A stretch of 64,000 nt of DNA from Hymenobacter busanensis (GTDB lineage Bacteria > Bacteroidota > Bacteroidia > Cytophagales > Hymenobacteraceae). Positions 1 through 64,000 of the stretch are shown here, piece after piece. The notes under the pieces were generated by a model. It had not been told where the DNA came from. It ran no database searches and saw only the letters and a list, made by a program, of their open reading frames with translations. Position 1 is the first letter of the stretch. Each line of letters starts with the position of its first letter. The DNA lies in contig NZ_VTWU01000009.1 in the NCBI RefSeq assembly GCF_008727865.1, positions 62,001 through 126,000 on the forward strand, written 5' to 3'. The position numbers and the translations under genes were made by a program.

Positions 1-129
1 TGGGTGGTGAAGTTGGCCAACCGCTTCAAGCGCCCCGCGCCGGTGGCCGTGGTTTCGGAGCCGACGCCTTCCAAAGAGCAAGTGTTGCTGATGGAAATTC
101 GCGACGCCCTGCGCACCCGCAACGCTTAA
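1..129 (+). CDS. mscL: Large-conductance mechanosensitive channel, C-terminal end (partial)
   Basis: Only the last 42 codons are in the window; the gene enters from the left edge. The readable end includes KLANRFKRP, a Pro/Val/Glu linker and then KEQVLLMEIRDALRTRN, which matches the cytoplasmic C-terminal helix of MscL (E. coli has a very similar KEEVLLTEIRDLL segment). MscL is a homopentameric inner-membrane channel that opens under membrane tension and releases solutes in hypo-osmotic shock. The transmembrane helices lie outside the window, so the call rests on the C-terminal helix only. A strong terminator hairpin follows, so this is the end of its transcript. Confidence 0.85.
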   Translation, partial: WVVKLANRFKRPAPVAVVSEPTPSKEQVLLMEIRDALRTRNA

Positions 130-171
130 CGCAGCACCTGCACACCTTTACGTTCCGCAAAAAACGTTGCT

Positions 172-219
172 GGCCGATTTCCACCGCTCACGTTAGAGGG
201 GCCGGAAATCGGCCTTTTT
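172..219 (+). terminator. Intrinsic terminator after mscL
   Basis: An 11-base perfect inverted repeat (172-182 and 204-214) with a 21-base loop is followed directly by TTTTTG. It ends the mscL transcript before the DUF3078 gene. Confidence 0.75.
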
Positions 220-242
220 GTTCTCCTTTCCTGCTCCCGACT

Positions 243-1235
243 ATGAAGAAGACGCTCTACACCCTACTGCTATTGCCCACGCTCAGCCTTGCCCCGCGGC
301 TTGCGCTGGCTCAGGACCCGGCGCCCAACCGCGCGCCGCTGCCGCCCACTACCTACAAGATTTCGACCGAAGTAGATACCACCCAGGGCTGGCGGCGTGG
401 CGGCGTGGGTACGTTCAATTTCAGCCAGGTTAGCCTGCGCAACTGGGCGCCGGGCGGGCAAAGCTCCCTGTCGTTGCTGGCCATCGGCAACTCGTTTGCG
501 CACTACCGCGGCCCCGAGCACACCTTCGACTTTGCCGCCGATGTGGTGTACGGCCTGCTAAAGCCGGGCAAAGCACGGGTGCGCAAAAACGACGACCGGC
601 TGGAGTTGAATGCCCGCTACGGCCACTTTCTCACCAACAAGCTGTCGTGGGCGGCCCAGCTGAACCTGAAAACGCAGCTTACGCCCACGACCGATCTGGT
701 GCGAACCGACTCGTTGCTCTCGCGCTTCTTTGCCCCGGCCTACATCCTGGCCTCGCTTGGCATCGACTACCGGCCCAACACCGACTTCTCGCTGTTCCTG
801 TCGCCCATTACCGGAAAGTTTACCGTGGTGGGCGACCGTACGCTGGCCGATGCCGGCGCATTTGGCGTGAAAGCGGCCCGGCGCGATGCCCAAGGCCGGC
901 CGGTGGCAGGTACCGGCGAGCGGCTGCGCGAGGAAATAGGGGCCTATCTGAACGGCCGTTACCGCAAGCCAGTACTTACCAACATCACCTACCAAACCAA
1001 GCTGGAACTGTTCAGCAACTACTTTCACAACCCGCAGAACATCGACGTGAACTGGGAGAACCTGATTGACTTCAAGGTCAACAAATTCGTCAGTGCCAGC
1101 GTAGCCACCGTCTTGGTCTACGACGACGATATTCTGGTGCCCGTCGACCGCAACGAAGACGGCGTGCCCGATTCGCGCGGGCGGCGCGTGCAGTTCAAGG
1201 AAACGTTAGGTATCGGGCTGACTTACAAGTTTTAA
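243..1235 (+). CDS. DUF3078 family outer-membrane protein
   Basis: The protein has 330 residues and a clear Sec signal peptide (residues 1-23, cleavage after ALAQ). The mature part carries the pattern of the Bacteroidota DUF3078 family: a GWRRGGVGTFNFSQVSLRNW segment with alternating Trp/Gly, then beta-strand-rich sequence and a C-terminal aromatic strand (IGLTYKF) ending in Phe, as in outer-membrane barrels. The family's function is not established; it is presumed to be a small barrel in the outer membrane. The ATG at 243 is chosen because it opens directly into the signal peptide. It lies 24 bases after the mscL terminator, so it should have its own promoter, but none of consensus type was recognised. 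Confidence 0.75.
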   Translation: MKKTLYTLLLLPTLSLAPRLALAQDPAPNRAPLPPTTYKISTEVDTTQGWRRGGVGTFNFSQVSLRNWAPGGQSSLSLLAIGNSFAHYRGPEHTFDFAADVVYGLLKPGKARVRKNDDRLELNARYGHFLTNKLSWAAQLNLKTQLTPTTDLVRTDSLLSRFFAPAYILASLGIDYRPNTDFSLFLSPITGKFTVVGDRTLADAGAFGVKAARRDAQGRPVAGTGERLREEIGAYLNGRYRKPVLTNITYQTKLELFSNYFHNPQNIDVNWENLIDFKVNKFVSASVATVLVYDDDILVPVDRNEDGVPDSRGRRVQFKETLGIGLTYKF

Positions 1236-1332
1236 AAATAGGAACTAACTTGCCCATCCACCCCGTTTTTCCCGCAGCCTGTGGCACATGGTTTGCCGGG
1301 ACGCTTTGCCCACCCACACCCAACCATCACCC

Positions 1333-1782
1333 ATGAAAGTATTTTTTGCCGCCGCGGCCCTGCTTTGCACCGGCCTGCTGACGACACATGCTGCCCACGC
1401 CCAGACCACGGCGGCCGCCTCGCGGGAGGAGCAAGCCCAGAAGGCCAACGAAGCCGGCCTGCGCAAGCGCAAAGCCGGTTCGCCCGACGACCTGGCCCGC
1501 ATGCAGCGCCGCATGAGCATGAACCCCGACGAGGTGAAGCGCGACCAGCAGATTGAGGTGTTGGAAGCCCGTTCGGGCGTTACCAGCTACTCGGCGGGCA
1601 GCTCGGCCGGCTCGCGCCAGTATGAGAAAGGCAGCGGTGGTTTCACCGTGAAACGCTTCCGCGACAAAAACAGCGCCGCCCTGCAAAAGCGTGGCCAGTC
1701 GCGCCCCGCGCCCGGTATCGACCCCAAGGGCAAGCCGCTGAAGCACAAAAAGCCCCATAAGTTCCTGGGGCTGATTGGATAA
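1333..1782 (+). CDS. Small secreted basic protein, unknown function
   Basis: The protein has 149 residues. A start at 1333 gives a classical signal peptide (MKVFFAAAALLCTGLL, cleavage after AHAQ); the frame stays open upstream to a GTG-type start near 1288, but that would bury the signal. The mature protein is rich in Lys/Arg/Gln/Ser with no recognised domain. It includes a helical segment with RMQRRMSMNPDEVKRDQQ and a Gly/Ser-rich stretch, and ends in a very basic tail (KPLKHKKPHKFLG). The basic composition suggests contact with an anionic surface such as LPS or nucleic acid, but that is inference. It probably stands alone or follows the DUF3078 gene on one transcript, and a bidirectional terminator follows it. 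Confidence 0.6.
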   Translation: MKVFFAAAALLCTGLLTTHAAHAQTTAAASREEQAQKANEAGLRKRKAGSPDDLARMQRRMSMNPDEVKRDQQIEVLEARSGVTSYSAGSSAGSRQYEKGSGGFTVKRFRDKNSAALQKRGQSRPAPGIDPKGKPLKHKKPHKFLGLIG

Positions 1783-1805
1783 CGAGTCACTCCTGTTACG
1801 ACATG

Positions 1806-1838
1806 AAAAAGCCCCGGCGCAGAGCTCCGGGGCTTTTT
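1806..1838. terminator. Bidirectional terminator between convergent genes
   Basis: AAAAAGCCCCGG (1806-1817) pairs with CCGGGGCTTTTT (1827-1838). T runs on both strands fit its position between a rightward and a leftward gene. Confidence 0.8.
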
Positions 1839-1933
1839 GCTTTTTCGTTGGACCGGGGCCACCGTTCGCCCCCAGCTACTGGAAAAAGTGTCGAGGAGCG
1901 CAGCCACTGTAGCAAGGCCGCGCACAACAGCGG

Positions 1934-2752
1934 TTAGCGCAATACCATGTCGTGGAGCACTACCACATGCTCCTTGGCTTGCTGATCGAAAGCGATGGTG
2001 TACTTGGTGGGGTAGTAGCGGCCGGTCAGTTGGAAGGCTTGCGGCTGCTGTACTTCGAAGGTTTGCGTGGTCTTGGCGGCCAGAGTAGTCTTGGCAATCA
2101 TGGGCTCCATGAAGTTGATTTTGCCGTCGTAGGAGCCGTAGATGAAGGTTTGGGTGAAAGCCTGGCCGTGAAACTCGTGGCCGGTGGGGTCGACCCAGTG
2201 GCGGCCCATCATGGGAATGGTGTTGACCGGGCCCGGAGGCGAGATGTAGCCGCTGGGCAGAAACCGGGCCTCGGGCAGAATTTCGCCTTTGGGGTCGTTG
2301 AGCTGAATTTGCTGGCGTTGGGCCAGCGTCATCATGTAGAAGTGCACATCGAAGTGCGCCGAGGTGTACACGCCGGCCGGTTCGTGGCCATTAGGGTTCC
2401 AGTCAACCGACACATGGTCGTAAGCCGTTTTAGCGGCCTCGGCAGGTAGCGGCAGGCGAAACCACGTGGGCGGCGTAGGCGGCACGGGGTCGGTGGTAGG
2501 CAGGCCGGTGAGGGCCGCTTCCGTCATGCGCGCCCCCACTTCAGTTGGAACGCCGTTCTTGTCGAGCGTGACGAAGCTACGAGCCGAACCATTACCCATT
2601 GTAACAGTGTCGCCGAAGTAGGTTTTGGTTTGTGGTTCGGCGGGGTTGTCGTCATCGTCGCAACTGGCCAAGGCCAACGCGAGCAGGCCGGCAAGCAGCA
2701 CACCCGCCGAGCGGCGGATAAATACTGCGGATGCCGAAGAAGATGTCATCAT
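1934..2752 (-). CDS. Lipoprotein, DUF5602/TTHB210-like
   Basis: The protein has 272 residues from the ATG at 2752. The N-terminus has a lipoprotein signal with lipobox (LALASC) followed by an Asp/Asn tract (DDDDN), the acidic +2 region common in surface-exposed Bacteroidota lipoproteins. The body contains VDWNPNGHEPAGVY and FDVHFYMM, which I associate with DUF5602/TTHB210-like proteins, where these His-containing segments are conserved; the assignment is from memory. In-frame upstream ATGs exist, but they precede the signal peptide and are not used here. It lies 37 bases downstream of the OmpA-like gene, so the two are probably cotranscribed. Function unknown. Confidence 0.55.
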   Translation of the reverse strand: MMTSSSASAVFIRRSAGVLLAGLLALALASCDDDDNPAEPQTKTYFGDTVTMGNGSARSFVTLDKNGVPTEVGARMTEAALTGLPTTDPVPPTPPTWFRLPLPAEAAKTAYDHVSVDWNPNGHEPAGVYTSAHFDVHFYMMTLAQRQQIQLNDPKGEILPEARFLPSGYISPPGPVNTIPMMGRHWVDPTGHEFHGQAFTQTFIYGSYDGKINFMEPMIAKTTLAAKTTQTFEVQQPQAFQLTGRYYPTKYTIAFDQQAKEHVVVLHDMVLR

Positions 2753-2789
2753 AGCAAGTGGGTGCAGAAGCGGGCAGGGCCTAATGCCC

Positions 2790-3308
2790 TCAGAGCTTGA
2801 CGAATTCCACGCGCTGGTTAAGCGGTGCGTATTCGTCGTCCGGGTCGGTGTAGAGGGGTTGCGTTTCACCCAGGCCTTTCACCGTGAGGCGGGTACCCTC
2901 AATGCCAGCGGTTATCAGCGCGGCGCGCACGGCATCGGCGCGGCGCTGCGAAAGACGCAGGTTGGCGGTAGCATCACCGGCCACCAGCGTGTGGGTTTCG
3001 ATGCGCAGCTTCATGGCCGGGTCGCGGCGCAGGGCATCGGCTATGCCCTTCACAAAGGGTTGCGAGTCGGCAAGCAGTGTGGCGGTGCCTTCCTCAAACT
3101 GGATAGCGTGCGACATCAGACGACCTTCTTCCAGCAGGGTGCTGTAGTAGTCGGCCGTTTTCTCCGCCACCTTGCGGTCCACGGCTTCCTCAATTTTGCG
3201 TTCGGCCACGCGGCTGGCGGCGCGCTCCACGGCGCGGTTGAGCATATACAATTGCCCTTGCGACACAAGCGGCAGGCAACACAAGAGGGCAAGAAGTATC
3301 GTTTTCAT
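2790..3308 (-). CDS. OmpA-family peptidoglycan-binding protein
   Basis: The protein has 172 residues, with a signal peptide (residues 1-18, after SQG) followed by a charged helical segment (about residues 25-60) in place of a beta-barrel. The C-terminal ~100 residues form an OmpA/MotB-like domain: LRIETHT, LSQRRADAVRAALITAGI, LTVKGLGETQP and the closing NQRVEFVKL. This domain non-covalently binds peptidoglycan. The standard NxxLSxxRA helix is present, although the usual Gly-His of GHTD is replaced by ETHT. It is likely a periplasmic tether. The start at 3308 places the signal peptide at the N-terminus. It probably forms an operon with the downstream lipoprotein. Confidence 0.75.
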   Translation of the reverse strand: MKTILLALLCCLPLVSQGQLYMLNRAVERAASRVAERKIEEAVDRKVAEKTADYYSTLLEEGRLMSHAIQFEEGTATLLADSQPFVKGIADALRRDPAMKLRIETHTLVAGDATANLRLSQRRADAVRAALITAGIEGTRLTVKGLGETQPLYTDPDDEYAPLNQRVEFVKL

Positions 3309-3367
3309 CGGTGGTGAGGCAGAAAATGAGAATGAGGTATGCAATGAGGGCAGCCGCGGAAGCGGAG

Positions 3368-4006
3368 CTACAACTTGGCCAGCGCCTGCAGGTCCATGGC
3401 GCGGGCTACGTTGCGTACGGCGTCGGTATCCTGCTGCTGGTTTAGCTCAACCGAGACGAAAAACCGGTCGCCGACACCAAGCGCCACGGACGCAAGGCGT
3501 TCTTTCTTTTGCAAGGTTTCGTAGCCCTGCACGTTGGGTAAGCCCAGGTTGCAGCCGCGCATGAGCTGCTCGTCGTTTTCCTGAGAAAAGTTGGCCGACA
3601 TCATGGCCGTTACGCCAGCGTAAAGAGCAGTGGCTCCATTGTAGTCCACCAGCTGCACTTTCAGGCGCTGATTGCCTTTGCGGTAGTGCTGCTCGCAGGT
3701 GGAGTAGCTCACGCCGCCCATGTTCACCGATTCGCCTTGCGGGTTGCCGTCGCGCACAAAGCCAGCAACGGTGGCGGGCAGGTATTTCTGCAGCTCCCGG
3801 TAGGGCAACGACAGGGTGTCGCCCAGTACGTGCCGCTTGCGCTGCAATCGTTCGGTGCGGGCCAGGGTTTGCTCGATCTGGTGCGCCGCCCGGCTAACTG
3901 CAGCTACCTTTTTGTGAGCATTGGGCGCCTCTTGGAGCTGACTACAGCCAACCGGGAGAAGCAGGCACAAAACCCAGCCCGAGAGCAAACGCGTGCGGGA
4001 AAACAT
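3368..4006 (-). CDS. Conserved lipoprotein, unknown function
   Basis: The protein has 212 residues and a lipoprotein signal peptide with lipobox LLPVGC, giving a lipidated Cys at about residue 21. A helical segment rich in Gln/Arg follows (residues 30-60), then a globular part with YRELQKYLPATVAGF, SYSTCEQHYRKG and LKVQLVDYNGATALYAGV. Bacteroidota genomes often encode proteins with this LxVxLxDY core, but I cannot name a characterised family. It sits between the OmpA-like gene and the beta-barrel gene on the same strand, in a run of envelope proteins. Membrane anchoring is supported directly; the role is not known. Confidence 0.55.
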   Translation of the reverse strand: MFSRTRLLSGWVLCLLLPVGCSQLQEAPNAHKKVAAVSRAAHQIEQTLARTERLQRKRHVLGDTLSLPYRELQKYLPATVAGFVRDGNPQGESVNMGGVSYSTCEQHYRKGNQRLKVQLVDYNGATALYAGVTAMMSANFSQENDEQLMRGCNLGLPNVQGYETLQKKERLASVALGVGDRFFVSVELNQQQDTDAVRNVARAMDLQALAKL

Positions 4007-4050
4007 ATCGAGCGGGTTGCAAAGGCGTGGGTGGTGGAGAAAGGGGAGGG

Positions 4051-4839
4051 CTAGAACTTTGCCGACAAGCCCAGTTTCAGGTAGTTCATGTCGTAGCCCA
4101 GCTCCGCAAAGGCACCGATGTTGTCGGTGAAGAAGTAGCGGCCACCGATGAACAGGCCCGAGGTAATGTAAGAGCTGCTGCTCTTGTAGCCGTCGTAGCC
4201 GGGGGTGTTGTCGAAGTAGGTGTTCTTGTACGATTCCACCCGTACGCCCACGCTCAGACCGGCGTAGGTGTCCAGCTTGGGGTTTTCCAGAATGTTGTAG
4301 TGGTAAGTGCCGCGGGCCGAGACCAGAATATTGCTCCAGCTGGCCTTGTAGCCGCCCGAATAGTCGTAGTGGTAGCCTTTGTATCCCACCAAGCCGCCAA
4401 TACCGATGGTTCCGGGACCAACACCATCGATAAAACCGCGCTCTACCGAAAGGCTCATGGCTGGCGTAGCTTTAATGGTGCCAAAACCGTAGCCGTACCC
4501 TAGACCTACGCCCACACCCAAGTTTACCGCCGTGCTGCCTTTGGTGAAGGTCTCCATGCTGCTGCTCGACGACTTCGGCGCGGCTTTCGCGGCCGGTTGG
4601 GCGGCGGGCTTGGTGCTTTCAACAGGGGCGGTAGGTGTTTCTACCACGGCAACCGGTTTGGGCGCAGGCTTAGCAGCAGTGCCGGGCTTGGCGGCCGCTG
4701 TCGATTTGGAAGCCGTAGCCGCTGGTTTGGCCGCAGTGGTTTTGGCCACTGGTTTGGCGGTGGTGCGCGTCTGGGCTAAAGCCGGAGTGGTGGCCAAAGC
4801 CGGGAGCAGCAACAGAGCAGAAAGGCTAAGCGTTTTCAT
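4051..4839 (-). CDS. Outer-membrane beta-barrel protein with Ala/Lys/Pro linker
   Basis: The protein has 262 residues. A signal peptide ends after TPALAQ (about residue 23). Residues 24-100 are a low-complexity Ala/Lys/Pro/Thr segment, and the remainder is strand-rich with alternating Gly/Tyr (LGVGVGLGYGYGFG, GLFIGGRYFF), ending in YLKLGLSAKF with the C-terminal Phe of outer-membrane barrels. The barrel is probably eight-stranded. The linker may cross the periplasm or contact peptidoglycan. The gene has its own Bacteroidota promoter (4898-4928) and is the first of a leftward run of envelope genes. The ATG at 4839 is preferred over an upstream ATG because it starts the signal peptide. Confidence 0.65.
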   Translation of the reverse strand: MKTLSLSALLLLPALATTPALAQTRTTAKPVAKTTAAKPAATASKSTAAAKPGTAAKPAPKPVAVVETPTAPVESTKPAAQPAAKAAPKSSSSSMETFTKGSTAVNLGVGVGLGYGYGFGTIKATPAMSLSVERGFIDGVGPGTIGIGGLVGYKGYHYDYSGGYKASWSNILVSARGTYHYNILENPKLDTYAGLSVGVRVESYKNTYFDNTPGYDGYKSSSSYITSGLFIGGRYFFTDNIGAFAELGYDMNYLKLGLSAKF

Positions 4840-4897
4840 GGAGGTACGGTGAAATGAAGGGAACAACAAGTGTGAAGTCAAGTCCAATTGACTGTTA

Positions 4898-4928
4898 CAA
4901 AGCTACCTTTGACCCGTGCCTGCGTCAA
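4898..4928 (-). promoter_or_regulatory. Bacteroidota promoter of the beta-barrel gene
   Basis: On the minus strand, TTG (4928-4926) is followed after 20 bases by TAGCTTTG (4905-4898), matching the -33/-7 consensus. It lies about 60 bases before the start at 4839. Confidence 0.6.
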
Positions 4929-4992
4929 TCGCATGATGATGTGAGAATAGTGCCAATAGATCGTAAAGCAGGTTTTTAGCCTCATAACACTG

Positions 4993-5039
4993 TAAAAAAG
5001 AAAGCCCCGCACCCAGCCTGGATAGGCCAAGTGCGGGGT
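4993..5039 (-). terminator. Terminator after the Tic20-like gene
   Basis: GCCCCGCAC (5004-5012) pairs with GTGCGGGGT (5031-5039). On the minus strand the stem is followed by TTTCTTTTTT. Confidence 0.75.
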
Positions 5040-5092
5040 GAACAAACTGTGGCTGGTGCTTTTGCTAAGAGGCCGAGTAGGGCCGCTACTGC

Positions 5093-5557
5093 TTAAATGT
5101 CACGCAGGAGGCGTTGGGCCAGGCGGCCAATTATCGGCAGCGGCTCTTGCGAGGAATTCATGGCGGCCATTACGCCGAACATGCGCATCAGCATGATGAC
5201 CCCGAAGCAAACGCCCGACATCATCAGACTGCTCCAGCCCCACACCGGTAGCATGGCTACCTGGCTGAACAGGCAGGCCAGCGTGACAATGTGCAGGAGT
5301 GTCATTTGGCGAAGGTGAAAGTTCACCAGGGTCGAGCGTTGCTCTTTGGGCATGCGGTACGCCAACAGCCAGCCGAAAATGGATAGGTAGCACATAATGG
5401 CCAGCTTCCGGTCGAACTGCTGGGCTTCGGCGGGCCGCTGCGAGTACGACCAGCGGATGCTCATGTCCACTTGGTCAAAGTCGCCCATCCAAGCGCTAAT
5501 GCGGCTGCTCCAGCGCAGCAATGTGTCATCCGCAACGAGTCTTCCCAAAGCAAGCAT
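5093..5557 (-). CDS. Tic20/DUF4870-like membrane protein
   Basis: The protein has 154 residues with three or four predicted transmembrane segments in the C-terminal two thirds. The pattern KLAIMCYLSIFGWLLAY, an NFHLRQ motif before the second helix and a closing PLPIIGRLAQRLL resemble the short DUF4870/Tic20-like proteins of bacteria (SYLTxIGW, FHLRQ, PxPxxG). Their function is unknown. The N-terminal 50 residues are less typical. The ATG at 5557 is the first reasonable start. A strong terminator follows, so it is probably monocistronic. No consensus promoter was recognised in the approximately 280 bases upstream shared with the regulator gene. Confidence 0.55.
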   Translation of the reverse strand: MLALGRLVADDTLLRWSSRISAWMGDFDQVDMSIRWSYSQRPAEAQQFDRKLAIMCYLSIFGWLLAYRMPKEQRSTLVNFHLRQMTLLHIVTLACLFSQVAMLPVWGWSSLMMSGVCFGVIMLMRMFGVMAAMNSSQEPLPIIGRLAQRLLRDI

Positions 5558-5838
5558 AGCAGCAAAACGGTTGATGAGTTTTCGGAAGTAGCCCGGACTC
5601 TTGGCTTGACGAACAAGCCGGGAAGAGCCGGTTGCTAACTGAACTCCTGCCAGTGCTAGCAGCCTTCGTTCAGTAGCGAAACAAAGGTGTACTCCTGAAC
5701 CTATAAACAGCTAATACAAATGTTTCAAAGAATAACACACATGTAACGAGGTGGTTAAATTGCTGATATACTGAGTGTTAATTGTTGGATGCGTGCGGAG
5801 TTACAGCCTAAAAAAAGTGGCGTAACGACCAATTTAAT

Positions 5839-8800
5839 TTATCGGGAAGAGGTATCGGCGGCGACCAAAGAGGCAGCCGCATACTCCGAAGGTGTTTGGT
5901 TGTATAGCTCCCGGAAGCATTTGGCGAAGTACGACAGGTTGGCGAAGCCGACCTGATCGGCTACTTCGGCCACGTTGCCGGCCTGGCCCTGCAGCAGCAC
6001 GGCCGCTCGCCGCAGCCGAAGGGTGCGCACAAACTCCGACGTCGACTGGTCGGTCAAAGCTTTGAGCTTGCGGTGCAGCTGTACCCGACTCATGGCCATG
6101 TGTTCGGCAAACGCCTCGACGCTGAAGTCGGCGTCGGCCAAGTGCTGCTCCACCACATTCATGGCCCGGCTGAGAAACGCCTCGTCGGTGGACGTGACGC
6201 TTACCTCGCTCAGCTCCAACTTCAGCTCCCGCCCAAAGCGCTGCCGCAGCAGCTGCCGTTGTCGGATGAGGTTGTGGATGCGGACGCGCAGTTCATCGGG
6301 GCGGAAGGGCTTGGTGAGGTATTCGTCGGCGCCCAGGCCAAAACCTGCTAGCCGGGTTTCCTGCTCCGAGCGGGCCGTGAGCAGAATGACGGGAATGTGG
6401 CTCGTGCGCTCGTCGGCACGCAGGCGTCGGCACAGCTCCAGCCCGTCGAGGCGTGGCATCATCAGGTCCGATACCACCAAGTCGGGCACGGCGGCAACGA
6501 TGCGTTGCAGGCCCTGCTCGCCGTCGTCGGCCGTCAGTACGCGGAAATCGGTAGCGAGACAAGTGCGCAGGTAGTCGCGCATTTCAGGATTGTCTTCGAC
6601 CACCAGCACCAGCGGCCGCGCATCTTCACCCGTAGGTTCAGAGTCGGCTTCCGTTAGGGCCAGCAGCTTGGAGCCGCGCAGTTCGGGCACCTGGGGCGCT
6701 TGGGCTTCGAGAGGCGCGTCGGCTAGCTCGGCCGGCGTGAGGTGCGCCGCACCCAGCGGCAGCTCCACAACAAACGTGGTGCCTTGGCCCACGGTGCTCA
6801 TGACGCGCACCGCGCCGTGATGCAGCGTAACCAGCTCCTTCACCAGGGCCAGGCCGATGCCCGTGCCGTCGTGCAGGCGCGTCAGGTTGCTGTCGACCTG
6901 GTGGAAACGGTCGAAAATCAGCGGGAGGTGTTCAGCCGGAATGCCCACGCCCGTGTCGCGCACGCGCAGTACAGCGTGCTCGTGAGCCAAGCCAACACTC
7001 ACCGTAACCTGCCCACCGGCGGGTGTGAACTTGAGGGCATTGCCCAGCAGGTTGTAGAGAATTTTGTCGAACTGGTCGGCATCGAGGTACACATCTGGCA
7101 GCTCGCTTTCGGCTTCAAACGACAAAGCCACGTCGCGGCTGGCCGCCAACGACTCGAATGCCGCCACGCTGGTACCCACCAAACGGGCCAGATCAACGGG
7201 AGCCGCAGCCAGGCGCATCTGCCCGCTTTCGAGGCGGGCAATGTCCAGCAACTGGTTGATGAGCTGCAACAGCCGGCGGGCGTTGCGATGCATCAGCGCA
7301 TACTCAGGCCGGGGTGCCGCGCCGGGCTCATGGCGACTTTCGCTCAGGAGTTGCTCCAAAGGGCTGATGATGAGCGTGAGCGGAGTGCGAAGCTCGTGCG
7401 AAATGTTGGTGAAGAAGCGCGTCTTCAACTCATCAAGCTCCTGCAGCTTGTGCGAGGTGCGGATGCTTTCCTGCAACTCGTGATAGGCCTGCTGCAACTC
7501 GTTGGCCCGCTCGGCCAGCGCCCGGTTGGCGTTTTGCTGCACTTCGTCCTTTTCGCGGGCGGTAGCCAAGGCTTGGTTTTGTGCCAGCTGGGTTTCGTGG
7601 AGCGCGGCCAGCGTTTGGGTTTGCGCTTTTTCCTTGTCGCGCAGGGCCGCCAACGCTTCTTCCTGCGCCTGCTGCCGCTCCTTCTTCGCCAAGTTGATGC
7701 GGTCGGCCAAGCCCAACGACAGCAAAATCATTTCCAGCGCCGAAGCCACGTGCACGCCGTGGAAAGCCCAGAAGTTGTTGCGCGGGGTGATGCCCAGCAA
7801 ACCCAGGTAGAAGTTGGCAATGGCCAGCAGCAGCAGCGTCCAGCCCAGCATGTAGTAGCGGGCCGGTCCGTAGCCCGTCAGCAGCACCAGAATGCCGGCC
7901 ACCAGTAGTACCACGCTGGTCCACAGCGCCGCACAAACCGGCCCCAGCAGTGCTACCGTCGAACCCATCGGAACCACGGCTACTAGAGTGGGCACCCAGG
8001 CCACGGCCAAGGTCAGGCGCAGCAGCTTATCGAAGCGCGGCAACAGGCGCGGTGTCTCGAGGAAAGCGCGGGCCGTGAGAGTGCCGAAGAAGATGCACAA
8101 ACTCAGCAGCAGGTTCTGGCGCAGGTCCATTGCGTAGCCGCTCAGCCCTTCGCCCCAAAACTGCCGCATGTAGCCCGTCATGTCGAACTGCAGCAGGATA
8201 AAACAGGCCACGTAAAGCGAGTAGAGCAAGTAGCTCCGGTCGCGCACCGAGATGAATAGCAGAAAGTTATAGGCCAGCAGCGCCAACAGGATGCCGAAGT
8301 ACGGCCCCATCACCTGGTCGCCAAGCCGGGCCTGTTGCAACAGGTAGGCCTGCTCGGCAACGCCCACAAACAACGATTCGTCACCTGGGCCCCGCAGGTA
8401 CAGCGTCACGGTTTCGCCCAATGGCAGGTTCAGGCGCAGGTTGTAGTGGCGGTGCGGCACAGCGTGCGTTTGCGCCATTGGCAGCACCGAATTCAACCGG
8501 TAGTGCTGCACCTGACCGTTCTGGCGCACGGCATACACGTCAAACTCGGCGGCGGCATCGGCCTGTACCAGGAGCATCCAGTGGGTGCTGGCTGCAGTTT
8601 CGGAGCGTACGTACCCGCGCAGCCAGCGGTATACGCCTGGCGCCTTGCCCGATTGCCGCACATTGTCGAGCACAAACTGGTCTGCCCATGGCGGCTGTTG
8701 CACCTGGGCCAGCGTCAAAGGCTGTGCGTTTTGGGTGCGCGAGTCGTGCAGCTCGGCCAGGTAGGTGTTGAAGCGGTGCGTCTGCGCAGTGTCGCGCAGC

Positions 8801-8886
8801 ACGAGCAGTTCACTCGGGCTGATGGGCGTAGCCCACGCCGGCCAAGCCCCCATCAAGCACAACCATATACACACCAAGTATTTCAT
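5839..8886 (-). CDS. Hybrid two-component regulator (7TMR-DISM, kinase, receiver, AraC output)
   Basis: One 1015-residue protein carries a whole signalling pathway. In order: signal peptide (1-20, after AWA); a periplasmic DISMED2-like sensor domain (about 30-185); a seven-helix 7TMR-DISM membrane domain (about 190-400); a Gln/Ala/Glu-rich coiled coil (about 405-490); HisKA with phosphoacceptor His497 in SHELRTPLT; HATPase with NLLGNALKF, DTGVGIP and GTGIGLAL (about 600-725); a receiver with DNPEMRDYL, phosphoacceptor Asp807 in VSDLMMPR and the Lys of LTKPF; and a C-terminal AraC-type DNA-binding domain (about 910-1010). These hybrid regulators often control carbohydrate or envelope genes. 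No paired target operon is adjacent. The ATG at 8886 begins the signal peptide. Confidence 0.9.
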   Translation of the reverse strand: MKYLVCIWLCLMGAWPAWATPISPSELLVLRDTAQTHRFNTYLAELHDSRTQNAQPLTLAQVQQPPWADQFVLDNVRQSGKAPGVYRWLRGYVRSETAASTHWMLLVQADAAAEFDVYAVRQNGQVQHYRLNSVLPMAQTHAVPHRHYNLRLNLPLGETVTLYLRGPGDESLFVGVAEQAYLLQQARLGDQVMGPYFGILLALLAYNFLLFISVRDRSYLLYSLYVACFILLQFDMTGYMRQFWGEGLSGYAMDLRQNLLLSLCIFFGTLTARAFLETPRLLPRFDKLLRLTLAVAWVPTLVAVVPMGSTVALLGPVCAALWTSVVLLVAGILVLLTGYGPARYYMLGWTLLLLAIANFYLGLLGITPRNNFWAFHGVHVASALEMILLSLGLADRINLAKKERQQAQEEALAALRDKEKAQTQTLAALHETQLAQNQALATAREKDEVQQNANRALAERANELQQAYHELQESIRTSHKLQELDELKTRFFTNISHELRTPLTLIISPLEQLLSESRHEPGAAPRPEYALMHRNARRLLQLINQLLDIARLESGQMRLAAAPVDLARLVGTSVAAFESLAASRDVALSFEAESELPDVYLDADQFDKILYNLLGNALKFTPAGGQVTVSVGLAHEHAVLRVRDTGVGIPAEHLPLIFDRFHQVDSNLTRLHDGTGIGLALVKELVTLHHGAVRVMSTVGQGTTFVVELPLGAAHLTPAELADAPLEAQAPQVPELRGSKLLALTEADSEPTGEDARPLVLVVEDNPEMRDYLRTCLATDFRVLTADDGEQGLQRIVAAVPDLVVSDLMMPRLDGLELCRRLRADERTSHIPVILLTARSEQETRLAGFGLGADEYLTKPFRPDELRVRIHNLIRQRQLLRQRFGRELKLELSEVSVTSTDEAFLSRAMNVVEQHLADADFSVEAFAEHMAMSRVQLHRKLKALTDQSTSEFVRTLRLRRAAVLLQGQAGNVAEVADQVGFANLSYFAKCFRELYNQTPSEYAAASLVAADTSSR

Positions 8887-8983
8887 CCGAATACGTTTTG
8901 CTCCGGGGCTAGCACCTGAATATACCAATTCCATCGGGTATCCAGAGGCATACAAATGCCAAAGGGTTGCTTGCAGGCCCAAC

Positions 8984-9012
8984 AAAAAGCCCCGGCCGTT
9001 GCGGGCAGGGGC
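8984..9012 (-). terminator. Terminator after infB
   Basis: On the minus strand an imperfect stem (AGCCCC with GGGGCT plus an inner GCC/GGC pair) is followed by TTTTTGTT. It ends the rimP-nusA-infB transcript just upstream of the regulator gene. Confidence 0.7.
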
Positions 9013-9038
9013 TCGTTGTGGTTGACGCCGCAAGTGGT

Positions 9039-12000
9039 TTACAGCGTCCGCTTAACTTCTTTCTCTTCGAAGCCTTCGATGATGTCACCTTCTTGGATGT
9101 CGTTGAAGCCTTTAATCGAAATACCGCATTCGTAACCCTGGCGTACCTCCGACACGTCGTCTTTGAAGCGCTTGAGGGCCTGCACGTCGCCGGTGTACTG
9201 TACGATACCGTCGCGCACCACCCGCACTTTCGTGTTGCGGTGCAGCGAACCGTCCGTCACCATACAGCCGGCAATGGTGCCCACTTTAGTGATGTTGAAC
9301 ACCTGGCGCACTTCAATGGTGGCCACAGTCACCTCCTGCACCGTCGGGGCCAGCATGCCTTCCATGGCATCCTTCACCTCGTTGATGGCATTGTAGATGA
9401 TCGAGTACAGGCGCACATCGATTTGCTCCTGCTCGGCCAGCTTCCGGGCGCCTAACGACGGACGAACCTGGAAACCGATGATGATAGCGTCGGAAGCCGA
9501 AGCCAACAGCACGTCCGATTCCGAAATGGCGCCCACACCCTTCGAGAGGATGTTTACGGCCACTTCCGGTGTCGAGAGCTTGAGCAGCGAGTCCGACAGG
9601 GCTTCCACCGAGCCGTCCACGTCGCCCTTCACAATGATGTTGAGCTCCTTGAACGAACCGATAGCCAAACGGCGGCCAATCTCGTCGAGCGTGATGTGCT
9701 TCTTGGTGCGCATCGACTGCTCGCGCTGCAGCTGCAGGCGCTGGGTGGCAATTTCGCGGGCTTCGCGCTCCGTTTCCATCACCACCACTTTGTCGCCGGC
9801 TTGCGGTGCACCCTGCAAACCAAGAAGCTGTACCGGGGTCGAAGGACCAGCCGATTTCATCTTCTTGCCGCGGTGGTCCGTCATGGCCTTCACGCGGCCG
9901 TAGTGCGGGCCAGCCAGCACAATGTCGCCAACTTCCAGCGTACCCGTTTGCACCAAAATGGTGGTTACGTAGCCTCGGCCCTTGTCGAGCGATGCTTCGA
10001 TAACCGAGCCCACGGCACGACGGTCGGGGTTGGCTTTCAGCTCCAGCAGTTCGGCTTCCAGCAGGACTTTCTCCAGCAGGTCGTCGATACCAGCGCCGGT
10101 TTTGGCCGACACCTCTTGCGACTGGTACTTACCGCCCCATTCTTCCACCAGAATGTTGATGGCCGACAGCTCCTCGCGAACCTTATCGGGGTTGGCACCC
10201 GGCTTATCAATTTTGTTCAGGGCAATAACGATGGGCACCCCCGCCGCTTGCGCGTGGTTGATGGCTTCCTTCGTTTGCGGCATCACCGAGTCGTCGGCCG
10301 CTACCACAATGATGGCAATGTCCGTCACCTTGGCACCACGAGCACGCATAGCGGTAAACGCTTCGTGACCCGGCGTATCAAGGAAGGTGATGCGCTTGCC
10401 CGACTCGGTTTTTACCTCGTAGGCGCCGATGTGCTGGGTAATACCGCCGGCTTCGCCTTTGGCCACCTGGGCATTCCGGATGTAATCAAGCAGCGACGTT
10501 TTGCCGTGGTCGACGTGGCCCATGATGGTCACAATCGGGGCGCGGTCCTGGAGCAGATCCGGATTCTCGTCGGCATCGATAACTACTTCCTGCTCGTCTT
10601 CTGCCGAGAGGAATTCCACGTCGTAGCCAAATTCGTCGGCAATGACGGTAATGGCTTCGGCATCGAGGCGCTGGTTGATGGACACAAACATGCCCATGTT
10701 CAAGCAGACCTTGATAACCTCGTTCACCGACACGTTCATCAGCGAAGCCAAGTCGTTGGCCGAGATGAACTCGGTCAGCTTCAGCGTCTTCGAAGCTAGC
10801 TCGTTCTGCTGACGCTGCATTTCTGTAGCTTCAGCAATACCGGCGCGCTTGTCGCGGCGGTATTTGGCGCGGTTCTGCTGGTTACCCCGGCCGCCGCTAA
10901 GCTTGGCCAACGTAGCCTTAATCTGGTCCTGAATCTGCTTGTCGTTCTGCTCGGGCGTGCCAGGAGCCGCGTTGGGGCGCGGGCCACGGTTGTCACCGGG
11001 CCGGCCTGGGCCGCCGCCGGGGCGGTTCTGGTTGGCTGGCCGCACGGGGCGGTCGTTGCCGGTGCCGGGGGCACTGGGGCGGTTGCCTTGCGGGCCACCC
11101 GGGCCGCCTTGCCCTTGCGGGCCGCTGCCGGGAACGGCAATGCGCTGACGCTTTTTCTTGTCGCCAATGCCCGCCTTGCGTACATCCGACGAAGCCACCG
11201 GACGGGCACCCCGACCTCCACCGCCACCACGCCGCGAGGCGTCAACGGGAAGTTCGATTTTGCCCAGTACCGTCAGGCCCTTCAGCTGTTCGCCGCGGGC
11301 TACGATGGTGCCTTGGTCGCCGCCATCGGTTGCGCCGGCATCAGCGCCACCGTCGGCAGGCTTGGCTTCGGCAACGGGAGCCGCAACGGGCGCTGCCGGA
11401 GCAGCTGCTTGTACGGGCTCCGCAGGCTTGGCAGCCGGCGCAGGGGCGGGAGTCGGAGCCGCCGGACGGGTTTCCGCTACGGGAGCGGGAGCCGGCTTGG
11501 GTTGTTCGGGAACTGGCACGGGCTTCACCTCGGCAGCAGGAGCTGGCGTGGGTTCGGGCCGCGGTGCCGGAGCCTCAACGGGCGCAGGAGCAGGCTTGGG
11601 CGCTTCGGGAGCAGCGGCTGCCGGAGCAGCCGGCGTCGACTTCACCTCGGGGACTGGAGCTGGCTTGGGAGCCTCAGCCGCCGGAGCAGGTGCCGGCTGG
11701 GCCGGACGCGGCGGTACCGGGCGGCCTTTAGCATCCAACTCAATCTTGCCCAATACTTTCAGGCCCGGCACGGTACGACCGTTCTCGGGTGCTGCAGCGG
11801 GAGCGGGTTGAGGAGCCGGAGCAGCAGGTGCTGGGGCAGGAGCCGCCGCTACCGGCTTAACCGGCTCGGCGGGCTTGGCTACCGCGGCAGCCGCCGCGGC
11901 TTTAGCGCGCTCAGCTTCCTTCGCTTGCGAGGCTTGCTCGAGCTCGGTATGGCGTAGCGTTTGGCCACGCTTCGCCGCCTCCGCCTTGTCCTGGGCCGAC

Positions 12001-12167
12001 GATGCAAACTCCTTGTTCAGCAGCGCAACCTGGTCGGGCGAAAGTTTGGTGGTGGGTTTGTTTTCAATAGAAATGCCCTTGCCCGCCAGGAAATCCACGA
12101 TGGTGTGGGTTCCGACGTTGAGGTCAGTGGCCGCTTGTTTTAGCCGTTTGCTTGCTGCTTCCGCCAT
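9039..12167 (-). CDS. infB: Translation initiation factor IF-2
   Basis: The protein has 1042 residues, long for IF-2. IF-2 is the GTPase that places initiator tRNA on the 30S subunit and promotes subunit joining. An IF2_N-type domain ([21 protein letters not shown], residues 6-30) is followed by a long Ala/Pro/Glu-rich disordered region and a Gly/Arg/Asn-rich stretch (to about residue 440). The GTPase domain (about 545-715) shows [15 protein letters not shown] and NKIDKP, followed by the beta-barrel domains and the C-terminal IF-2 domains. The start at 12167 (MAEAASKRL) is the normal N-terminus. The gene follows nusA by 146 bases, with a promoter-like sequence in between, so it may be transcribed both with nusA and alone. 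Confidence 0.97.
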
Positions 12168-12200
12168 TCTTTGGTCGCGCTCGATACTCGTAGTTTGGTG

Positions 12201-12208
12201 CAAAAGTA
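12201..12208 (-). promoter_or_regulatory. Internal infB promoter (-7 box)
   Basis: The minus strand reads TACTTTTG, matching TAnnTTTG, and ends 33 bases before the infB ATG. A TTG lies 15 bases upstream, shorter than the usual 19-20 spacing, so the -33 match is weak. Confidence 0.45.
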
Positions 12209-12230
12209 CGATTTAATTATTGCCAAACGG

Positions 12231-12304
12231 CGGAAAACTGGCCCGGTGAGGCCCGTTTTCCGCCTGTGTATGGGAGAGTTCCGGCCCACCGACCCGCGGT
12301 GGGC
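12231..12304 (-). other. Two stem-loops in the nusA-infB spacer
   Basis: The first stem (minus order) is GCCCACC/GGTGGGC at 12304-12284, directly after the nusA stop. The second pairs CGGAAAAC/GTTTTCCG (12231-12238 with 12255-12262) and continues inward with GGCC/GGCC. Neither is followed by a T run, so they may be processing or stability elements. Confidence 0.5.
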
Positions 12305-12313
12305 TTCGCTCAA

Positions 12314-13621
12314 CTACTCTTTTGGAGCTTCGGAGGCTGCTTCCGAATCGTCTTCGGCGGCGGCTTCTTCGGTCTCGTTTTCGCCGTCAAACTCGGCCTG
12401 AATCACGCGGAAGACCTCTTCCACGTTTTCTTCTTCGAGTTCGGTGCGGCGCACCAGGTCTTCTTTATTGACGGCCAATACGGCGCGGCCGGTGTCGAGG
12501 CCGATTTTTTTCAACTCGTCAATAATCCACGATTCCAGCTCGTCCGAGAATTCGTCGAGGGCAATGTCCTCTTCGTAGGAGTCGGCTTCGCGGAATACGT
12601 CGATTTCCATGCCTACCAACCGCGAGGCCAACTTAATGTTGGCGCCACCGCGGCCAATGGCCAGGGAAACCTGGTCGGGTCGTAAGAACACCGAAACCCG
12701 GCCGGTTTGTTCATTAATTTTCATCGACGAAATCTTGGCCGGCGACAAGGCACGCTGAATGTACAGCTCCAAGTTGTCGGTGTAGTTGATGATGTCGATG
12801 TTTTCGTTCTCTAGTTCGCGCACCACGGCGTGAATACGCGAGCCTTTCATGCCCACGCAAGCACCCACGGGGTCGATGCGGTCGTCGTAGCTTTCGACGG
12901 CCACTTTGGCCCGCTCGCCCGGCTCGCGCACGATGTTCTTGATGGTGATGAGGCCGTCGAAGATTTCGGGCACTTCCTGCTCCATCAAGCGCTCCAGGAA
13001 AGCCGGCGCGGCGCGCGAGAGAATGATTTTAGGGGCGCCGTTGATTACGTCGACGCGGTGTACCACGGCGCGGATGTTGTCGCCTTTGCGGTAGCGGTCC
13101 TTGGGAATCTGCTCGGGCTTGGGCAAGCTCAGCTCGTTTTCTTCCTGGTCGAGCACGAGGGTTTCGCGGCCCCATACTTGGTAGACTTCGCCGGCAATGA
13201 TTTCGCCGACCATGTCTTTGTACTTCTGGTAGAGGTTGTCGCGCTCCAAGTCTTTCACGCGCTGAATCAGCGTTTGGCGGGCCATGAGCACGGCGCGGCG
13301 GCCGAAGTCCTCCAGCTTTACCTGCTCGGATACTTCTTCGCCGATTTCGAAGTCGGGCTCAATTTTCTGCGCTTCCGACAGCGGAATTTTGTCGTGGTCC
13401 CAGATATCCTCCGAGTCATCGTCCACAATCTCGCGGTTGCGGTAGATTTCCAGGTCGCCGTTGTCGGGGTTGATGATGACGTCGAAGTTGGAGTCGTCGT
13501 TGTACTTCTTCCGAATCATCGTGCGGAACACCTCTTCGAGGATGCTCATCATGGTGGGCCGGTCGATGTTCTTGAACTTGGCAAATTCCGAGAATGACTC
13601 GATTAGAACGTTGCTGTTCAT
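12314..13621 (-). CDS. nusA: Transcription termination/antitermination factor NusA
   Basis: The protein has 435 residues. NusA binds the flap of RNA polymerase and modulates pausing, termination and antitermination. The N-terminal domain includes the SILEEVFRTMIRKKY helix (about 25-40) and continues to about residue 125. The S1 domain follows (about 135-200, GEIIAGEVYQVWG), then two KH domains (about 230-350) with VGACVGMKGSRI and LAIGRGGANIKLA, the RNA-binding GxxG loops. The C-terminus is acidic (ENETEEAAAEDDSEAA) in place of the AR repeats of enterobacterial NusA. It sits between rimP and infB in the conserved order. The 126-base rimP-nusA spacer carries an unusual inverted repeat. Confidence 0.96.
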   Translation of the reverse strand: MNSNVLIESFSEFAKFKNIDRPTMMSILEEVFRTMIRKKYNDDSNFDVIINPDNGDLEIYRNREIVDDDSEDIWDHDKIPLSEAQKIEPDFEIGEEVSEQVKLEDFGRRAVLMARQTLIQRVKDLERDNLYQKYKDMVGEIIAGEVYQVWGRETLVLDQEENELSLPKPEQIPKDRYRKGDNIRAVVHRVDVINGAPKIILSRAAPAFLERLMEQEVPEIFDGLITIKNIVREPGERAKVAVESYDDRIDPVGACVGMKGSRIHAVVRELENENIDIINYTDNLELYIQRALSPAKISSMKINEQTGRVSVFLRPDQVSLAIGRGGANIKLASRLVGMEIDVFREADSYEEDIALDEFSDELESWIIDELKKIGLDTGRAVLAVNKEDLVRRTELEEENVEEVFRVIQAEFDGENETEEAAAEDDSEAASEAPKE

Positions 13622-13627
13622 GAGAAA

Positions 13628-13731
13628 AGCTATTGGCTGGTAGCTTTTAGCTGTTGGCTTTACGGGCCTTGAGCGGAGCGGCAGCGGTTGAGGAAATGGA
13701 ATTTAAGTTACGACAGCTACCAGCCAATAGC
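13628..13731. repeat. 17-bp inverted repeat in the rimP-nusA spacer
   Basis: GCTATTGGCTGGTAGCT (13629-13645) is the exact reverse complement of AGCTACCAGCCAATAGC (13715-13731), separated by 69 bases. Related AGCTGTTGGCT and CAATAGCT units lie just inside and outside. The transcript of this spacer should fold into a large stem-loop immediately before the nusA start. Confidence 0.75.
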
Positions 13732-13747
13732 CAATAGCTCAGTGCTT

Positions 13748-14221
13748 TTACTTGAAGGAAATGACCACCTTGGCTTCCCCGATTTCGGAGAAGGGCACGA
13801 AAGCCGGCGGCAGCAGCTTCTTTTTGTTTTTCTCTTTGACTTCTTCGCTCAACATGATGCCGTCGGGCGTGAACTCCTCGAGCGTGCCGGTTTTCTCGGT
13901 GCCGTCGGCCATTTTGAGGGCCAGCGTCCGGCCCACGTTGCGGGCATACTGGCGCGGGCTCACAAACGGCACATCGGCGCCGGGCGAGGTAACTTCTAAG
14001 TGGTAAGTGGCCTCTTCGCCGTACAGCTCGTCGATTTGGCGGGCGAGGCGGCGGCTGGTGCTGGCCAGCTCGTCGATGCCGATGCCCTCGTCGCCATCAA
14101 TCACGGCCGTGACTTTGGGGCGCACGGCCGAGTCGCTTACCGTGAGTTCAACCACGAAGTAGGCGGGGCCGGGCAGGCTTTGGTCCAGCATCTGCTGAAT
14201 ACGGGTGCGGTCGAAGTGCAT
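13748..14221 (-). CDS. rimP: Ribosome maturation factor RimP
   Basis: The protein has 157 residues. RimP is needed for maturation of the 30S subunit. The sequence shows the typical order: YFVVELTVSDS near the start, VTAVIDGDEGIGIDELASTS (the conserved DxxxGI/VxIDxCxxxS region), LEVTSPGADVPF (normally ExSSPGxxRP) and a C-terminal SH3-like part with KTGTLEEF and IGEAKVVISF. The ATG at 14221 is selected because it follows the leader hairpin and gives the family's usual N-terminus; upstream in-frame codons overlap the promoter. It is first in the rimP-nusA-infB operon, an arrangement conserved widely in bacteria. Confidence 0.93.
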   Translation of the reverse strand: MHFDRTRIQQMLDQSLPGPAYFVVELTVSDSAVRPKVTAVIDGDEGIGIDELASTSRRLARQIDELYGEEATYHLEVTSPGADVPFVSPRQYARNVGRTLALKMADGTEKTGTLEEFTPDGIMLSEEVKEKNKKKLLPPAFVPFSEIGEAKVVISFK

Positions 14222-14240
14222 GGGCGGGGTGGGAAAAGAA

Positions 14241-14264
14241 AGAGGGGACGCTGCCGTCCCCTCT
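14241..14264 (-). terminator. Terminator-like hairpin in the rimP leader
   Basis: AGAGGGGACG (14241-14250) pairs perfectly with CGTCCCCTCT (14255-14264), with a 4-base loop. On the minus strand it is followed by TTCTTTT. It lies between the rimP promoter and start codon, so it may attenuate the operon, and it may also end the transcript of the preceding surface-protein gene. Confidence 0.65.
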
Positions 14265-14286
14265 GCCAATACCGATTTGTTGGGCA

Positions 14287-14317
14287 CAAAGATACAACAT
14301 TGCCCGGCGCGGTGCAA
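14287..14317 (-). promoter_or_regulatory. Promoter of the rimP-nusA-infB operon
   Basis: On the minus strand TTG (14317-14315) is followed after 20 bases by TATCTTTG (14294-14287), a full match to the Bacteroidota consensus. Confidence 0.7.
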
Positions 14318-14326
14318 CCGCCGGCC

Positions 14327-17300
14327 TCAGCGCTGGATTTCCAGCCAGCCTTTGGCTTTGCGGCCGTCGGCGCTTTGCAGCAGGTAGTAGTATATACCGC
14401 CGGGCAGGGTGCCACCGCCCCAGTCGTTCTGGTAGTTGGTCGCCTCAAAGACCTCGTTTCCCCAGCGCGAAAAAACCTGCAGCCGCGTCTGGCAGCCGAA
14501 ACTGGGCCTGAACACGTCGTTTTTCTGGTCGCCGTTGGGGGTGATGATGTTTGGCAGAAACACATCCTTTACTTCTATTACCGGCAGCTCCTGCGTAAGC
14601 TGGCAACGGCTATTGTTGTAGAGCAGCGTGGCCGAAGGGTGGTAGCTACCCGCCGTGATATATGTGTGCAGCACCTCGGTTCCGGTGGCTTGGCTGCCGT
14701 CGCCAAAATCCCACTGGATAGCACTAGTAGCCGAAAAGCGCACTTGCAGCGGTGCATCGTGGGTTTCGGGGCAGGCCGTGGGCGCCCAGGCAGGGGCAAA
14801 AGCCGGAACCGGGGCCACACTGATGCGGCGCGTGGCGGAGACGGTGCAGGGCGCTTGGGTAATGGTGTACGTGAGCGTGGCGCTGCCACTAAAGCCGGCA
14901 GGCGGGGTAAACACGCCGGCTGCCGTCACGTTCGGGCCACTCCATGCACCGCCGCTGGGCGACGCCTTCAGCCGGATGGCCTGCATGGTGCCAGGGCAGA
15001 GCACGGTATCGGGCGCTACAGCGAGGGTAGGAGGAGTGGTTACGGTAATCGTTTGGCTGGAAAGCGCCGGGCAGGGGCCGGCTGTGCCTACCGAATAGGT
15101 GAGGCGGTGCGTACCGGCGCCGGCCGTGCCAGGGGAGAAAAAGAAGCCTGAACCAACAGTGCCCGTAATGCCGGGGCCGCTCCAGGTACCGCCCGCCGGC
15201 GAGGCAGCCAGCCGAATGGCGCTGGTGGCATTGGTGCAGGCATCGGGCAGTGGCGTGAGGCTGACCACCGGCACGGCCGTGACGCCCACAACCAGCGTAC
15301 TGGAGGCGCTACACGTGCCGCCGGAGGCCGAAACTGTGTACCGCAACGTTTGCTGCCCGGCTAAAGCGGCCTTGGGAACAAAGAAGAAGCCTACGCCCAC
15401 CGAGTCGACGACGCCGGGGCCGCTCCAGATGCCGCCTGCCGGCAAACCGCCGAGCCGAATGGGAGGCGCCGGGGCGCAGGTGCTGAAGTTGGGCCCAGCC
15501 GCAGCACTGACCACCGTTACCGGCCGCGTGGCCTGCACGGTGCAGCCGCCGAGTGAGTAAGTATAGGTGATGGTGTGCGTACCAGCACCCGCTGCCGAGG
15601 GCAGAAACTGGGTGCCACTCACGCCCGGGCCGCTGAATGTGCCGCCAGCCGGTGTGGCCACGAGGGGAACTGGCGGCAAGGGCGCCGCGCCTAAACAGTA
15701 AGCCGGCTGCGGCAAGGCATTAAAGCTCACCGAGGACGGGGCCGTTACAGTCAGCCGCAAGGTGGCTACTCCAGAGCAGGAGCCGGTGGTCAGCACGGTG
15801 TAGGTGAGGGTTTGCACCCCCAACAACGCAGTACTGGGCGTGAATGTATAGCTGCCGGCTGAGCCCGTCACGCCGGGGCCGCTCCAGATGCCACCGGCCG
15901 GCGAACCACCCAAGGGGATGGGCGCGGCGGTGGCACACACGGTTTGGTCGACGCCGGCCGAAGGAATGTTGCTTTCAAAATTAAACTTGAAAGCGACGTT
16001 GTTGCAGAAAGCCGAGCTGCCGATGGTAGTAGAGTAGCTACCCGCGCCGGGCGGAATGGGAAAACTACCCGAGCCGCAGGAGCACACCGCTTGGTATACA
16101 ATGCCGCGCGGGTCAAAGCGCGAGGTGCCACCGTCCACATGGTCACCAATAGAGAGGTCGTTGGCCCCGAAAAAGGTCGCGTAATCAAGGGCCGCCGCGT
16201 TGGGAGCCAGCTGCAGGAAATAAAAGTCGCTGCCGTCGGTGGTGCGCTGGATGCCGTTGGGGGTAGTGGGCATGCCGGTGGTGTAGCCGTTGTTGTTGCC
16301 GTTGAACGCGGAGTTCAGAATGCCGCCCCAGCCGCTCACGTAAATCCGGTCGCATTGGTCCACCAAAAAAGCCGTGGGCGAAATATCAATATTGAATCGG
16401 CCACTGCCGAACACGGTGGAGAATACCGAAGTGGTCAAATCGGAGTTCAGCTTCTGAATAAACTGATGGCTGTTCGCGTTGGCATACCGGCCGGGCGTAA
16501 CGGGATACGCTCCCAGGCTCTGGCCGAGCACGTAAGGGTTGCCATTGGTGTCGAGCTGCACGAAATAGGCCTGGTCGTAGGAAGCCGTGCCGAGGTAGGT
16601 GGCCCGTTGCAGCACATTGCCGGCGTTGTTGAGGCGCGCCACAAAGCCATCGACACCGCCCCGGACGATGGAATAAAGCGCGCCGGCGGTAGTGGGGAAG
16701 TTGATGCTGGTAGTGCCGCCGCTCACAAACACATTGCCCGTAGCATCAAGCTGCAGTGAATACGCTGCATCGGCACCGCCACCGCCGAGGAAGTTGCTCC
16801 ACAGCAAGGTGTTCAGGTCCGGCGTCAGCTTGCAGACCACAGCATCGGAGGCGCCGCCGTTGAAGGTCGTGCGGAAGCCGTTGATGCCCGGGAAGTTGAG
16901 GGAAGCCGTCGACGAGGCGATGTACACGTTGTCGGCGGCATCTACCAGTACGTCGCCCCGAAAGGCGTCGCCGTAGTTGTGCACCAGCGTGCCCGTACCC
17001 CCCGAGGGGTTCAGGATGCCATCGTTGCTGGTGCCGCCGAGAAAGGTGGAGGCCACTAGGCTGCTGCCCGTGGCATTGAGCCGGGCAATAAACAGGTCGG
17101 AGCCGCCGGGCACGTCGTACGGTGGGCCGTCGTTGAACGGGTCGACGTAGGTGCCGCCGTTGAAGCTACGGTCGTAGGCGTTGGTAGTCGTGGGAAAGAG
17201 CGTTGACGACGTAGCGCCCAACACCACTAACTCGCCCTGGCTGTTGACCACCATGCTTTCGGGAAAGTCGGCCCCGTTTCCGCCGAGGTAGGTGGCCCAC

Positions 17301-18256
17301 ACCCGCGAGGCCGGGCCCGTGGTGGCGGGGTTGTATTTGATGATGGCCACGTCGATGCCGCCGGAAAAGGACTGACTATAGGCACCCGGCGAGGCGGGGT
17401 AGCCCAACCCAAACACAATGCCGCCGGAGTACATGTTGCCCTGCGCATCGTAGGTGGCGGTGAAACCCCAGTTGTCGGCTGTCGAGCCGGTGAAGGAGGA
17501 AAACACGACGGTCGGGTCGATGGTCAGCGGGCGGCGGCGGTCGTAGTCGCCCAGGGCAAAGCTCACGCCTTGCCCGCGCAGCACGTAGCGGCAGCTCACC
17601 GGCTGGCGGCGGCCGTCGGGCGCCACCTGCCAGGCTTTCGGCGCCAGCTCCGTTACCTGCCCCACACTGGTACCAATAGTCAGCGCGCCCTCGGGCGTGA
17701 GCCGTAGAGCATCGGCTCCTGTATAAGCTAAGCGAATGGCGGCGGCATTGGCGCCGCTGGCCAGCTCGAAATCGTATTCCAGCTGCGCGGTGGCGTTTTC
17801 GTAGAAGCGGGCCTCAATGCCGGGCCACAGGTTGGCGTAGCGCAACTCGGCGTAGCTGGCTACCTGCCGGGCCCAGTGCGCGGGGTCGTTGCCGAGCAGG
17901 TAGTTGCGCACTTCGGCAGTGGGCAACTGGGCCTTGGGTTCGGTAGCCGTTGCGCCCACAAACCGTACCTGCACGGCATGCGCTTTCAGAAGCTTATCGG
18001 GGTGGGGCAAGGATTCGCGGCCGTGGGCATGCGGGTCGACCGGTTCCGACAGGGCGTAGGTGAAACCGGTGCGCTCCATAAAAAGCCGGCCGTTTGGAAT
18101 ACCAGCCATGTAGCGGACCGGTGCCGCCCATTGCCCGCGGTTCTCAATAAACTCAAGCCCCCGCGCCGGGGCAGGCGCGGGGGCTTGGGCAGAGGCAAAG
18201 ACCGAAATCAGCAGGCTGTAGAAAGCAACAATCGGGGTAAGGATGCGTGGGCACAT
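14327..18256 (-). CDS. Large T9SS type-B surface protein (DUF7948, SBBP repeats, gliding-motility C-terminal domain)
   Basis: The protein has 1309 residues. A signal peptide (to about residue 24) precedes a DUF7948-like N-terminal domain starting LEFIENRGQW (about 30-240). Beta-propeller-type repeats with AGNVFVSGG-like cores and WATYLGG (about 245-720) follow. Then come about seven Ig-like repeats of about 75 residues, each with LGGSPAGGIWSGPGVTG-like and GTHTITYT-like segments. A PKD-like segment (IQWDFGDGS) and a C-terminal sorting domain (LPNIITPNGDQKNDVF, RWGNEVFEA, GGIYYYLL) complete it. The last is the gliding-motility-associated (CHU_C, type B) signal, predicting secretion by T9SS and cell-surface attachment. 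The ATG at 18256 is used rather than TTG at 18265. It is 60 bases downstream of a paralogue and probably cotranscribed with it. Confidence 0.88.
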   Translation of the reverse strand: MCPRILTPIVAFYSLLISVFASAQAPAPAPARGLEFIENRGQWAAPVRYMAGIPNGRLFMERTGFTYALSEPVDPHAHGRESLPHPDKLLKAHAVQVRFVGATATEPKAQLPTAEVRNYLLGNDPAHWARQVASYAELRYANLWPGIEARFYENATAQLEYDFELASGANAAAIRLAYTGADALRLTPEGALTIGTSVGQVTELAPKAWQVAPDGRRQPVSCRYVLRGQGVSFALGDYDRRRPLTIDPTVVFSSFTGSTADNWGFTATYDAQGNMYSGGIVFGLGYPASPGAYSQSFSGGIDVAIIKYNPATTGPASRVWATYLGGNGADFPESMVVNSQGELVVLGATSSTLFPTTTNAYDRSFNGGTYVDPFNDGPPYDVPGGSDLFIARLNATGSSLVASTFLGGTSNDGILNPSGGTGTLVHNYGDAFRGDVLVDAADNVYIASSTASLNFPGINGFRTTFNGGASDAVVCKLTPDLNTLLWSNFLGGGGADAAYSLQLDATGNVFVSGGTTSINFPTTAGALYSIVRGGVDGFVARLNNAGNVLQRATYLGTASYDQAYFVQLDTNGNPYVLGQSLGAYPVTPGRYANANSHQFIQKLNSDLTTSVFSTVFGSGRFNIDISPTAFLVDQCDRIYVSGWGGILNSAFNGNNNGYTTGMPTTPNGIQRTTDGSDFYFLQLAPNAAALDYATFFGANDLSIGDHVDGGTSRFDPRGIVYQAVCSCGSGSFPIPPGAGSYSTTIGSSAFCNNVAFKFNFESNIPSAGVDQTVCATAAPIPLGGSPAGGIWSGPGVTGSAGSYTFTPSTALLGVQTLTYTVLTTGSCSGVATLRLTVTAPSSVSFNALPQPAYCLGAAPLPPVPLVATPAGGTFSGPGVSGTQFLPSAAGAGTHTITYTYSLGGCTVQATRPVTVVSAAAGPNFSTCAPAPPIRLGGLPAGGIWSGPGVVDSVGVGFFFVPKAALAGQQTLRYTVSASGGTCSASSTLVVGVTAVPVVSLTPLPDACTNATSAIRLAASPAGGTWSGPGITGTVGSGFFFSPGTAGAGTHRLTYSVGTAGPCPALSSQTITVTTPPTLAVAPDTVLCPGTMQAIRLKASPSGGAWSGPNVTAAGVFTPPAGFSGSATLTYTITQAPCTVSATRRISVAPVPAFAPAWAPTACPETHDAPLQVRFSATSAIQWDFGDGSQATGTEVLHTYITAGSYHPSATLLYNNSRCQLTQELPVIEVKDVFLPNIITPNGDQKNDVFRPSFGCQTRLQVFSRWGNEVFEATNYQNDWGGGTLPGGIYYYLLQSADGRKAKGWLEIQR
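17496..17641 (-). repeat. 146-bp block identical to 21063-21208 (copy A)
   Basis: Base-for-base identical to a block in the upstream paralogue, encoding the end of the DUF7948 domain and the start of the propeller. The flanking paralogous sequence is visibly more divergent. Confidence 0.85.
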
Positions 18257-18316
18257 ACTAGCCAAAGAAGTAAATACGGACGGAAAATAGGCATAATAGC
18301 GCGGGGTTTAGGGGGC

Positions 18317-21300
18317 TTAGTGCCGGATTTCCAGCCAGCCTTTGGCTTTCCGGTTTTCGGTGTCGCGCAAGGAGTAGTAGTAAACGCCGTCGGGCAGGTC
18401 GGCGCCACCCCAGGTGTTGCGGTAGTCCTTGGCTTCAAATACCTGCGTGCCCCAGCGGTTAAATATCTTCAGTTCCACCGGCAGGCAGCTCAGGCGCTGC
18501 TCGAAGGTGTCGTTGGCGTTGTCGCCGTTGGGGGTAATGATGTTCGGAATGAACGGGTCGCCCACGTACACGGGCACGAACACCGAGTTGGCTTCGCAAG
18601 TGCTGTTGTAGAAGGCCGTGAGCTTCACCAGGTAGGTGCCGGGGCGTTCATAGGTGTGGGTGGGAAATTGCTCGGTGCTGCTGGTTTTGTCGCCGAACTC
18701 CCACTCGTAGCGGGATGCAAACAGCAGGTCGTGGGTGAACTTGTGGGTGAAAGGCGCCAGCCCGGTGTAGTACGGCAGGCCTTCGGCCGGGCGGGGTTTC
18801 ACCATGCACTGCGCCAACGCCAGCGGCTGGTTGGTGCGGTTGGCGGGTACCAGCACCACGTGCATACTGTCGCGCTGACTGCAGCCGTTGGGGGCCGTGT
18901 AGGTGTAAAACAGCGTAACGCGGCCGTCGGAGCTGGGCGGGGTGAAAAAGCCGGTGGGCGAGCAGCCCGGTCCGCTCCACAGCCCGTTGGCGGGGCTGAA
19001 CCCTTTCAGCTGATAAGCCGAGCGTTGTAGTGCGCACAAAGCAGTGTCGCGGCCGGCTTCCACGATGGGCAGCGAGTTGACCACAACTTGTTGGGTGGCA
19101 ACGCCGCACAAATCGGGCGCCAAGGTGTAGGTGAGGGTATGCGTACCGGCACCGGCGGCCGAAGGCGAAAACGTATTGCCCAGCACGCCCGGCCCGCTAA
19201 ACGTGCCGCCGGCCGGAGTGGCCGTGAGCGTAACGCGCCCGTCGCTGGCGCACTGCGTCGTCACCGGGGCAAAGACAATAGGCGTAACCGGCATCACCGT
19301 CATGGTGAGGGGGCTGGTGGTGACGCAGGTACCGGTGCTGGCCGCGGAATAGGTGAGGACGTGGGCACCCACCAGGCCCGGCGTGGGAGTGAAGGTGAAG
19401 CCGCTGGCCACGGAACCCGTGACGCCGGTGCCGGCCCAGGTGCCGCCTGCCGGGCTGCCGCCCAACCGCAACGGTGCGGCGTTGGCGCAAATTTTCTGGC
19501 TCGGGCCAGCCGAGGCAATCTGCACGCCGAAGTCGAACTTGAAGGCCGCGTTGTTGCAGTTGGTGCTGTTGTTGCGGATGCTGTAGCTGCCCGCGCCGGG
19601 CGGAAACGGAAATGCCGACGAGCCGCCGCAGCCGCCGCACACGGCCTGGTACACGTAGCCGCGGCGGTCGAAGCGCGAGGTGCCGCCGTCCACGTGTTCC
19701 CCCGAGCCGCTGTTGTTGCCGCCGAAGTAGGTCGCGTAGTCGATGGCCGCGGCGTAGGGTGCAAATTGGATCAGGTAAAAGTCGCCGCCGTCGGTGGTGC
19801 GCTGCAGCGCATTGGCGGTGGTAAACAGCCCCGTTATGCTGCCGTTGCTGTAGGGCGAGTTGGTATTGGGCCCGCCACCCCAGCCGCACACGTAAATCCG
19901 TTCGCACTGGTCGACCAGAAACGCCGTGGGCGAGAGGCCCGCCCCCAGCGAAGAAGTGGTGCCAAACGTGGTGCTGATCGACAGGGCGTCGAGGTTGGCC
20001 GTGAGTTTCTGCATAAACAGGCGGCCGTTGGCTACCCCAGCAGCACCCGGCGTCATGGGCATCGTGCCCAGCGTTTGCCCTAGTACATACACGCCGCCCT
20101 GCTCATCGAGCTGCACGAAGTAGGCTTGGTCGTAGGCCCCGCTGCCCAGGTAGCTCATACGGGTAAGGGTAGCGCCGGAGGCACTGATGCGGGCTACAAA
20201 GCCATCGGCTATGCCGCCCTGAAAGTCAGGTTTGTAGGCGCCCGCCGAGTTGTAGGGTAGCACGTCGCCGGGAATGCGCACGTTGGTGCCCCCGGCAATG
20301 TAGACCTCGCGGGCCGGGCTAACCTGAATGGAATACGCCGCATCGTCGCCGGTGCCCCCGAAGAAGCTGCTCCAGGTCAGGGTACTCAGGTTGGGCGGTA
20401 GCTTCATCACCACCGCATCAAACAATCCCCCGCCAAAGCTGCTGTCAAAGCTGTTGTTGACGGGGAAATTGCTAGAGCGCGTGTTCGACACCACATACAC
20501 GTTGTTGTCGGAATCGACGGCAATATCTCCTCGGAAGGCGTCGCCGTAGTTGTGCACCAACGTGGTATTGGTTTGCATGATGCCATCGTTGCCGCTGCCG
20601 CCAATGAAGGTGGAGGCGACCAGCGCGTTGCCCGCCGCGCTGAGCGTTGTAACCACCAAGTCAGAGCCGAAAGGATAATCGATGCCGTTGAGCGGGGTAG
20701 TGGCCCCCGAGCCACCGTTAAACGTGGGGTCGAATACCTGGCCGTTGTTGCCAGCGGTGGGGTAGTTGTTCGACGAGGTAGTGCCCAGAATAACCAGCTC
20801 CCCGCGCCCATTCACCACCATGCTGTGCGGCACGTCGGTGCTGCGGCCGCCGAGGTAGGTGGCCCACACCCGCGAGGCCGGGCCCGTGGTGGCCGTATTG
20901 TACTTGATAATGGCAATGTCGATGTAATCGTTGAACGAGGCATCGTAGGCGCCGGACGTAGCCGGGTAGCCGGGGCCAAACGCAATGCCGCCGGAGTACA
21001 TGTTGCCGTCGGCATCGTAGGTAGCGGTGAAGCCCCAGTTGTCGGCCGTCGAGCCCGTAAACGAGGAAAACACGACGGTCGGGTCGATGGTCAGCGGGCG
21101 GCGGCGGTCGTAGTCGCCCAGGGCAAAGCTCACGCCTTGCCCGCGCAGCACGTAGCGGCAGCTCACCGGCTGGCGGCGGCCGTCGGGCGCCACCTGCCAG
21201 GCTTTCGGGGCCAGCTCCGTTACTTGCCCCACGCTGGTGCTGATTTCCAACGTCCCTTCCGAGGTCAGCTGCAAGCCGTTGGTGTGCTCGTAGCGCAGCC

Positions 21301-21847
21301 GAATGCGCTTGGCATCGACACCGGCTTCGAGGCTGAAGTCGTATTCCAGCCGGCCTTGGTTGTTCTCGTACAGCCGGGCGTCGATGCCGTTCCACAACTC
21401 GTCGTACTGCACCTGCCGGTAGCCGGCCACGTTGCTGGCCCAGTGGCGCGAGTCGGTGCCCAGAAAGTAGTTGCGCACCTCGCCCGTGGGTTCCGTCGAC
21501 AGCAGCTTCGCCCCGGTGCGGGCTCCCACAAAGCGCATGCTGTAAGCGTGGGCCCGCAGCTTGCCCGCCGGCGCCGCGCTTTTTTCACTGTCGGTAGTGC
21601 CGTGCTCATGGTGCTGCCGAATGGCCGCCGGGTCGAAGAGCGAGTACGTCAGGCCGTCGGCCTCCACAAACAGGCGGCCGGCGGGCAGCAGCGCGGCGTA
21701 GCGCGTGCGGGCATCCCACTGGCCCTTGTTTTCGATGAACTCCAGGCTGCGCGTGGGGGCGCTGGCCAAGGCCCAGGCCGGGGTGAGTAATGTGAGCAGT
21801 AAGCTGCCCAAAACACCGCCAAAGCGGGAGAAAGTAAAGCTAGACAT
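18317..21847 (-). CDS. Large T9SS type-B surface protein, paralogue of the next gene
   Basis: The protein has 1176 residues with the same order as its downstream neighbour: signal peptide (to about residue 28), DUF7948-like domain beginning LEFIENKGQW, SBBP-type propeller repeats (WATYLGG, STFIGGSGNDG, SYLGSGAYDQAYF), three Ig-like repeats (about 760-980, fewer than in the neighbour), a PKD-like segment (YEWEFGDKTSS) and the type-B sorting domain (IPNIITPNGDNANDTFE, FNRWGTQVFEAKDY). It should be exported by T9SS and attached to the surface, perhaps for adhesion or gliding. The ATG at 21847 begins the signal peptide; an upstream in-frame stretch is ignored. First gene of the two-gene unit. Confidence 0.88.
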   Translation of the reverse strand: MSSFTFSRFGGVLGSLLLTLLTPAWALASAPTRSLEFIENKGQWDARTRYAALLPAGRLFVEADGLTYSLFDPAAIRQHHEHGTTDSEKSAAPAGKLRAHAYSMRFVGARTGAKLLSTEPTGEVRNYFLGTDSRHWASNVAGYRQVQYDELWNGIDARLYENNQGRLEYDFSLEAGVDAKRIRLRYEHTNGLQLTSEGTLEISTSVGQVTELAPKAWQVAPDGRRQPVSCRYVLRGQGVSFALGDYDRRRPLTIDPTVVFSSFTGSTADNWGFTATYDADGNMYSGGIAFGPGYPATSGAYDASFNDYIDIAIIKYNTATTGPASRVWATYLGGRSTDVPHSMVVNGRGELVILGTTSSNNYPTAGNNGQVFDPTFNGGSGATTPLNGIDYPFGSDLVVTTLSAAGNALVASTFIGGSGNDGIMQTNTTLVHNYGDAFRGDIAVDSDNNVYVVSNTRSSNFPVNNSFDSSFGGGLFDAVVMKLPPNLSTLTWSSFFGGTGDDAAYSIQVSPAREVYIAGGTNVRIPGDVLPYNSAGAYKPDFQGGIADGFVARISASGATLTRMSYLGSGAYDQAYFVQLDEQGGVYVLGQTLGTMPMTPGAAGVANGRLFMQKLTANLDALSISTTFGTTSSLGAGLSPTAFLVDQCERIYVCGWGGGPNTNSPYSNGSITGLFTTANALQRTTDGGDFYLIQFAPYAAAIDYATYFGGNNSGSGEHVDGGTSRFDRRGYVYQAVCGGCGGSSAFPFPPGAGSYSIRNNSTNCNNAAFKFDFGVQIASAGPSQKICANAAPLRLGGSPAGGTWAGTGVTGSVASGFTFTPTPGLVGAHVLTYSAASTGTCVTTSPLTMTVMPVTPIVFAPVTTQCASDGRVTLTATPAGGTFSGPGVLGNTFSPSAAGAGTHTLTYTLAPDLCGVATQQVVVNSLPIVEAGRDTALCALQRSAYQLKGFSPANGLWSGPGCSPTGFFTPPSSDGRVTLFYTYTAPNGCSQRDSMHVVLVPANRTNQPLALAQCMVKPRPAEGLPYYTGLAPFTHKFTHDLLFASRYEWEFGDKTSSTEQFPTHTYERPGTYLVKLTAFYNSTCEANSVFVPVYVGDPFIPNIITPNGDNANDTFEQRLSCLPVELKIFNRWGTQVFEAKDYRNTWGGADLPDGVYYYSLRDTENRKAKGWLEIRH
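21063..21208 (-). repeat. 146-bp block identical to 17496-17641 (copy B)
   Basis: Second copy of the identical block, with similarity continuing after a single mismatch into the segment encoding GQVTELAPKAWQ. Confidence 0.85.
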
Positions 21848-21938
21848 TCGAGAATTGGGAAATATGACCTTGAAGGTACGACGAAACCGTTGCCTTATTG
21901 CGCGCCTCACATACAGATGTGACCCCCGCCAAAATGCG

Positions 21939-21946
21939 TAGGTTTG
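21939..21946 (+). promoter_or_regulatory. -7 box of the EEP-family gene
   Basis: TAGGTTTG matches TAnnTTTG. It overlaps a possible TTG start at 21944 and therefore argues for a later start at the GTG codons 21971 or 21974. Confidence 0.5.
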
Positions 21947-21970
21947 CGCCGGATAAGGCTGTTTTGCTCC

Positions 21971-23083
21971 GTGGTGCGTCGTTCGCTGGCATTTAAGTTC
22001 ACCTTCCTGGTCATTGTGTGGCTGTTGCTAGCCATAGGATGCATGCAAGTGCCGCCAAGGTTGTTTTGGCCGGCAGCTTTTGGGGCCATGAGCTTGCCGC
22101 TGGCCCTGGGCGCCAACCTGCTGCTGGCCGGCTACTGGCTGCTCCGGCGCTGGCCCGTGGCCCTGATTCCCATAGCTGTAGCGGTGCTCACGTGGCCTCA
22201 CCTCATGCGCGGTCTGGCCCTGCACCCGCTTTATACTTCTGCCGCTCCGGCCAGTGCCCCCGAGCTGCGCGTGCTCAGTGCCAACGTGCGCATTTTCAAT
22301 GTGTACCCGCAGCTGCGCAACGAAGGGCTGCAGTCGTCGAAAGGCCTCATCAAATGGGTAGCCGAGCACCCGGCCGACGTGATTTGCCTGCAGGAGTTCT
22401 ACAACGAGCCGCGCCCCACCAGCGACGGGACCGTGTTCAACGCCGTGCGGCAGATTGGGCGCCTGCAAAAGCGCGAGGCGTTCGTGTCGAACACGCTGGT
22501 GAATAGCATGGGCGGCGAGTTTGGCATGGCCATCTTCTCGCGCTACCCCATTCTGCGGCGCGGCACCATCACTTTCAACAAGCTCACCCAGAACCACGCC
22601 ATGTGGGCCGACGTACGGCTGCCGTCGCACGATACCGTGCGGGTGTTCAACGCCCACCTGCAGAGCATGAGCATGGATGAGCGCGACATCGTGGACAGCT
22701 ATTCGAGCAAGCACGGGCTCAAAACCAAAGGCTTGGGCTTGCTGCGCCGCTTTAAGCGCGGGGTGGTTTCTCGCAGCATTCAGGTGGATACCCTGGTGCG
22801 GCGCATTGAGGCCAGCCCGTACCCGGTGCTGCTGTGCGCCGACCTGAACGACACGCCCTTCAGCTACAGCTACGACCAACTGGCCGACCATTTGCAAAAC
22901 GCCTGGGCCACGGCCGGCACGGGTTTCGGGGCCAGCTACAACGGCAAACTCCCGCTCCTGCGCATCGACAACCAGTTTATGGATCCGCGCTGGCAGGTGC
23001 AGCAGGTGCGCGTGCGCCGCGACGTGCCCTATTCCGACCACTTCCCGTTGGAGGCTACGTATCGGCTACAGAAGAGCCGATGA
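21971..23083 (+). CDS. Endonuclease/exonuclease/phosphatase family membrane protein
   Basis: The protein has about 370 residues. The N-terminus has two or three hydrophobic segments (TFLVIVWLLLAIGC, GAMSLPLALGANLLLAG, VALIPIAVAVLTW), so the enzyme domain is anchored in the membrane, probably facing the periplasm. The domain (about 95-370) shows the family's motifs: LRVLSANVRIFNV (metal-binding Asn), DVICLQEFYNE (metal-binding Glu), VFNAHLQS, VLLCADLNDTP (Asp/Asn) and YSDHFPLEA (catalytic Asp-His). Substrates could be nucleic acid, phosphoinositide-like lipids or other phosphodiesters; sequence does not decide. The start is taken as GTG 21971 because a -7 promoter box overlaps the further-upstream TTG. 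Confidence 0.85.
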   Translation: MVRRSLAFKFTFLVIVWLLLAIGCMQVPPRLFWPAAFGAMSLPLALGANLLLAGYWLLRRWPVALIPIAVAVLTWPHLMRGLALHPLYTSAAPASAPELRVLSANVRIFNVYPQLRNEGLQSSKGLIKWVAEHPADVICLQEFYNEPRPTSDGTVFNAVRQIGRLQKREAFVSNTLVNSMGGEFGMAIFSRYPILRRGTITFNKLTQNHAMWADVRLPSHDTVRVFNAHLQSMSMDERDIVDSYSSKHGLKTKGLGLLRRFKRGVVSRSIQVDTLVRRIEASPYPVLLCADLNDTPFSYSYDQLADHLQNAWATAGTGFGASYNGKLPLLRIDNQFMDPRWQVQQVRVRRDVPYSDHFPLEATYRLQKSR

Positions 23084-23184
23084 GCAAGTGACCAGGAGCA
23101 AAGCCGGGACGAGGAACAATTGCTCATTCTTCATTGGCTTCGCCTTCCTGCGGTTGCTCAGTGGTTAATTGATAATTTCGCCCC

Positions 23185-24684
23185 ATGCAACATCCCCTCT
23201 CGCTCTACAACACCCTCACGCGCCGCAAAGACCCCTTTGTTCCCGTGCACGAGCCCTTCGTGGGCATGTACCTCTGCGGCCCCACGGTGTACAGCGAAGC
23301 CCACGTGGGCAATGCCCGCGGGCCGGTGGTGTTTGATGTGCTGGCGCGCTACCTGCGCCACCTTGGCTACACGGTGCGCTACGTGCGCAACATCACCGAC
23401 GTAGGCCACCTGGAAGGCGACACCGACGAAGGCGAGGACAAAATCAGCAAAATGGCCCGCGCCCGGCAGCTGGAGCCCATGCAGGTAGCAGAGTCGTACG
23501 CCAACCGCTACCACCGCCACATGGAGGTGCTGGGCTGCACGCCGCCCGACATCGAGCCCCGCGCCAGCGGCCACATCACCGAGCAAATCGGCATGATCGA
23601 GGAAATCATGGCCAACGGTTTTGCCTACGAGGTGAACGGCTCGGTGTACTTCGACGTGCCCGCCTACAACCAGCAGCACAACTACGGCAAGCTCTCGGGC
23701 CGCGTGGTGGAAGAGCTGCTGTCGGGCACCCGCGACAACCTGGCCGGTCAGGACGAAAAACGCTCCCCGCTGGATTTTGCCCTCTGGAAGCGCGCCGACG
23801 AGCGGCACCTCATGCGCTGGCCTTCGCCCTGGGGCGAGGGGTTTCCGGGCTGGCACCTGGAGTGCTCGGCCATGGGCCGCAAGTACCTCGGCGCCGAGTT
23901 TGACATTCACGGCGGCGGGCTCGACCTCATGTTTCCGCACCACGAGTGCGAAATAGCCCAGAGCCAGGCCAGCCACTCGCACACCGACGAGGCGCGGGTG
24001 TGGTTTCACAACAACATGATTACGGTGAACGGCCAGAAGATGAGCAAGTCGGTCGGCAACTTCATCACCATCTCGCAGTTGTTTGCCGGCGACCATGCCC
24101 TGCTCACCCAGGCCTATTCGCCCATGACGGCCCGTTTCTTCCTGTTGCAGGCCCACTACCGCAGCACCGTCGACATTACCGACGATGCCTTGCAGGCTGC
24201 CGCCAAAGGCTACCGCAAGCTCATGAACGGCCTGCGCCAGATTACGCGCCTGAACCTGCCCGAAGGCACCGAGCGCGCCGCCGATACCGCCGCGGCCGAC
24301 GCCGAGCTGCGCAAGCTGGTGGCCGACTGCTACGTGGGCCTGAACGACGACCTGAACACGGCCCGCGCCATTGCGGGCTTGTTTAACCTGCTGCGCAAGT
24401 TCAACGGCTACTATAACCAGCCCGTTACGCTGGCGCAGGTGGGCGAAGCCGCATTGACCGAAGCTACCGAAGCCTACCGCACGCTGGTGCAGGACATCCT
24501 GGGCCTGCGCGACGAGCCGCGCGCCAACGCCGAGGAACTGTTGGGCTTGACGTTGCAGTTCTATACCGAAGCCAAATCGGCCAAGGACTACGCCAAGGTC
24601 GATGTCATCCGGGCCGCGCTCAAGGAGCAGGGCATTCTGGTGAAGGATACCAAAGCGGGCGTCGACTGGGCCTACGAAGAATAG
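23185..24684 (+). CDS. cysS: Cysteinyl-tRNA synthetase
   Basis: The protein has 499 residues. It charges tRNA-Cys with cysteine in the cytosol. The class I signature is HVGN at residue 40 within [19 protein letters not shown], which includes the zinc-ligand Cys of the LCGPT motif. Further zinc-site segments are GWHLECSAM and [11 protein letters not shown]. The KMSKS loop is at residues 285-289 ([10 protein letters not shown]). The C-terminal DALR region and the closing [10 protein letters not shown] are as in other bacterial CysRS proteins. The ATG at 23185 is the standard start. It is followed by an interspersed repeat rather than an operon partner. Confidence 0.96.
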
Positions 24685-24693
24685 CCGCCGGCA

Positions 24694-24794
24694 AGGGTGC
24701 GCGCAGCGGAGCATCCCGCGTGGGTGGCTTGACAGTATCTTTATCCTTTGGAGCCAGCGTGCGAGATGCTTCGCTGCGCTTTGCATGACGTTCT
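24694..24794. repeat. Interspersed palindromic repeat, copy 1
   Basis: The arms GCGCAGCGGAGCATC (24701-24715) and GATGCTTCGCTGCGC (24765-24779) are complementary at 14 of 15 positions, with a 49-base interior. The right end (24763-24794) shares its first 11 and last 12 of 32 bases with 61820-61851. It lies 10 bases before the M28 start codon. Confidence 0.65.
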
Positions 24795-24804
24795 AGTAAT
24801 TCGC

Positions 24805-25842
24805 ATGACCCACCGTTTCCTGCGCCTGCTGTGGCGCCCTGCCGCTTTGCTTGCCACCACGGCGCTGCTCACGGCTTGCCCCGATAAGAAGCCCGCCGCT
24901 ACCGAAAGCGGTTCGCCCACCGAAGAGCCGCTGCGCAAAGCCCCGGTTTTCAACGCCGACTCGGCCTACGCCTACACGGCCCGGCAGGTGAGCTTCGGTC
25001 CGCGCGTGCCCAACACTCCAGCGCACGTGCGCTGTGGTGACTGGCTGGTGGCTGAGTTCAAAAAAGCGGGCCTCACGGTGCAGGAACAGCCTTTCACGGC
25101 TATGGCATTCGATGGCAACATGTTGCGCGGCCGCAACATTGTGGCCCGCTTCGCGCCGCAAGCCGCCCGCCGCGTGGCCCTGTTTGCACACTGGGACACC
25201 CGCCCCTTCGCCGACAAAGACCAGAAGAAGCCCAACGCCCCGCTCGACGGTGCGGTAGACGGGGCCAGTGGCGTGGCGGTGCTGCTGGAACTAGCCCGGC
25301 AACTGGCCGCGCAGCCCGATTCGCTCACGCCCGCCGTTGGCGTCGACTTCATTTTGTTTGATGCCGAGGACTACGGCTACGACACCTCCACCCAGGCCAA
25401 CCTGCAAAACAAGCTGGCCGGTTCGGGCGTCGAAAGCTGGTGCCTGGGTTCCCAGTACTGGGCCAAGAACCTGCTACCCGCCGGCTACAAGCCCGAGTAT
25501 GGCATTCTGCTCGACATGGTAGGGGCGAAAGGAGCCCGTTTCTCGCGGGAGCAAACCTCGGTGCAGGCCGCGCCCGAAGCCGTGGCTAAAGTGTGGAACA
25601 CCGCCAACCGCCTCGGCTACTCCGACTACTTTCTGTACCAAGACGCCCCCGGCATCACCGACGACCACGTGTTTGTGAACCAAGCCGGCATCAAGTGCAT
25701 CGACATCATCGACCACGTGCCCTACGGCGACGAGTATTTTCCGCCCTACCACCACACCACCCAGGACAACATGAGCGCCGTGGACCGCGCCACGCTGAAA
25801 GCCGTGGGTCAAACCGTGCTGCAGACGCTTTACCAGGAGTAG
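24805..25842 (+). CDS. M28-family zinc peptidase / glutaminyl-cyclase-like lipoprotein
   Basis: The protein has 345 residues. It has a lipoprotein signal (LLATTALLTAC, Cys at about residue 22). The catalytic domain shows the M28 metal ligands: His and Asp in LFAHWDTRPF, Asp in LDGAVDGASGVAV, the Glu-Asp pair in LFDAEDYG, a further Asp in ILLDMVG and His in PPYHHTTQDNM. The FGPRVPNTPAH segment before the domain is typical of bacterial M28 proteins related to animal glutaminyl-peptide cyclotransferases, so either aminopeptidase or glutaminyl cyclase activity is possible. The ATG at 24805 is chosen because it begins the lipoprotein signal; the upstream frame is inside the repeat element. Confidence 0.85.
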   Translation: MTHRFLRLLWRPAALLATTALLTACPDKKPAATESGSPTEEPLRKAPVFNADSAYAYTARQVSFGPRVPNTPAHVRCGDWLVAEFKKAGLTVQEQPFTAMAFDGNMLRGRNIVARFAPQAARRVALFAHWDTRPFADKDQKKPNAPLDGAVDGASGVAVLLELARQLAAQPDSLTPAVGVDFILFDAEDYGYDTSTQANLQNKLAGSGVESWCLGSQYWAKNLLPAGYKPEYGILLDMVGAKGARFSREQTSVQAAPEAVAKVWNTANRLGYSDYFLYQDAPGITDDHVFVNQAGIKCIDIIDHVPYGDEYFPPYHHTTQDNMSAVDRATLKAVGQTVLQTLYQE

Positions 25843-25867
25843 CGTTGTGCTGCCAGATGGCCGAATA

Positions 25868-25904
25868 ACCGCCGCCTCGTTTGCAGCGCAAGCGGGGCGG
25901 CGGT
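25868..25904. terminator. Convergent hairpin terminator
   Basis: ACCGCCGCC (25868-25876) pairs with GGCGGCGGT (25896-25904); an inner CGTTTGC/GCAAGCG stem extends it. It lies between converging genes and has no long T run. Confidence 0.55.
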
Positions 25905-25935
25905 GTGTTTACGGCGCACGTTTCGGAGCCATTGG

Positions 25936-26466
25936 CTAGGCCTTGTCGAGCGGCAGGAGCTTGTAGTACAGCACCGTAGCGTGCAGCTCGCCGGAGCTGC
26001 TACGGGCGAAGTCGGGAATTTCGCCGGCGCGGGTGTAGCCTACCGACTGGTAGAGGTGTTCGGCGGCGTCACCCTGGCGGGTGTCGAGCACCAAGGTAGT
26101 GCGCTGGTGGTGCCGGGCGTGGTCTTCGAGGGCTTGCAGCAACTGGCGGGCAATGCCGCGGCGGCGCCAGCTGGAATGCACCAGCATTTTGCAGACCTCG
26201 GCTCGGTGCTGGCCGTTGTTTTGCTCGGCCAGGGCCAGCTGCACACTGCCCGCCACCTGCCCGTCGGCTTCGGCTACCAGCAGCACGCGTCGCCCGGCCG
26301 CCACGGCTGCGAAGACGTCCTGCCAATACGCCCGCGCGTCCGAGGCCGGGAGAGGCAGCATGAAACCAACGGCCGCGCCGTGCTCCAGGGAGTCGAGCAG
26401 CAAGGCGGAGAGGGCCGGCAGGTAGGCAGGGGCATCTTCGCCGGCTAGGGCCTTGAGTGTAAGCAT
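25936..26466 (-). CDS. GNAT-family N-acetyltransferase
   Basis: The protein has 176 residues. The acetyl-CoA-binding core is clear: VAGSVQLAL (strand 4), AEVCKMLVHSSWRRRGIARQ with the pyrophosphate-binding RRRGIA loop (about residues 100-115), and the later DTRQGDAAEHLYQSVGYTRAG, in which the alpha helix and YxxxGY motif are typical. It transfers acetyl from acetyl-CoA to an amine; the substrate is not predictable. The ATG at 26466 gives MLTLKALAGED, the normal first strand. It converges with the M28 gene and is not in an obvious operon. Confidence 0.85.
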   Translation of the reverse strand: MLTLKALAGEDAPAYLPALSALLLDSLEHGAAVGFMLPLPASDARAYWQDVFAAVAAGRRVLLVAEADGQVAGSVQLALAEQNNGQHRAEVCKMLVHSSWRRRGIARQLLQALEDHARHHQRTTLVLDTRQGDAAEHLYQSVGYTRAGEIPDFARSSSGELHATVLYYKLLPLDKA

Positions 26467-26653
26467 GCGGAAAGGCAATGATGGGTGAAAACACAAAAGT
26501 GGCGCGGGAAAATATTCTCCGCGTAAACTTGGCTTGCCAACTGCTCAGGCGGCATTTGCCTACTGACTGCCGGGCGCAAGCTGTAGGGTGCCTAAACCTC
26601 GGCTTTCGGAAGCGCGTCTACGCAAAGTGTCGTCACTCACCAGGTTCTATCGG

Positions 26654-28171
26654 ATGAAAAGTACTCTACAACGTGCGCTGTTCTTCGGCTTCGCCTGGCT
26701 GATAATGGCCGGCTCGGTGCAGGCCCAGATCGACACCACCGGCGGACAGTTCTATCAGCCGCTGTATGCCAGCGTGACTATTACCCGCGACGTGCCATTC
26801 GGCGCCGCCGTCAACGCGGCCGGCAACCCGCAAACGCTGCTGCTCGATGTGTACGAGCCGGTGGGCGGTCCGGCCGGGCTGCGTCCGCTCATCATTCTGG
26901 CGCACGGCGGCGCGTTCCTGTTCGGCTCCCGCGGCGACTACGATGTGGCGGAGCTGTGCACGCGGTTTGCCCGCCTGGGCTACGTCACGGCCAGCATCGA
27001 CTACCGCCTGGAGCCTTCGCCGTTCTCGTATTCGGGCCCGCGGGCCGTGGTGCAGGCCATGTACGACATGCGGGCCGCCGTGCGCTTTTTCCGGCGCGAC
27101 GCGGCCGGCAGCAACCCGTTCCGCATCAACCCGGCTTATGTGTTTGTGGGCGGCTCGTCGGCCGGCGCCATCACGGCCCTGCACACGGCATTCCTCGACA
27201 AGCCTGCGGAGCTGGCCTCCATCTATCCGGTGGCGCCCGAAGGACTGGAAGGCAACAGCGGCAACGCCGGGTTCAGCAGCTCGGTGCTGGCGGCCATCAA
27301 CCTCTGCGGCGCGCTCGGCAACCCGGCCTGGATTGAGGCCGGCGACGAACCATTCGTGAGCCTGCACGGCACCGCCGACCCAGTAGTGCCCTACACTTCG
27401 GGCGTGGTATTCGGCAATTTGCTCTACGGCAGCGGCGCGCTCAAGCCCCGCGCCGACGCGGTAAGCGTACCCAACACGCTCTACCCGTTCAAAAACGCCG
27501 GCCACGTGCCCTACAACGGCACCAACGCCACGCAACTGGCTTACATGGACACCACGTTTCGGGTGGTGCGCAATTTTCTGCGGCCCTTCCTAGGGCAAGC
27601 CGTGGTGCCGCCGCTGCCCGTTACGCTCACGCGGTTTGAGGCGGTGCGGCAGGGCCACAACGCCGTGCTGCGCTGGGAAACCGTACAGGAAGCCGACAAC
27701 CGGGGCTACGAAGTGCAGGTGTCGGCCGACGGGCAGCAGTTTCGGGCCTTGGGCTTTGTGGCCAGCGCCGACGGTAACTCCCGCACCCGGCAGCGCTACC
27801 AGTTTGAGGATGCCGAAGCCGGCAAAAGCGGCCGGCGCTACTACCGGCTTCGGCAGGAAGACGTAGGAGGCAAAAGCAGCTTCTATGGCCCGCGGGTGGT
27901 GGTTTTTGATGAATCGTTGCTGGAGGTGGCTGTGTACCCGAACCCCGTTTTGCGCCACACCACGCCCACCGTGCAGCTGACAACCGCTGGCGCTGGGCCG
28001 GCCCAGCTGCGCCTGCACAACGCCCACGGAAAGTTGTTGTTCGATAAGAGCTTGCAACTAACTGCCGGCCAATACCGCATAGCCTTGCCCACAACGCTAC
28101 CGGCCGGCGTGTACGTGCTCGAAGTCGAACAGGGACTGGCGCGGCAACAACGCAAGCTCGTGGTACAGTAG
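26654..28171 (+). CDS. Secreted alpha/beta hydrolase with T9SS type-A sorting domain
   Basis: The protein has 505 residues: a signal peptide ending after VQAQ (residue 20), then an alpha/beta hydrolase domain (about 40-310). The oxyanion motif is HGG (His84-Gly85-Gly86 in ILAHGGAF), the nucleophile is Ser169 in GGSSAGA, and the late His is probably in KNAGHVPY. It resembles bacterial carboxylesterases of the lipase/esterase type. A fibronectin-like region (VTLTRFEAVRQGHNAVLRWE, VQEADNRGYEVQVS) leads to the C-terminal type-A sorting domain (VYPNPV, ARQQRKLVVQ). It should be exported by T9SS. A paralogue lies at 30881. The ATG at 26654 begins the signal peptide. Confidence 0.86.
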   Translation: MKSTLQRALFFGFAWLIMAGSVQAQIDTTGGQFYQPLYASVTITRDVPFGAAVNAAGNPQTLLLDVYEPVGGPAGLRPLIILAHGGAFLFGSRGDYDVAELCTRFARLGYVTASIDYRLEPSPFSYSGPRAVVQAMYDMRAAVRFFRRDAAGSNPFRINPAYVFVGGSSAGAITALHTAFLDKPAELASIYPVAPEGLEGNSGNAGFSSSVLAAINLCGALGNPAWIEAGDEPFVSLHGTADPVVPYTSGVVFGNLLYGSGALKPRADAVSVPNTLYPFKNAGHVPYNGTNATQLAYMDTTFRVVRNFLRPFLGQAVVPPLPVTLTRFEAVRQGHNAVLRWETVQEADNRGYEVQVSADGQQFRALGFVASADGNSRTRQRYQFEDAEAGKSGRRYYRLRQEDVGGKSSFYGPRVVVFDESLLEVAVYPNPVLRHTTPTVQLTTAGAGPAQLRLHNAHGKLLFDKSLQLTAGQYRIALPTTLPAGVYVLEVEQGLARQQRKLVVQ

Positions 28172-28228
28172 TCGGTCTGAGCCGCGGTATCTTGGGTGCC
28201 CGATTCATTGTTCCTGAGTCGGCACCCT

Positions 28229-29860
28229 ATGCGCGTTCGACTTCTACTCCCGATACTGTTCCTGCTTGGCTGGCTGCGCCCGGCGCCGGTGCTGGCCCAA
28301 ACCGGCACTGCCACCTGGCAATGGGCCAGCCGCGCCGCAATGGCTGGTTCTTCTTCCGATTTCAGTTACGGCAACTGCATAAAGGCCGATGCAGCCGGTA
28401 ATTCCGTTAGCGCCGGGTTGTTTTTCGGCACCATCACGCTTGGCTCAGCCATGTTTTCTTCGGCGGACGGCTTCGATGGTTTTGTGGTGCGGCACACCAG
28501 CACCGGGGCCGTGGCCTGGGCCCGGCACCTCAACGGCAGCGTCGACGAAACCGTCGTCAACGGCCTCGGGCTCGACGGCAGCAGCAACACCTACGTGGCC
28601 GGGTACTACCGCGGCTCCATGACGGTGGGCACAACTGTGCTCAACGGTGGCGGCGGCTTCCTTATCAAATACGACCCGTTGGGCAACATGCTGTGGGCCC
28701 GTAGCATCGGGCCCGATGCGGCCCTGTCTGGAGCGGCCGTCGATGCCGCCGGCAACGTAACCGTGGTGGGTACTTTCAGCAGCGCCCTCACGCTGGGCAG
28801 CACGGTTCTGACCGCCGCCAACGGGGATTTTTTTGTGGCCCGGTTCGATGCGCAGGGCACTGCCAGCTGGGCGCGACAAATAGCCGGCCAAACCAACGAC
28901 GAAGCTGCCGTAGGCCTCGATGCGGCCGGCAATGCCTACGTAGCCAGCCAGTTTCGGGGCACTGCCACCTTGGGCAGCACCGTTCTGGCGGGCAACACCA
29001 CCGATGACGAGGCTTTTGTGGCCAGCTACTCGCCCGCTGGTCTGCTGCGGTGGGCTACGCGGGTGGCGTTTCCGGCCACTACTACCACCAACGAAACCAT
29101 CTTCAGCCTTGCCACCAGCGCCGACGGCAGTTGCTACCTGGCGGGCCCGCGCGAAGACATCGGCCCAGCGCCCCGGCAATGGTTTGTGGCCCAGTGCAGC
29201 GCCTCCGGCACATCGGGGTGGAGCTACACCGCCCCTGTTACCAACGGCACCGGCTTCCGCACGGCCGTCGATGCGACGGGCAACGTGTACCTCATCGGTA
29301 CCGTGCGCGGCGCCTTGGATTTGGGCGGACTGACCGTGGCCTCGGCAAGCCCTACCGATTCCGACTTCTGCCTGCTGTCTTTCACGCCGCAGGGAAATCC
29401 GCGCTGGGCCCTGAGCACTGGCGGGCCAACCTCGGAAGAAGGAGCTACCAGCGGCGCCTTCGATGGTAATGGCGCGCTGTATGTGACCGGGGTGCTGCAG
29501 GGCAACGCCACGCTCGGCAACCTGACCGTGCCGCAGCAAAGTACCTTGGAAGAATTTTTTGCGGCCCGATTAACCCCCGGCGGCGTAACGGCGGTACGCA
29601 ACGAGGCCATGCAGGCACCACTTCATGCTTGGCCCAACCCCGTACGCGACGGGCAGGTGCACATCGGCCGCACGGCGGGGCTGGCCGAAAAAGCCCGAGC
29701 TACTTTAACCGATGCGACGGGCCGCCAAGTACGACAATGGCTCCTGGCCCCCGCAGCAGCCGAAACGAACCTGGACCTGCACGGCCTTGCACCGGGAGTG
29801 TACACCCTGCACGTGGTTAGCGCATCGGCCAGCACTGCCACCCGGCTGGTGGTGGAGTAG
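28229..29860 (+). CDS. Secreted repeat protein with T9SS type-A sorting domain
   Basis: The protein has 543 residues. A signal peptide ends after VLAQ (about residue 24). The body is made of about eight repeats of about 55 residues with the pattern DAAGNxYVAGxFxGTxTLGST, followed by DxFVAxY and a WARxxxG turn, as in SBBP-type beta-propellers. The C-terminal about 80 residues form a type-A sorting domain (HAWPNPVRDGQVHI, ATRLVVE). The protein is probably displayed on the surface or released; ligand unknown. It starts 57 bases after the esterase gene and probably shares its transcript, although a near-consensus TATCTTGG occurs in the gap. Confidence 0.8.
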   Translation: MRVRLLLPILFLLGWLRPAPVLAQTGTATWQWASRAAMAGSSSDFSYGNCIKADAAGNSVSAGLFFGTITLGSAMFSSADGFDGFVVRHTSTGAVAWARHLNGSVDETVVNGLGLDGSSNTYVAGYYRGSMTVGTTVLNGGGGFLIKYDPLGNMLWARSIGPDAALSGAAVDAAGNVTVVGTFSSALTLGSTVLTAANGDFFVARFDAQGTASWARQIAGQTNDEAAVGLDAAGNAYVASQFRGTATLGSTVLAGNTTDDEAFVASYSPAGLLRWATRVAFPATTTTNETIFSLATSADGSCYLAGPREDIGPAPRQWFVAQCSASGTSGWSYTAPVTNGTGFRTAVDATGNVYLIGTVRGALDLGGLTVASASPTDSDFCLLSFTPQGNPRWALSTGGPTSEEGATSGAFDGNGALYVTGVLQGNATLGNLTVPQQSTLEEFFAARLTPGGVTAVRNEAMQAPLHAWPNPVRDGQVHIGRTAGLAEKARATLTDATGRQVRQWLLAPAAAETNLDLHGLAPGVYTLHVVSASASTATRLVVE

Positions 29861-29865
29861 CAGCG

Positions 29866-30774
29866 CTAGCCAGCGGCGTAGCTCAACCGGCTGCCGGCTG
29901 CGTCAACCTCCAACCGCGCCCGGCGGCCGCAAATCAGGGCCATGTTCGTGGGTTCGTGGCCCACGGGAAAGCCGTAGCACACCGGAAACCGGTACTTGCG
30001 GGCGTAGGTATCAATGATTTCGTAGCTCGTTTGCCCAAACGGCACGGCGTTGTCCTGCGGATTGGTGAAGTGCCCGACGATGAGGCCTGCCAGGTCGCGC
30101 AGCTTGCCGCTGCGGTCGAGGTGCACCATCATGCGGTCCACGTTGTAAAGGTACTCGTCGATGTCTTCCAGAAACAGAATGCGGCCGGCTGTGGGGCAAT
30201 CCGACGCAGTGCCGCTGAGTGTTTGCAGCAGGCTAAGGTTACCGCCGATGAGCTCCCCTTCGGCCGTGCCTGGCCGGTTCAGGGCGTGGGCGGGCACGGT
30301 GTAGCTGGCCGGCTCGCCAAACAAGGCCCGACGCAGGCTTTCCAAGGCATCGGTGCCGCCTTCCTGCGCGAAGATGAACGGCATGACGCCGTGGATGCTT
30401 TCGTGGCCCAGGCGCAGCAAGTGACAGTTGAGCGTGGTAATGTCGGAGAAGCCCGCAACCCACTTGGGGTCGGCGGCGAAGCCCGAAAAGTCCAGCGCGT
30501 CGATGATGCGGGTGGTGCCGTAGCCGCCGCGGGCGCACAGAATGGCCCGAATATGCGGGTTGTCGAGCTGCTGCTGAAAGTCACGCGCCCGCTCCTCATC
30601 CGAGCCGCCAAACTGGTGGTGCTCGGCCGACACGGTTTCGCCCAGCACTACCTGTAGCTGCCAGCCTTCCAGCACCTCAATAGCCGCGGCGAGGTCTTCG
30701 CGCGACACTTTGCGGGCGGTGCAAACAATGGCAACCTGGTCGCCGGGGCGAAGGGATGGAGGCGTGGTGGGCAT
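29866..30774 (-). CDS. LD-carboxypeptidase (peptidase family S66)
   Basis: The protein has 302 residues. S66 enzymes cleave the L,D bond before the terminal D-Ala of muropeptide tetrapeptides, chiefly in cytoplasmic murein recycling. The family signatures are LRPGDQVAIVCTAR at the N-terminus, ILCARGGYGTTRIID with the motif before the nucleophile region, KWVAGFSDITTLNCHLLR with Ser as the nucleophile in GFSDIT, FLEDIDEYLYNVDRMM with a catalytic-region Glu, and GFPVGHEPTNMALICG with His near the C-terminus. The nucleophile-Glu-His triad is therefore intact. No signal peptide is seen, consistent with cytoplasmic location. The ATG at 30774 is chosen over an upstream in-frame ATG as it begins just before the conserved N-terminal strand. 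It converges with the preceding gene with 5 bases between stops. Confidence 0.9.
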   Translation of the reverse strand: MPTTPPSLRPGDQVAIVCTARKVSREDLAAAIEVLEGWQLQVVLGETVSAEHHQFGGSDEERARDFQQQLDNPHIRAILCARGGYGTTRIIDALDFSGFAADPKWVAGFSDITTLNCHLLRLGHESIHGVMPFIFAQEGGTDALESLRRALFGEPASYTVPAHALNRPGTAEGELIGGNLSLLQTLSGTASDCPTAGRILFLEDIDEYLYNVDRMMVHLDRSGKLRDLAGLIVGHFTNPQDNAVPFGQTSYEIIDTYARKYRFPVCYGFPVGHEPTNMALICGRRARLEVDAAGSRLSYAAG

Positions 30775-30880
30775 GGGTGAGGCAGGAGAAAAGGTGCGCA
30801 AACCTACGGCGAATGCCTCACTCACGCCACGTGCTTACGTAAATGTTGTTCTGCGTGTCAGAACCCGTAAGTTGTGCCCT

Positions 30881-32101
30881 ATGAGAAGCTTCCTGTTTGC
30901 GGTGCTGGTGCTGTTGGGCATGGCCCGCACCGCTTCAGCCCAAATTGACACCACCGGCGGCCGCTACCACCGGCCGTTGTTTAAGCAAGTCACCATCACG
31001 CGCGGCGTGGCGTTTGGCTCGGCCGTCAACGCGCAAGGCGCCACCCAAACCTTGCTGCTCGACCTCTACGAGCCCGTCGGCGACACCGTGCGGCGCCGGC
31101 CGGTGGTCATCATGGCCCACGAAGGCGCTTTTTTGACCGGCAACCGCGACGACCAGTTTATGACAGCCATCTGCACGCGCTTGGCGCAGCTCGGCTACGT
31201 GGCGGCCAGCATCGACTACCGCCTCGGCTTCTTCCCGCTCGACAGCACCAACGTAGGCCGCGCCGCCATTCGGGCCGGGCAGGACATGCGGGCCGCCGTG
31301 CGCTTTTTCCGCCGCGACGCCGCCACCGTGCGCCAATACCGCGTGCATGCCGGCTACATCTACGCCGGCGGCTCGTCGGCCGGCGCCATTACGGCGCTGC
31401 AAGTCGGCTACCTCGACAAGCCCGCCGAAGTGCCGGCCTACATCAACCTCGCGGCAGTGGGCACCCTGGAAGGCAGCAGCGGCAATCCCGGCTACAGCAG
31501 TCAGGTAGCCGCCGTGCTGAATTTGTGCGGTGCCGTGGGTAGTCCCAGCTGGCTGGAGCCCGGCAACGCGCCGCTGTGCAGCGTGCACGGCACCGCCGAC
31601 GCCGTAGTGCCCTACAGCGTGGGCAAAGCCTTTGGTCTGGCTACTTCGCCGCGGCTCTACGGTAGCGGCGTGCTCAAGCCTCGCGCCGATGCCGTGGGTA
31701 TTCCCAACGTGCTGCGGGCCTTGCGCGGGGCCCCGCACGTGCCCTACAACGGCAGCAGCGGCCTCAGCGTGGCCTACTTCGACACGACTTTCCAAACCGT
31801 GCGCGACTTTCTGCGGCCGTTGCTGCGCCAGCCTGCCACGGTGTTGGCTGTCAAAACCGCCAGCAACCTTGCCCAAGCCCAGATTTTTCCGGTGCCCGCC
31901 GAGCAAACCATTCACCTTGAAGCGCCCAGCGGCACGCCGTTCCGCCCGGTGCGGGTGGAGCTGATAGACGCCAAAGGCCGCATCGTGCGGCGCTTTCTGT
32001 GGGACCAGCCCCGCGTGATTATTCCGCGCAACAACCTGCCCGCCGGCACCTACTACCTCAGTGGCGAAGGCCTCGCCGGCCGCACATTGGTACTGCAGTA
32101 A
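30881..32101 (+). CDS. Secreted alpha/beta hydrolase paralogue with altered oxyanion motif
   Basis: The protein has 406 residues, with a signal peptide ending after ASAQ (about residue 20). It is closely similar to the hydrolase at 26654: both mature proteins begin IDTTGG, and TLLLD and the nucleophile motif GGSSAGA (Ser166) are shared. The normal HGG motif is HEG here, with Glu81 replacing the first Gly. The C-terminal region is shorter: the fibronectin-like part is missing and the sorting-like domain has IFPVPAEQ where YPNP is usual, ending GRTLVLQ. It is probably secreted, but activity may be changed. The ATG at 30881 is the only start consistent with the signal peptide. Confidence 0.82.
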   Translation: MRSFLFAVLVLLGMARTASAQIDTTGGRYHRPLFKQVTITRGVAFGSAVNAQGATQTLLLDLYEPVGDTVRRRPVVIMAHEGAFLTGNRDDQFMTAICTRLAQLGYVAASIDYRLGFFPLDSTNVGRAAIRAGQDMRAAVRFFRRDAATVRQYRVHAGYIYAGGSSAGAITALQVGYLDKPAEVPAYINLAAVGTLEGSSGNPGYSSQVAAVLNLCGAVGSPSWLEPGNAPLCSVHGTADAVVPYSVGKAFGLATSPRLYGSGVLKPRADAVGIPNVLRALRGAPHVPYNGSSGLSVAYFDTTFQTVRDFLRPLLRQPATVLAVKTASNLAQAQIFPVPAEQTIHLEAPSGTPFRPVRVELIDAKGRIVRRFLWDQPRVIIPRNNLPAGTYYLSGEGLAGRTLVLQ

Positions 32102-32116
32102 CGAAACAGTCGCATA

Positions 32117-32156
32117 AGCAAAAGCCCCGTGGCCGTTTGGCAGCGGGGCTTTTGCT
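32117..32156. terminator. Bidirectional terminator
   Basis: AGCAAAAGCCCCG (32117-32129) pairs with CGGGGCTTTTGCT (32144-32156). It lies between the esterase gene and the converging hom gene. Confidence 0.8.
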
Positions 32157-32172
32157 TTCTTTTCAAGGCAAA

Positions 32173-33453
32173 TTATTCAACGACTAACTCGGCAGCTGCC
32201 TGCTGTTGCACTACGCCGACCGGCGTGCGAACCGGACCGGTACGGGCCACAAACGTGCCGGCCCGGCGCAGGTCGTCGCGGTGGCGGAGCAGGGTGCTGA
32301 GGCGGGCGTAGCCCACCACGTAGTGGTAGCTGAAACCGGGCGCGTTCAGCTCGTCGACCACGTCGGTCAGGTGCAGCTTCTCGCGCAGGTCTTTGGGCGC
32401 GTGGCGCAGGTAAATTTCCACCTCCAAGTCGGCTGCAGGCTCTGGCACGGTAGCCGTGTTCAGCTTGGGGTAGGCGTAGCGGAAGCCGTTGCGCAGCGCC
32501 ACCAAATCGGCCAGCACGGCCGAGCCGGTAGGGTGGCCGCCGGCGCCGCGCCCGCGCCAGAAGTGCTGCCCGGCAAACTCGGCTTCCACCACCACGCCGT
32601 TGAATTCGCGCTCCACGTGGTAGAGCGGCGAGTCGTCGCCCACGAATTGAGGCGCGACGAACACCGCGGCGCTGCCATCGGACAAACGCTGCAGGGTGGC
32701 CACCACCTTGATTTTCTGCCCGCGCTCGGCCGCAAACCGAATGTCGGTGGAGCTGATGCTTTCGATGCCGAGGTTCAGCACCTGATCGGGGTTCAGCAGC
32801 AGGCCGTAGGCATGGGCGGCCAGGATTACCGCTTTGGAGCGCGGGTCGAAGGCCGCCATGTCCAGCGCCGGGTCGGTTTCGGCGAAGCCCTGGGCCTGCG
32901 CTTCGGCCAGCACGGTGGCATAATCGGCGCCGGCGGTAGTCATGCCTGTCAGCACGTAGTTCGACGAGCCGTTGAAAATGCCACTCACGCTTGGCAGCGG
33001 CTCCTGGCCGAAGTAACTGTCGAGGGTGCGAATAACCGGAATGCTGCCGCACACGGCCGCTTCGTAGAGCAAGGTGCCGCCAAACTCGCGCTGCAGCCGA
33101 ATGAGCTCGGGCAGGTGGCGGGCCACCATGGCTTTGTTGGCCGTTACCACGTTGCGGCCTTGCCGCAGGGCCCGGCTCACCAGGCGAAAGGCTTCGTTGG
33201 GGTCGTCGATGACTTCCACCAGCACGTCCAGTTCAGGGTCATCGAGCAGGTCGTCGGCGTGAAACTCGAAGCGGTCGGCGGGCAGAGGACGCAGCTTGGT
33301 GGGGTTTTTCACGGCAATGCGCCGCACCTCAAAGCCCACGTCGGGCAGCTTTTGCAGAATATCGTAGAGGCCCTGCCCCACGCAGCCAAAGCCAATGAGG
33401 CCGAGGCGCAGCGGGGCACCGTTGCCGGTGCTAGTGGGCGAAGGTTTGGACAT
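32173..33453 (-). CDS. hom: Homoserine dehydrogenase
   Basis: The protein has 426 residues. It reduces aspartate semialdehyde to homoserine with NAD(P)H. The nucleotide-binding motif is LGLIGFGCVGQGL (residues 17-29), followed by VVTANKAMVARHLPEL and LLYEAAVCGSIPVIRTL. The catalytic region FNGSSNYVLTGM, then DPALDMAAFDPRSKAVILA, with the conserved Asp and Lys, completes the domain. The C-terminal region lacks a clear ACT domain and is unlike the long allosteric Hom. It overlaps metX by 23 bases and is the last gene of the metY-metX-hom transcript, supplying the homoserine consumed by metX. Confidence 0.93.
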   Translation of the reverse strand: MSKPSPTSTGNGAPLRLGLIGFGCVGQGLYDILQKLPDVGFEVRRIAVKNPTKLRPLPADRFEFHADDLLDDPELDVLVEVIDDPNEAFRLVSRALRQGRNVVTANKAMVARHLPELIRLQREFGGTLLYEAAVCGSIPVIRTLDSYFGQEPLPSVSGIFNGSSNYVLTGMTTAGADYATVLAEAQAQGFAETDPALDMAAFDPRSKAVILAAHAYGLLLNPDQVLNLGIESISSTDIRFAAERGQKIKVVATLQRLSDGSAAVFVAPQFVGDDSPLYHVEREFNGVVVEAEFAGQHFWRGRGAGGHPTGSAVLADLVALRNGFRYAYPKLNTATVPEPAADLEVEIYLRHAPKDLREKLHLTDVVDELNAPGFSYHYVVGYARLSTLLRHRDDLRRAGTFVARTGPVRTPVGVVQQQAAAELVVE

Positions 33454-34465
33454 AAAATCGGTCGAGGAAATGCGCTATTTGCGCGGTTTCAATCAGGAAG
33501 CCGTCGTGGCCGTAAGGCGAGTCCATTTCGGCGTACATAGCCCCCGGAATATGGCGGGCCAACTCCTGCTGCTCGCTCACGGGAAACAGCACGTCGGAGG
33601 TGATGCCCAGCACCAGGGTGCGAGCCCGCACCCGCGCCAGGGCCGCCTCTACGCCGCCGCGCCCACGGCCTACGTGGTGCGAGTCCATGATTTGCGAGAG
33701 CGTGACGTAGCTGTAGGCGTTGAACCGGGCCACCAGCTTGTCGCCTTGATACTGCTGGTAGGAGCTGGCGCGGTAAAAGGCCGGCAGCGCGTCGTCGTCG
33801 GGGTCGGTTTGGGTGCGGCCGTAGGCATCGTGGCTCCGGTAGCTGAGCAGCGCAATGGCCCGCGCCGCCCGCAGGCCCGCCGAGCCGCCCTCGGGCCCGC
33901 CGCCCTGGTAAGTGCAATCGGCCTGAATGGCCAGCCGCTGCGCCTCGTTGAAGGCAATGCCCCAGGCCGAATGGCGGGCGTTGGTGGCCAGCAGCACTAC
34001 GTGCTCAAACAGCCCGGGCTGCTGCACGGCCCATTCGATGGCCTGCTGCCCGCCCAACGAGCCGCCGATGACGGTGTGAATTTTCGCAAGGCCCAAATGC
34101 TGCCGCAGCTGCTCGTGCGCCGCCACCAGGTCGCGCACCGTGAGGCGCGGGAAGGCCTGGTAGAGCGGGCGGTTGCGCGGCCCCGTGGGTGTGGCCGGCC
34201 CGGTGGTGCCGTAGCACGAGCCGAGGATGTTGGCGCACACGATATACCAATCAGCCGGGTCGAAATAGTGCCCTGGGCCCACGAGGCCCGGCCACCACTC
34301 GGCGGCGTCGGAATTGGCGGTGAGGGCGTGGCATACCCACACCACGTTGTCGCGCTCTGCGTTGAGCGTGCCGTAGGTGTGGTAAGTTATCTGCACGTCG
34401 GGCAGGGTGCCGCCGCATTCGAGCGGCAGCGGCTGCGAAAGGTGCAATACAGCAGGTTCGTTCAT
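33431..34465 (-). CDS. metX: Homoserine O-acetyltransferase
   Basis: The protein has 344 residues. MetX is an alpha/beta hydrolase-fold enzyme that transfers acetyl from acetyl-CoA to homoserine. The family motifs are clear: VQITYHTYGTLN, VVWVCHALTANSDAAEWW, YIVCANILGSCYGTTGP, FPRLTVRDLVAAHEQL and the nucleophile elbow VIGGSLGGQQ with Ser133. The late YAEMDSPYGHDGFL includes the catalytic His. The Asp of the triad lies in ITSDVLFP. The ATG at 34465 is used because it begins just before the first conserved strand; the frame is open upstream. The 23-base overlap with hom indicates translational coupling. It follows metY after a structured 224-base spacer. Confidence 0.94.
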   Translation of the reverse strand: MNEPAVLHLSQPLPLECGGTLPDVQITYHTYGTLNAERDNVVWVCHALTANSDAAEWWPGLVGPGHYFDPADWYIVCANILGSCYGTTGPATPTGPRNRPLYQAFPRLTVRDLVAAHEQLRQHLGLAKIHTVIGGSLGGQQAIEWAVQQPGLFEHVVLLATNARHSAWGIAFNEAQRLAIQADCTYQGGGPEGGSAGLRAARAIALLSYRSHDAYGRTQTDPDDDALPAFYRASSYQQYQGDKLVARFNAYSYVTLSQIMDSHHVGRGRGGVEAALARVRARTLVLGITSDVLFPVSEQQELARHIPGAMYAEMDSPYGHDGFLIETAQIAHFLDRFYVQTFAH

Positions 34466-34689
34466 GGCGTTCAGCCCCGCAAAATCAACTGAAAAAAGGC
34501 CGTAGCACCTCCACGAGGCGGTTCCGGTACTGTAAATTCCTCGCCCGCCGACTCCCGCTGGATAGAACGGGAGAGCCTGCGTCAGGCTCCTTTTCTGAAT
34601 GGGTGGAAAAGGTCGGTGGACAAGGCCCCGCGGGCTGGAAGCTAGCCGCGCCGTGGCTTGGCGGCGCGGCACGGTTTTCCCCTCCCTTG
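34466..34689 (-). other. Structured metY-metX spacer
   Basis: No gene is seen. Minus-strand hairpins include GCCGCGCCG/CGGCGCGGC (34645-34670), GAGCCTG/CAGGCTC (34573-34589) and CTCCCG/CGGGAG (34552-34573, alternative to the preceding one). No riboswitch core was recognised; the stems may influence processing or the ratio of metX to metY. Confidence 0.45.
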
Positions 34690-36264
<1,575 letters not shown>

Positions 36265-36313
36265 TCAGGCAGGAAAGGGTAGGGGCGGTCCTATGAGCGG
36301 CCCGCGGGCAGCA

Positions 36314-36481
36314 CTACTACCAACAACAGCAACAACAGCCCACAGCCGGGGCAGCGGCGCTCAACGGCGGCCGCATGACGAGGCGCTCAATGGCAGCGGC
36401 GGAAACGGACATGGCCGTGACGGGCGCCGCCGAAAAGCGGAACGAGGAGGAACTGAACGATGGAAGCGGGGTAGTTGCCAT
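36314..36481 (-). CDS. Candidate Cys-rich leader peptide upstream of metY
   Basis: A short frame lies between the SAM-I aptamer and metY. Possible ATG starts are 36481 (54 residues), 36412 (31) and 36376 (19). All end in the same sequence: five consecutive Cys codons (36337-36323, TGT TGT TGC TGT TGT), one Trp and two tandem TAG stops (36319-36317 and 36316-36314). A poly-Cys tract near a leader stop is the classical layout of amino-acid attenuation, and Cys is metabolically appropriate here. Four of the five codons are TGT in otherwise GC-rich coding DNA. The ATG at 36481 is only eight bases after the 3' strand of the aptamer stem. The tract is also a simple trinucleotide repeat, so chance is not excluded. 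Confidence 0.45.
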
Positions 36482-36489
36482 AGCACGCC

Positions 36490-36607
36490 ATTTATTTGCC
36501 CCCCGCCGATTTCGGTCGGGGGCAGGAATTGGCACCTGCCGGCTGGTGCATTGCCGGTGGTTGCCAGAGGGTCGCGGAGCCTGTTCTCTCGCCTCTTCGG
36601 AATAAAT
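36490..36607 (-). promoter_or_regulatory. SAM-I (S-box) riboswitch of the metY-metX-hom operon
   Basis: On the minus strand P1 is ATTTATT (36607-36601) with AATAAAT (36496-36490). Inside are the S-box core elements AAGAGG, GAACAGGCTC, GACCCTCTGGCAACC (with GGCAACC at 36565-36559) and GGTGCCAATTCC (36536-36525), plus a P3-like stem CCGGC/GCCGG and a strong P4-like stem TGCCCCC/GGGGGGCA. The arrangement is that of SAM-I aptamers of Bacteroidota. No terminator with a T run follows; the first ATG codons lie at or just after P1, suggesting control of translation of a leader rather than of metY directly. Confidence 0.88.
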
Positions 36608-36646
36608 CGTGTCAAGAAATCCGTTGGCCGTAAGCCGTGGATGGCA

Positions 36647-36676
36647 CAAATGTAGCGTTGGATTTGAAAAGCGCAA
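36647..36676 (-). promoter_or_regulatory. Promoter of the methionine operon
   Basis: Minus strand TTG (36676-36674), 19-base spacer, TACATTTG (36654-36647): a full Bacteroidota consensus about 40 bases before the riboswitch P1. Confidence 0.75.
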
Positions 36677-36830
36677 GGGCAGGCCATGTTTTTTTGCGCA
36701 CTCAAAGATGTATACCCAGTGTTTTTAACAAGCCGTTTTGAAGTTGTTGAATCGTTTTGCTACCAATTGATAATCAGACACTAGAGTCAATGTGCGGTTG
36801 GTTGTCGGGCACCACCGAGCGGACACTAAA

Positions 36831-36866
36831 ACAAAAACAGCCGCCCGAGTTGCTTCGGGTGGCTGT
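36831..36866 (-). terminator. Terminator after the LysM gene
   Basis: ACAGCCGCCCGA (36837-36848) pairs with TCGGGTGGCTGT (36855-36866) allowing one G-T pair. On the minus strand it is followed by TTTTGTTTTAG. Confidence 0.75.
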
Positions 36867-36887
36867 TAGGTTGGGAAGTGGTAGGGC

Positions 36888-37190
36888 TTACAATTTCGGC
36901 AGGCGAAGCTGTTGGCCAACCTCGATATGGTCGGGGTTGCTGCCGATGGTGGCCTTGTTGGCGTCGTAAATCTGATGCCACTTGCTGGCGTCGCCGTAGT
37001 GGTGCTTGGCAATTTTCGACAGCGAGTCGCCGCTCACCACGGTGTAGGTGTCGCCTTGGGCAGCGGCGGGTTGCCCGGCCGGCTGCGCTTGATTGCCGAA
37101 AAAGCCGGTCGTGTCGCCAGCGGCGGGCTTGGTGGTGGGTTTCACGGGCTCTTTCTCGCCCTTATCGCTCAGAAAATCAAACAGTCCCAT
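36888..37190 (-). CDS. LysM-domain protein
   Basis: The protein has 100 residues. The C-terminal about 50 residues are one LysM domain: TYTVVSGDSLSKIAKHHYGD, then WHQIYDANKATIGSNPDHI and VGQQLRLPKL. LysM binds N-acetylglucosamine polymers such as peptidoglycan. The N-terminal half (GLFDFLSDKGEKEPVKP followed by a Pro/Ala/Gln linker) has no signal peptide, as in the E. coli YgaU/LysM BON relatives that begin MGLFDF. This is the DUF-free small type, which may act in the cytoplasm or reach the periplasm by another route. The ATG at 37190 is unambiguous, and a terminator follows, so it is monocistronic. Confidence 0.85.
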   Translation of the reverse strand: MGLFDFLSDKGEKEPVKPTTKPAAGDTTGFFGNQAQPAGQPAAAQGDTYTVVSGDSLSKIAKHHYGDASKWHQIYDANKATIGSNPDHIEVGQQLRLPKL

Positions 37191-37386
37191 GGTCGTGTCG
37201 TGGTTGGTGTGGAAAATCGAGGCGACCCGTAACCCAACGGTTAGGTGGTCGAAGAAGCTGTACGCCTGCTTGCATAAATAAGTTGTAGCGTCAACTCTTT
37301 GATGGCTTGCGCGTAAGAAACTCGGCAGCTGAATGGCTGCTTGCCCTTTTTTGACTCCCTTCCTTCATTTCAAACGACCTCTCCTC

Positions 37387-37800
37387 ATGAAACGCGTTAC
37401 CCCGCTTCATTACTTAGCCAGCCTCCTGATGCTGGTCGGCTTGTTCACCTTCGCCTGCGGCAGCAAGGAAGGCAAAGTCGAAGGCGTAAACATGCTCTAC
37501 GGCACCGAAAGCAAAGTGTGGAAAACCCACAAAGAGAAAGATGCCACCGGCGACAAGGTCAAGCAGACCGACGCGCAGGAAGAGGAGCAGATTCGTTTCT
37601 ACGCCAACGGGCAGTACAACATGACGTCGCCGGCCCAGACTGTGAACGGCAAGTACACGTTCGACCAGGCCAACAAGAAAATCACCATGACGCCTGAAAA
37701 CGGCAACATGGCCAACACCTTCGACGTGGCCACGCTCACCGACGACCGCCTGACGCTGCGCAGCCCCGAAGGCGCGGAGTTGCAGCTCGAAGCCGAGTAA
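37387..37800 (+). CDS. Small lipoprotein, unknown function
   Basis: The protein has 137 residues. The start at 37387 gives a lipoprotein signal (YLASLLMLVGLFTFAC). After the Cys the sequence is KEGKVEGVNMLYGTESKVWKT, then short strands with GQYNMTSPAQTVNGKYTF and LTLRSPEGAEL, a pattern of small lipocalin-like lipoproteins of Bacteroidota, where W(K)TxK and GxYxF segments recur. Fold and function are inference. The terminator hairpin at 37816 follows, so it forms its own unit. No consensus promoter was recognised directly upstream. Confidence 0.6.
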   Translation: MKRVTPLHYLASLLMLVGLFTFACGSKEGKVEGVNMLYGTESKVWKTHKEKDATGDKVKQTDAQEEEQIRFYANGQYNMTSPAQTVNGKYTFDQANKKITMTPENGNMANTFDVATLTDDRLTLRSPEGAELQLEAE

Positions 37801-37815
37801 CCTCAGCCAATGTTG

Positions 37816-37851
37816 AAAAAAGCCCTTCTGCTTCGGCAGAGGGGCTTTTTT
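37816..37851 (+). terminator. Intrinsic terminator with TTCG loop
   Basis: A 16-base stem (AAAAAAGCCCTTCTGC with GCAGAGGGGCTTTTTT, one G-T pair) closed by a TTCG tetraloop, ending in T run. Confidence 0.85.
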
Positions 37852-37922
37852 GTTTGGGTTATCTGCCAGTCGGAACCCGTAGTAGCTTGCGGCACTTTTC
37901 TACCCTCTTTCGCCGTGACAGT

Positions 37923-40493
37923 ATGCGTTGTTTCGTAGGCGTTGCCTGCTTCCTAGGTCTGTTTTGGAGTACCGTCGTCGCCAGCCGTGCGCAACCAGCA
38001 CCCTTGGCCTCGGCACAGCTGCCCGTGCACGCGGTGCGGTCCATCAGCCCCGCCGATGATGATTTCACCGACCTGGCGTTTCTGACGCAGGAAATAGGCG
38101 ATGCGCGGGTGGTAATGCTGGGTGAACCGACCCACGGGGAAGGCAACGTTTTCGAGGCCAAGGCGCGCCTGCTCCGGTTTTTGCACTCCCGCCTGGGCTT
38201 TAATACCGTGGGGTTCGAAAGCGGCTTCTACGAACTCGACAAAGCCCAGCGGGAGCTGCACGCCGGTGTGCCAGCTGCTGAAGCCATAAGCCGTAGCGTG
38301 TTCGGCATTTGGACCGGTACGCGGGAATTTCAAGCGGTGCTGCCGTTGCTGGGCCCTGGCCGGCTGGGCGTCATGGGCTTCGATCCGCAACTCAGCGGCG
38401 ACTACCAGGAAAGCTTGCTGGAGGAACTGGAAGAGTTTCTGAAACCCGAAAAAGGCGCCGACGCGGTAGCGTATGACTACCTCGACGCGTGCCTGGCCAC
38501 GATGGGTGAGCATTTTATTTTTCCGCCTACCCACAACCTTGCCTTGTTTGAGCTGCAACTCGGCAAAGCCCGCAAACTGCTCGACCGAGTGGCGACTGGA
38601 CCTAGCGCCCCGCGCCGGGTGCGGGCGGTGTTCTGGCTGCAGAACCTGCGCAGTCTGCAGGCTTTGGCCCGCGACTACGCTCACAACGACCCAAGCGCCA
38701 AGAGCGGTGCCGAGTTTACGGCCACCGATAGCAACCCGCGCGATGCCCAAATGGCCGACAACCTGCTGTGGTACCTGCGCCAGCACCCGCAGGCCAAAGT
38801 GGTGTGCTGGGGCGCGCTGCCGCATCTGGCCAACAAGTTCGAGGGTTTTGCCGATGCCGAGCTACGCAGCTACCGCCCCATGGGCCAAGCGGTGAAGGCT
38901 GCCCTCGGCCCCGATGCCGTGTACGTGCTGGGTACGCTGGCCGGCAGTGGCAGCTACCAGAACTTTGGCGAGCAGCAAGTGCCCACACCGGCTGCCGGCA
39001 GCCTCGAAGCCGACCTGTTGGCCCAAGGCCACAACTATGCTTTTGTGAGTCTGAAGCACGATTTGCCCGGCCGGCAACTCACCACCTACGCCTTCGAGTA
39101 CAAACCCGTAACCGGCCCGTGGAGCGAAACCGTTGATGGGTTCTTGTTTCTGAAAACGGTGAACCCACCCCACCCCGCTGGGGGCGAGACGCCGAGTACG
39201 CCGCCTGCGGCCGAGGCAGCACCGGCGCGGCTACCCGGCCGGCTCACCCCGGCCACCCGTCCGATGGCAACTGCTGATGGGGCGACGCGGCTCGTGAGTG
39301 GCACTGTGCTTGACCGCACAACCGGCCAGCCCGTGCCCTTTGCTACCGTGGCCGTGCCGGTCCGCAGCACCGGCACCGTAGCCGATGCCAGCGGCCGTTT
39401 CCGGCTCGAAACCCAGGCTGGCGAAAACGTGCAAATCAGCAGCATTGGCTACGAACCGGTAACGATCGCCGCGGCGGGTACTTCCGGCCTCGTGGTGCGC
39501 CTTGTGCCGGCCGCTTTTGCCCTGGCCGCCGTGCACGTAAGCGCGCAGTCGCAAGACCCGCGCCGCATCATGAAGAAGGTCATAAGGGCGGGTGAAACCA
39601 ACTACGGGTGGCAGGACGAGGTATGCCAAGTGTATACGCACCGCCGGTTTATCGACTTCGATACCCTGCGCCACGACATTGAGTACGTGAGCCAGGTATT
39701 TAACCCGGCTGGCTGGCGCGAATGGGGCGGCGGGTTTTTATTGCTGGGCCCCAAACAGGTGCACAAAGTGCTGGAGAAGCACGTGGTATCGGGAAGTGCG
39801 GCGGGACTCAACGAATACGGCGAGGGTGGGCACGGTTTCCTATCGGCCGGTGCCGACCCGGTGCGTATTTCGCCGCTTTTCAAGCTCGGTAAGCTGGGCA
39901 AATACGCCCTGCAACTCGACACCATTGAGCAGCGCCACGGCGAGGGATACTACGTTGTGCGTTTTGCGGTCAAGCGCGCCAACCACCGCAGCACCGGCAT
40001 GTACCACGCGGCGGGCTACAGCGGCAAAGTGTACATCCGGCAGCGCGACTACGCGGTGGTGCGCTACGAGGCGCTCTGGCAAAACGATACGGTGCTGTGG
40101 AACGCCACGGCCCGCAAGTGCCACGGCCGCAGCGGCTTGGTGGCCAAGCTGTATCCCCAGGTATATTCCGACCACCGCAAAGCCCACGTGGTTACTTACG
40201 AGCAGGGCGCCAACGGCCGCTACCACATAGCGAGTAGTGTGGCCCAAGCCCTGAACGCGGGGCACGTGCTGGGAGGCAAAGCCTTCTATACCCAGAAATC
40301 CTGCGAAGCGTATTTCGAGCCCTTGCCAGCGGAGGCTCTGGCTACGCGCCCCGATGCAGAGAAAGAGCCGGCCTTACGCGGCGGTGAAATATGGCAGCTG
40401 ACGAAGACGGAGTACCGGCCCGCGTTTTGGGCCACGTTTCGGCGTCCAGTGCCCGCCGAAGCGGCCCCGGCCCTCGATGCTAAGAAGCCATAA
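37923..40493 (+). CDS. Erythromycin-esterase-like protein fused to a carboxypeptidase-regulatory-like domain
   Basis: The protein has 856 residues. After a signal peptide (to about residue 24) the first about 390 residues match the erythromycin-esterase family: VVMLGEPTHGEGNVFEAKAR with the conserved His/Glu, VGFESGFYELDKAQ, VFGIWTGTREFQ, MGFDPQLSG and CWGALPHLANK with the second His. A Pro/Ala linker follows (about 415-460), then a CarboxypepD_reg-like domain (VSGTVLDRTTGQPVPFATV, NVQISSIGYEPV; about 465-545). The last about 300 residues (IMKKVIRAGETNYGWQDEVC onwards) are found in Bacteroidota proteins with such regulatory domains; I cannot name their activity. The start at 37923 is given by the signal peptide. 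The 3' end overlaps the converging gene by 14 bases. Confidence 0.75.
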   Translation: MRCFVGVACFLGLFWSTVVASRAQPAPLASAQLPVHAVRSISPADDDFTDLAFLTQEIGDARVVMLGEPTHGEGNVFEAKARLLRFLHSRLGFNTVGFESGFYELDKAQRELHAGVPAAEAISRSVFGIWTGTREFQAVLPLLGPGRLGVMGFDPQLSGDYQESLLEELEEFLKPEKGADAVAYDYLDACLATMGEHFIFPPTHNLALFELQLGKARKLLDRVATGPSAPRRVRAVFWLQNLRSLQALARDYAHNDPSAKSGAEFTATDSNPRDAQMADNLLWYLRQHPQAKVVCWGALPHLANKFEGFADAELRSYRPMGQAVKAALGPDAVYVLGTLAGSGSYQNFGEQQVPTPAAGSLEADLLAQGHNYAFVSLKHDLPGRQLTTYAFEYKPVTGPWSETVDGFLFLKTVNPPHPAGGETPSTPPAAEAAPARLPGRLTPATRPMATADGATRLVSGTVLDRTTGQPVPFATVAVPVRSTGTVADASGRFRLETQAGENVQISSIGYEPVTIAAAGTSGLVVRLVPAAFALAAVHVSAQSQDPRRIMKKVIRAGETNYGWQDEVCQVYTHRRFIDFDTLRHDIEYVSQVFNPAGWREWGGGFLLLGPKQVHKVLEKHVVSGSAAGLNEYGEGGHGFLSAGADPVRISPLFKLGKLGKYALQLDTIEQRHGEGYYVVRFAVKRANHRSTGMYHAAGYSGKVYIRQRDYAVVRYEALWQNDTVLWNATARKCHGRSGLVAKLYPQVYSDHRKAHVVTYEQGANGRYHIASSVAQALNAGHVLGGKAFYTQKSCEAYFEPLPAEALATRPDAEKEPALRGGEIWQLTKTEYRPAFWATFRRPVPAEAAPALDAKKP

Positions 40494-41553
40494 CCTCCTT
40501 GGCTTCTTTCCGGCCAAACACCCGGACTATCCAGCGGGGTAGGAAAATAGTGCCCAGCACCAAGTAGAGGTAATAGGTAACGATGCGGTAGAGCAGCAGG
40601 ATGAAGTTCGTCATGGTATCGGAGCCGGCGAACTTGCGGAAGAACGTGGGGAAGGCGCCTTCGGCAAAACCCGCGCCGCCCGGCGTAATGGCCACCAGCA
40701 ACACCACTTTGTAGATGAGGTTGCGGGCGAAGATGATACCAAACATAGCGGCCGACATGGGCACAAACGCCGCAATGAGGCAGCCGATGACGAGGTAGCG
40801 CGCCGTCCACACAAACGCCGTGCTGACGGCCGCCTGCAGCCAGTAGCCCACGCCGTTGCCACGCAGCTGGGCCGACGCGTGCACCATTTCCTGCCCGTGC
40901 AAGTAAGCCTTGCGGCGCCAGCGGTGCAGGCCTTTCAGCGAAAACAGCCGCACCAGAAACCGCTTCACCGAGTGCGGATTCACGAACAGCGCGTACACCA
41001 TCAGGGCCGAGTAGGCCAGGGTGAAGAGGTAACTCAGTCCGAAAAAGATCTTCAGCGTCAGAATAAAACCGCCCTGAATGGCCTCATGGGGGTAAATATG
41101 GTCGCCGGCCAAGAGAATGACCAGCGGCACGGCCACCACAAAGTAGAGGTTGTCGAGCATGGCCGTGACCATCACGTAGGCCAGCGACTTGCCCAGCGGA
41201 ATGCCTTCTTTGTTGAGCAGAAACGACGCAATGGCCGTGCCGCCCACTGCCGAGGGCAGCACGCAGGAAGCAAACTCCCAAATCATAATCACGTCGAGGC
41301 TTTGCTTCCACGACAGCGTTTCTTCGGAAATGTGCTTGATGCGGTAGACGTAGCCCAGGTCGCGGGCCAGTAGCACCAATACCGTCACCAGCAGCCACCA
41401 CGGCCGGGCATCGGCCAGCGGGGCCAAGTCGCCGGGCTTGTAGCTGCGCCAGAACATAAACCCCACCACGCCCAGCCCAATAACCACCGGCAGCAGCATG
41501 CGCGAAGGCGACAGTTTGTCGAGCAGCTGACGGTCTTGCTGGGGGTTGCTCAT
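40480..41553 (-). CDS. Lysylphosphatidylglycerol synthase transmembrane-type protein
   Basis: The protein has 357 residues and about eight membrane segments. It resembles the LPG_synthase_TM/UPF0104 family: SASW-like start in each half, ASCVLPSAVGGTAIASFLL with the characteristic PSxxGG, YVMVTAMLDNLYFVVAVPLVIL, and IIFARNLIYKVVLLVAITPGGAGFAEGAF, where the ITPGGAGxxEG motif is diagnostic. Family members flip or transfer lipid-linked substrates; without the soluble synthase domain this one is probably a flippase-like or unknown membrane protein. It has a -7 promoter box 23 bases before the start and overlaps the 3' end of the facing gene by 14 bases. Confidence 0.85.
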   Translation of the reverse strand: MSNPQQDRQLLDKLSPSRMLLPVVIGLGVVGFMFWRSYKPGDLAPLADARPWWLLVTVLVLLARDLGYVYRIKHISEETLSWKQSLDVIMIWEFASCVLPSAVGGTAIASFLLNKEGIPLGKSLAYVMVTAMLDNLYFVVAVPLVILLAGDHIYPHEAIQGGFILTLKIFFGLSYLFTLAYSALMVYALFVNPHSVKRFLVRLFSLKGLHRWRRKAYLHGQEMVHASAQLRGNGVGYWLQAAVSTAFVWTARYLVIGCLIAAFVPMSAAMFGIIFARNLIYKVVLLVAITPGGAGFAEGAFPTFFRKFAGSDTMTNFILLLYRIVTYYLYLVLGTIFLPRWIVRVFGRKEAKEVMAS

Positions 41554-41575
41554 GTGGAGAAAGGCGGGTGAACGT

Positions 41576-41583
41576 CAAAAGTA
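41576..41583 (-). promoter_or_regulatory. -7 box of the LPG-synthase-like gene
   Basis: Minus strand TACTTTTG matches TAnnTTTG, 22 bases before the ATG at 41553; the -33 region has only TTA. Confidence 0.5.
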
Positions 41584-41703
41584 CGCATTAGCGGTGCGCA
41601 CGGTAACGAAAAATGCCCCCGGCCGCATCGCGGAAGTTTTACCGCCGCCTGAACAGGCCCAGCACCACTAGATGTACCAACGCCATTACCAGCGGGCCGT
41701 GTA

Positions 41704-41743
41704 CACGACACGAGCCCAACGGTAAAGTCGGGCTCGTGTCGTG
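41704..41743. terminator. Hairpin downstream of galT without T run
   Basis: A perfect 14-base inverted repeat (41704-41717 and 41730-41743, core CACGACACGAGCCC) with a 12-base loop. It lies 30 bases after the galT stop. No T run follows, so it may stop 3' exonucleases as well as polymerase. Confidence 0.5.
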
Positions 41744-41773
41744 AAATAAAGCGTTTGATTGCCGTAGAAGTGC

Positions 41774-42832
41774 CTACTCGGCGGCCAGGTTTTGCTTGTA
41801 GTGCACGGTGGGCAGGCCGCGCAGACGCTCGGCGGCGGCTTCGGGCGTGATGTCGCGCTGGGGGTCGGCCAGTAGCTCGTAGCCCACCATAAACTTGCGT
41901 ACCGTGGCCGAGCGCAACAGCGGCGGATAAAAGTGCAGGTGCAAGTGCCAGGATGGGTGCTCCTGGCCGTTGGTGGGACGCTGGTGCAGGCCGGCCGAGT
42001 AAGGGAACGAGGTCTGGAAGAGGTTGTCGTAGCGAATGGTGAGCTGCCGCACGGCGTCGGCCAAACCGTCTTTCGCAGCATCGGTGAGCTGCGCCACGTC
42101 CTGCACGTGGCGGCGCGGCAACAGCAGGGTTTCAAACGGCCACACCGCCCAATACGGCACCAGCACCACCCAATGCTCGTTTTCCAGCACCACCCGCGTG
42201 CCTTGTTCCAGTTCCAGCGCGAGGTAATCGGCCAGCAGGCTGCGGCCGTGCTCCTGAAAGTAGGCGAGTTGCTGCACCGTTTCGGCCGCTGGTTCGCCGG
42301 GCACGGTACGCTGGGCCCAAATCTGCCCGTGCGGGTGCGGATTCGAGCAGCCCATTACCTGCCCTTTGTTCTCAAAAATCTGCACGTAGTTGATGTCGGG
42401 CCGGGCCCCCAGCTCCAGATACTGCTCTACCCACACGTCTACCACGCCGCGCACGGCCGCCTGGTCCATTTCGGGCAGCGTCAGGTCGTGGCGCGGCGAG
42501 AAGCAGATAACCCGGCCGATGCCCGACTCTGCTTCGGCCCGCAGCAAGCCGCCCGTGTTGCGGCTGCCGGCGGGCGCATCGGCCTGCAAGGCGGCAAAGT
42601 CGTTGTCGAATACGAAAGTGCTGGTGTAGGGCGGGTTCACGGCGCCGTTGGCGCGCACGTTGCCGGGGCAGAGGTAGCAGCCGGGGTCGTAGGCTGGGCG
42701 CTGCTCCCGGTCGGGCTGCTCTTGCTGGCCCTGCCAGGGGCGCTTGGAACGGTGCGGCGACACCAGCACCCACTCGCCGGTCAGGGCATTGTAGCGCCGG
42801 TGCGCGTGCTCATTCGGATCAAATTCGCTCAC
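41774..42832 (-). CDS. galT: Galactose-1-phosphate uridylyltransferase
   Basis: The protein has 352 residues. GalT exchanges UMP between UDP-glucose and galactose-1-phosphate in the Leloir pathway. The N-terminal region includes [15 protein letters not shown] and the zinc-type CYLCPG. The active-site segment is [12 protein letters not shown], with the second His of HPH (His168) as the uridylylated nucleophile. The C-terminal half shows [12 protein letters not shown] and [13 protein letters not shown]. The start is inferred as GTG at 42832, which gives the normal N-terminus [20 protein letters not shown]; the longer frame has no such homology. No galK or galE is adjacent. Confidence 0.93.
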
Positions 42833-43265
42833 GGAAGAAGAGAATAATGGGTGAAATGCAGAAGGCCCGCGGGCTGAAGCGGCGCATCGGGTTACTCCCA
42901 ACGGTTCTACTTAATCGAGCGGCGGCAGGTTGATGCCGCCCCTGAATCTGCTTTGCTGGACAAGCCCAATAGAACGCACATCTTTTGCGCCAGCCGGCAG
43001 TTAAAACCGGCAAAATCAGCTCGAATAAACGATTTCCTTCGGCAACAGAAATGACCTGCCGCCCGAGCCGGCTTTCGATGTACAGCCAGAAGATAACACT
43101 GCGGGTACGGCATCGACATATTGGCTCGGCTCGGGGCCGAACCGCTGCTTTAGATTTGTCGTACCTTTGCCTGCTGGCATTGGCTCTACTTTAGCGCTAC
43201 TGCAACATTCTGGCCTTGCGCCGGTTGAGCCCCTACCAACATCCTCTCTGTCTGCCCATTCCCCA
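42833..43265. other. galT-dxs intergenic region
   Basis: Divergent promoter region with no convincing gene. The dxs -7 box is at 43162-43169. No clear minus-strand promoter for galT, repeat or RNA structure was recognised. Confidence 0.4.
43162..43169 (+). promoter_or_regulatory. -7 box of dxs
   Basis: TACCTTTG, about 97 bases before the dxs ATG; a TTG start at 43167 would overlap it and is not used. Confidence 0.55.
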
Positions 43266-45212
43266 ATGATTGTCGAACCCGGACCCTTGCTGGCGGCCAT
43301 TAATTCGCCTGCCGATCTGAAAGAGCTGCGCGAGGACCAACTGGTCCAGTTGAGCCAGGAGTTGCGGCAATTCATTGTCGATTCGGTGTCGATTTACGGC
43401 GGGCACTTCGGGGCCTCGCTCGGCGTGGTGGAGTTGACGGTGGCCCTGCACTACGTCTTCAATACGCCCTACGACCAGCTGGTGTGGGACGTGGGGCACC
43501 AGGCCTACGGCCACAAAATCCTGACCGGGCGCCGCAACCAGTTCCCTACCAACCGCAAGTACGGCGGCATGTCGGGCTTCCCGAAGCGCAAGGAAAGCGA
43601 GTACGATGCCTTCGGGGTGGGCCACAGCAGCACCAGCATCGGCGCCGCGCTGGGCATGGCCGTGGCCTCCGACTACAAAAAGGAGTTCCACCGGCAGCAC
43701 ATTGCCGTGATTGGCGACGGAGCCATGACGGCCGGCATGGCTTTCGAGGCGCTCAACCACGCCGGCGTGGCCAACACCAACCTGCTGGTTATCCTCAACG
43801 ACAACTGCATGAGCATCGACCCCAACGTGGGCGCGCTCAAAGAATACCTCACCGACATTACCACCTCGCGCACCTACAACCGCGTGCGCGACGAGCTGTG
43901 GAACGTGCTCGGCAAGCTCTCCAAGTTCGGCCCCAATCCGCAGGCCATTGCCAGCAAAGTCGAGTCGGCCATGAAGGCCACGCTGATGAAGCAGAGCAAC
44001 CTGTTTGAGGCGCTCAAGTTCCGCTACTTCGGCCCCGTCGACGGGCACGATGTGCAGCACTTGGTGAGCATCATGAACGACCTGAAGTCGATTCCCGGTC
44101 CCAAACTGTTGCACTGCGTGACGGTGAAGGGCAAGGGCTACGCGCTGGCCGAGAAAGATCAGACGCTGTGGCACGCGCCGGGTTTGTTCGACAAAATCAC
44201 AGGCGAGATTTACAAGAAAGTGCCCGCCACGCCGCAGCCGCCCAAGTACCAGGACGTGTTCGGCCACACGATGGTGGAGCTGGCCGAGCAGAACCCCAAA
44301 ATCATGGGCGTGACGCCGGCCATGCCCTCGGGCTGCTCGCTCAACATCATGATGGCTGCCATGCCCGACCGCGCCTTCGACGTGGGCATTGCCGAGCAGC
44401 ACGCCGTTACGTTCTCGGCCGGCTTAGCCACGCAGGGGCTGATTCCGTTTTGCAACATCTACTCGTCGTTTATGCAGCGCGCCTACGACCAGGTGGTGCA
44501 CGACGTGGCCCTGCAGAACCTGCACGTGGTGTTTTGCCTCGACCGCGCCGGTTTTGCCGGCGCCGACGGCCCCACCCACCACGGCGCCTACGACCTGGCC
44601 TACATGCGCAGCATTCCCAACATGGTCGTTTCGGCGCCCATGAACGAGGAGGAGCTGCGCAACCTGATGTACACCGCCACGTTGCCCGAAAACGCCGGCC
44701 CGTTCAGCATTCGGTACCCGCGCGGCGAAGGCGTGATGCCCGAGTGGCGCAAGCCGCTCCAGCGCATTGCTGTGGGTACCGGCCGCACCATCCGCGAGGG
44801 CGCCGGCGACGTGGCCATCCTGAGCATCGGCCACATCGGCAACTACGCCGTGAAGGCCACCCAGCTGCTCGAAGCCGAAGGCCTCGACACTGGCCACTAC
44901 GACCTGCGCTTCTGCAAACCCCTCGACGAGGAACTGCTGCACCAAGTCCTCAGCCGCTACAAGGCCCTGGTGACGGTGGAAGACGGCTGCCTGCAAGGTG
45001 GCTGCGGTGCCGCCGTGCTGGAGTTCATGGCCGACCACGGCTACAGCCTGCCCGTGAAGCGCCTCGGCATTCCCGACCGCGTGGTGGAGCACGGCTCCCA
45101 GGACGAGCTCTACAAAGAATGCGGTTTCGATGCCGCTGGCATTGCCCAAGCCGTGCGCGAGCAAGCCGCCAAAGTAGCCACCGCCAAAACCCCGAAACTG
45201 ACGCTGCGCTAG
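43266..45212 (+). CDS. dxs: 1-deoxy-D-xylulose-5-phosphate synthase
   Basis: The protein has 648 residues. Dxs condenses pyruvate and glyceraldehyde-3-phosphate to DXP with thiamine diphosphate, the first step of the non-mevalonate isoprenoid pathway. The N-terminal part shows the catalytic His region (YGGHFGASLGVVELTVALHY), YDQLVWDVGHQAYGHKILTGR and GHSSTSIGAALGMA. The thiamine-binding motif GDGAMTAGMAFEALNHAG with the closing NDNCMSI is present. The transketolase-type central domain (VFGHTMVELAEQNPKIMGVT, CIAEQHA-like GIAEQHAVTFSAG) and C-terminal domain follow. The ATG at 43266 is the usual start. Confidence 0.96.
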   Translation: MIVEPGPLLAAINSPADLKELREDQLVQLSQELRQFIVDSVSIYGGHFGASLGVVELTVALHYVFNTPYDQLVWDVGHQAYGHKILTGRRNQFPTNRKYGGMSGFPKRKESEYDAFGVGHSSTSIGAALGMAVASDYKKEFHRQHIAVIGDGAMTAGMAFEALNHAGVANTNLLVILNDNCMSIDPNVGALKEYLTDITTSRTYNRVRDELWNVLGKLSKFGPNPQAIASKVESAMKATLMKQSNLFEALKFRYFGPVDGHDVQHLVSIMNDLKSIPGPKLLHCVTVKGKGYALAEKDQTLWHAPGLFDKITGEIYKKVPATPQPPKYQDVFGHTMVELAEQNPKIMGVTPAMPSGCSLNIMMAAMPDRAFDVGIAEQHAVTFSAGLATQGLIPFCNIYSSFMQRAYDQVVHDVALQNLHVVFCLDRAGFAGADGPTHHGAYDLAYMRSIPNMVVSAPMNEEELRNLMYTATLPENAGPFSIRYPRGEGVMPEWRKPLQRIAVGTGRTIREGAGDVAILSIGHIGNYAVKATQLLEAEGLDTGHYDLRFCKPLDEELLHQVLSRYKALVTVEDGCLQGGCGAAVLEFMADHGYSLPVKRLGIPDRVVEHGSQDELYKECGFDAAGIAQAVREQAAKVATAKTPKLTLR

Positions 45213-45239
45213 AAGAGGCCGTTATTCAGAAAAGCAAGA

Positions 45240-45273
45240 AAGCCCCGCTGGAGTTGTCCGGTGGGGCTTTTTT
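45240..45273 (+). terminator. Terminator after dxs
   Basis: AGCCCCGCTGGA (45241-45252) pairs with TCCGGTGGGGCT (45257-45268) with wobble pairs and a 4-base loop, followed by TTTTT. Confidence 0.75.
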
Positions 45274-45326
45274 ATGAAACAGAAGAAATATCGCAACTGC
45301 TTTTGTCGGGAAAAGCCCATAGGACT

Positions 45327-46331
45327 CTATTGTTGGACTACTGCCTGAACCTCGCAACGTCGCTTCACCACCTGCAGAATGCGCCGCTGAATCTCACTCA
45401 TCACGTAATCGGTCCAGAGCCCAGCGTAAGGGTTGAGGTTGGTGCTCAGGCGCTGCTCGCTGTATAGTACCAGACGGGTACGGCCGCCGGGTAGAGGGCG
45501 CAACTCGTAGGTGCCGCGCAACACGTCGAAAAAACGGCCGCCCACCGTCACGTGTTCGTCGAAGGTGGTAGGCGGAATGGTGGCGGTATTGGGCGTAATG
45601 CGAAACGAGAGCTTGCGGCGCGGCTTCCATACGTCCACGGTTTCAATAAATTCCACTCCCCGCTCGAATGTGGCGTGGCGCACGCCGCCCACACCCTCAT
45701 GGCTGAGAGTAGCTTCCACGGGGCGCGGGAATCCGATGTCGTCAACTAAGCTCGGGCCCAGGTCGGCGGCCTCAATGGGCGGTACCCGAATGATGTGCTG
45801 CCATACCACGTCGGGCGTTGCGGCCACATCCACCGTGTTTTCGACGCGCCGCAGGCTGGTGGGCATGACAAAGCGGCTTTCAATGGGCACCACTAGCAGC
45901 GGCAGCACACCCAGTGCCGCCACCACGGCCGCGTTGCGCGGCGGTTTTTCCTTCGATTCGCCGAGCGTGTAGATCCAGGCCCCAAGATTAGCTAACCCCA
46001 GAAACAGCGGGAAGATGATGAGCAGGCAAATGGCCCCTTCAAAACCAAGAATGGCTGCTGTCACTAAAAATATACCTACGGTCGTCCATGGTAGCACCCA
46101 GATGCACTGGGCTTTGCCGGCTTCCCGAGGCGTGAGTAAAGCCGTAAGGGCGCCCAACCCAATTGGTACTACAACCAGAAACGCCAGTAACAGCACCCCA
46201 CCCGCCTGATTCAGCCATTTGCTACCAAAAATGATGCGGTACAACAGGCCGTACATCACGCCCGCGGCAATGGCAGCAGGGTAGGCACCGTAGCCGGTTA
46301 GCAGCCGGTGAAAAAAAGGGTGAATCGGCAT
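45327..46331 (-). CDS. Membrane protein with C-terminal SRPBCC/START-like domain
   Basis: The protein has 334 residues. The N-terminal half has four membrane segments (ITYGAYPAAIAAGVMYGLLY-like, LLLAFLVVVPIGLGALTALL, TTVGIFLVTAAILGF, ICLLIIFPLFLGLANLG). The C-terminal half (about 165-330) fits the SRPBCC fold: VDVAATPDVVWQHIIRVPP, GVGGVRHATFERGVEFIETV, RLVLYSEQRLS and a long last helix ending VVKRRCEVQAVVQQ. Such domains bind hydrophobic ligands. The two halves together are seen in several Bacteroidota proteins, but the function is not known. The -7 box lies 4 bases from the ATG at 46331, so the transcript may be leaderless. Confidence 0.65.
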   Translation of the reverse strand: MPIHPFFHRLLTGYGAYPAAIAAGVMYGLLYRIIFGSKWLNQAGGVLLLAFLVVVPIGLGALTALLTPREAGKAQCIWVLPWTTVGIFLVTAAILGFEGAICLLIIFPLFLGLANLGAWIYTLGESKEKPPRNAAVVAALGVLPLLVVPIESRFVMPTSLRRVENTVDVAATPDVVWQHIIRVPPIEAADLGPSLVDDIGFPRPVEATLSHEGVGGVRHATFERGVEFIETVDVWKPRRKLSFRITPNTATIPPTTFDEHVTVGGRFFDVLRGTYELRPLPGGRTRLVLYSEQRLSTNLNPYAGLWTDYVMSEIQRRILQVVKRRCEVQAVVQQ

Positions 46332-46335
46332 AGCT

Positions 46336-46343
46336 CAAAGGTA
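46336..46343 (-). promoter_or_regulatory. -7 box abutting a start codon
   Basis: Minus strand TACCTTTG ends at 46336; the ATG begins at 46331, leaving 4 bases. TTG candidates lie 17 and 21 bases upstream. Confidence 0.55.
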
Positions 46344-46485
46344 TAGCGGCGCATCAAATACAATCAAAACAGACTTGTAAGCAGGCGGTGGCGATTTTCC
46401 GTATTGCGGCTAGTTGCAAACCCAGACTACTTGGGTGGGAAAGCAACCTCGAAAATATTTTGGTAGAACTCTGATAAAATAAAAT

Positions 46486-46510
46486 ATGTAGGTACAATAG
46501 ATGTAGGTAC
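46486..46510. promoter_or_regulatory. Direct repeats upstream of the YceI -7 box (candidate operator)
   Basis: ATGTAGGTAC occurs at 46486-46495 and again at 46501-46510, a 15-base period. The repeats occupy the -33 region of the promoter whose -7 box is at 46521, and GTACC follows in inverted sense. This suggests a regulator bound on one DNA face. Confidence 0.5.
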
Positions 46511-46520
46511 ATAGATTTCG

Positions 46521-46528
46521 TACCTTTG
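46521..46528 (+). promoter_or_regulatory. -7 box of the YceI gene
   Basis: TACCTTTG, about 93 bases before the ATG; no good TTG at -33, where the direct repeats are found. Confidence 0.6.
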
Positions 46529-46621
46529 TCCCACTCCCGGCGCTGGTGCCTGCCAGTTCAGCCGAACGCCGGGGCATTTTTGCAGTAGACTTTCTCCGTT
46601 CACCTTTTTCTTCCTCCTACC

Positions 46622-47170
46622 ATGGCCACTACCAAATGGGTTATCGACCCGATGCACACCGAGGTTCAGTTTAAAGTAAAGCACTTGGTGATTTCCACCG
46701 TCACGGGCTCCTTCAAGAAGTTCGACGGCACGGTGGAAACCGAGGGCGACAACTTCGAAACCGCCAAGGCCCGCTTCACGGCCGACATAAGCAGCATCGA
46801 TACTAATCAGGAGCAGCGTGACACCCACCTGAAGTCTGCCGATTTCTTCGACGCCGACAACCACCCCCAACTGGTGTTCGAGTCGACCTCGCTGCGCAAA
46901 GTGGGCGACGACCAGTACAAGCTGCTGGGCAACCTCACCCTGCGCGAAACCACCAAGCCCGTGGAACTGGACGTGGAATTTGGCGGCACGGCCACCGATT
47001 TCTACGGCAACGAGAAGGTGGGCTTTGAGGTAACCGGCAAGATTTCCCGCAAGGAGTTCGGCCTCACCTGGAACGGCATCACCGAAGCCGGCGCCATTGT
47101 GGTGAGCGACGACGTGAAGCTCTACGCCAACGTGCAGTTCAACAAAGTGAAAGAAGAAGTAGCCGCCTAA
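46622..47170 (+). CDS. YceI-family polyisoprenoid-binding protein
   Basis: The protein has 182 residues. YceI proteins form a lipocalin-like barrel that binds isoprenoid chains. Here the family start is visible: WVIDPMHTEVQFKVKHLVISTV, then GSFKKFDGTVETEG, DISSIDTNQEQRDTHLKSADFFDADNHPQLVFEST spread over residues 60-95, LTLRETTKPVELDVEFGG and the ending KISRKEFGLTWN. There is no signal peptide, so it is probably cytoplasmic. It has a consensus -7 promoter box with direct repeats in place of a -33 element, which suggests regulated expression. A strong terminator at 47195 follows. Confidence 0.92.
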   Translation: MATTKWVIDPMHTEVQFKVKHLVISTVTGSFKKFDGTVETEGDNFETAKARFTADISSIDTNQEQRDTHLKSADFFDADNHPQLVFESTSLRKVGDDQYKLLGNLTLRETTKPVELDVEFGGTATDFYGNEKVGFEVTGKISRKEFGLTWNGITEAGAIVVSDDVKLYANVQFNKVKEEVAA

Positions 47171-47194
47171 CTCCGGCTATTTCCAGGAAACGAC

Positions 47195-47233
47195 GCACTG
47201 CCACGGCTCGAAGCCGTGGCAGTGCTGTTTTTA
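47195..47233 (+). terminator. Terminator after the YceI gene
   Basis: A perfect 14-base stem (47195-47208 with 47212-47225; core GCACTGCCACGGCT) followed by TGTTTTTA. Confidence 0.85.
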
Positions 47234-47248
47234 GGGCAAGGTGCACGC

Positions 47249-47256
47249 TACCTTTG
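47249..47256 (+). promoter_or_regulatory. -7 box abutting a GTG start
   Basis: TACCTTTG ends 5 bases before GTG 47262, the likely start of the next gene. Confidence 0.5.
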
Positions 47257-47261
47257 CCGCT

Positions 47262-48209
47262 GTGCCGCTCCGCTACCTCCGCCACGCCCAACTCAACCTC
47301 GCCGCCTACGCCGCCTGCGTGGCCGCCGCCGAGCAGGTGGTGCCCTACGCGCAGGGCGTGTGGTTGCAAGCCGTAAATGGCCCTTGGGATGCCGTAGTGG
47401 AGCCCGACGAAGCCACCGGTGGCTACCGCAGCGTGCTGCCGGTGCCGGTGCAGCGCCGCCTCTGGGGCCGCGAAGCCCTGCAGCCACCTTTCACCCAGCA
47501 ACTCGGCCTGCTGACCACTGCCGCCAGCCAGCACCGCGACGCGGGAGAGTACCTGGCAATGCTGTCGGGGCAGTTTGCGCGCCTGCACGTGCAGCTAAAC
47601 ACCGATAACCATGCCCCCGCCGTGCCTGCCGGTTTCCGCCTGGCCGAGCGCGTAACCTATCATTTGCCGCTATCGGCCGACCATACCGCGCTGCATGCCG
47701 GCTACTGCGCCGACTACCGCCGCCGCCTGCGCCTGAACGCCCAGGCGGCCGCGCCGTTGCGCGTAACCGAAGAAACCGACGCCGCCGAGCTGATTCAGCT
47801 GTTTCAGACCCAGAAGGGTGATGAAGTGGGCGGCATGAAGCCGGCATACTACCGCCGCCTGCAGCAGCTCTACCACGCACTGCGGGCCGACCACCAAACC
47901 GTGCTGCTGACCGTCCGCGCCGCCACGGACCACGAATTGCTGGCCGGCGCGCTGTTTATCCGCTACCGCAGCCGCTTGGTGTACCTCTTTGCCGCAGCCA
48001 CGCCCGCGGGCAAAAAGGCCGCCGCCCCGCTGCTGCTGCTCGACGAAGCCATCCGCCGCTACGCCGCCACGCCCGGCCTCGTGCTCGACTTCGAAGGCGG
48101 CACGATACCCGGCATTGCGCGGTTTTTTGCCAACTTCGGGGCGCGGCCCGTGCCGTATTATACCCTCACCCAAACCGCCCGCCCGTGGTACCTGAACTGG
48201 AAGCGCTGA
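47262..48209 (+). CDS. GNAT/FemAB-like acyltransferase
   Basis: The protein has 315 residues. The sequence resembles the two-GNAT-domain proteins of Bacteroidota related to BioF2/FemAB: RYLRHAQLNLAAYAACV at the start, VLPVPVQRRLWGREALQPPFTQQLGLL, RRRLRLNAQAAAPLRVTEE and ELLAGALFIRYRSRLVYLF, then LDFEGGTIPGIARFFANFGARPVPYYTL. The last segment is the acyl-CoA-site part of the second domain. Substrate unknown. The frame opens further upstream, but the -7 box at 47249 overlaps it, so GTG 47262 is chosen; this implies a leaderless mRNA. It overlaps upp by 25 bases, so the two are cotranscribed. Confidence 0.7.
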   Translation: MPLRYLRHAQLNLAAYAACVAAAEQVVPYAQGVWLQAVNGPWDAVVEPDEATGGYRSVLPVPVQRRLWGREALQPPFTQQLGLLTTAASQHRDAGEYLAMLSGQFARLHVQLNTDNHAPAVPAGFRLAERVTYHLPLSADHTALHAGYCADYRRRLRLNAQAAAPLRVTEETDAAELIQLFQTQKGDEVGGMKPAYYRRLQQLYHALRADHQTVLLTVRAATDHELLAGALFIRYRSRLVYLFAAATPAGKKAAAPLLLLDEAIRRYAATPGLVLDFEGGTIPGIARFFANFGARPVPYYTLTQTARPWYLNWKR

Positions 48210-48862
48210 CTGAATCCGACCGCGTGCACATCGTGTGCGCCGAGCCCAGCATTGCCAACCACTTCCTCGCCGAGCTGCGCGACGTGAACGTGCAGCGCGA
48301 CTCGCTGCGCTTCCGCCGCAACCTGCAGCGCCTGGGCGAAATCATGGCCTACCGCATCAGCTCGCAGTTGGAGTACACCGAGAAAACCGTGCAGACGCCC
48401 TTGGCCGAATCGACGGGCCAGCTACTAGGCGACTTCCCGGTGCTAGCTACCGTGCTGCGCGCCGGCCTGCCCTTTCACCAAGGTTTCCTCAACTACTTCG
48501 ACCAGTCGCCCTCGGCGTTTGTAGCAGCCTACCGCATCGAAGCCACCTCGCGGGTAGAAGTGCAGGTCGATTACCTCTCGGCCCCAAACCTAAACGGCCG
48601 CGTGCTCATCCTGGCCGACCCCATGCTGGCCACTGGCAAGTCGCTGGCCCTCACCTACCGCGCCATGCTGCGCTTCGGCCAGCCCCGGCAGGTACACATT
48701 GCCGCCGTCATTGCCTCGCCCGAGGGCGTGCGCCACGTAATGCAGGAGGTGCCCGAGGCCCAGCTCTGGCTGGCCGCTCTCGACGACCACCTCAACGAGC
48801 ACGCCTACATCGTACCCGGCCTCGGCGACGCCGGCGACTTGTCGTATGGCAGCAAGCTGTAG
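48185..48862 (+). CDS. upp: Uracil phosphoribosyltransferase
   Basis: The protein has 225 residues. It converts uracil and PRPP to UMP. Motifs: VHIVCAEPSIANHFLAELRD (N-terminal), FRRNLQRLGEIMAYRIS with the conserved Arg-helix, VLATVLRAGLPFHQGF in which the TVLRAG segment corresponds to the usual PILRAG, and the PRPP-binding loop VLILADPMLATGKSLA. The C-terminus (GLGDAGDLSYG) has the uracil-contacting GxGDAGDR-like motif, here ending DLSYG where Arg is usual. The GTG at 48185 is used. Overlaps the GNAT-like gene. Confidence 0.9.
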   Translation: MVPELEALTESDRVHIVCAEPSIANHFLAELRDVNVQRDSLRFRRNLQRLGEIMAYRISSQLEYTEKTVQTPLAESTGQLLGDFPVLATVLRAGLPFHQGFLNYFDQSPSAFVAAYRIEATSRVEVQVDYLSAPNLNGRVLILADPMLATGKSLALTYRAMLRFGQPRQVHIAAVIASPEGVRHVMQEVPEAQLWLAALDDHLNEHAYIVPGLGDAGDLSYGSKL

Positions 48863-48919
48863 CTGGGTAATGCAGCGCCAGTACATGATTTGGTGATGTT
48901 GCCGCCAGCAGGTGGCGGT

Positions 48920-48927
48920 TATCTTTG
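48920..48927 (+). promoter_or_regulatory. -7 box of the small membrane protein gene
   Basis: TATCTTTG, in the gap after upp; this makes starts before about 48934 unlikely. Confidence 0.45.
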
Positions 48928-49040
48928 CGGGGGCGTATAGCCAGGGGCAGGAGCGAGGCCGGCGGAACGAAGCAAGCCCTGCTGCTGTACTGGTTGTCGC
49001 CGCTGCTGATACCGTAATCAGCTACTCCACCTACCCAGCC

Positions 49041-49493
49041 GTGTTGCCCTACGCCCTTAAATACGCCACTGTTTTTCTGCTGAGCATGGTGAAGTTCATC
49101 GGCGGACCCGTAACGGGGGCCGCCGCCGGACTTTCGTTTGCCCAGACGCTGGCCCTTACCGTGGCCGGCATGATGACGAGCGTAGCCGTGGTATCGGGGG
49201 TCGGGCGTTCGTGGGCGGCACACATGCAGCGGCGGCGCCGGTTGCGGCACAAGCCGGTGTTTTCGCGCCGCTCGCGCACCATTGTGCGCATCTTCAGCCG
49301 CTTCGGCATCAGCGGTATTGCGTTTCTCACGCCCATTTTGTTCACGCCCATCGGTGGCACCGTCATTGCCACCATGCTGGGCGTGCGGCGGCAGCAAATT
49401 CTGCTGCACATGTTCTGGAGCGCCCTGCTCTGGGGCGCCGCCTTCACGTTTCTGACGCTAAAATTCAGCCATCTAGGCATTTTCAAGCACTAG
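49041..49493 (+). CDS. Small integral membrane protein, unknown
   Basis: The protein has 150 residues if GTG 49041 is the start; the frame is open to 48912, but that region overlaps the -7 box and has no homology-like sequence. Three to four membrane segments: LKYATVFLLSMVKFIGGPVTGAAAG, LALTVAGMMTSVAVVSGV, ISGIAFLTPILFTPIGGTVIATMLG and LHMFWSALLWGAAFTFLTL. Between the second and third is a strongly basic loop (MQRRRRLRHKPVFSRRSRT). The ILFTPIGG motif is reminiscent of small multidrug-export-type proteins, but the similarity is too weak to name a function. A very long hairpin follows. Confidence 0.55.
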   Translation: MLPYALKYATVFLLSMVKFIGGPVTGAAAGLSFAQTLALTVAGMMTSVAVVSGVGRSWAAHMQRRRRLRHKPVFSRRSRTIVRIFSRFGISGIAFLTPILFTPIGGTVIATMLGVRRQQILLHMFWSALLWGAAFTFLTLKFSHLGIFKH

Positions 49494-49503
49494 CCAAGTG
49501 CCG

Positions 49504-49558
49504 AATACCACGCGCAACGCCGCCGTAGTGGAGCTACGGCGGCGTTGCGCGTGGTATT
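49504..49558. terminator. 25-bp perfect palindromic hairpin between convergent genes
   Basis: Bases 49504-49528 are the exact reverse complement of 49534-49558, with a 5-base loop. There is no T run on either strand. It lies between a rightward gene and the leftward DEAD-box gene, so probably a bidirectional terminator or RNA-end stabiliser. Confidence 0.6.
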
Positions 49559-49582
49559 GAACAAATAAGCAAGGACAAACGC

Positions 49583-51004
49583 CTACTTGCGGCGGCTGTT
49601 CTTGGCTCGCGCGGCTTTGGCGGCTTTCACCGAGGGCTTAGACGACGTGCGTTTGGAAGGATTGGCCTTGCCGCCTTTTGAGCTTTTCTGCGGGCCCTGG
49701 TAGGTTTTGCCGGTGCGCTTGTCGATGGTTTCGCCCGCCTTCAGCCACTCCTGCTTGTCGTGGAAAGCGCCCTTGAAATCGGGGTCGAGGCGGCGGCGCT
49801 GATCGTCCAGCTCCTTGGCAATGGCCTGTTGCTCGTCGAACATCGTCTCGGCAATCTTCACGTCGGGCGGAATGGGCAGCTCGGGAATCTCCTGCTTGAT
49901 CAGCTCCTCGATGCGCTTGACGTGGTGCACTTCGGCCTCGTTGACGAACGTAATGGCGGCACCCGTGTGCTGGGCCCGGCCCGTGCGCCCAATGCGGTGC
50001 ACGTAGTCGTCGTACACCAGCGGCACGTCGAAGTTGATGACGTGGCTGACCTGCGGCACGTCGATGCCGCGGGCCGCTACGTCGGTAGCCACCAGAAAGC
50101 GCAGCTCACCGGCCTTGAAGGCGTCCATGCTGTTGATGCGCACGTTCTGGCCCTTGTTGCCGTGAATGGCCCGTACCTCGCCGGTCACCTTGCGGCCGAG
50201 AAAGTGCGCTACGTTCTCGGCGTTGGCCTTGGTGCGGCAGAAAATCATGACGCGATGAAACGTCTCTTGGTCGCGGAAGAGGTAGCCGAGCAGGTTAATT
50301 TTTGTGACGAGGTTGGGCACGCGGTACATCACCTGCGTCACCGTTTGGGCCGGCTGGGCGGGCGGCGTCACTTCCACGCGCACCGGAAATTCCAGGAATT
50401 CCTCGCTCAGGCGCGTCACCTTGTCGGGCATGGTGGCCGAGAAGAGCACGTTCTGCCGCTTGCGCGGAATGACTTCGAGCACGCGCCGGATCTGGGGCAT
50501 GAAGCCCATGTCCATCATCTTGTCGGCCTCGTCGAGCACCAGCGTCTTCAGTTCCTTCAGCACCAAGTCGCCTTTCAGGTACAGTTCCAGCAGGCGGCCC
50601 GGCGTGGCAATCAGAATATCGACGCCCTGGGCAATGCGCTCAATCTGTGACTTTGGACCCAGACCACCATAGATGGCAAAAATGCGCAGGTCGGTGTGCA
50701 CAGCCAGCTTCTGCAGGTGGCTTTCGAGTTGCATGGCCAACTCCCGCGTGGGAGCCATGATGAGGGCCCGCGGGTGCTTGCCCTGGGCAAATTTCACCTT
50801 CATGAGCAGCGGCAGGCCGAAAGCGGCGGTTTTGCCGGTGCCGGTTTGGGCAATGCCCAGCACGTCGTGGCCCGCGAGGAGCAGCGGAATGGTTTGCTGC
50901 TGCACCGGCGTGGGCGTGGTAAAGCCAGCATCGGCCACGGCCGTCAGGAGCTGCTTGTTCAGCTTGAAATCGTCGAAAGACGCAGCAGCGGTGGATTCGT
51001 TCAT
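49583..51004 (-). CDS. DEAD-box RNA helicase (RhlE type)
   Basis: The protein has 473 residues. All helicase motifs are present: the Q motif region (F, then GFTTPTPVQQQTIP), I AQTGTGKT, Ia PTRELA, Ib TPGR, II DEAD, III SAT, then in the second domain GRKVTGEVRAIHGNKGQ, RFLVATDVAARGIDVP and VI HRIGRTGR. The C-terminal about 75 residues are a basic Lys/Ser/Arg tail (KAAKAARAKNSRRK) that probably binds RNA. These helicases remodel RNA in ribosome assembly or decay. The ATG at 51004 lies only 4 bases after a consensus -7 box, suggesting a leaderless mRNA. Confidence 0.94.
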   Translation of the reverse strand: MNESTAAASFDDFKLNKQLLTAVADAGFTTPTPVQQQTIPLLLAGHDVLGIAQTGTGKTAAFGLPLLMKVKFAQGKHPRALIMAPTRELAMQLESHLQKLAVHTDLRIFAIYGGLGPKSQIERIAQGVDILIATPGRLLELYLKGDLVLKELKTLVLDEADKMMDMGFMPQIRRVLEVIPRKRQNVLFSATMPDKVTRLSEEFLEFPVRVEVTPPAQPAQTVTQVMYRVPNLVTKINLLGYLFRDQETFHRVMIFCRTKANAENVAHFLGRKVTGEVRAIHGNKGQNVRINSMDAFKAGELRFLVATDVAARGIDVPQVSHVINFDVPLVYDDYVHRIGRTGRAQHTGAAITFVNEAEVHHVKRIEELIKQEIPELPIPPDVKIAETMFDEQQAIAKELDDQRRRLDPDFKGAFHDKQEWLKAGETIDKRTGKTYQGPQKSSKGGKANPSKRTSSKPSVKAAKAARAKNSRRK

Positions 51005-51008
51005 GGCG

Positions 51009-51016
51009 CAAAGGTA
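51009..51016 (-). promoter_or_regulatory. -7 box abutting the helicase start codon
   Basis: Minus strand TACCTTTG ends 4 bases before the ATG at 51004. No clear TTG at -33. Confidence 0.5.
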
Positions 51017-51144
51017 CCGCTTCGGGGCGCTTGTGGTTTGACACAGACCTGAATGGCAAATACCGTCAACTTTCGATTTGGAAGATGTAATGATAATTGG
51101 TCAAATATTTATGATATTAATACAAAAAATCAGTGGCCTCCGTT

Positions 51145-52410
51145 ATGCGTCTCCTTTTCTACTCCGTCCTAACGTCGGCGGCCTACTTGGTCGGCTGCGA
51201 AAGTCCCAAAACCGCTGCCGAGTCGACGGAAAACGGGGAAGGCAAAACAGTAAACTTGTCCCAAGCGGCCCATCAAGCCATGACTACACCCAAGGAACAG
51301 GCTGCCTACAACCCACGCACCCCGGCAGCGCAGACCAGCCCCAAACAGGAGCAACCTTACCGCCTACTGGGCGTCATCGACCCCGACATGAACAACACGG
51401 TGGCTTTTGCGCTGAAGGTGCCGCGCGATTGGGAAGTCAAGCAGTCCTTCAAGCGCAAATGGAACGGCGCCATTCCGAGTCCGCAGATCTATCTATCGTT
51501 TCGTTCGCCCGACGGCACCCAGCAGATAGAGTACCTGCCAGCTAACGAATACACGTACAGCGAGGGGCCGATGGCCGATAACATGCGGGCCCAGATGCAA
51601 AGCATGGGCATCCCCAACACCAACCCCGGCGAACTGCAGCCCCGGTCTGCGCTGGCCTACATCAAGCAAGTGCTGCTGCCTGAACTGGCCCAACGAGGAA
51701 TGCGCCTGCGTGACGTGGGCAACGAAACCGAGCTACCCGACCAGCCGGCCGCCAACCAAGTCGTCAAGTCCAGCGCCTACGTGGATGGAGTGCTGGCGAA
51801 CGGGCGCAAAGCCCGCGTGGAATGCCGCATGCAGCTGCAAACCGTGCGCAGCAACGGCGAAACCTATTACGCGTGGCAAGTGGTGCCCTCCATCACCCAA
51901 ACCAGCGGCGAGCTGGCGGCCAGCTACGCCCACACCAAAGCCGCGCAGGAGTCCATTACGATGAATCCCACGTGGCAGCAGCTGAACAACGACGTGGTGC
52001 AGCGCGGTATGAAGGCCAACAGCGACGCCAACGACCAAAACCTGGCCGACCAGCGCCGCTGGGCCGAGATTCAGCAGCGCGGGCACGACCAGCGCATGGC
52101 CGATATCCAGCGAAGTGGGGCCGCCAACACCGCCGCCTTCAACGACCGCATGAACCAGATGGACCAGCAACACAACGCCTACATGGACCGCTCGCGCAGC
52201 CAGGATCGGCAGCATGAATACGCGGTGGATGCCATTCGGGAAAAAGAAAAATACGCCGACCCTACCACCGGCGAGCGGGTGAAAGTAGACGCCGGCTACA
52301 ACCACGTATACACTGACCGTCAGGGTAATTACTACGGTAGCAACACCCCCGTGAAAGCCACCGACGTGAACTGGCAGGAGCTGCAGCGCGTGGCCCTGAA
52401 AGACTATTGA
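51145..52410 (+). CDS. Lipoprotein, unknown function
   Basis: The protein has 421 residues. The start at 51145 gives a lipoprotein signal ending SAAYLVGC. The sequence then has a long low-complexity segment (residues 20-70), a region with VAFALKVPRDWEVKQSF and SFRSPDGTQQIEYLPANEYTY, and a Gln/Asn/Met-rich helical segment (RRWAEIQQRGHDQRMADIQR, FNDRMNQMDQQHNAYMDRS), probably a coiled coil. It ends DADYGNHV-like GYNHVYTDRQGNYYGSN. It looks like an envelope protein with an extended coiled coil; no named family. The tRNA-His gene follows it. Confidence 0.6.
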   Translation: MRLLFYSVLTSAAYLVGCESPKTAAESTENGEGKTVNLSQAAHQAMTTPKEQAAYNPRTPAAQTSPKQEQPYRLLGVIDPDMNNTVAFALKVPRDWEVKQSFKRKWNGAIPSPQIYLSFRSPDGTQQIEYLPANEYTYSEGPMADNMRAQMQSMGIPNTNPGELQPRSALAYIKQVLLPELAQRGMRLRDVGNETELPDQPAANQVVKSSAYVDGVLANGRKARVECRMQLQTVRSNGETYYAWQVVPSITQTSGELAASYAHTKAAQESITMNPTWQQLNNDVVQRGMKANSDANDQNLADQRRWAEIQQRGHDQRMADIQRSGAANTAAFNDRMNQMDQQHNAYMDRSRSQDRQHEYAVDAIREKEKYADPTTGERVKVDAGYNHVYTDRQGNYYGSNTPVKATDVNWQELQRVALKDY

Positions 52411-52445
52411 GAGCGGCTTAACAGAGAGCCACGCGCAGATTTTTT

Positions 52446-52475
52446 TTGGAAGAACCCGCCGGCATCCTATCTTTG
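52446..52475 (+). promoter_or_regulatory. Promoter of tRNA-His
   Basis: TTG at 52446-52448, 19-base spacer, TATCTTTG at 52468-52475: full Bacteroidota consensus, 19 bases before the tRNA. Confidence 0.75.
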
Positions 52476-52493
52476 CGCCACTAAGCCCAACAC

Positions 52494-52568
<75 letters not shown>

Positions 52569-52574
52569 CTTTCG

Positions 52575-52608
52575 AAAGTCCCCGCAGCCCAGCTTCGGGG
52601 ATTTTTTT
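52575..52608 (+). terminator. Terminator after tRNA-His
   Basis: TCCCCG (52579-52584) pairs with CGGGGA (52596-52601), extended by A-T and G-T pairs, followed by a T run. Confidence 0.75.
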
Positions 52609-52668
52609 ATGTTGGGCCGGGTTTACCCATCACACTTTACCTTTTCACCGACTTCTTTTCCCGCGTCT

Positions 52669-53595
52669 ATGAGCTTGCTCGTCATTGGTTCCGTGGCCTT
52701 CGATGCCATCGAAACGCCGTTCGGCAAAACCGATAAAATCATCGGCGGTGCCGCCACCTTCGTTTCCCTGGCCGCGTCCTACTCCACCAAGCAGGTGAAG
52801 CTGGTAGCCGTAGTGGGCGACGATTTTCCGCAGAGCGACATCCTCACCCTGCAGGAGCATGGCATCGACACCGAAGGCCTGCAGATCAAGCAGGGCGAGA
52901 AGTCGTTTTTCTGGTCGGGCAAGTACAACACCGACCTGAACTCGCGCGAAACCTTGGTGACGGAGCTGAACGTGCTGGCCGATTTCGACCCCATCATCCC
53001 CGATGCCTACCAGGACTGCAAATACCTGATGCTGGGCAACCTCACCCCCCAGATTCAGCGCCTCGTCATTCAGCGCCTCGTCAACCGTCCCAAGCTCATC
53101 GTGATGGATACGATGAACTTCTGGATGGACATTGCCCTCGACGAGCTGCTGCAAACCATTCAGATGGTGGACGTGCTGAGCATCAACGACGAGGAAGCCC
53201 GCCAGCTCAGCGGTGAATACTCGCTCGTGAAGGCCGCCCGCAAGATTCTGGCCCTCGGGCCGAAGTTCCTCATCATCAAGAAAGGGGAGCACGGCGCCCT
53301 GCTGTTCCACAAGAAGCAGATTTTCTTCTGCCCGGCCCTGCCGCTGGAAGACGTGTTCGACCCCACCGGCGCCGGCGACACCTTCGCGGGCGGTTTCATC
53401 GGCCACATTGCCGCCACCGACGACATCAGCTTCGAGAACCTGAAGCGCGCCGTCATTCACGGTTCGGCCATGGCTTCGTTCTGCGTGGAGAAATTCGGCA
53501 CCGAGCGGTTGCTGAACTTGACCCAAGAGGAAATACAGGAGCGCGAGAAGCAGTTCGGCGACTTGGTGCGCGTGGAAGAAGTATTGGCTCAATAA
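52669..53595 (+). CDS. PfkB-family carbohydrate kinase
   Basis: The protein has 308 residues. PfkB kinases phosphorylate sugars or nucleosides. The N-terminal glycine motif KIIGGAATFVSLAASY is present and the C-terminal signature DVFDPTGAGDTFAGGFIGHIA carries the catalytic Asp of GAGD. Between them are VVGDDFPQSDIL and KKGEHGALLF. The substrate is not decided by sequence; similar Bacteroidota proteins are annotated only as sugar kinase. The ATG at 52669 is taken as start because it gives the normal first strand (SLLVIGSVAFDAIETPFG). It follows the tRNA terminator and precedes a disordered small protein gene. Confidence 0.88.
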   Translation: MSLLVIGSVAFDAIETPFGKTDKIIGGAATFVSLAASYSTKQVKLVAVVGDDFPQSDILTLQEHGIDTEGLQIKQGEKSFFWSGKYNTDLNSRETLVTELNVLADFDPIIPDAYQDCKYLMLGNLTPQIQRLVIQRLVNRPKLIVMDTMNFWMDIALDELLQTIQMVDVLSINDEEARQLSGEYSLVKAARKILALGPKFLIIKKGEHGALLFHKKQIFFCPALPLEDVFDPTGAGDTFAGGFIGHIAATDDISFENLKRAVIHGSAMASFCVEKFGTERLLNLTQEEIQEREKQFGDLVRVEEVLAQ

Positions 53596-53658
53596 GGCAA
53601 CCTCGCGGCCGGGCTTGGGGTAAAAGAGGTATTCGTTTTCCCTAAAACGCCCCAAGCC

Positions 53659-53949
53659 ATGTCACAGAGCCAAAGCAAGCATAATCATAACAAGAACGAA
53701 GAGCTGATTCCGGGTTCTAATCTGGAAAACAGCCAAGTTCCTTCCTCGAATAGCGGTGGCACCAAGGTGCAAAACGTAAGCCGCAACCACATTTCGGAAG
53801 AAGGCAACGAAACCCGCAACAACGCCGCCGGCGGCAACCAGAGCGAAATCCGCTCGAATGCCTCCAACAAGCCGCGCAGCAACCCGCAAGGCAACCGCCC
53901 GATGTCGGTAGACGGCAGCCAGAAAGGCCCCGGCCGCAAAGCCGACTAG
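53659..53949 (+). CDS. Small disordered Asn/Ser-rich protein
   Basis: The protein has 96 residues with no hydrophobic segment. It is rich in Asn, Ser, Gly and Gln throughout (SQSQSKHNHNKNEE, NETRNNAAGGNQSEI, KPRSNPQGNRPMS) and is therefore predicted to be disordered. Coding is supported by the start codon, the fit of the frame up to a strong terminator and the lack of stops, but the composition could mislead. No family recognised. It follows the PfkB gene by 63 bases and is probably on its transcript. Hydrophilic disordered proteins may protect against drying, but this is speculation. Confidence 0.55.
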   Translation: MSQSQSKHNHNKNEELIPGSNLENSQVPSSNSGGTKVQNVSRNHISEEGNETRNNAAGGNQSEIRSNASNKPRSNPQGNRPMSVDGSQKGPGRKAD

Positions 53950-53963
53950 TCGCTTCAACCAAT

Positions 53964-54004
53964 AGAAAAAGCCCCGCCAGATTCGTCTAGCGGGGCTTTT
54001 TTTA
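53964..54004. terminator. Bidirectional terminator
   Basis: AAAAAGCCCCGC (53966-53977) pairs with GCGGGGCTTTTT (53990-54001), with T runs on both strands between convergent genes. Confidence 0.8.
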
Positions 54005-54016
54005 TTGCATATAAGC

Positions 54017-54838
54017 CTAATCGGGCAATACCAAGCGCATGACGCGGGTATCCACGTCGCCGTTGTGGAAAAAGTCTTGCTCGAAGAGAATGGTGTGGTT
54101 GTTTAGCCAGCGCGGCTGGCTGACGCCCCACTCGGCTTGCCGCTCCCAAATAAGGTGGGGCCGGCCAGCATCTACGCGCCACACTTGCAGGCCGCTGGGC
54201 TCGAAGTGCGACAACACATCGGACGAGCCGCACACAAAGTAGCGACCGTTGGGCGCCACCGAGGGCGGGCTCCAGATAACCGTTTGGCGGCCGCTGGCCT
54301 GGTCGACGAGCAGGTAGTAGCCACCTTCGTAGAGATGCACCGCCACGAGCCAGCTTTTGATGCCGGGCAATGTGGCTACGTATTCGTAAAAAATGTTCTC
54401 CTCGCTTTCCTCGGGGTTGTTGACGAGGCGCACCGTTTTGCCGTTGGTGCAGCGCAGGTGCAGCGCCAGCCCGTTGCGCTTCACCTGCTGGCCCGCGGCC
54501 CGCAGGTGGCGGCGTTCTTCGGCTTCGGGGTCGAGTTCGTCGCCTTCGTCGGCGGCTTCGTTCAGCAGCCAGGGCTGGAGTGGCAGCCGCTCGTACAGCT
54601 CACGACTAGCCGGGTACAGCTTCAGCACCTGCTCGCCCACAACGAGAGTATCGAAACGGGACAAGCGGTAAATAGGCGGCGGAACCGGGCGTTTGGGGCC
54701 GCCAGCCGTGCCGGGGCGCGGTGGGGCCGTGCGGGGTACGCTACCGGGCCGGGCACGTTCTCCCGGCTGCATTCGCAGTGAGCAGGCAGTCAGCAAGCAC
54801 AAGCCCAACAGAGCCGGCAGCGGACGAAGCGGGAACAT
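54017..54838 (-). CDS. Lipoprotein, unknown function
   Basis: The protein has 273 residues. Lipoprotein signal ends GLCLLTAC (Cys at about residue 19); a Pro/Arg/Gly-rich linker follows to about residue 55. The rest is mixed strand/helix with IYRLSRFDTLVVGEQVLKLYP, GLALHLRCTNGKTVRLVNNP, ENIFYEYVATLPGIKSW and SWLVAVHLYEGGYYLLVD; the SPPSVAPNGRYFVCGSSD segment resembles one blade of a beta-propeller. No named family. It starts about 40 bases after the end of the M61 peptidase gene and is probably cotranscribed with it. Confidence 0.6.
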   Translation of the reverse strand: MFPLRPLPALLGLCLLTACSLRMQPGERARPGSVPRTAPPRPGTAGGPKRPVPPPIYRLSRFDTLVVGEQVLKLYPASRELYERLPLQPWLLNEAADEGDELDPEAEERRHLRAAGQQVKRNGLALHLRCTNGKTVRLVNNPEESEENIFYEYVATLPGIKSWLVAVHLYEGGYYLLVDQASGRQTVIWSPPSVAPNGRYFVCGSSDVLSHFEPSGLQVWRVDAGRPHLIWERQAEWGVSQPRWLNNHTILFEQDFFHNGDVDTRVMRLVLPD

Positions 54839-54881
54839 AGCGTGGCGGAAAAGGGCAGGGAAGAAGAGGCGGGGCGGCGGG

Positions 54882-56612
54882 TTAGAACGACTGGTTTAGC
54901 CACTGGCGGAAGCTGGCCTGCTGAGCCAAGGTGGCCTCGGGTAGCTTGTCGACGGTGATTTTGCTCCAGAAGCGGCTGGTGCTTTCGGCGTGCAGCGTCA
55001 CGGTCGTCAGGCGGTCTTGCCGAAACACGGTCAGTTCGTAGCTCGGCTGGCGGGTGCCCAGCAGCACTTGCAGGTTCATGTCCACGCGGCGGCCGTTCAC
55101 GGCCACTACTTGGTCATCAACAGTCAGAGCACGGGCGGCGGGCGAGTCGGGGTAGATATCGGTGACTTCGGTCCGTTCGTTCTTGACGACGGTGCGGAAC
55201 CCAAACAAACCTTCCGAGGCCGACTGGTTTTCCTGCACCATGAGCGCGCAGCCCACAAAGTTCAGGGCCTCATCGAGCGGCGTTTCCAGCTCGGCCGTGC
55301 CGTAGATGTGCTGCTCGAAGTACCAACTCATATCCTGGCCAGCCACCTCGGTCACGATGCGGCGGTAGTCGTCTTCGGTGTAGCCGATGCCGGGCTGGCC
55401 GAACTCGGTCCAGAGGCGGCGCATCACGTCATCGAGGCTGCGTTGGTGGCTATGCACGCGGCGGATATGCAAATCGAGCAGCAACGCGGCCAAGGCGCCT
55501 TTGTGGTACACGGACACCTTGCGGTCGGGCACGCCGGGCTTGTAGCCGTCGAGCCAGAGGTCCATCGACGCATCGGCAACCGAGAGATTGTAGCGGCCGT
55601 GGTCGTCGTAGTGCTTGCGCAGCACCGTGTTGAGTTCGTCGAAATACTGCTCGGCGGTGCGCACATTGGCGCGGGCCAGCAGGTATTCGCCGTAGTAGGT
55701 GGTAATGCCCTCGGCTACGAAACACGTGCGGAAATAATTCTCGCGGGTGTAGTCGTAGGGCATCATTTCGGCGGGCCGAATGGTCTTGATGTTCCAGCAA
55801 TGAAACAGCTCGTGGCAGCTCACGCCCAAAAATTCCTTGTATAGCCCCTCCGTCATCAGCAGTGCCGCGGGCCCGAGCACAATTACCGTGGAAGTGAGGT
55901 GCTCCACGCCGTGGTAGTGCTTATAGGGCAGCATCTGGTTCAGGAAGTGGAATTCCCGCGCCGGAAACGCGCCGAACAACCGCAACTGCTCTTCGGTAAA
56001 GTCTTTGAAGTCGCGCAGAATCACGTCCCATTTGGGCTGAAGCTCGCCCTGCATCCACACGTGGAAGGGCAGGCCGCCGGCCTCGTACTGCGCGTGGTGC
56101 AGCGTGGGCGAAGCAATCAGTGGCGAATCCACCAGTTCATCGAACGAAGCGGCCTGGAGTACATTGGGCGCCGACTGCTGCATGCCGCAGGCCACTTGCC
56201 AGCCATCGGGCAGGGCCAGCGTGAGCGAGCAGGGCTCGGTACGGCGGCCTTCGGCGTACATCAAGCACTGAATGCCGTTCAGATACAGCTGGGTTTCGTC
56301 GAGCCACGAGCCGCCGGCGTCCATCTGGTGGGCGTAGAAATTGTACTGCACCCGCACCGTACGGCCCACCGACTCCAACACCTGCCACCGGTCTTTGGTC
56401 AGCTTCTGCAGGCGCAAGGGCTGCTCGGTGGTAGCGTCAAACGCCTCTACGCGCTGAATTTTCTGCCCGAAGTTCTGCAACTCGTAGCGGCCGGGGCGCC
56501 AAGCGGGCAGCTGCAATTCGAGCGGTGCGGCCTCGGCAGGCACATCCAGCTGCATTTGCACTTGCAGGTAGAACGTGAGCGGATTTTGGAAGGAAACGTA
56601 GTAGTGAATCAT
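54882..56612 (-). CDS. M61-family metallopeptidase (glycyl aminopeptidase type) with PDZ domain
   Basis: The protein has 576 residues. It has no obvious signal peptide. The N-terminal domain (MIHYYVSFQNPLTFYLQ to about 170) matches the M61 N-terminal domain. The zinc site is HELFHCWN with His267, Glu268 and His271; the third ligand (Glu) probably lies in CFVAEGITTYYGEYLL. A PDZ-like domain follows at about 470-560 (FRTVVKNERTEVTDIYPDSPA, VVAVNGRRVDMN). M61 enzymes hydrolyse peptides with an N-terminal glycine. The ATG at 56612 is preferred over 56621. A -7 box lies 28 bases upstream. Confidence 0.9.
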   Translation of the reverse strand: MIHYYVSFQNPLTFYLQVQMQLDVPAEAAPLELQLPAWRPGRYELQNFGQKIQRVEAFDATTEQPLRLQKLTKDRWQVLESVGRTVRVQYNFYAHQMDAGGSWLDETQLYLNGIQCLMYAEGRRTEPCSLTLALPDGWQVACGMQQSAPNVLQAASFDELVDSPLIASPTLHHAQYEAGGLPFHVWMQGELQPKWDVILRDFKDFTEEQLRLFGAFPAREFHFLNQMLPYKHYHGVEHLTSTVIVLGPAALLMTEGLYKEFLGVSCHELFHCWNIKTIRPAEMMPYDYTRENYFRTCFVAEGITTYYGEYLLARANVRTAEQYFDELNTVLRKHYDDHGRYNLSVADASMDLWLDGYKPGVPDRKVSVYHKGALAALLLDLHIRRVHSHQRSLDDVMRRLWTEFGQPGIGYTEDDYRRIVTEVAGQDMSWYFEQHIYGTAELETPLDEALNFVGCALMVQENQSASEGLFGFRTVVKNERTEVTDIYPDSPAARALTVDDQVVAVNGRRVDMNLQVLLGTRQPSYELTVFRQDRLTTVTLHAESTSRFWSKITVDKLPEATLAQQASFRQWLNQSF

Positions 56613-56639
56613 GGGCAGCACCGGGCTCGAAACGCCCTA

Positions 56640-56647
56640 CAAAGCTA
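56640..56647 (-). promoter_or_regulatory. -7 box of the M61 peptidase gene
   Basis: Minus strand TAGCTTTG, 27 bases before ATG 56612; no clear TTG at -33. Confidence 0.5.
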
Positions 56648-56720
56648 CGGCGAAACGGGCCCTCTCGGGTGTCCGGCGACTGGCATTTAGCAACTTTCTT
56701 AGGCCCTGACTTTTCGGGGC

Positions 56721-56751
56721 TTGCCTTTGCCAGCATAAGTCCTTACCTTTG
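56721..56751 (+). promoter_or_regulatory. Promoter of rpmH-rnpA
   Basis: TTG at 56721-56723, 20-base spacer, TACCTTTG at 56744-56751: full consensus, 26 bases before rpmH. Confidence 0.7.
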
Positions 56752-56777
56752 CCGGCCTTACCTAACCGTGTCTCGTC

Positions 56778-56936
56778 ATGAAAAGAACGTTTCAGCCTTC
56801 GCAACGCAAGCGCCGCAACAAGCACGGCTTCCGTCTGCGCATGGAAACCGCCAACGGCCGCCGCACCCTGGCTGCCCGTCGTAAGAAAGGCCGCAAGCGC
56901 CTGACCGTATCCGACGAAGGTCGTCACAAGCGCTAA
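56778..56936 (+). CDS. rpmH: 50S ribosomal protein L34
   Basis: The gene encodes 52 residues, [20 protein letters not shown] onward, with the basic helix and Gly-rich turn typical of L34 and ending [12 protein letters not shown]34 is a component of the large ribosomal subunit. It is followed by rnpA with the conserved order rpmH-rnpA found in most bacteria. The start codon is fixed by the family's invariant MKRTFQPS. The C-terminal SDEGRHKR extends a few residues beyond the shortest family members, which is normal in Bacteroidota. Confidence 0.97.
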
Positions 56937-56976
56937 GCCGCTGACGGCCGTTGCCGCTTCGCCCCAGCTGAACGAG

Positions 56977-57408
56977 ATGACGCCGGGCGCGCGCTCCTAC
57001 GCATTTCCGAAAGAAGAACACTTGTGCCGCAAGAAGCTCATCGACGAGCTGTTCGGCCAGGGTTCTTCTTTTGGTTTATACCCCTTGCGCCTTGTATGGC
57101 GCCCAGCCCCGGCACCCACCACCGCGCCGCCGCAGGTGCTGGTGAGCGTGTCGAAGCGCAACTTCAAGCGCGCCGTCGACCGCAACTACCTCAAGCGCCT
57201 CCTGCGCGAAGCGTATCGATTGAATAAATACCGGCTTCTGGAGGTGGCTGGTGGGCACAGGGTGGGGCAGTTGGCCATTATCTACACCGGCAAGGAAAAA
57301 AAGCCTTTCGCCGTCGTTGAGAATAAATTAATTTCAGGGCTGGAGCGTTTGTTACGCGCCACCGAGCCAGGAGCTGCGTCGCCTAGCGCAACTTCCCCAA
57401 CGGCTTAA
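56977..57408 (+). CDS. rnpA: Ribonuclease P protein component
   Basis: The protein has 143 residues. RnpA binds RNase P RNA and helps cleave the 5' leader of pre-tRNAs. The family's central motif is present as SKRNFKRAVDRNYLKRLLRE, where RN and KRLxRE are the RNA-binding residues; the usual RNRxKR spacing is kept with D-R-N-Y-L-K-R. The N-terminal region (SYAFPKEEHLCRKKLIDEL) includes the RL/F pattern with which the family begins. The C-terminus is Ala/Ser/Thr-rich. It lies 40 bases after rpmH and 29 bases before the S41 peptidase gene, forming a probable three-gene unit. Confidence 0.93.
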   Translation: MTPGARSYAFPKEEHLCRKKLIDELFGQGSSFGLYPLRLVWRPAPAPTTAPPQVLVSVSKRNFKRAVDRNYLKRLLREAYRLNKYRLLEVAGGHRVGQLAIIYTGKEKKPFAVVENKLISGLERLLRATEPGAASPSATSPTA

Positions 57409-57437
57409 GCGTCTGTCTTTATACAGCTGCCTGCCCT

Positions 57438-59144
57438 ATGAACGTTCGCAAATCTACCCTCGGCCTTGCCGCCGGAGCTGCCCTGCTGTTTTCCTTCAAA
57501 ACGGTTTCGACCGACAGCGAGCGGTACTTCGAAATTGCCAAGAACCTCGACATCTTCGCCACACTCTTTAAGGAAGTCAACACGTATTACGTGGACGACG
57601 TGACGCCTTCGAAGATGGTGAAAACGGGCATCGACGCGATGCTCAAGTCCTTGGACCCCTACACCAACTACATTCCGGAGGACGACATCGAGGACTTCCG
57701 CACCATGACGACCGGGCAATACGGCGGCATTGGCGCGGTGGTAGTGAAGCGTAGTGGCAAAACGGTGGTGCAAACCGCCTACGAAGGTTATCCGGCCCAG
57801 AAAGCCGGCTTGCTGCCCGGCGACGAAATTCTCTCCATCAACGGCGTGAGCCTGGAGAAGAAGAACAACTCCGATATCAGCAAGCTGCTGAAGGGCCAGG
57901 CCAACTCCACCGTGAAGCTCATGGTGACGCGCTACGGCCAGGACGCGCCGGTGGAAATCGACATCCTGCGCGACAAGATTCAGGTAGACAACGTGCCCTA
58001 TTACGGCATGCTCACCTCGGATATCGGTTACTTCCAGCTGTCGGGCTTCACCGTGGACGCTTCGCGCGAGGTACGCAACGCCGTGACCAAGCTCAAGGAA
58101 CAGGGCGCCAAGAAAATCGTGTTCGACTTGCGCGACAACCCCGGTGGTTTGCTCAACGAATCGGTGAACATCTCGAACCTGTTTGTCGACAAGGGCCTCG
58201 ACATTGTGAGTACCAAGGGCAAGGTGACGGAGTGGAACAAGACCTACAAAGCCTTGGACGCTCCGCTCGATACCCAGATTCCCTTGGTCATCATTACCAG
58301 CAACCGTTCGGCTTCGGCTTCTGAAATTGTGACGGGCGTGCTGCAGGACTACGACCGCGCCGTGGTGGTGGGCGAGCGGACCTTCGGCAAGGGCTTGGTG
58401 CAGGCCACGCGCCCGCTCAGCTACAACTCGCAGCTGAAGGTGACTACCGCCAAGTACTACATTCCGAGCGGCCGCTGCATTCAGGAAATCGACTACGCCC
58501 ACCGTGCCGACGACGGTACGCTGGGCAAAGTGCCCGACTCGCTGCGCACGGCATTCAAAACCCAAGCCGGTCGCACCGTGTACGACGGTGGCGGCGTGGC
58601 ACCCGACGTGGAGGTGCAGGACAAGGAAATTGCCGACATCACCCGGATTCTGCTCCAAAAGAACTACATCTTCGACTACGCCACCCGTTTCCGGGCGGAA
58701 CACCCCACCATTGCTTCGGCCCGCGATTTTCAGCTCGCCGACGCCGACTACCAGAAGTTTGTGCAATACCTGCAAGGTAAGGACATCAACTACTCCACGC
58801 CCGCCGAAAAGGCCTTGGCTAGCCTCACCACCCAAACCAAGGACGAGAAGCACTACGACGACGTGAAGGCCGAGCTGGAAAGCATCCGCCGGAAAGTGAC
58901 GACTAACAAAAGCAACGACCTGACCCGCTTCAAACCCGAAATCAAGGAGTTGCTGGAGCAGGAAATCGTGTCGCGCTACTACTTTCAGAAGGGCAGCATC
59001 GAAGCCTCCTTCGACGACGACCCCAACATCCTGGCATCCATCCAGGTGCTCAACGACCAGCCCCGCTACGCCTCACTGCTGAAGCCCGGCGGCAAATCGG
59101 CCAGTGCCATGAAAGGTGCCGGCACGGCCAGCAACAAGCAGTAA
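57438..59144 (+). CDS. S41-family C-terminal processing peptidase
   Basis: The protein has 568 residues. The N-terminus (MNVRKSTLGLAAGAALLF) is a signal peptide or anchor, so it acts in the periplasm. The PDZ domain (about 100-175, GIGAVVVKRSGKTVVQTAYEG, LLPGDEILSINGVSL) precedes the protease domain with GYFQLSGFTVDA, KIVFDLRDNPGG, the catalytic Ser293 in NRSASASEIV and Lys318 in TFGKGLVQ. These match the Ser-Lys dyad of CtpA/Tsp peptidases, which trim proteins from their C-terminus. A C-terminal region of about 180 residues, typical of Bacteroidota members, follows. A terminator at 59167 ends the rpmH-rnpA-ctp unit. Confidence 0.93.
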   Translation: MNVRKSTLGLAAGAALLFSFKTVSTDSERYFEIAKNLDIFATLFKEVNTYYVDDVTPSKMVKTGIDAMLKSLDPYTNYIPEDDIEDFRTMTTGQYGGIGAVVVKRSGKTVVQTAYEGYPAQKAGLLPGDEILSINGVSLEKKNNSDISKLLKGQANSTVKLMVTRYGQDAPVEIDILRDKIQVDNVPYYGMLTSDIGYFQLSGFTVDASREVRNAVTKLKEQGAKKIVFDLRDNPGGLLNESVNISNLFVDKGLDIVSTKGKVTEWNKTYKALDAPLDTQIPLVIITSNRSASASEIVTGVLQDYDRAVVVGERTFGKGLVQATRPLSYNSQLKVTTAKYYIPSGRCIQEIDYAHRADDGTLGKVPDSLRTAFKTQAGRTVYDGGGVAPDVEVQDKEIADITRILLQKNYIFDYATRFRAEHPTIASARDFQLADADYQKFVQYLQGKDINYSTPAEKALASLTTQTKDEKHYDDVKAELESIRRKVTTNKSNDLTRFKPEIKELLEQEIVSRYYFQKGSIEASFDDDPNILASIQVLNDQPRYASLLKPGGKSASAMKGAGTASNKQ

Positions 59145-59166
59145 GGCCTCCTCTATCTTTGCTTAC

Positions 59167-59200
59167 AGAAAGCAGACTCAAATTTGGGTCTGCTTTTTTG
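59167..59200 (+). terminator. Terminator after the S41 peptidase gene
   Basis: AAAGCAGAC (59169-59177) pairs with GTCTGCTTT (59188-59196), followed by TTTTG. Confidence 0.8.
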
Positions 59201-59286
59201 TTAACCAACGTCTACTATTACTCTATGTATACGCTCAAAGCCCTAAGCTGGCTGGTTTTGTCTACGCTATTCTAAGCGGGTTGCTC

Positions 59287-59745
59287 ATGAACACGAACGT
59301 CAGCGGCAACCCAATGCTGACAGCAGCACTGTATTCGATTGGAATAATTCTGTACTTGGGCTGGTTCGTCGTATTAGGGCAAACATTGGCCAAGTTTCTC
59401 CCGCGGCAGGCCAACTACAGCCTCAATTGGTTTTTGATAGATGTGTTTATCGTGTTGGCTGCATTCTGTGCTGTCGCTATTCTGACGGATAATCATTCTT
59501 ATCAAGCAGAAGGACTAGCCGCCATACCAGTATTCTATCTGTTCTTTGCAGTCGGGCACGTATTCTGGTTTCCGGCCGTGACACTGGTAGCCATCGAAAA
59601 GCAGCGTAAACCTGAGTTTGGGTTTTACTTCGGTACCCTGCTTCTTATGCTGTTCTGGCCGATTGGCGTCTGGTTCATCCAGCCGCGCCTCAACCGCATC
59701 TACGCCGCCATTCAAGCCGACACCTTCGATTACCCTCGCCCTTGA
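59287..59745 (+). CDS. Membrane protein, apparent N-terminal frameshift
   Basis: From ATG 59287 the protein has 152 residues with four hydrophobic segments (MLTAALYSIGIILYLGWFVVLG, WFLIDVFIVLAAFCAVAIL, IPVFYLFFAVGHVFWFPAVTL, YFGTLLLMLFWPIGVWFI), and ends YPRP. It is unnamed. Just upstream, ATG 59225 opens a different frame, MYTLKALSWLVLSTLF then stop. Adding one T to the TTTT run at 59256-59259 joins the two into a continuous protein with a hydrophobic segment across the junction. A frameshift mutation or read error is therefore likely; the true gene probably starts at 59225. Confidence in coding is good; the start is uncertain. Confidence 0.6.
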   Translation: MNTNVSGNPMLTAALYSIGIILYLGWFVVLGQTLAKFLPRQANYSLNWFLIDVFIVLAAFCAVAILTDNHSYQAEGLAAIPVFYLFFAVGHVFWFPAVTLVAIEKQRKPEFGFYFGTLLLMLFWPIGVWFIQPRLNRIYAAIQADTFDYPRP

Positions 59746-59805
59746 ATCGCTTTTGTCCGTTTGCTCGATAACCCAAGGAGCTACGGGCTTGTTTCAAAAG
59801 TCTGC

Positions 59806-59976
59806 ATGGAAAACCTTCGCCACCGCATTATCACCAACCCGCGCCAGTGCGGCAGGCGCCCGTGCATCCGCGGCAAGCGCATCCGGGTGGTCGATGTACT
59901 AAACCTCCTAGCCGCTGGCCTCAGCCCGGAGCAGGTGTTGGCGGAAATGCCCGACTTGGAGCCGTTGGATATTTAG
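59806..59976 (+). pseudogene. DUF433 protein truncated by a nonsense codon
   Basis: The frame from ATG 59806 codes for MENLRHRIITNPRQCGRRPC, IRGKRIRVVDVLNLLAAGLS and PEQVLAEMPDLEPLDI and ends at TAG. This is a DUF433 protein: ITNP, CIRGKRIRVxDVLxLLAAG and PxLxPxDI are the family's landmarks. Members then continue as DIQAALxYA, and here the bases after the stop read AALQYAV in the same frame, so TAG stands where CAG (Gln) is expected. DUF433 proteins often act as antitoxin-like partners of PIN-type proteins. The following gene is not a PIN protein. Truncation loses the last helix. Confidence 0.7.
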
Positions 59977-60011
59977 GCCGCATTGCAATACGCCGTTTAA
60001 TATCTCTGCAG

Positions 60012-60368
60012 ATGGGGTTGAGTGTAGACGAAGTGCTGGAAGCGCAGAAACAGGTATGTGCTGTGCATGGTGTGGATTTCTGTCTTATCGAACCAGATGC
60101 CATAGTTGGAGCTAGCCGCAACCATGGGCTTGAGGCACCCACGCATGGCTTGCGCCACGCCGATGCTGGTGATTCATCAGGGTGGTTTTTGTGGTCGGGT
60201 GAGTACTCAGCGGCTGATGATTTCTTCGAGCCCGTCCATCTACGCCACCTGATTGAGCGCGCTCCGGAAGTCATTCGCTACTTAGCTTTGCCGCCAGGTT
60301 TTCGTTTCCTCAACGACGACGCCTGCTACGAAGACATATGGTTTGATGAAGCGCTGCTGCTTCCCTGA
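60012..60368 (+). CDS. Hypothetical protein, possibly Imm33/DUF2185-like
   Basis: The protein has 118 residues from ATG 60012. It starts MGLSVDEVLEAQKQVCAVHGVDFC and contains GLRHADAGDSSGWFLWSGEY, FFEPVHLRHLIERAPEV, YLALPPGFRFLNDD and YEDIWFDEALL. The GWYxWSGE-FFxPxH-GxRFL-WFDExLL pattern occurs in Bacteroidota proteins that I associate loosely with immunity-type Imm33/DUF2185 families; this is uncertain. The frame continues upstream to 59847, but that part overlaps the DUF433 frame in a different phase and is not family-like. It lies 13 bases before tsaB. No toxin gene is adjacent. Confidence 0.5.
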   Translation: MGLSVDEVLEAQKQVCAVHGVDFCLIEPDAIVGASRNHGLEAPTHGLRHADAGDSSGWFLWSGEYSAADDFFEPVHLRHLIERAPEVIRYLALPPGFRFLNDDACYEDIWFDEALLLP

Positions 60369-60381
60369 TTTTGCGCCATTC

Positions 60382-61074
60382 ATGCCCCTCCTTCTCGCCC
60401 TTGAAACTTCCTCCCCCGTCTGCTCGGTAGCTCTGACGCAAGACGGCGCTCTGCTTGCCTCAGCCGAACTGCGGCTCGAAAAGTCACACTCTTCGCACCT
60501 CACCGTGCTCATCGAGCAGCTCGTAGCCAATGCTGGCTTCGCGTTGCGCGACCTTGCCGCCGTGGCCGTGGCCGACGGACCCGGCTCCTACACCGGCCTG
60601 CGCATCGGTGCGGCGGCCGCCAAGGGCCTGTGCTACGCCCTCGAAATTCCGTTGATTGCCATCGGCACGCTGCCGGCGCTGGCCCACCAGGTAGCGCGGC
60701 AGGTACCCGGTGCCGCGCGCTACCGCTTCGCGCCCCTGCTCGATGCCCGCCGCATGGAAGTGTATGCGGCGCTCTACGCCGCCGACGGCACCGAGCTACT
60801 GGCCCCCGCGCCCCTCATTCTTGAGGCCGACAGTTTCGCCGCCGAGCTGGCCGCTGATCCGGTGGTGTTCTTCGGCAGCGGCGCGACCAAGTTTCAGCCC
60901 CTTGTGGCCAATAACCCCAACGCCGCGTTCCTGTCCGACGTGCAGCCCTCGGCCATTGCCGTGGCCCAGCTAGCTGAAGCGGCCTATGCCCGTCAGGATT
61001 TCCGCGACGTGGCCTATTACGAGCCCTTCTACCTGAAAGAAGTATACACCACTACGCCCAAATCGGCAGGATAA
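60382..61074 (+). CDS. tsaB: tRNA threonylcarbamoyladenosine biosynthesis protein TsaB
   Basis: The protein has 230 residues. TsaB is the inactive sugar-kinase-fold partner of TsaD in making t6A at position 37 of ANN-decoding tRNAs. Signature segments: LLALETSSPVCSVAL (nucleotide-fold start), SHSSHLTVLIEQLV, AVAVADGPGSYTGLRIG (the GPGSFTGLR motif), AAAKGLCYALEIPLIAIGTL and LLDARRMEVYAALY. The C-terminus (YYEPFYLKEV) is typical. The ATG at 60382 is chosen because it begins the ribonuclease H-like strand; an earlier in-frame ATG lies inside the preceding gene. It follows the hypothetical gene by 13 bases. Confidence 0.95.
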   Translation: MPLLLALETSSPVCSVALTQDGALLASAELRLEKSHSSHLTVLIEQLVANAGFALRDLAAVAVADGPGSYTGLRIGAAAAKGLCYALEIPLIAIGTLPALAHQVARQVPGAARYRFAPLLDARRMEVYAALYAADGTELLAPAPLILEADSFAAELAADPVVFFGSGATKFQPLVANNPNAAFLSDVQPSAIAVAQLAEAAYARQDFRDVAYYEPFYLKEVYTTTPKSAG

Positions 61075-61116
61075 CCAACTGGATGCCGCCAGCCGCCAGG
61101 GTGCCGCGAGCCGCTG

Positions 61117-61124
61117 TACCTTTG
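61117..61124 (+). promoter_or_regulatory. -7 box of the DUF2480 gene
   Basis: TACCTTTG, 86 bases before ATG 61211. Confidence 0.55.
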
Positions 61125-61210
61125 CCGGGTTGCGTCGGCACAAACGAAACCCGTGCGGTGTTGTTGTAGCAGCATTACCCGCGGCTGCGGCCGCCACTCC
61201 CATTACTGTC

Positions 61211-61720
61211 ATGGACGAAATCATCAACCGCGTCGCGCAAAGCGCCCTCGTCAGCTTCAATCTTGAAGACCTGAAGCACCCTGGCGAGCGGGTCGTGTAC
61301 GACATCAAGGACAACCTCTTTCACGGCCTAATCCTGCGCGAAAAAGACTTCCGCGACTTCATCAAGACCCACGACTGGAGCCAGTACGACGGCAAGAACG
61401 TGGCCATCGTGTGCTCAGCCGACGCTATTGTGCCCACCTGGGCCTACATGCTGCTGGCCTCGAAGCTGCAGGGCCACGCCCACCGCTACGTGTTTGGCAA
61501 CCTCGATGCTCTGGAGCAGGAGCTGTTCCACGAAGCCATTGCCGCTGTGGATGCCGAGGAATACCGCGACGCCAAAGTGGTGGTGAAAGGCTGCGGCCAG
61601 GACCCCGTGCCTACCTACGCCTACGTGGCCATCATGCAGAAGCTGCTGCCGGTGGCGGCCAGCGTCATGTATGGTGAGCCGTGCAGCACCGTGCCCCTCT
61701 ACAAGCGCCCGAAAGCGTAA
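61211..61720 (+). CDS. DUF2480 family protein
   Basis: The protein has 169 residues and no signal peptide or membrane segment. Its sequence matches the Bacteroidota DUF2480 family: IINRVAQSALVSFNLEDL, YDIKDNLFHGLILREKDFRDF, SQYDGKNVAIVCSADAIVPTWAYMLL spread over residues 60-90, then VVVKGCGQDPVPTYAYVAIM and CSTVPLYKRPK. The function of the family is unknown; the conserved CSADAIVP and VKGCG segments suggest a binding site. The ATG at 61211 is the canonical start. It has a -7 box at 61117. An interspersed repeat follows. Confidence 0.88.
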   Translation: MDEIINRVAQSALVSFNLEDLKHPGERVVYDIKDNLFHGLILREKDFRDFIKTHDWSQYDGKNVAIVCSADAIVPTWAYMLLASKLQGHAHRYVFGNLDALEQELFHEAIAAVDAEEYRDAKVVVKGCGQDPVPTYAYVAIMQKLLPVAASVMYGEPCSTVPLYKRPKA

Positions 61721-61750
61721 CCTCTCGGTTTATTTATTGCTTCAGCGCAT

Positions 61751-61851
61751 CATGCTGGGCTTGTCGAAGCCTCTCTACAGTTTCCGTGGATAGTAAAATT
61801 CTATCCAGAGAAGCAGGTAGAGATGCTTCGGCAGGCCCAGCATGACGTTCT
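61751..61851. repeat. Interspersed palindromic repeat, copy 2
   Basis: Two 28-base arms (61751-61778 and 61817-61844) are complementary at 25 of 28 positions. Inside lies a second stem, TGGATAG/CTATCCA (61787-61807), giving a clover-like fold. The end 61820-61851 is related to 24763-24794. No coding capacity, so a MITE/REP-like element. Confidence 0.7.
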
Positions 61852-61875
61852 TTAGGACACCTTATATTGCTTTCG

Positions 61876-63204
61876 ATGCCTCAACCGACCGCTCCCGTCT
61901 ACAAAATCGGCCTCTACACCGGCATTGCCATTGTGGTGGCCAACATGGTGGGCACGGGCGTATTCACCAGCCTCGGGTTTCAGGTGCTTGGCATCCGGAG
62001 CGGTTTTGCCCTGCTCATGCTGTGGCTGGTGGGAGGCGTTATTGCGCTGTGCGGCGCGCTGTGCTACGGAGAGTTGGCGGCCGCCCTACCGCGTTCGGGC
62101 GGCGAATACCATTACCTGTCGCGCATTTACCACCCAGCCGTGGGATTTTTGTCGGGTTGGGTTTCGGCCACGGTGGGGTTTGCGGCGCCCACGGCGCTGG
62201 CAGCCATTGCGCTGGGCCGCTATGCCACCAGTGTGTGGCCCGAGCTGCACGCGGGCCTGCTCTCGTTGCTGGCCGTGGCCCTCATCACCATTGTGCACCT
62301 GATTAGTCAGCGCGCCGGCAGCCGTTTCCAGATAGTCGTTACGGCGCTCAAAGTAGCGCTTCTTCTGCTCTTCATCGGGGCCGGGCTGCTAGCCGAGCCG
62401 CAGCCGCTAGCCTTTCGCCCCAGCGCCCCCGATTGGCAGGCCTTGTGCACGCCAGCCTTTGCGGTGTCGCTCATTTATGTATCCTACGCCTACTCGGGCT
62501 GGAATGCGGCGGTGTACTTGGCCGGTGAAGTGGAACAGCCCCAGCGCAATCTGCCGCGGGCCTTGCTCATCGGTACCGCCACGGTGGCCCTGTTGTACGT
62601 GCTGCTGAATTACGTCTTTCTGCGCACTACGCCCCTGAACATGCTGGCCGGGCAGCTGGAAATTGGTTACCTGTCCGCTAATCAGATTTTCGGCGTGGGC
62701 ACCGGTCAGCTTATGGGGGCCGTCATTGCATTGTTGCTCGTCTCCACTGTCAGCTCCATGATATACGCCGGGCCGCGCATCATCCAGATCATGGGCGAAG
62801 ACCTACCGGCCCTGCGGTGGTTGGCGCGCCGCAGCCGCCGCGGCTTGCCAGTACGCGCTACGCTGTTGCAAAGCTTGCTAACAGTGGTATTCATCATCAC
62901 TGCCACCTTCGAGCAGGTGCTGGTCTACGCCGGTTTTGTGCTGAGTCTGTTCACATTTCTGACGGTACTTGGCCTGTTTGTGCTGCGGTGGCGGCAGCCC
63001 GAATTGCCGCGGCCTTACCGCACTTGGGGGTACCCGCTCACGCCGCTGGTATTCCTCGCCCTCAACGGCTGGACGCTGGCCTTCCTCCTGCGCGACAAGT
63101 TTGCGGAGTCGATGCTAGGCCTCGCCACGGTGCTCGTCGGGTTGCTCGTGTATGCGGCGTTGGCCGGTTGGGGAAGAATGCGCCGCAAGATTTCGGTAGG
63201 GTAG
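61876..63204 (+). CDS. APC-family amino acid permease
   Basis: The protein has 442 residues and twelve predicted membrane segments. The family signature is clear near the N-terminus: KIGLYTGIAIVVANMVGTGVF and the GxGIFxxxG-like start with GTGVFTSLGF, followed by CYGELAAALPRSGGEYHYLSR, the conserved helix 2-3 region. FAVSLIYVSYAYSGWNAAVYLAGEV and later TWGYPLTPLVFL fit the APC superfamily. It is an inner-membrane transporter for amino acids or related amines; the substrate is not decided. The ATG at 61876 is used; the upstream TTG adds only three residues. The repeat element lies immediately upstream. Confidence 0.9.
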   Translation: MPQPTAPVYKIGLYTGIAIVVANMVGTGVFTSLGFQVLGIRSGFALLMLWLVGGVIALCGALCYGELAAALPRSGGEYHYLSRIYHPAVGFLSGWVSATVGFAAPTALAAIALGRYATSVWPELHAGLLSLLAVALITIVHLISQRAGSRFQIVVTALKVALLLLFIGAGLLAEPQPLAFRPSAPDWQALCTPAFAVSLIYVSYAYSGWNAAVYLAGEVEQPQRNLPRALLIGTATVALLYVLLNYVFLRTTPLNMLAGQLEIGYLSANQIFGVGTGQLMGAVIALLLVSTVSSMIYAGPRIIQIMGEDLPALRWLARRSRRGLPVRATLLQSLLTVVFIITATFEQVLVYAGFVLSLFTFLTVLGLFVLRWRQPELPRPYRTWGYPLTPLVFLALNGWTLAFLLRDKFAESMLGLATVLVGLLVYAALAGWGRMRRKISVG

Positions 63205-63248
63205 GGGCTCAACGGGCATGAGGGTCGTATTACGGAGTGGTCGGTTGT

Positions 63249-63256
63249 TATCTTTC
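63249..63256 (+). promoter_or_regulatory. Weak -7 box of the last lipoprotein gene
   Basis: TATCTTTC, one base off TAnnTTTG, 26 bases before ATG 63283. Confidence 0.35.
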
Positions 63257-63282
63257 CAGCCAAATCAGCGCCCTTCTTACCA

Positions 63283-64000
63283 ATGTTCGTTTTCTCTCGT
63301 CGGTGGTTTCTGCCGTTTGTGCTTGTTGCCGCATTTGCCTGCTCCGAGCAGAAATCTACCCCAGCAGTGGAGGCAACGGCGCCAACCCAACCGCCGCCCG
63401 ATACTGTCGCTACCACTACGCCGGAGCCCGCTGCTGCGCCCGTCGCCGCCGATACGTCCGATGTGCAGGATGTAGCGGCTTTCATAGCCGGTCTGCCGGT
63501 CAAAAGCTCCTCTGAGTTGCGCGCCTACGCCACCCGCCCCGAGTGGCAGCGCTTTGCCGCCGATGCCGAGCAAAGCTGGCGCAAGTACCACAGCACCCGC
63601 ACCGACAAAATCGAAGCCTGGGCCCAGCAGGAGCTGGATTCAGTACGCCGCAACAGCCCGGTAGTCTTTTACCCCTTCAGTGGCCCCGATTTTCTGAACG
63701 CCACCACCATGCTGCCGGGCAGCTCCACCTACGTCTTGGTCGGCTTGGAGCCGGTGGGCTCGGTGCCCAGCCGCGCCTCGCTCGAAAATCCCAAGCTCTT
63801 CAATGCCATCAAAACCTCGTTGTGGTCGGTGCTCAGCTTTAGCTTTTTCAGCACCAACAGCATGGCCGTCGACCTCAAATCGGTAGAGCTCGACGGCGCG
63901 TTGCCGCTCATCATGCTCTTTGCCGCCCGCACCGATCATCAAGTTATCGATGTGCGAAATGTACAGTTAAATCGAGCCGGCGAGCTAGCTTCTGTCGATT
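63283..64000 (+). CDS. Lipoprotein, unknown function (partial, runs off the right edge)
   Basis: The frame from ATG 63283 is open for 239 codons to the edge of the window. A lipoprotein signal with lipobox (FVLVAAFAC, Cys at about residue 20) is followed by a Thr/Pro/Ala-rich linker to about residue 65. The globular part has AFIAGLPVKSSSELRAYATR, WQRFAADAEQSWRKYHSTR, VVFYPFSGPDFLNATTMLPG and STYVLVGLEPVGSVP. Bacteroidota lipoproteins with YPFSGPDF and YVLxGLEPVG segments exist, but I cannot name a function. The C-terminus is missing. Confidence 0.65.
   Translation, partial: MFVFSRRWFLPFVLVAAFACSEQKSTPAVEATAPTQPPPDTVATTTPEPAAAPVAADTSDVQDVAAFIAGLPVKSSSELRAYATRPEWQRFAADAEQSWRKYHSTRTDKIEAWAQQELDSVRRNSPVVFYPFSGPDFLNATTMLPGSSTYVLVGLEPVGSVPSRASLENPKLFNAIKTSLWSVLSFSFFSTNSMAVDLKSVELDGALPLIMLFAARTDHQVIDVRNVQLNRAGELASVD

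Follow-up and report, generated by a model that had tools for sequence, protein, structure and literature searches.

What is the function of a short reading frame, ending in five successive cysteine codons, that lies between a SAM riboswitch and metY? The question is raised by a locus in the window (the whole stretch of DNA analysed, 64,000 nt). The initial annotation had proposed that frame and riboswitch together sense the end product, SAM, and the sulfur supply, Cys-tRNA.

Parts of the locus

The features, in the order in which they would be transcribed, are these.

36489–36608, minus strand: SAM-I (S-box) riboswitch aptamer (RF00162; covariance-model score 68.5 bits, above the curated cut-off of 44.4; E = 6.9e-14)
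36490–36497, minus strand: A-rich stretch in the 3' strand of the aptamer, at positions −16 to −9 relative to the leader ATG, a candidate initiation signal
36314–36481, minus strand: leader ORF of 54 codons and two stops, ATG at 36481–36479, ending in CCCCCW
36323–36337, minus strand: five consecutive Cys codons, TGT TGT TGC TGT TGT (read from the sequence)
36322–36320, minus strand: leader Trp codon (read from the sequence)
36319–36314, minus strand: two leader stop codons (read from the sequence)
36258–36288, minus strand: pyrimidine-rich tract 3' of the leader stop, a candidate Rho-loading region (inferred)
36231–36253, minus strand: GC-rich hairpin GGCCGTCCGG..GCGGGCGGC past the pyrimidine tract (from genus alignments)
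34690–36075, minus strand: metY, O-acetylhomoserine sulfhydrylase-type PLP enzyme (Pfam PF01053, E = 1.2e-132)
33431–34672, minus strand: alpha/beta hydrolase gene after metY (from the ORF list; Pfam PF00561, E = 1.7e-17 for 33434–34492; start codon uncertain)

The annotated Cys5-Trp-stop-stop frame between SAM-I and metY was borne out by the sequence, coordinates included, as was the use of TGT for four of the five Cys codons (36337–36323). The leader ORF (36481–36314, minus strand) translates as MATTPLPSFSSSSFRFSAAPVTAMSVSAAAIERLVMRPPLSAAAPAVGCCCCCW, followed by two TAG stops. The 3' strand of P1 is the AAATAAAT region, the last part of SAM-I (36489–36608, minus strand), and P1 was closed in the predicted fold of 36470–36620 (z −1.98). 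The gap from the last base of the aptamer to the leader ATG measured 7 nt, not the 8 bases first given. A second ATG, within the P1 strand, opens an out-of-frame ORF of 34 codons (36491–36387, minus strand), which is absent from a relative of the same genus (L105).

The name metY is taken over from the initial annotation and from knowledge of the family. The window's metY shared 87% identity with the metY of Hymenobacter translucens, one of the best 80 of 591 relatives. The alpha/beta hydrolase gene is, by inference, probably metX.

We consider it likely that these parts form an mRNA leader with two inputs, serving sulfur assimilation, in which low SAM and low cysteine are both needed (an AND gate). 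The first input would be the SAM-I riboswitch, and its direct output would be translation of the leader peptide. With SAM bound, P1 would close, the A-rich −12/−13 region would be hidden, and the leader ATG or GTG would not be initiated. The second input would be the Cys run beside the leader stop, as a sensor of Cys-tRNA. When SAM is low and Cys-tRNA plentiful, the ribosome would finish the leader and leave, and transcription would end in the untranslated stretch beyond the stop. When SAM is low and Cys-tRNA scarce, the ribosome would stall at the Cys codons and transcription would continue to metY. If true, this would be two-metabolite logic in one short RNA, with no protein regulator.

Conservation of the Cys run

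By a pattern looser than that of Rfam, a SAM core was present in 202 of 226 regions upstream of metY, and 197 non-identical regions were kept (24 coreless regions and five duplicates were dropped). Sampling for metY loci covered 50 of 56 genomes with metY, and 70 of 73. From another set, of 124 genomes with metY, came 30 loci and 40 fetched stretches, the latter 40 lying outside the 197. Cysteines were counted per eight residues between riboswitch and metY, with no start codon required.

Four or more cysteines in eight residues were found in 130 of the 197 regions; the reverse strand gave 3 of 197 and first-order resampling 1.9%. These regions are kin sequences, and the counts are not independent events. 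At least five cysteines occurred in 81 regions and in none on the reverse strand, and at least three in 165 and 32, respectively.

The initial annotation had noted that the run can also be read as a CAA/CAG trinucleotide repeat on the other strand. A chance ORF over such a stretch would fit the window in that one strand of the run is repetitive and rich in TGT, but it is contradicted by the 130 against 3 of 197, and by the 1.9% of the shuffles, and we give it practically no credence. In other genomes the runs were of mixed composition (CICMCCCC, RMCMCCCCC, CMCCCIQ, CCCCNMCCCSCCC), for which a simple trinucleotide repeat is no explanation.

Named relatives of metY were the best 80 of 591 from GTDB genomes, scanned with Rfam. 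SAM-I was upstream of metY in 73 of these 80. A strict rule, requiring a start codon no more than 20 nt from P1 and three or more cysteines in eight residues, identified a Cys leader at 54 of the 73 loci from the best 80, under the labels Hymenobacter, Adhaeribacter, Pontibacter, Rufibacter, Mucilaginibacter, Pedobacter, Chryseolinea, Thermonema and Haliscomenobacter. The same rule found no Cys run at 19 of the 73, including the six Algoriphagus loci, Belliella and Sphingobacterium, whose leaders have an RMR ending. Loss of the run in relatives, which the initial annotation had regarded as evidence against a function, was seen at the 19, which count against our reading, and not at the 54.

Within the genus, the CCCCCW ending was kept in all eight metY leaders read (L111–L118, own genome included), and outside it the peptide diverged and varied in length. 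Retention of cysteine with variable flanks, as had been expected of a functional run, held across many genera. Cysteine was the final residue in 34 of the 54 named leaders, and in 53 of them no more than five residues followed the last cysteine. The window's leader shares with amino-acid leader attenuators a short ORF containing successive cognate codons, and with the poly-Cys sORF attenuators of Actinobacteria a Cys run near the stop codon. If the reading is true, many short ORFs would be added as candidate genes.

The longest Cys runs were of eight residues (L351) and ten (L385, before a sulfite reductase-type gene). In L009, L011, L028, L124, L134 and L138, about 1 kb separated the SAM-I/leader pair from metY, and the leader stayed with the riboswitch. 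An intervening gene may have entered there.

Codon choice in the run

The Cys codons of 65 GC-rich leaders were TGT and TGC in the proportion 232:144; the corresponding figure for 29 long ORFs in the window was 13:109. In AT-rich genomes, where leaders alone were counted, there were 407 TGT and 302 TGC. In attenuation generally, preference for the rarer codon would heighten the sensitivity of a leader to shortage of the charged tRNA, here Cys-tRNA. The TGT excess could also be caused by a constraint on RNA structure. Induction by cysteine shortage is sensible for cysH and sulfite reductase, and the same sign was therefore assumed for metY.

The codon choice bears on another reading, in which the product is a functional Cys-rich micropeptide that binds metals or thiols, or arrests as a nascent chain, and is not a sensor of tRNA charge. 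Spaced Cys/Met patterns in some leaders (CICMCCCC, CCCCMPMRRACC) would suit such a peptide. The TGT bias argues against it, as do the sequence outside the run, which diverges even among members of the genus, the sulfur-assimilation genes that follow, and the Met-containing versions at some SAM-less metY (both described below). We regard a micropeptide as very unlikely.

Position of the leader start

Of 109 non-redundant leader starts, 101 were separated from P1 by 6–12 nt. At these 109 starts, the frequency of A was 83% at −12, 70% at −13, 52% at −6 and 46% at −3. Positions −12 and −13 lay inside the aptamer 3' strand in 104 and 105 of them, respectively. The last six bases of the aptamer were 64% A with a leader (72 cases) and 39% A without one (77 cases).

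Initiation in Bacteroidia is described, in the part of the source available to us, as relying on upstream adenines at −3, −6, −12 and −13 and on low structure, with Shine-Dalgarno sequences not generally used (PMC9976891). Since the initiation adenines are inside the aptamer 3' strand, a P1 closed by SAM should hide the leader start, judging from the anatomy. The narrow spacing and the A-rich initiation region in the 3' strand lend support, at the level of sequence, to the earlier proposal that SAM may control translation of the leader itself. This suggested how SAM-I could work in Bacteroidia, by concealing the adenines upstream of a leader start. If true, it would mean widespread riboswitch control of a sensor peptide instead of the gene.

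The start context in the window, GGGGGCAAATAAATGGCGTGCT-ATG, has A at −12, but T instead of A at −13 and G at −3, which counts against this reading. The leader start is preceded by the 120-nt aptamer, so the mRNA should begin further upstream.

Genes behind the leader

Gene context was read for 149 riboswitches from two families, f1 (the window's) and f3. By resemblance to named loci, f1 is Hymenobacteraceae, f3 is Sphingobacteriaceae and the window is Hymenobacter-like. The f1 set contained 93 SAM-I matches. The f3 set contained 57 in 26 genomes, of which 56 were usable. The gene-context tabulation omits 14 matches that lie before metY, one below the cut-off, and L409, which was misplaced. 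Genes were classed by sequence motif, and Pfam, run on ten proteins only, supported one example each of PAPS reductase, NIR_SIR, amino acid permease, TonB plug and homocysteine methyltransferase.

The Cys leader was found behind SAM-I at 25 of 28 metY loci (f1 and f3). In f1 it was present at cysH (13/13), sulfite reductase (4/4), an APC permease (12/12) and an ATP-grasp gene (9/9), and also at TonB-type genes (2/3) and unclassified genes (3/3). On the other hand, only 1 of 62 Met-only genes (metH, hom, metE, metF and CGL/MGL-type; f1 and f3) had one. This single case, L373, is a TTG-started ORF overlapping metH, and the call is probably due to chance.

The pattern was weaker in f3, where the leader was present at three of six metX genes and absent from the one cysH, the three TonB-type and the two NifS-type genes. 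The riboswitches without a Cys leader at cysH, at the TonB-type genes and at the other three metX genes of f3 count against our reading.

SAM-I riboswitches with and without the leader in the same genomes therefore split broadly into those at genes of sulfur assimilation or uptake and those at genes of methionine synthesis. As in an amino-acid leader attenuator, the operon belongs to the cognate pathway (metY, cysH, sulfite reductase); the Cys-leader set further includes genes whose role is unclear (permease, ATP-grasp and TonB-type). The role in sulfur supply first suggested for the leader was backed by this context, with the leader at metY and at cysH and sulfite reductase of f1, and not at metH.

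The riboswitch–leader pairing was kept in many relatives, mostly at sulfur-assimilation genes. This suggested that the cells check both SAM and cysteine before spending sulfur. The leader is real and conserved, and is best read as a two-signal sulfur leader. With the leader at metY and not at metH in the same genomes, the gate logic is directly testable by reporters.

Genes downstream at L104, L108, L347, L358, L362 and L374 were of the RimK-like ATP-grasp type. The occurrence of the SAM-I and Cys-leader pair at all nine ATP-grasp genes suggests a sulfur-related function for them. In the SAM-I leaders of metH at L001, L088–L090, L095 and L098–L100, the sequence CTTTCYGGATA can pair with a partial copy beside the metH start, and this is likely a leaderless translational platform.

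Other arrangements at metY

In a distant family from another class of the Bacteroidota phylum (f21), 44 genomes had metY; 30 loci were read, and 20 of these had a SAM core. A Met/Cys-rich mini-ORF was found about 100–150 nt upstream of the metY SAM-I in 18 of the 20 (none on the reverse strand), with L300 and L313, whose core was misplaced far upstream, scored as misses. The arrangement (loci L297–L325 and L168; for example, MKFSKPNTACKPACTCMCMCMMCT in L297) is the reverse of the order in the window. In the f21 ORFs, Met codons occur among the Cys codons despite the presence of SAM-I, which counts against our reading. Since Met codons and SAM-I are found together in f21, we abandoned the idea that such codons are confined to loci lacking SAM-I.

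In f21, P1 cannot gate the start of an ORF that lies upstream of the riboswitch. This speaks for the possibility that riboswitch and leader are independent, either signal being enough or the two being additive, and that P1 is no gate on leader translation. SAM-I and Cys or Met leaders also being found singly points the same way. In the window's lineage, however, the narrow spacing of 6–12 nt and the initiation adenines inside the aptamer argue for a gate, and we hold independence to be improbable.

Among metY regions lacking a SAM core, 7 of 30 had a Met/Cys-rich ORF (none on the reverse strand). Five of the seven ORFs had several Met codons, two of these mixed with Cys, and two had Cys only. 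Short Met- or Met/Cys-rich ORFs precede the SAM-coreless metY of L071, L155, L156, L165 and L280, for example MKTTIKNIISLTNLTMAMRMMMRMKIFVCEGM.

We lean slightly towards a nested RNA gate in several Bacteroidota lineages, in which the output of the riboswitch is translation of a Cys-sensing leader, sulfur-assimilation genes would require low SAM and low Cys-tRNA at once, and Met-only genes have a plain SAM-I, with a pairing of its own in f21 and Met-containing leaders at some metY genes where SAM-I is missing.

None of the 31 SAM-core loci among 40 further metY regions, mainly from other classes, had five Met/Cys per ten residues between SAM-I and metY. In Sphingobacterium-type loci (L054, L064, L068, L069 and L075, also L208 and L211), the leader after SAM-I was kept, ended in ..RMR and had no Cys run. 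This ending is possibly another stalling signal.

Relation to known systems

In leaders of the tnaC and mgtL type, the position of the ribosome on a short leader ORF decides the access of Rho, and stalling has causes other than cysteine starvation. Unlike the window's leader, they are not known to carry a SAM riboswitch. The poly-Cys leaders of Actinobacteria are reportedly leaderless short ORFs, according to a 2020 title by Canestrari and colleagues.

The accessible part of Seliverstov et al. 2005 (PMC1262725) describes the actinobacterial leaders as short ORFs with Cys codons near the stop, before cys or cbs genes. It gives the mycobacterial Cys-run leaders no conserved terminator hairpins, proposes Rho, and also draws the comparison with tna. 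The present leaders are like these, as far as that part goes, in having Cys codons near the stop, no general terminator and Rho as a candidate. They differ in being preceded by a SAM-I aptamer that adjoins the start codon, and in belonging to another phylum and other genes; neither that part of PMC1262725 nor the 2020 title mentions a riboswitch.

A Xanthomonas SAM-I riboswitch, in the portion of the report available, also senses uncharged initiator tRNA and exerts mainly translational control (PMC7270179). The likeness is a second, tRNA-linked input on the expression platform of SAM-I at a met operon. The Xanthomonas RNA, as described there, binds tRNA directly, whereas here a translated Cys-codon leader would report the charging of Cys-tRNA. 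In Bacillus clausii, metE is preceded by tandem SAM-I and AdoCbl riboswitches (PMC2258182, as excerpted). Two metabolite inputs in one met-gene leader are common to both, but in the excerpt the B. clausii aptamers control termination independently, and without a leader peptide.

For amino-acid operons of Flavobacterium psychrophilum, the accessible part of a transcriptome study gives strong clues of leader-peptide attenuation (PMC9723704). A 2010 survey, in the part available, extended to Firmicutes the leader-peptide systems already known in Proteobacteria and Actinobacteria (PMC2965389). We found no report of a Cys leader in series behind a SAM riboswitch in the open-access literature. The components are already known, and the series arrangement of SAM-I and Cys leader appears to be new as far as the open-access literature was searched.

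Transcription beyond the leader stop

The distance from the leader stop to the first long ORF was 68–436 nt, and at least 100 nt in 52 of 58 cases, which makes simple translational coupling improbable. No enrichment of intrinsic terminators was seen past the leader stop (11/58, with 8.6 expected), and a general intrinsic terminator at this position was rejected.

Pyrimidine tracts 0–45 nt after the leader stop were found in 56 of 191 leaders, against 17.2 in shuffles. Further downstream the numbers were 12/188 against 7.5 and 10/167 against 8.8. The C-minus-G rut measure after the leader was weakly raised (37/191 against 27.3). Given the lack of U-tract terminator enrichment past the leader and the pyrimidine tract behind the stop, Rho is the candidate terminator that we favor. 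The finding would point to unconventional, possibly Rho-based, attenuation in the Bacteroidota phylum.

Terminator-like sites within 90 nt after P1 were found at 7 of 60 riboswitches placed in the leader group (1.45 expected) and at 6 of 33 in the leaderless group (0.45 expected). One of the seven was L373, the metH locus, and the other six were inside the leader ORF, 31–58 nt after P1. These sites near P1, above chance, and the weak C-minus-G measure count against our reading. With six sites inside the leader ORF, lost leader translation could in some genomes itself permit intrinsic termination. An intrinsic terminator near P1 was rejected as a general feature, at 7 of 60 in the leader group, and retained as a rival. 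The hairpins with T-runs inside the leader ORF are those of L091, L094, L002, L337, L340 and L346.

A more classical mechanism was also weighed, namely a trp-type attenuator, or an intrinsic terminator in or after the leader. The position of the ribosome would then pick the hairpin, and the riboswitch would only set leader translation. The terminator-like sites inside the leader ORF at six loci, such as the cysH loci L091 and L094, would fit this.

Structures past the stop bear on it as well. The largest mean folding excess was in 40-nt segments beginning 30 nt past the leader stop. In 14 Pedobacter-type loci, whose structure was drawn from one of the 14 sequences, a downstream hairpin covaried, helix 4 having changes on both sides in four of five pairs and 97.1% of cells paired. 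A hairpin over the Cys run was paired in 83.9% of cells. The covarying hairpin favors a trp-type attenuator, but the helices of this set look compatible and not exclusive.

In the single-sequence fold of the window, the 3' strand of the downstream hairpin paired instead with the segment after the stop, as such an attenuator would have it, but the fold was not significant (z −1.29; 24 of 200 shuffles as good), and the pairing serves as no more than a lead. Pairing between Cys run and post-stop segment was in the top 5% for 19 of 126 AT-rich leaders (6.3 expected), whereas a universal 1:2 / 2:4 alternative pairing was no better than control in GC-rich genomes. Exclusive antiterminator and terminator hairpins with a U-tract, as in a textbook attenuator, were not a general feature, and U-tract terminators were at 11 of 58 against 8.6. 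We regard the trp-type or intrinsic mechanism as doubtful, if a real possibility.

The Cys-run leader in series with SAM-I, as originally proposed for the window, was supported; a classical hairpin attenuator was not, given the terminator counts and the absence of a universal alternative pairing. The preferred reading remains the two-input leader with Rho as its candidate terminator. For three clades (Hymenobacter outside the genus, Cyclobacteriaceae-type and Adhaeribacter-type), automatic alignment did not yield a consensus structure that could be used.

Past the leader stop, L020, L021, L027 and L032 shared GCC..GTGAC.GG within a stem. The ends of this stem covaried by eye (TAGCC/GGCTA, TAATC/GATTA and TAAGC/GCTTA), and ahead of it came a GCAACA segment, complementary in sequence to the Cys run.
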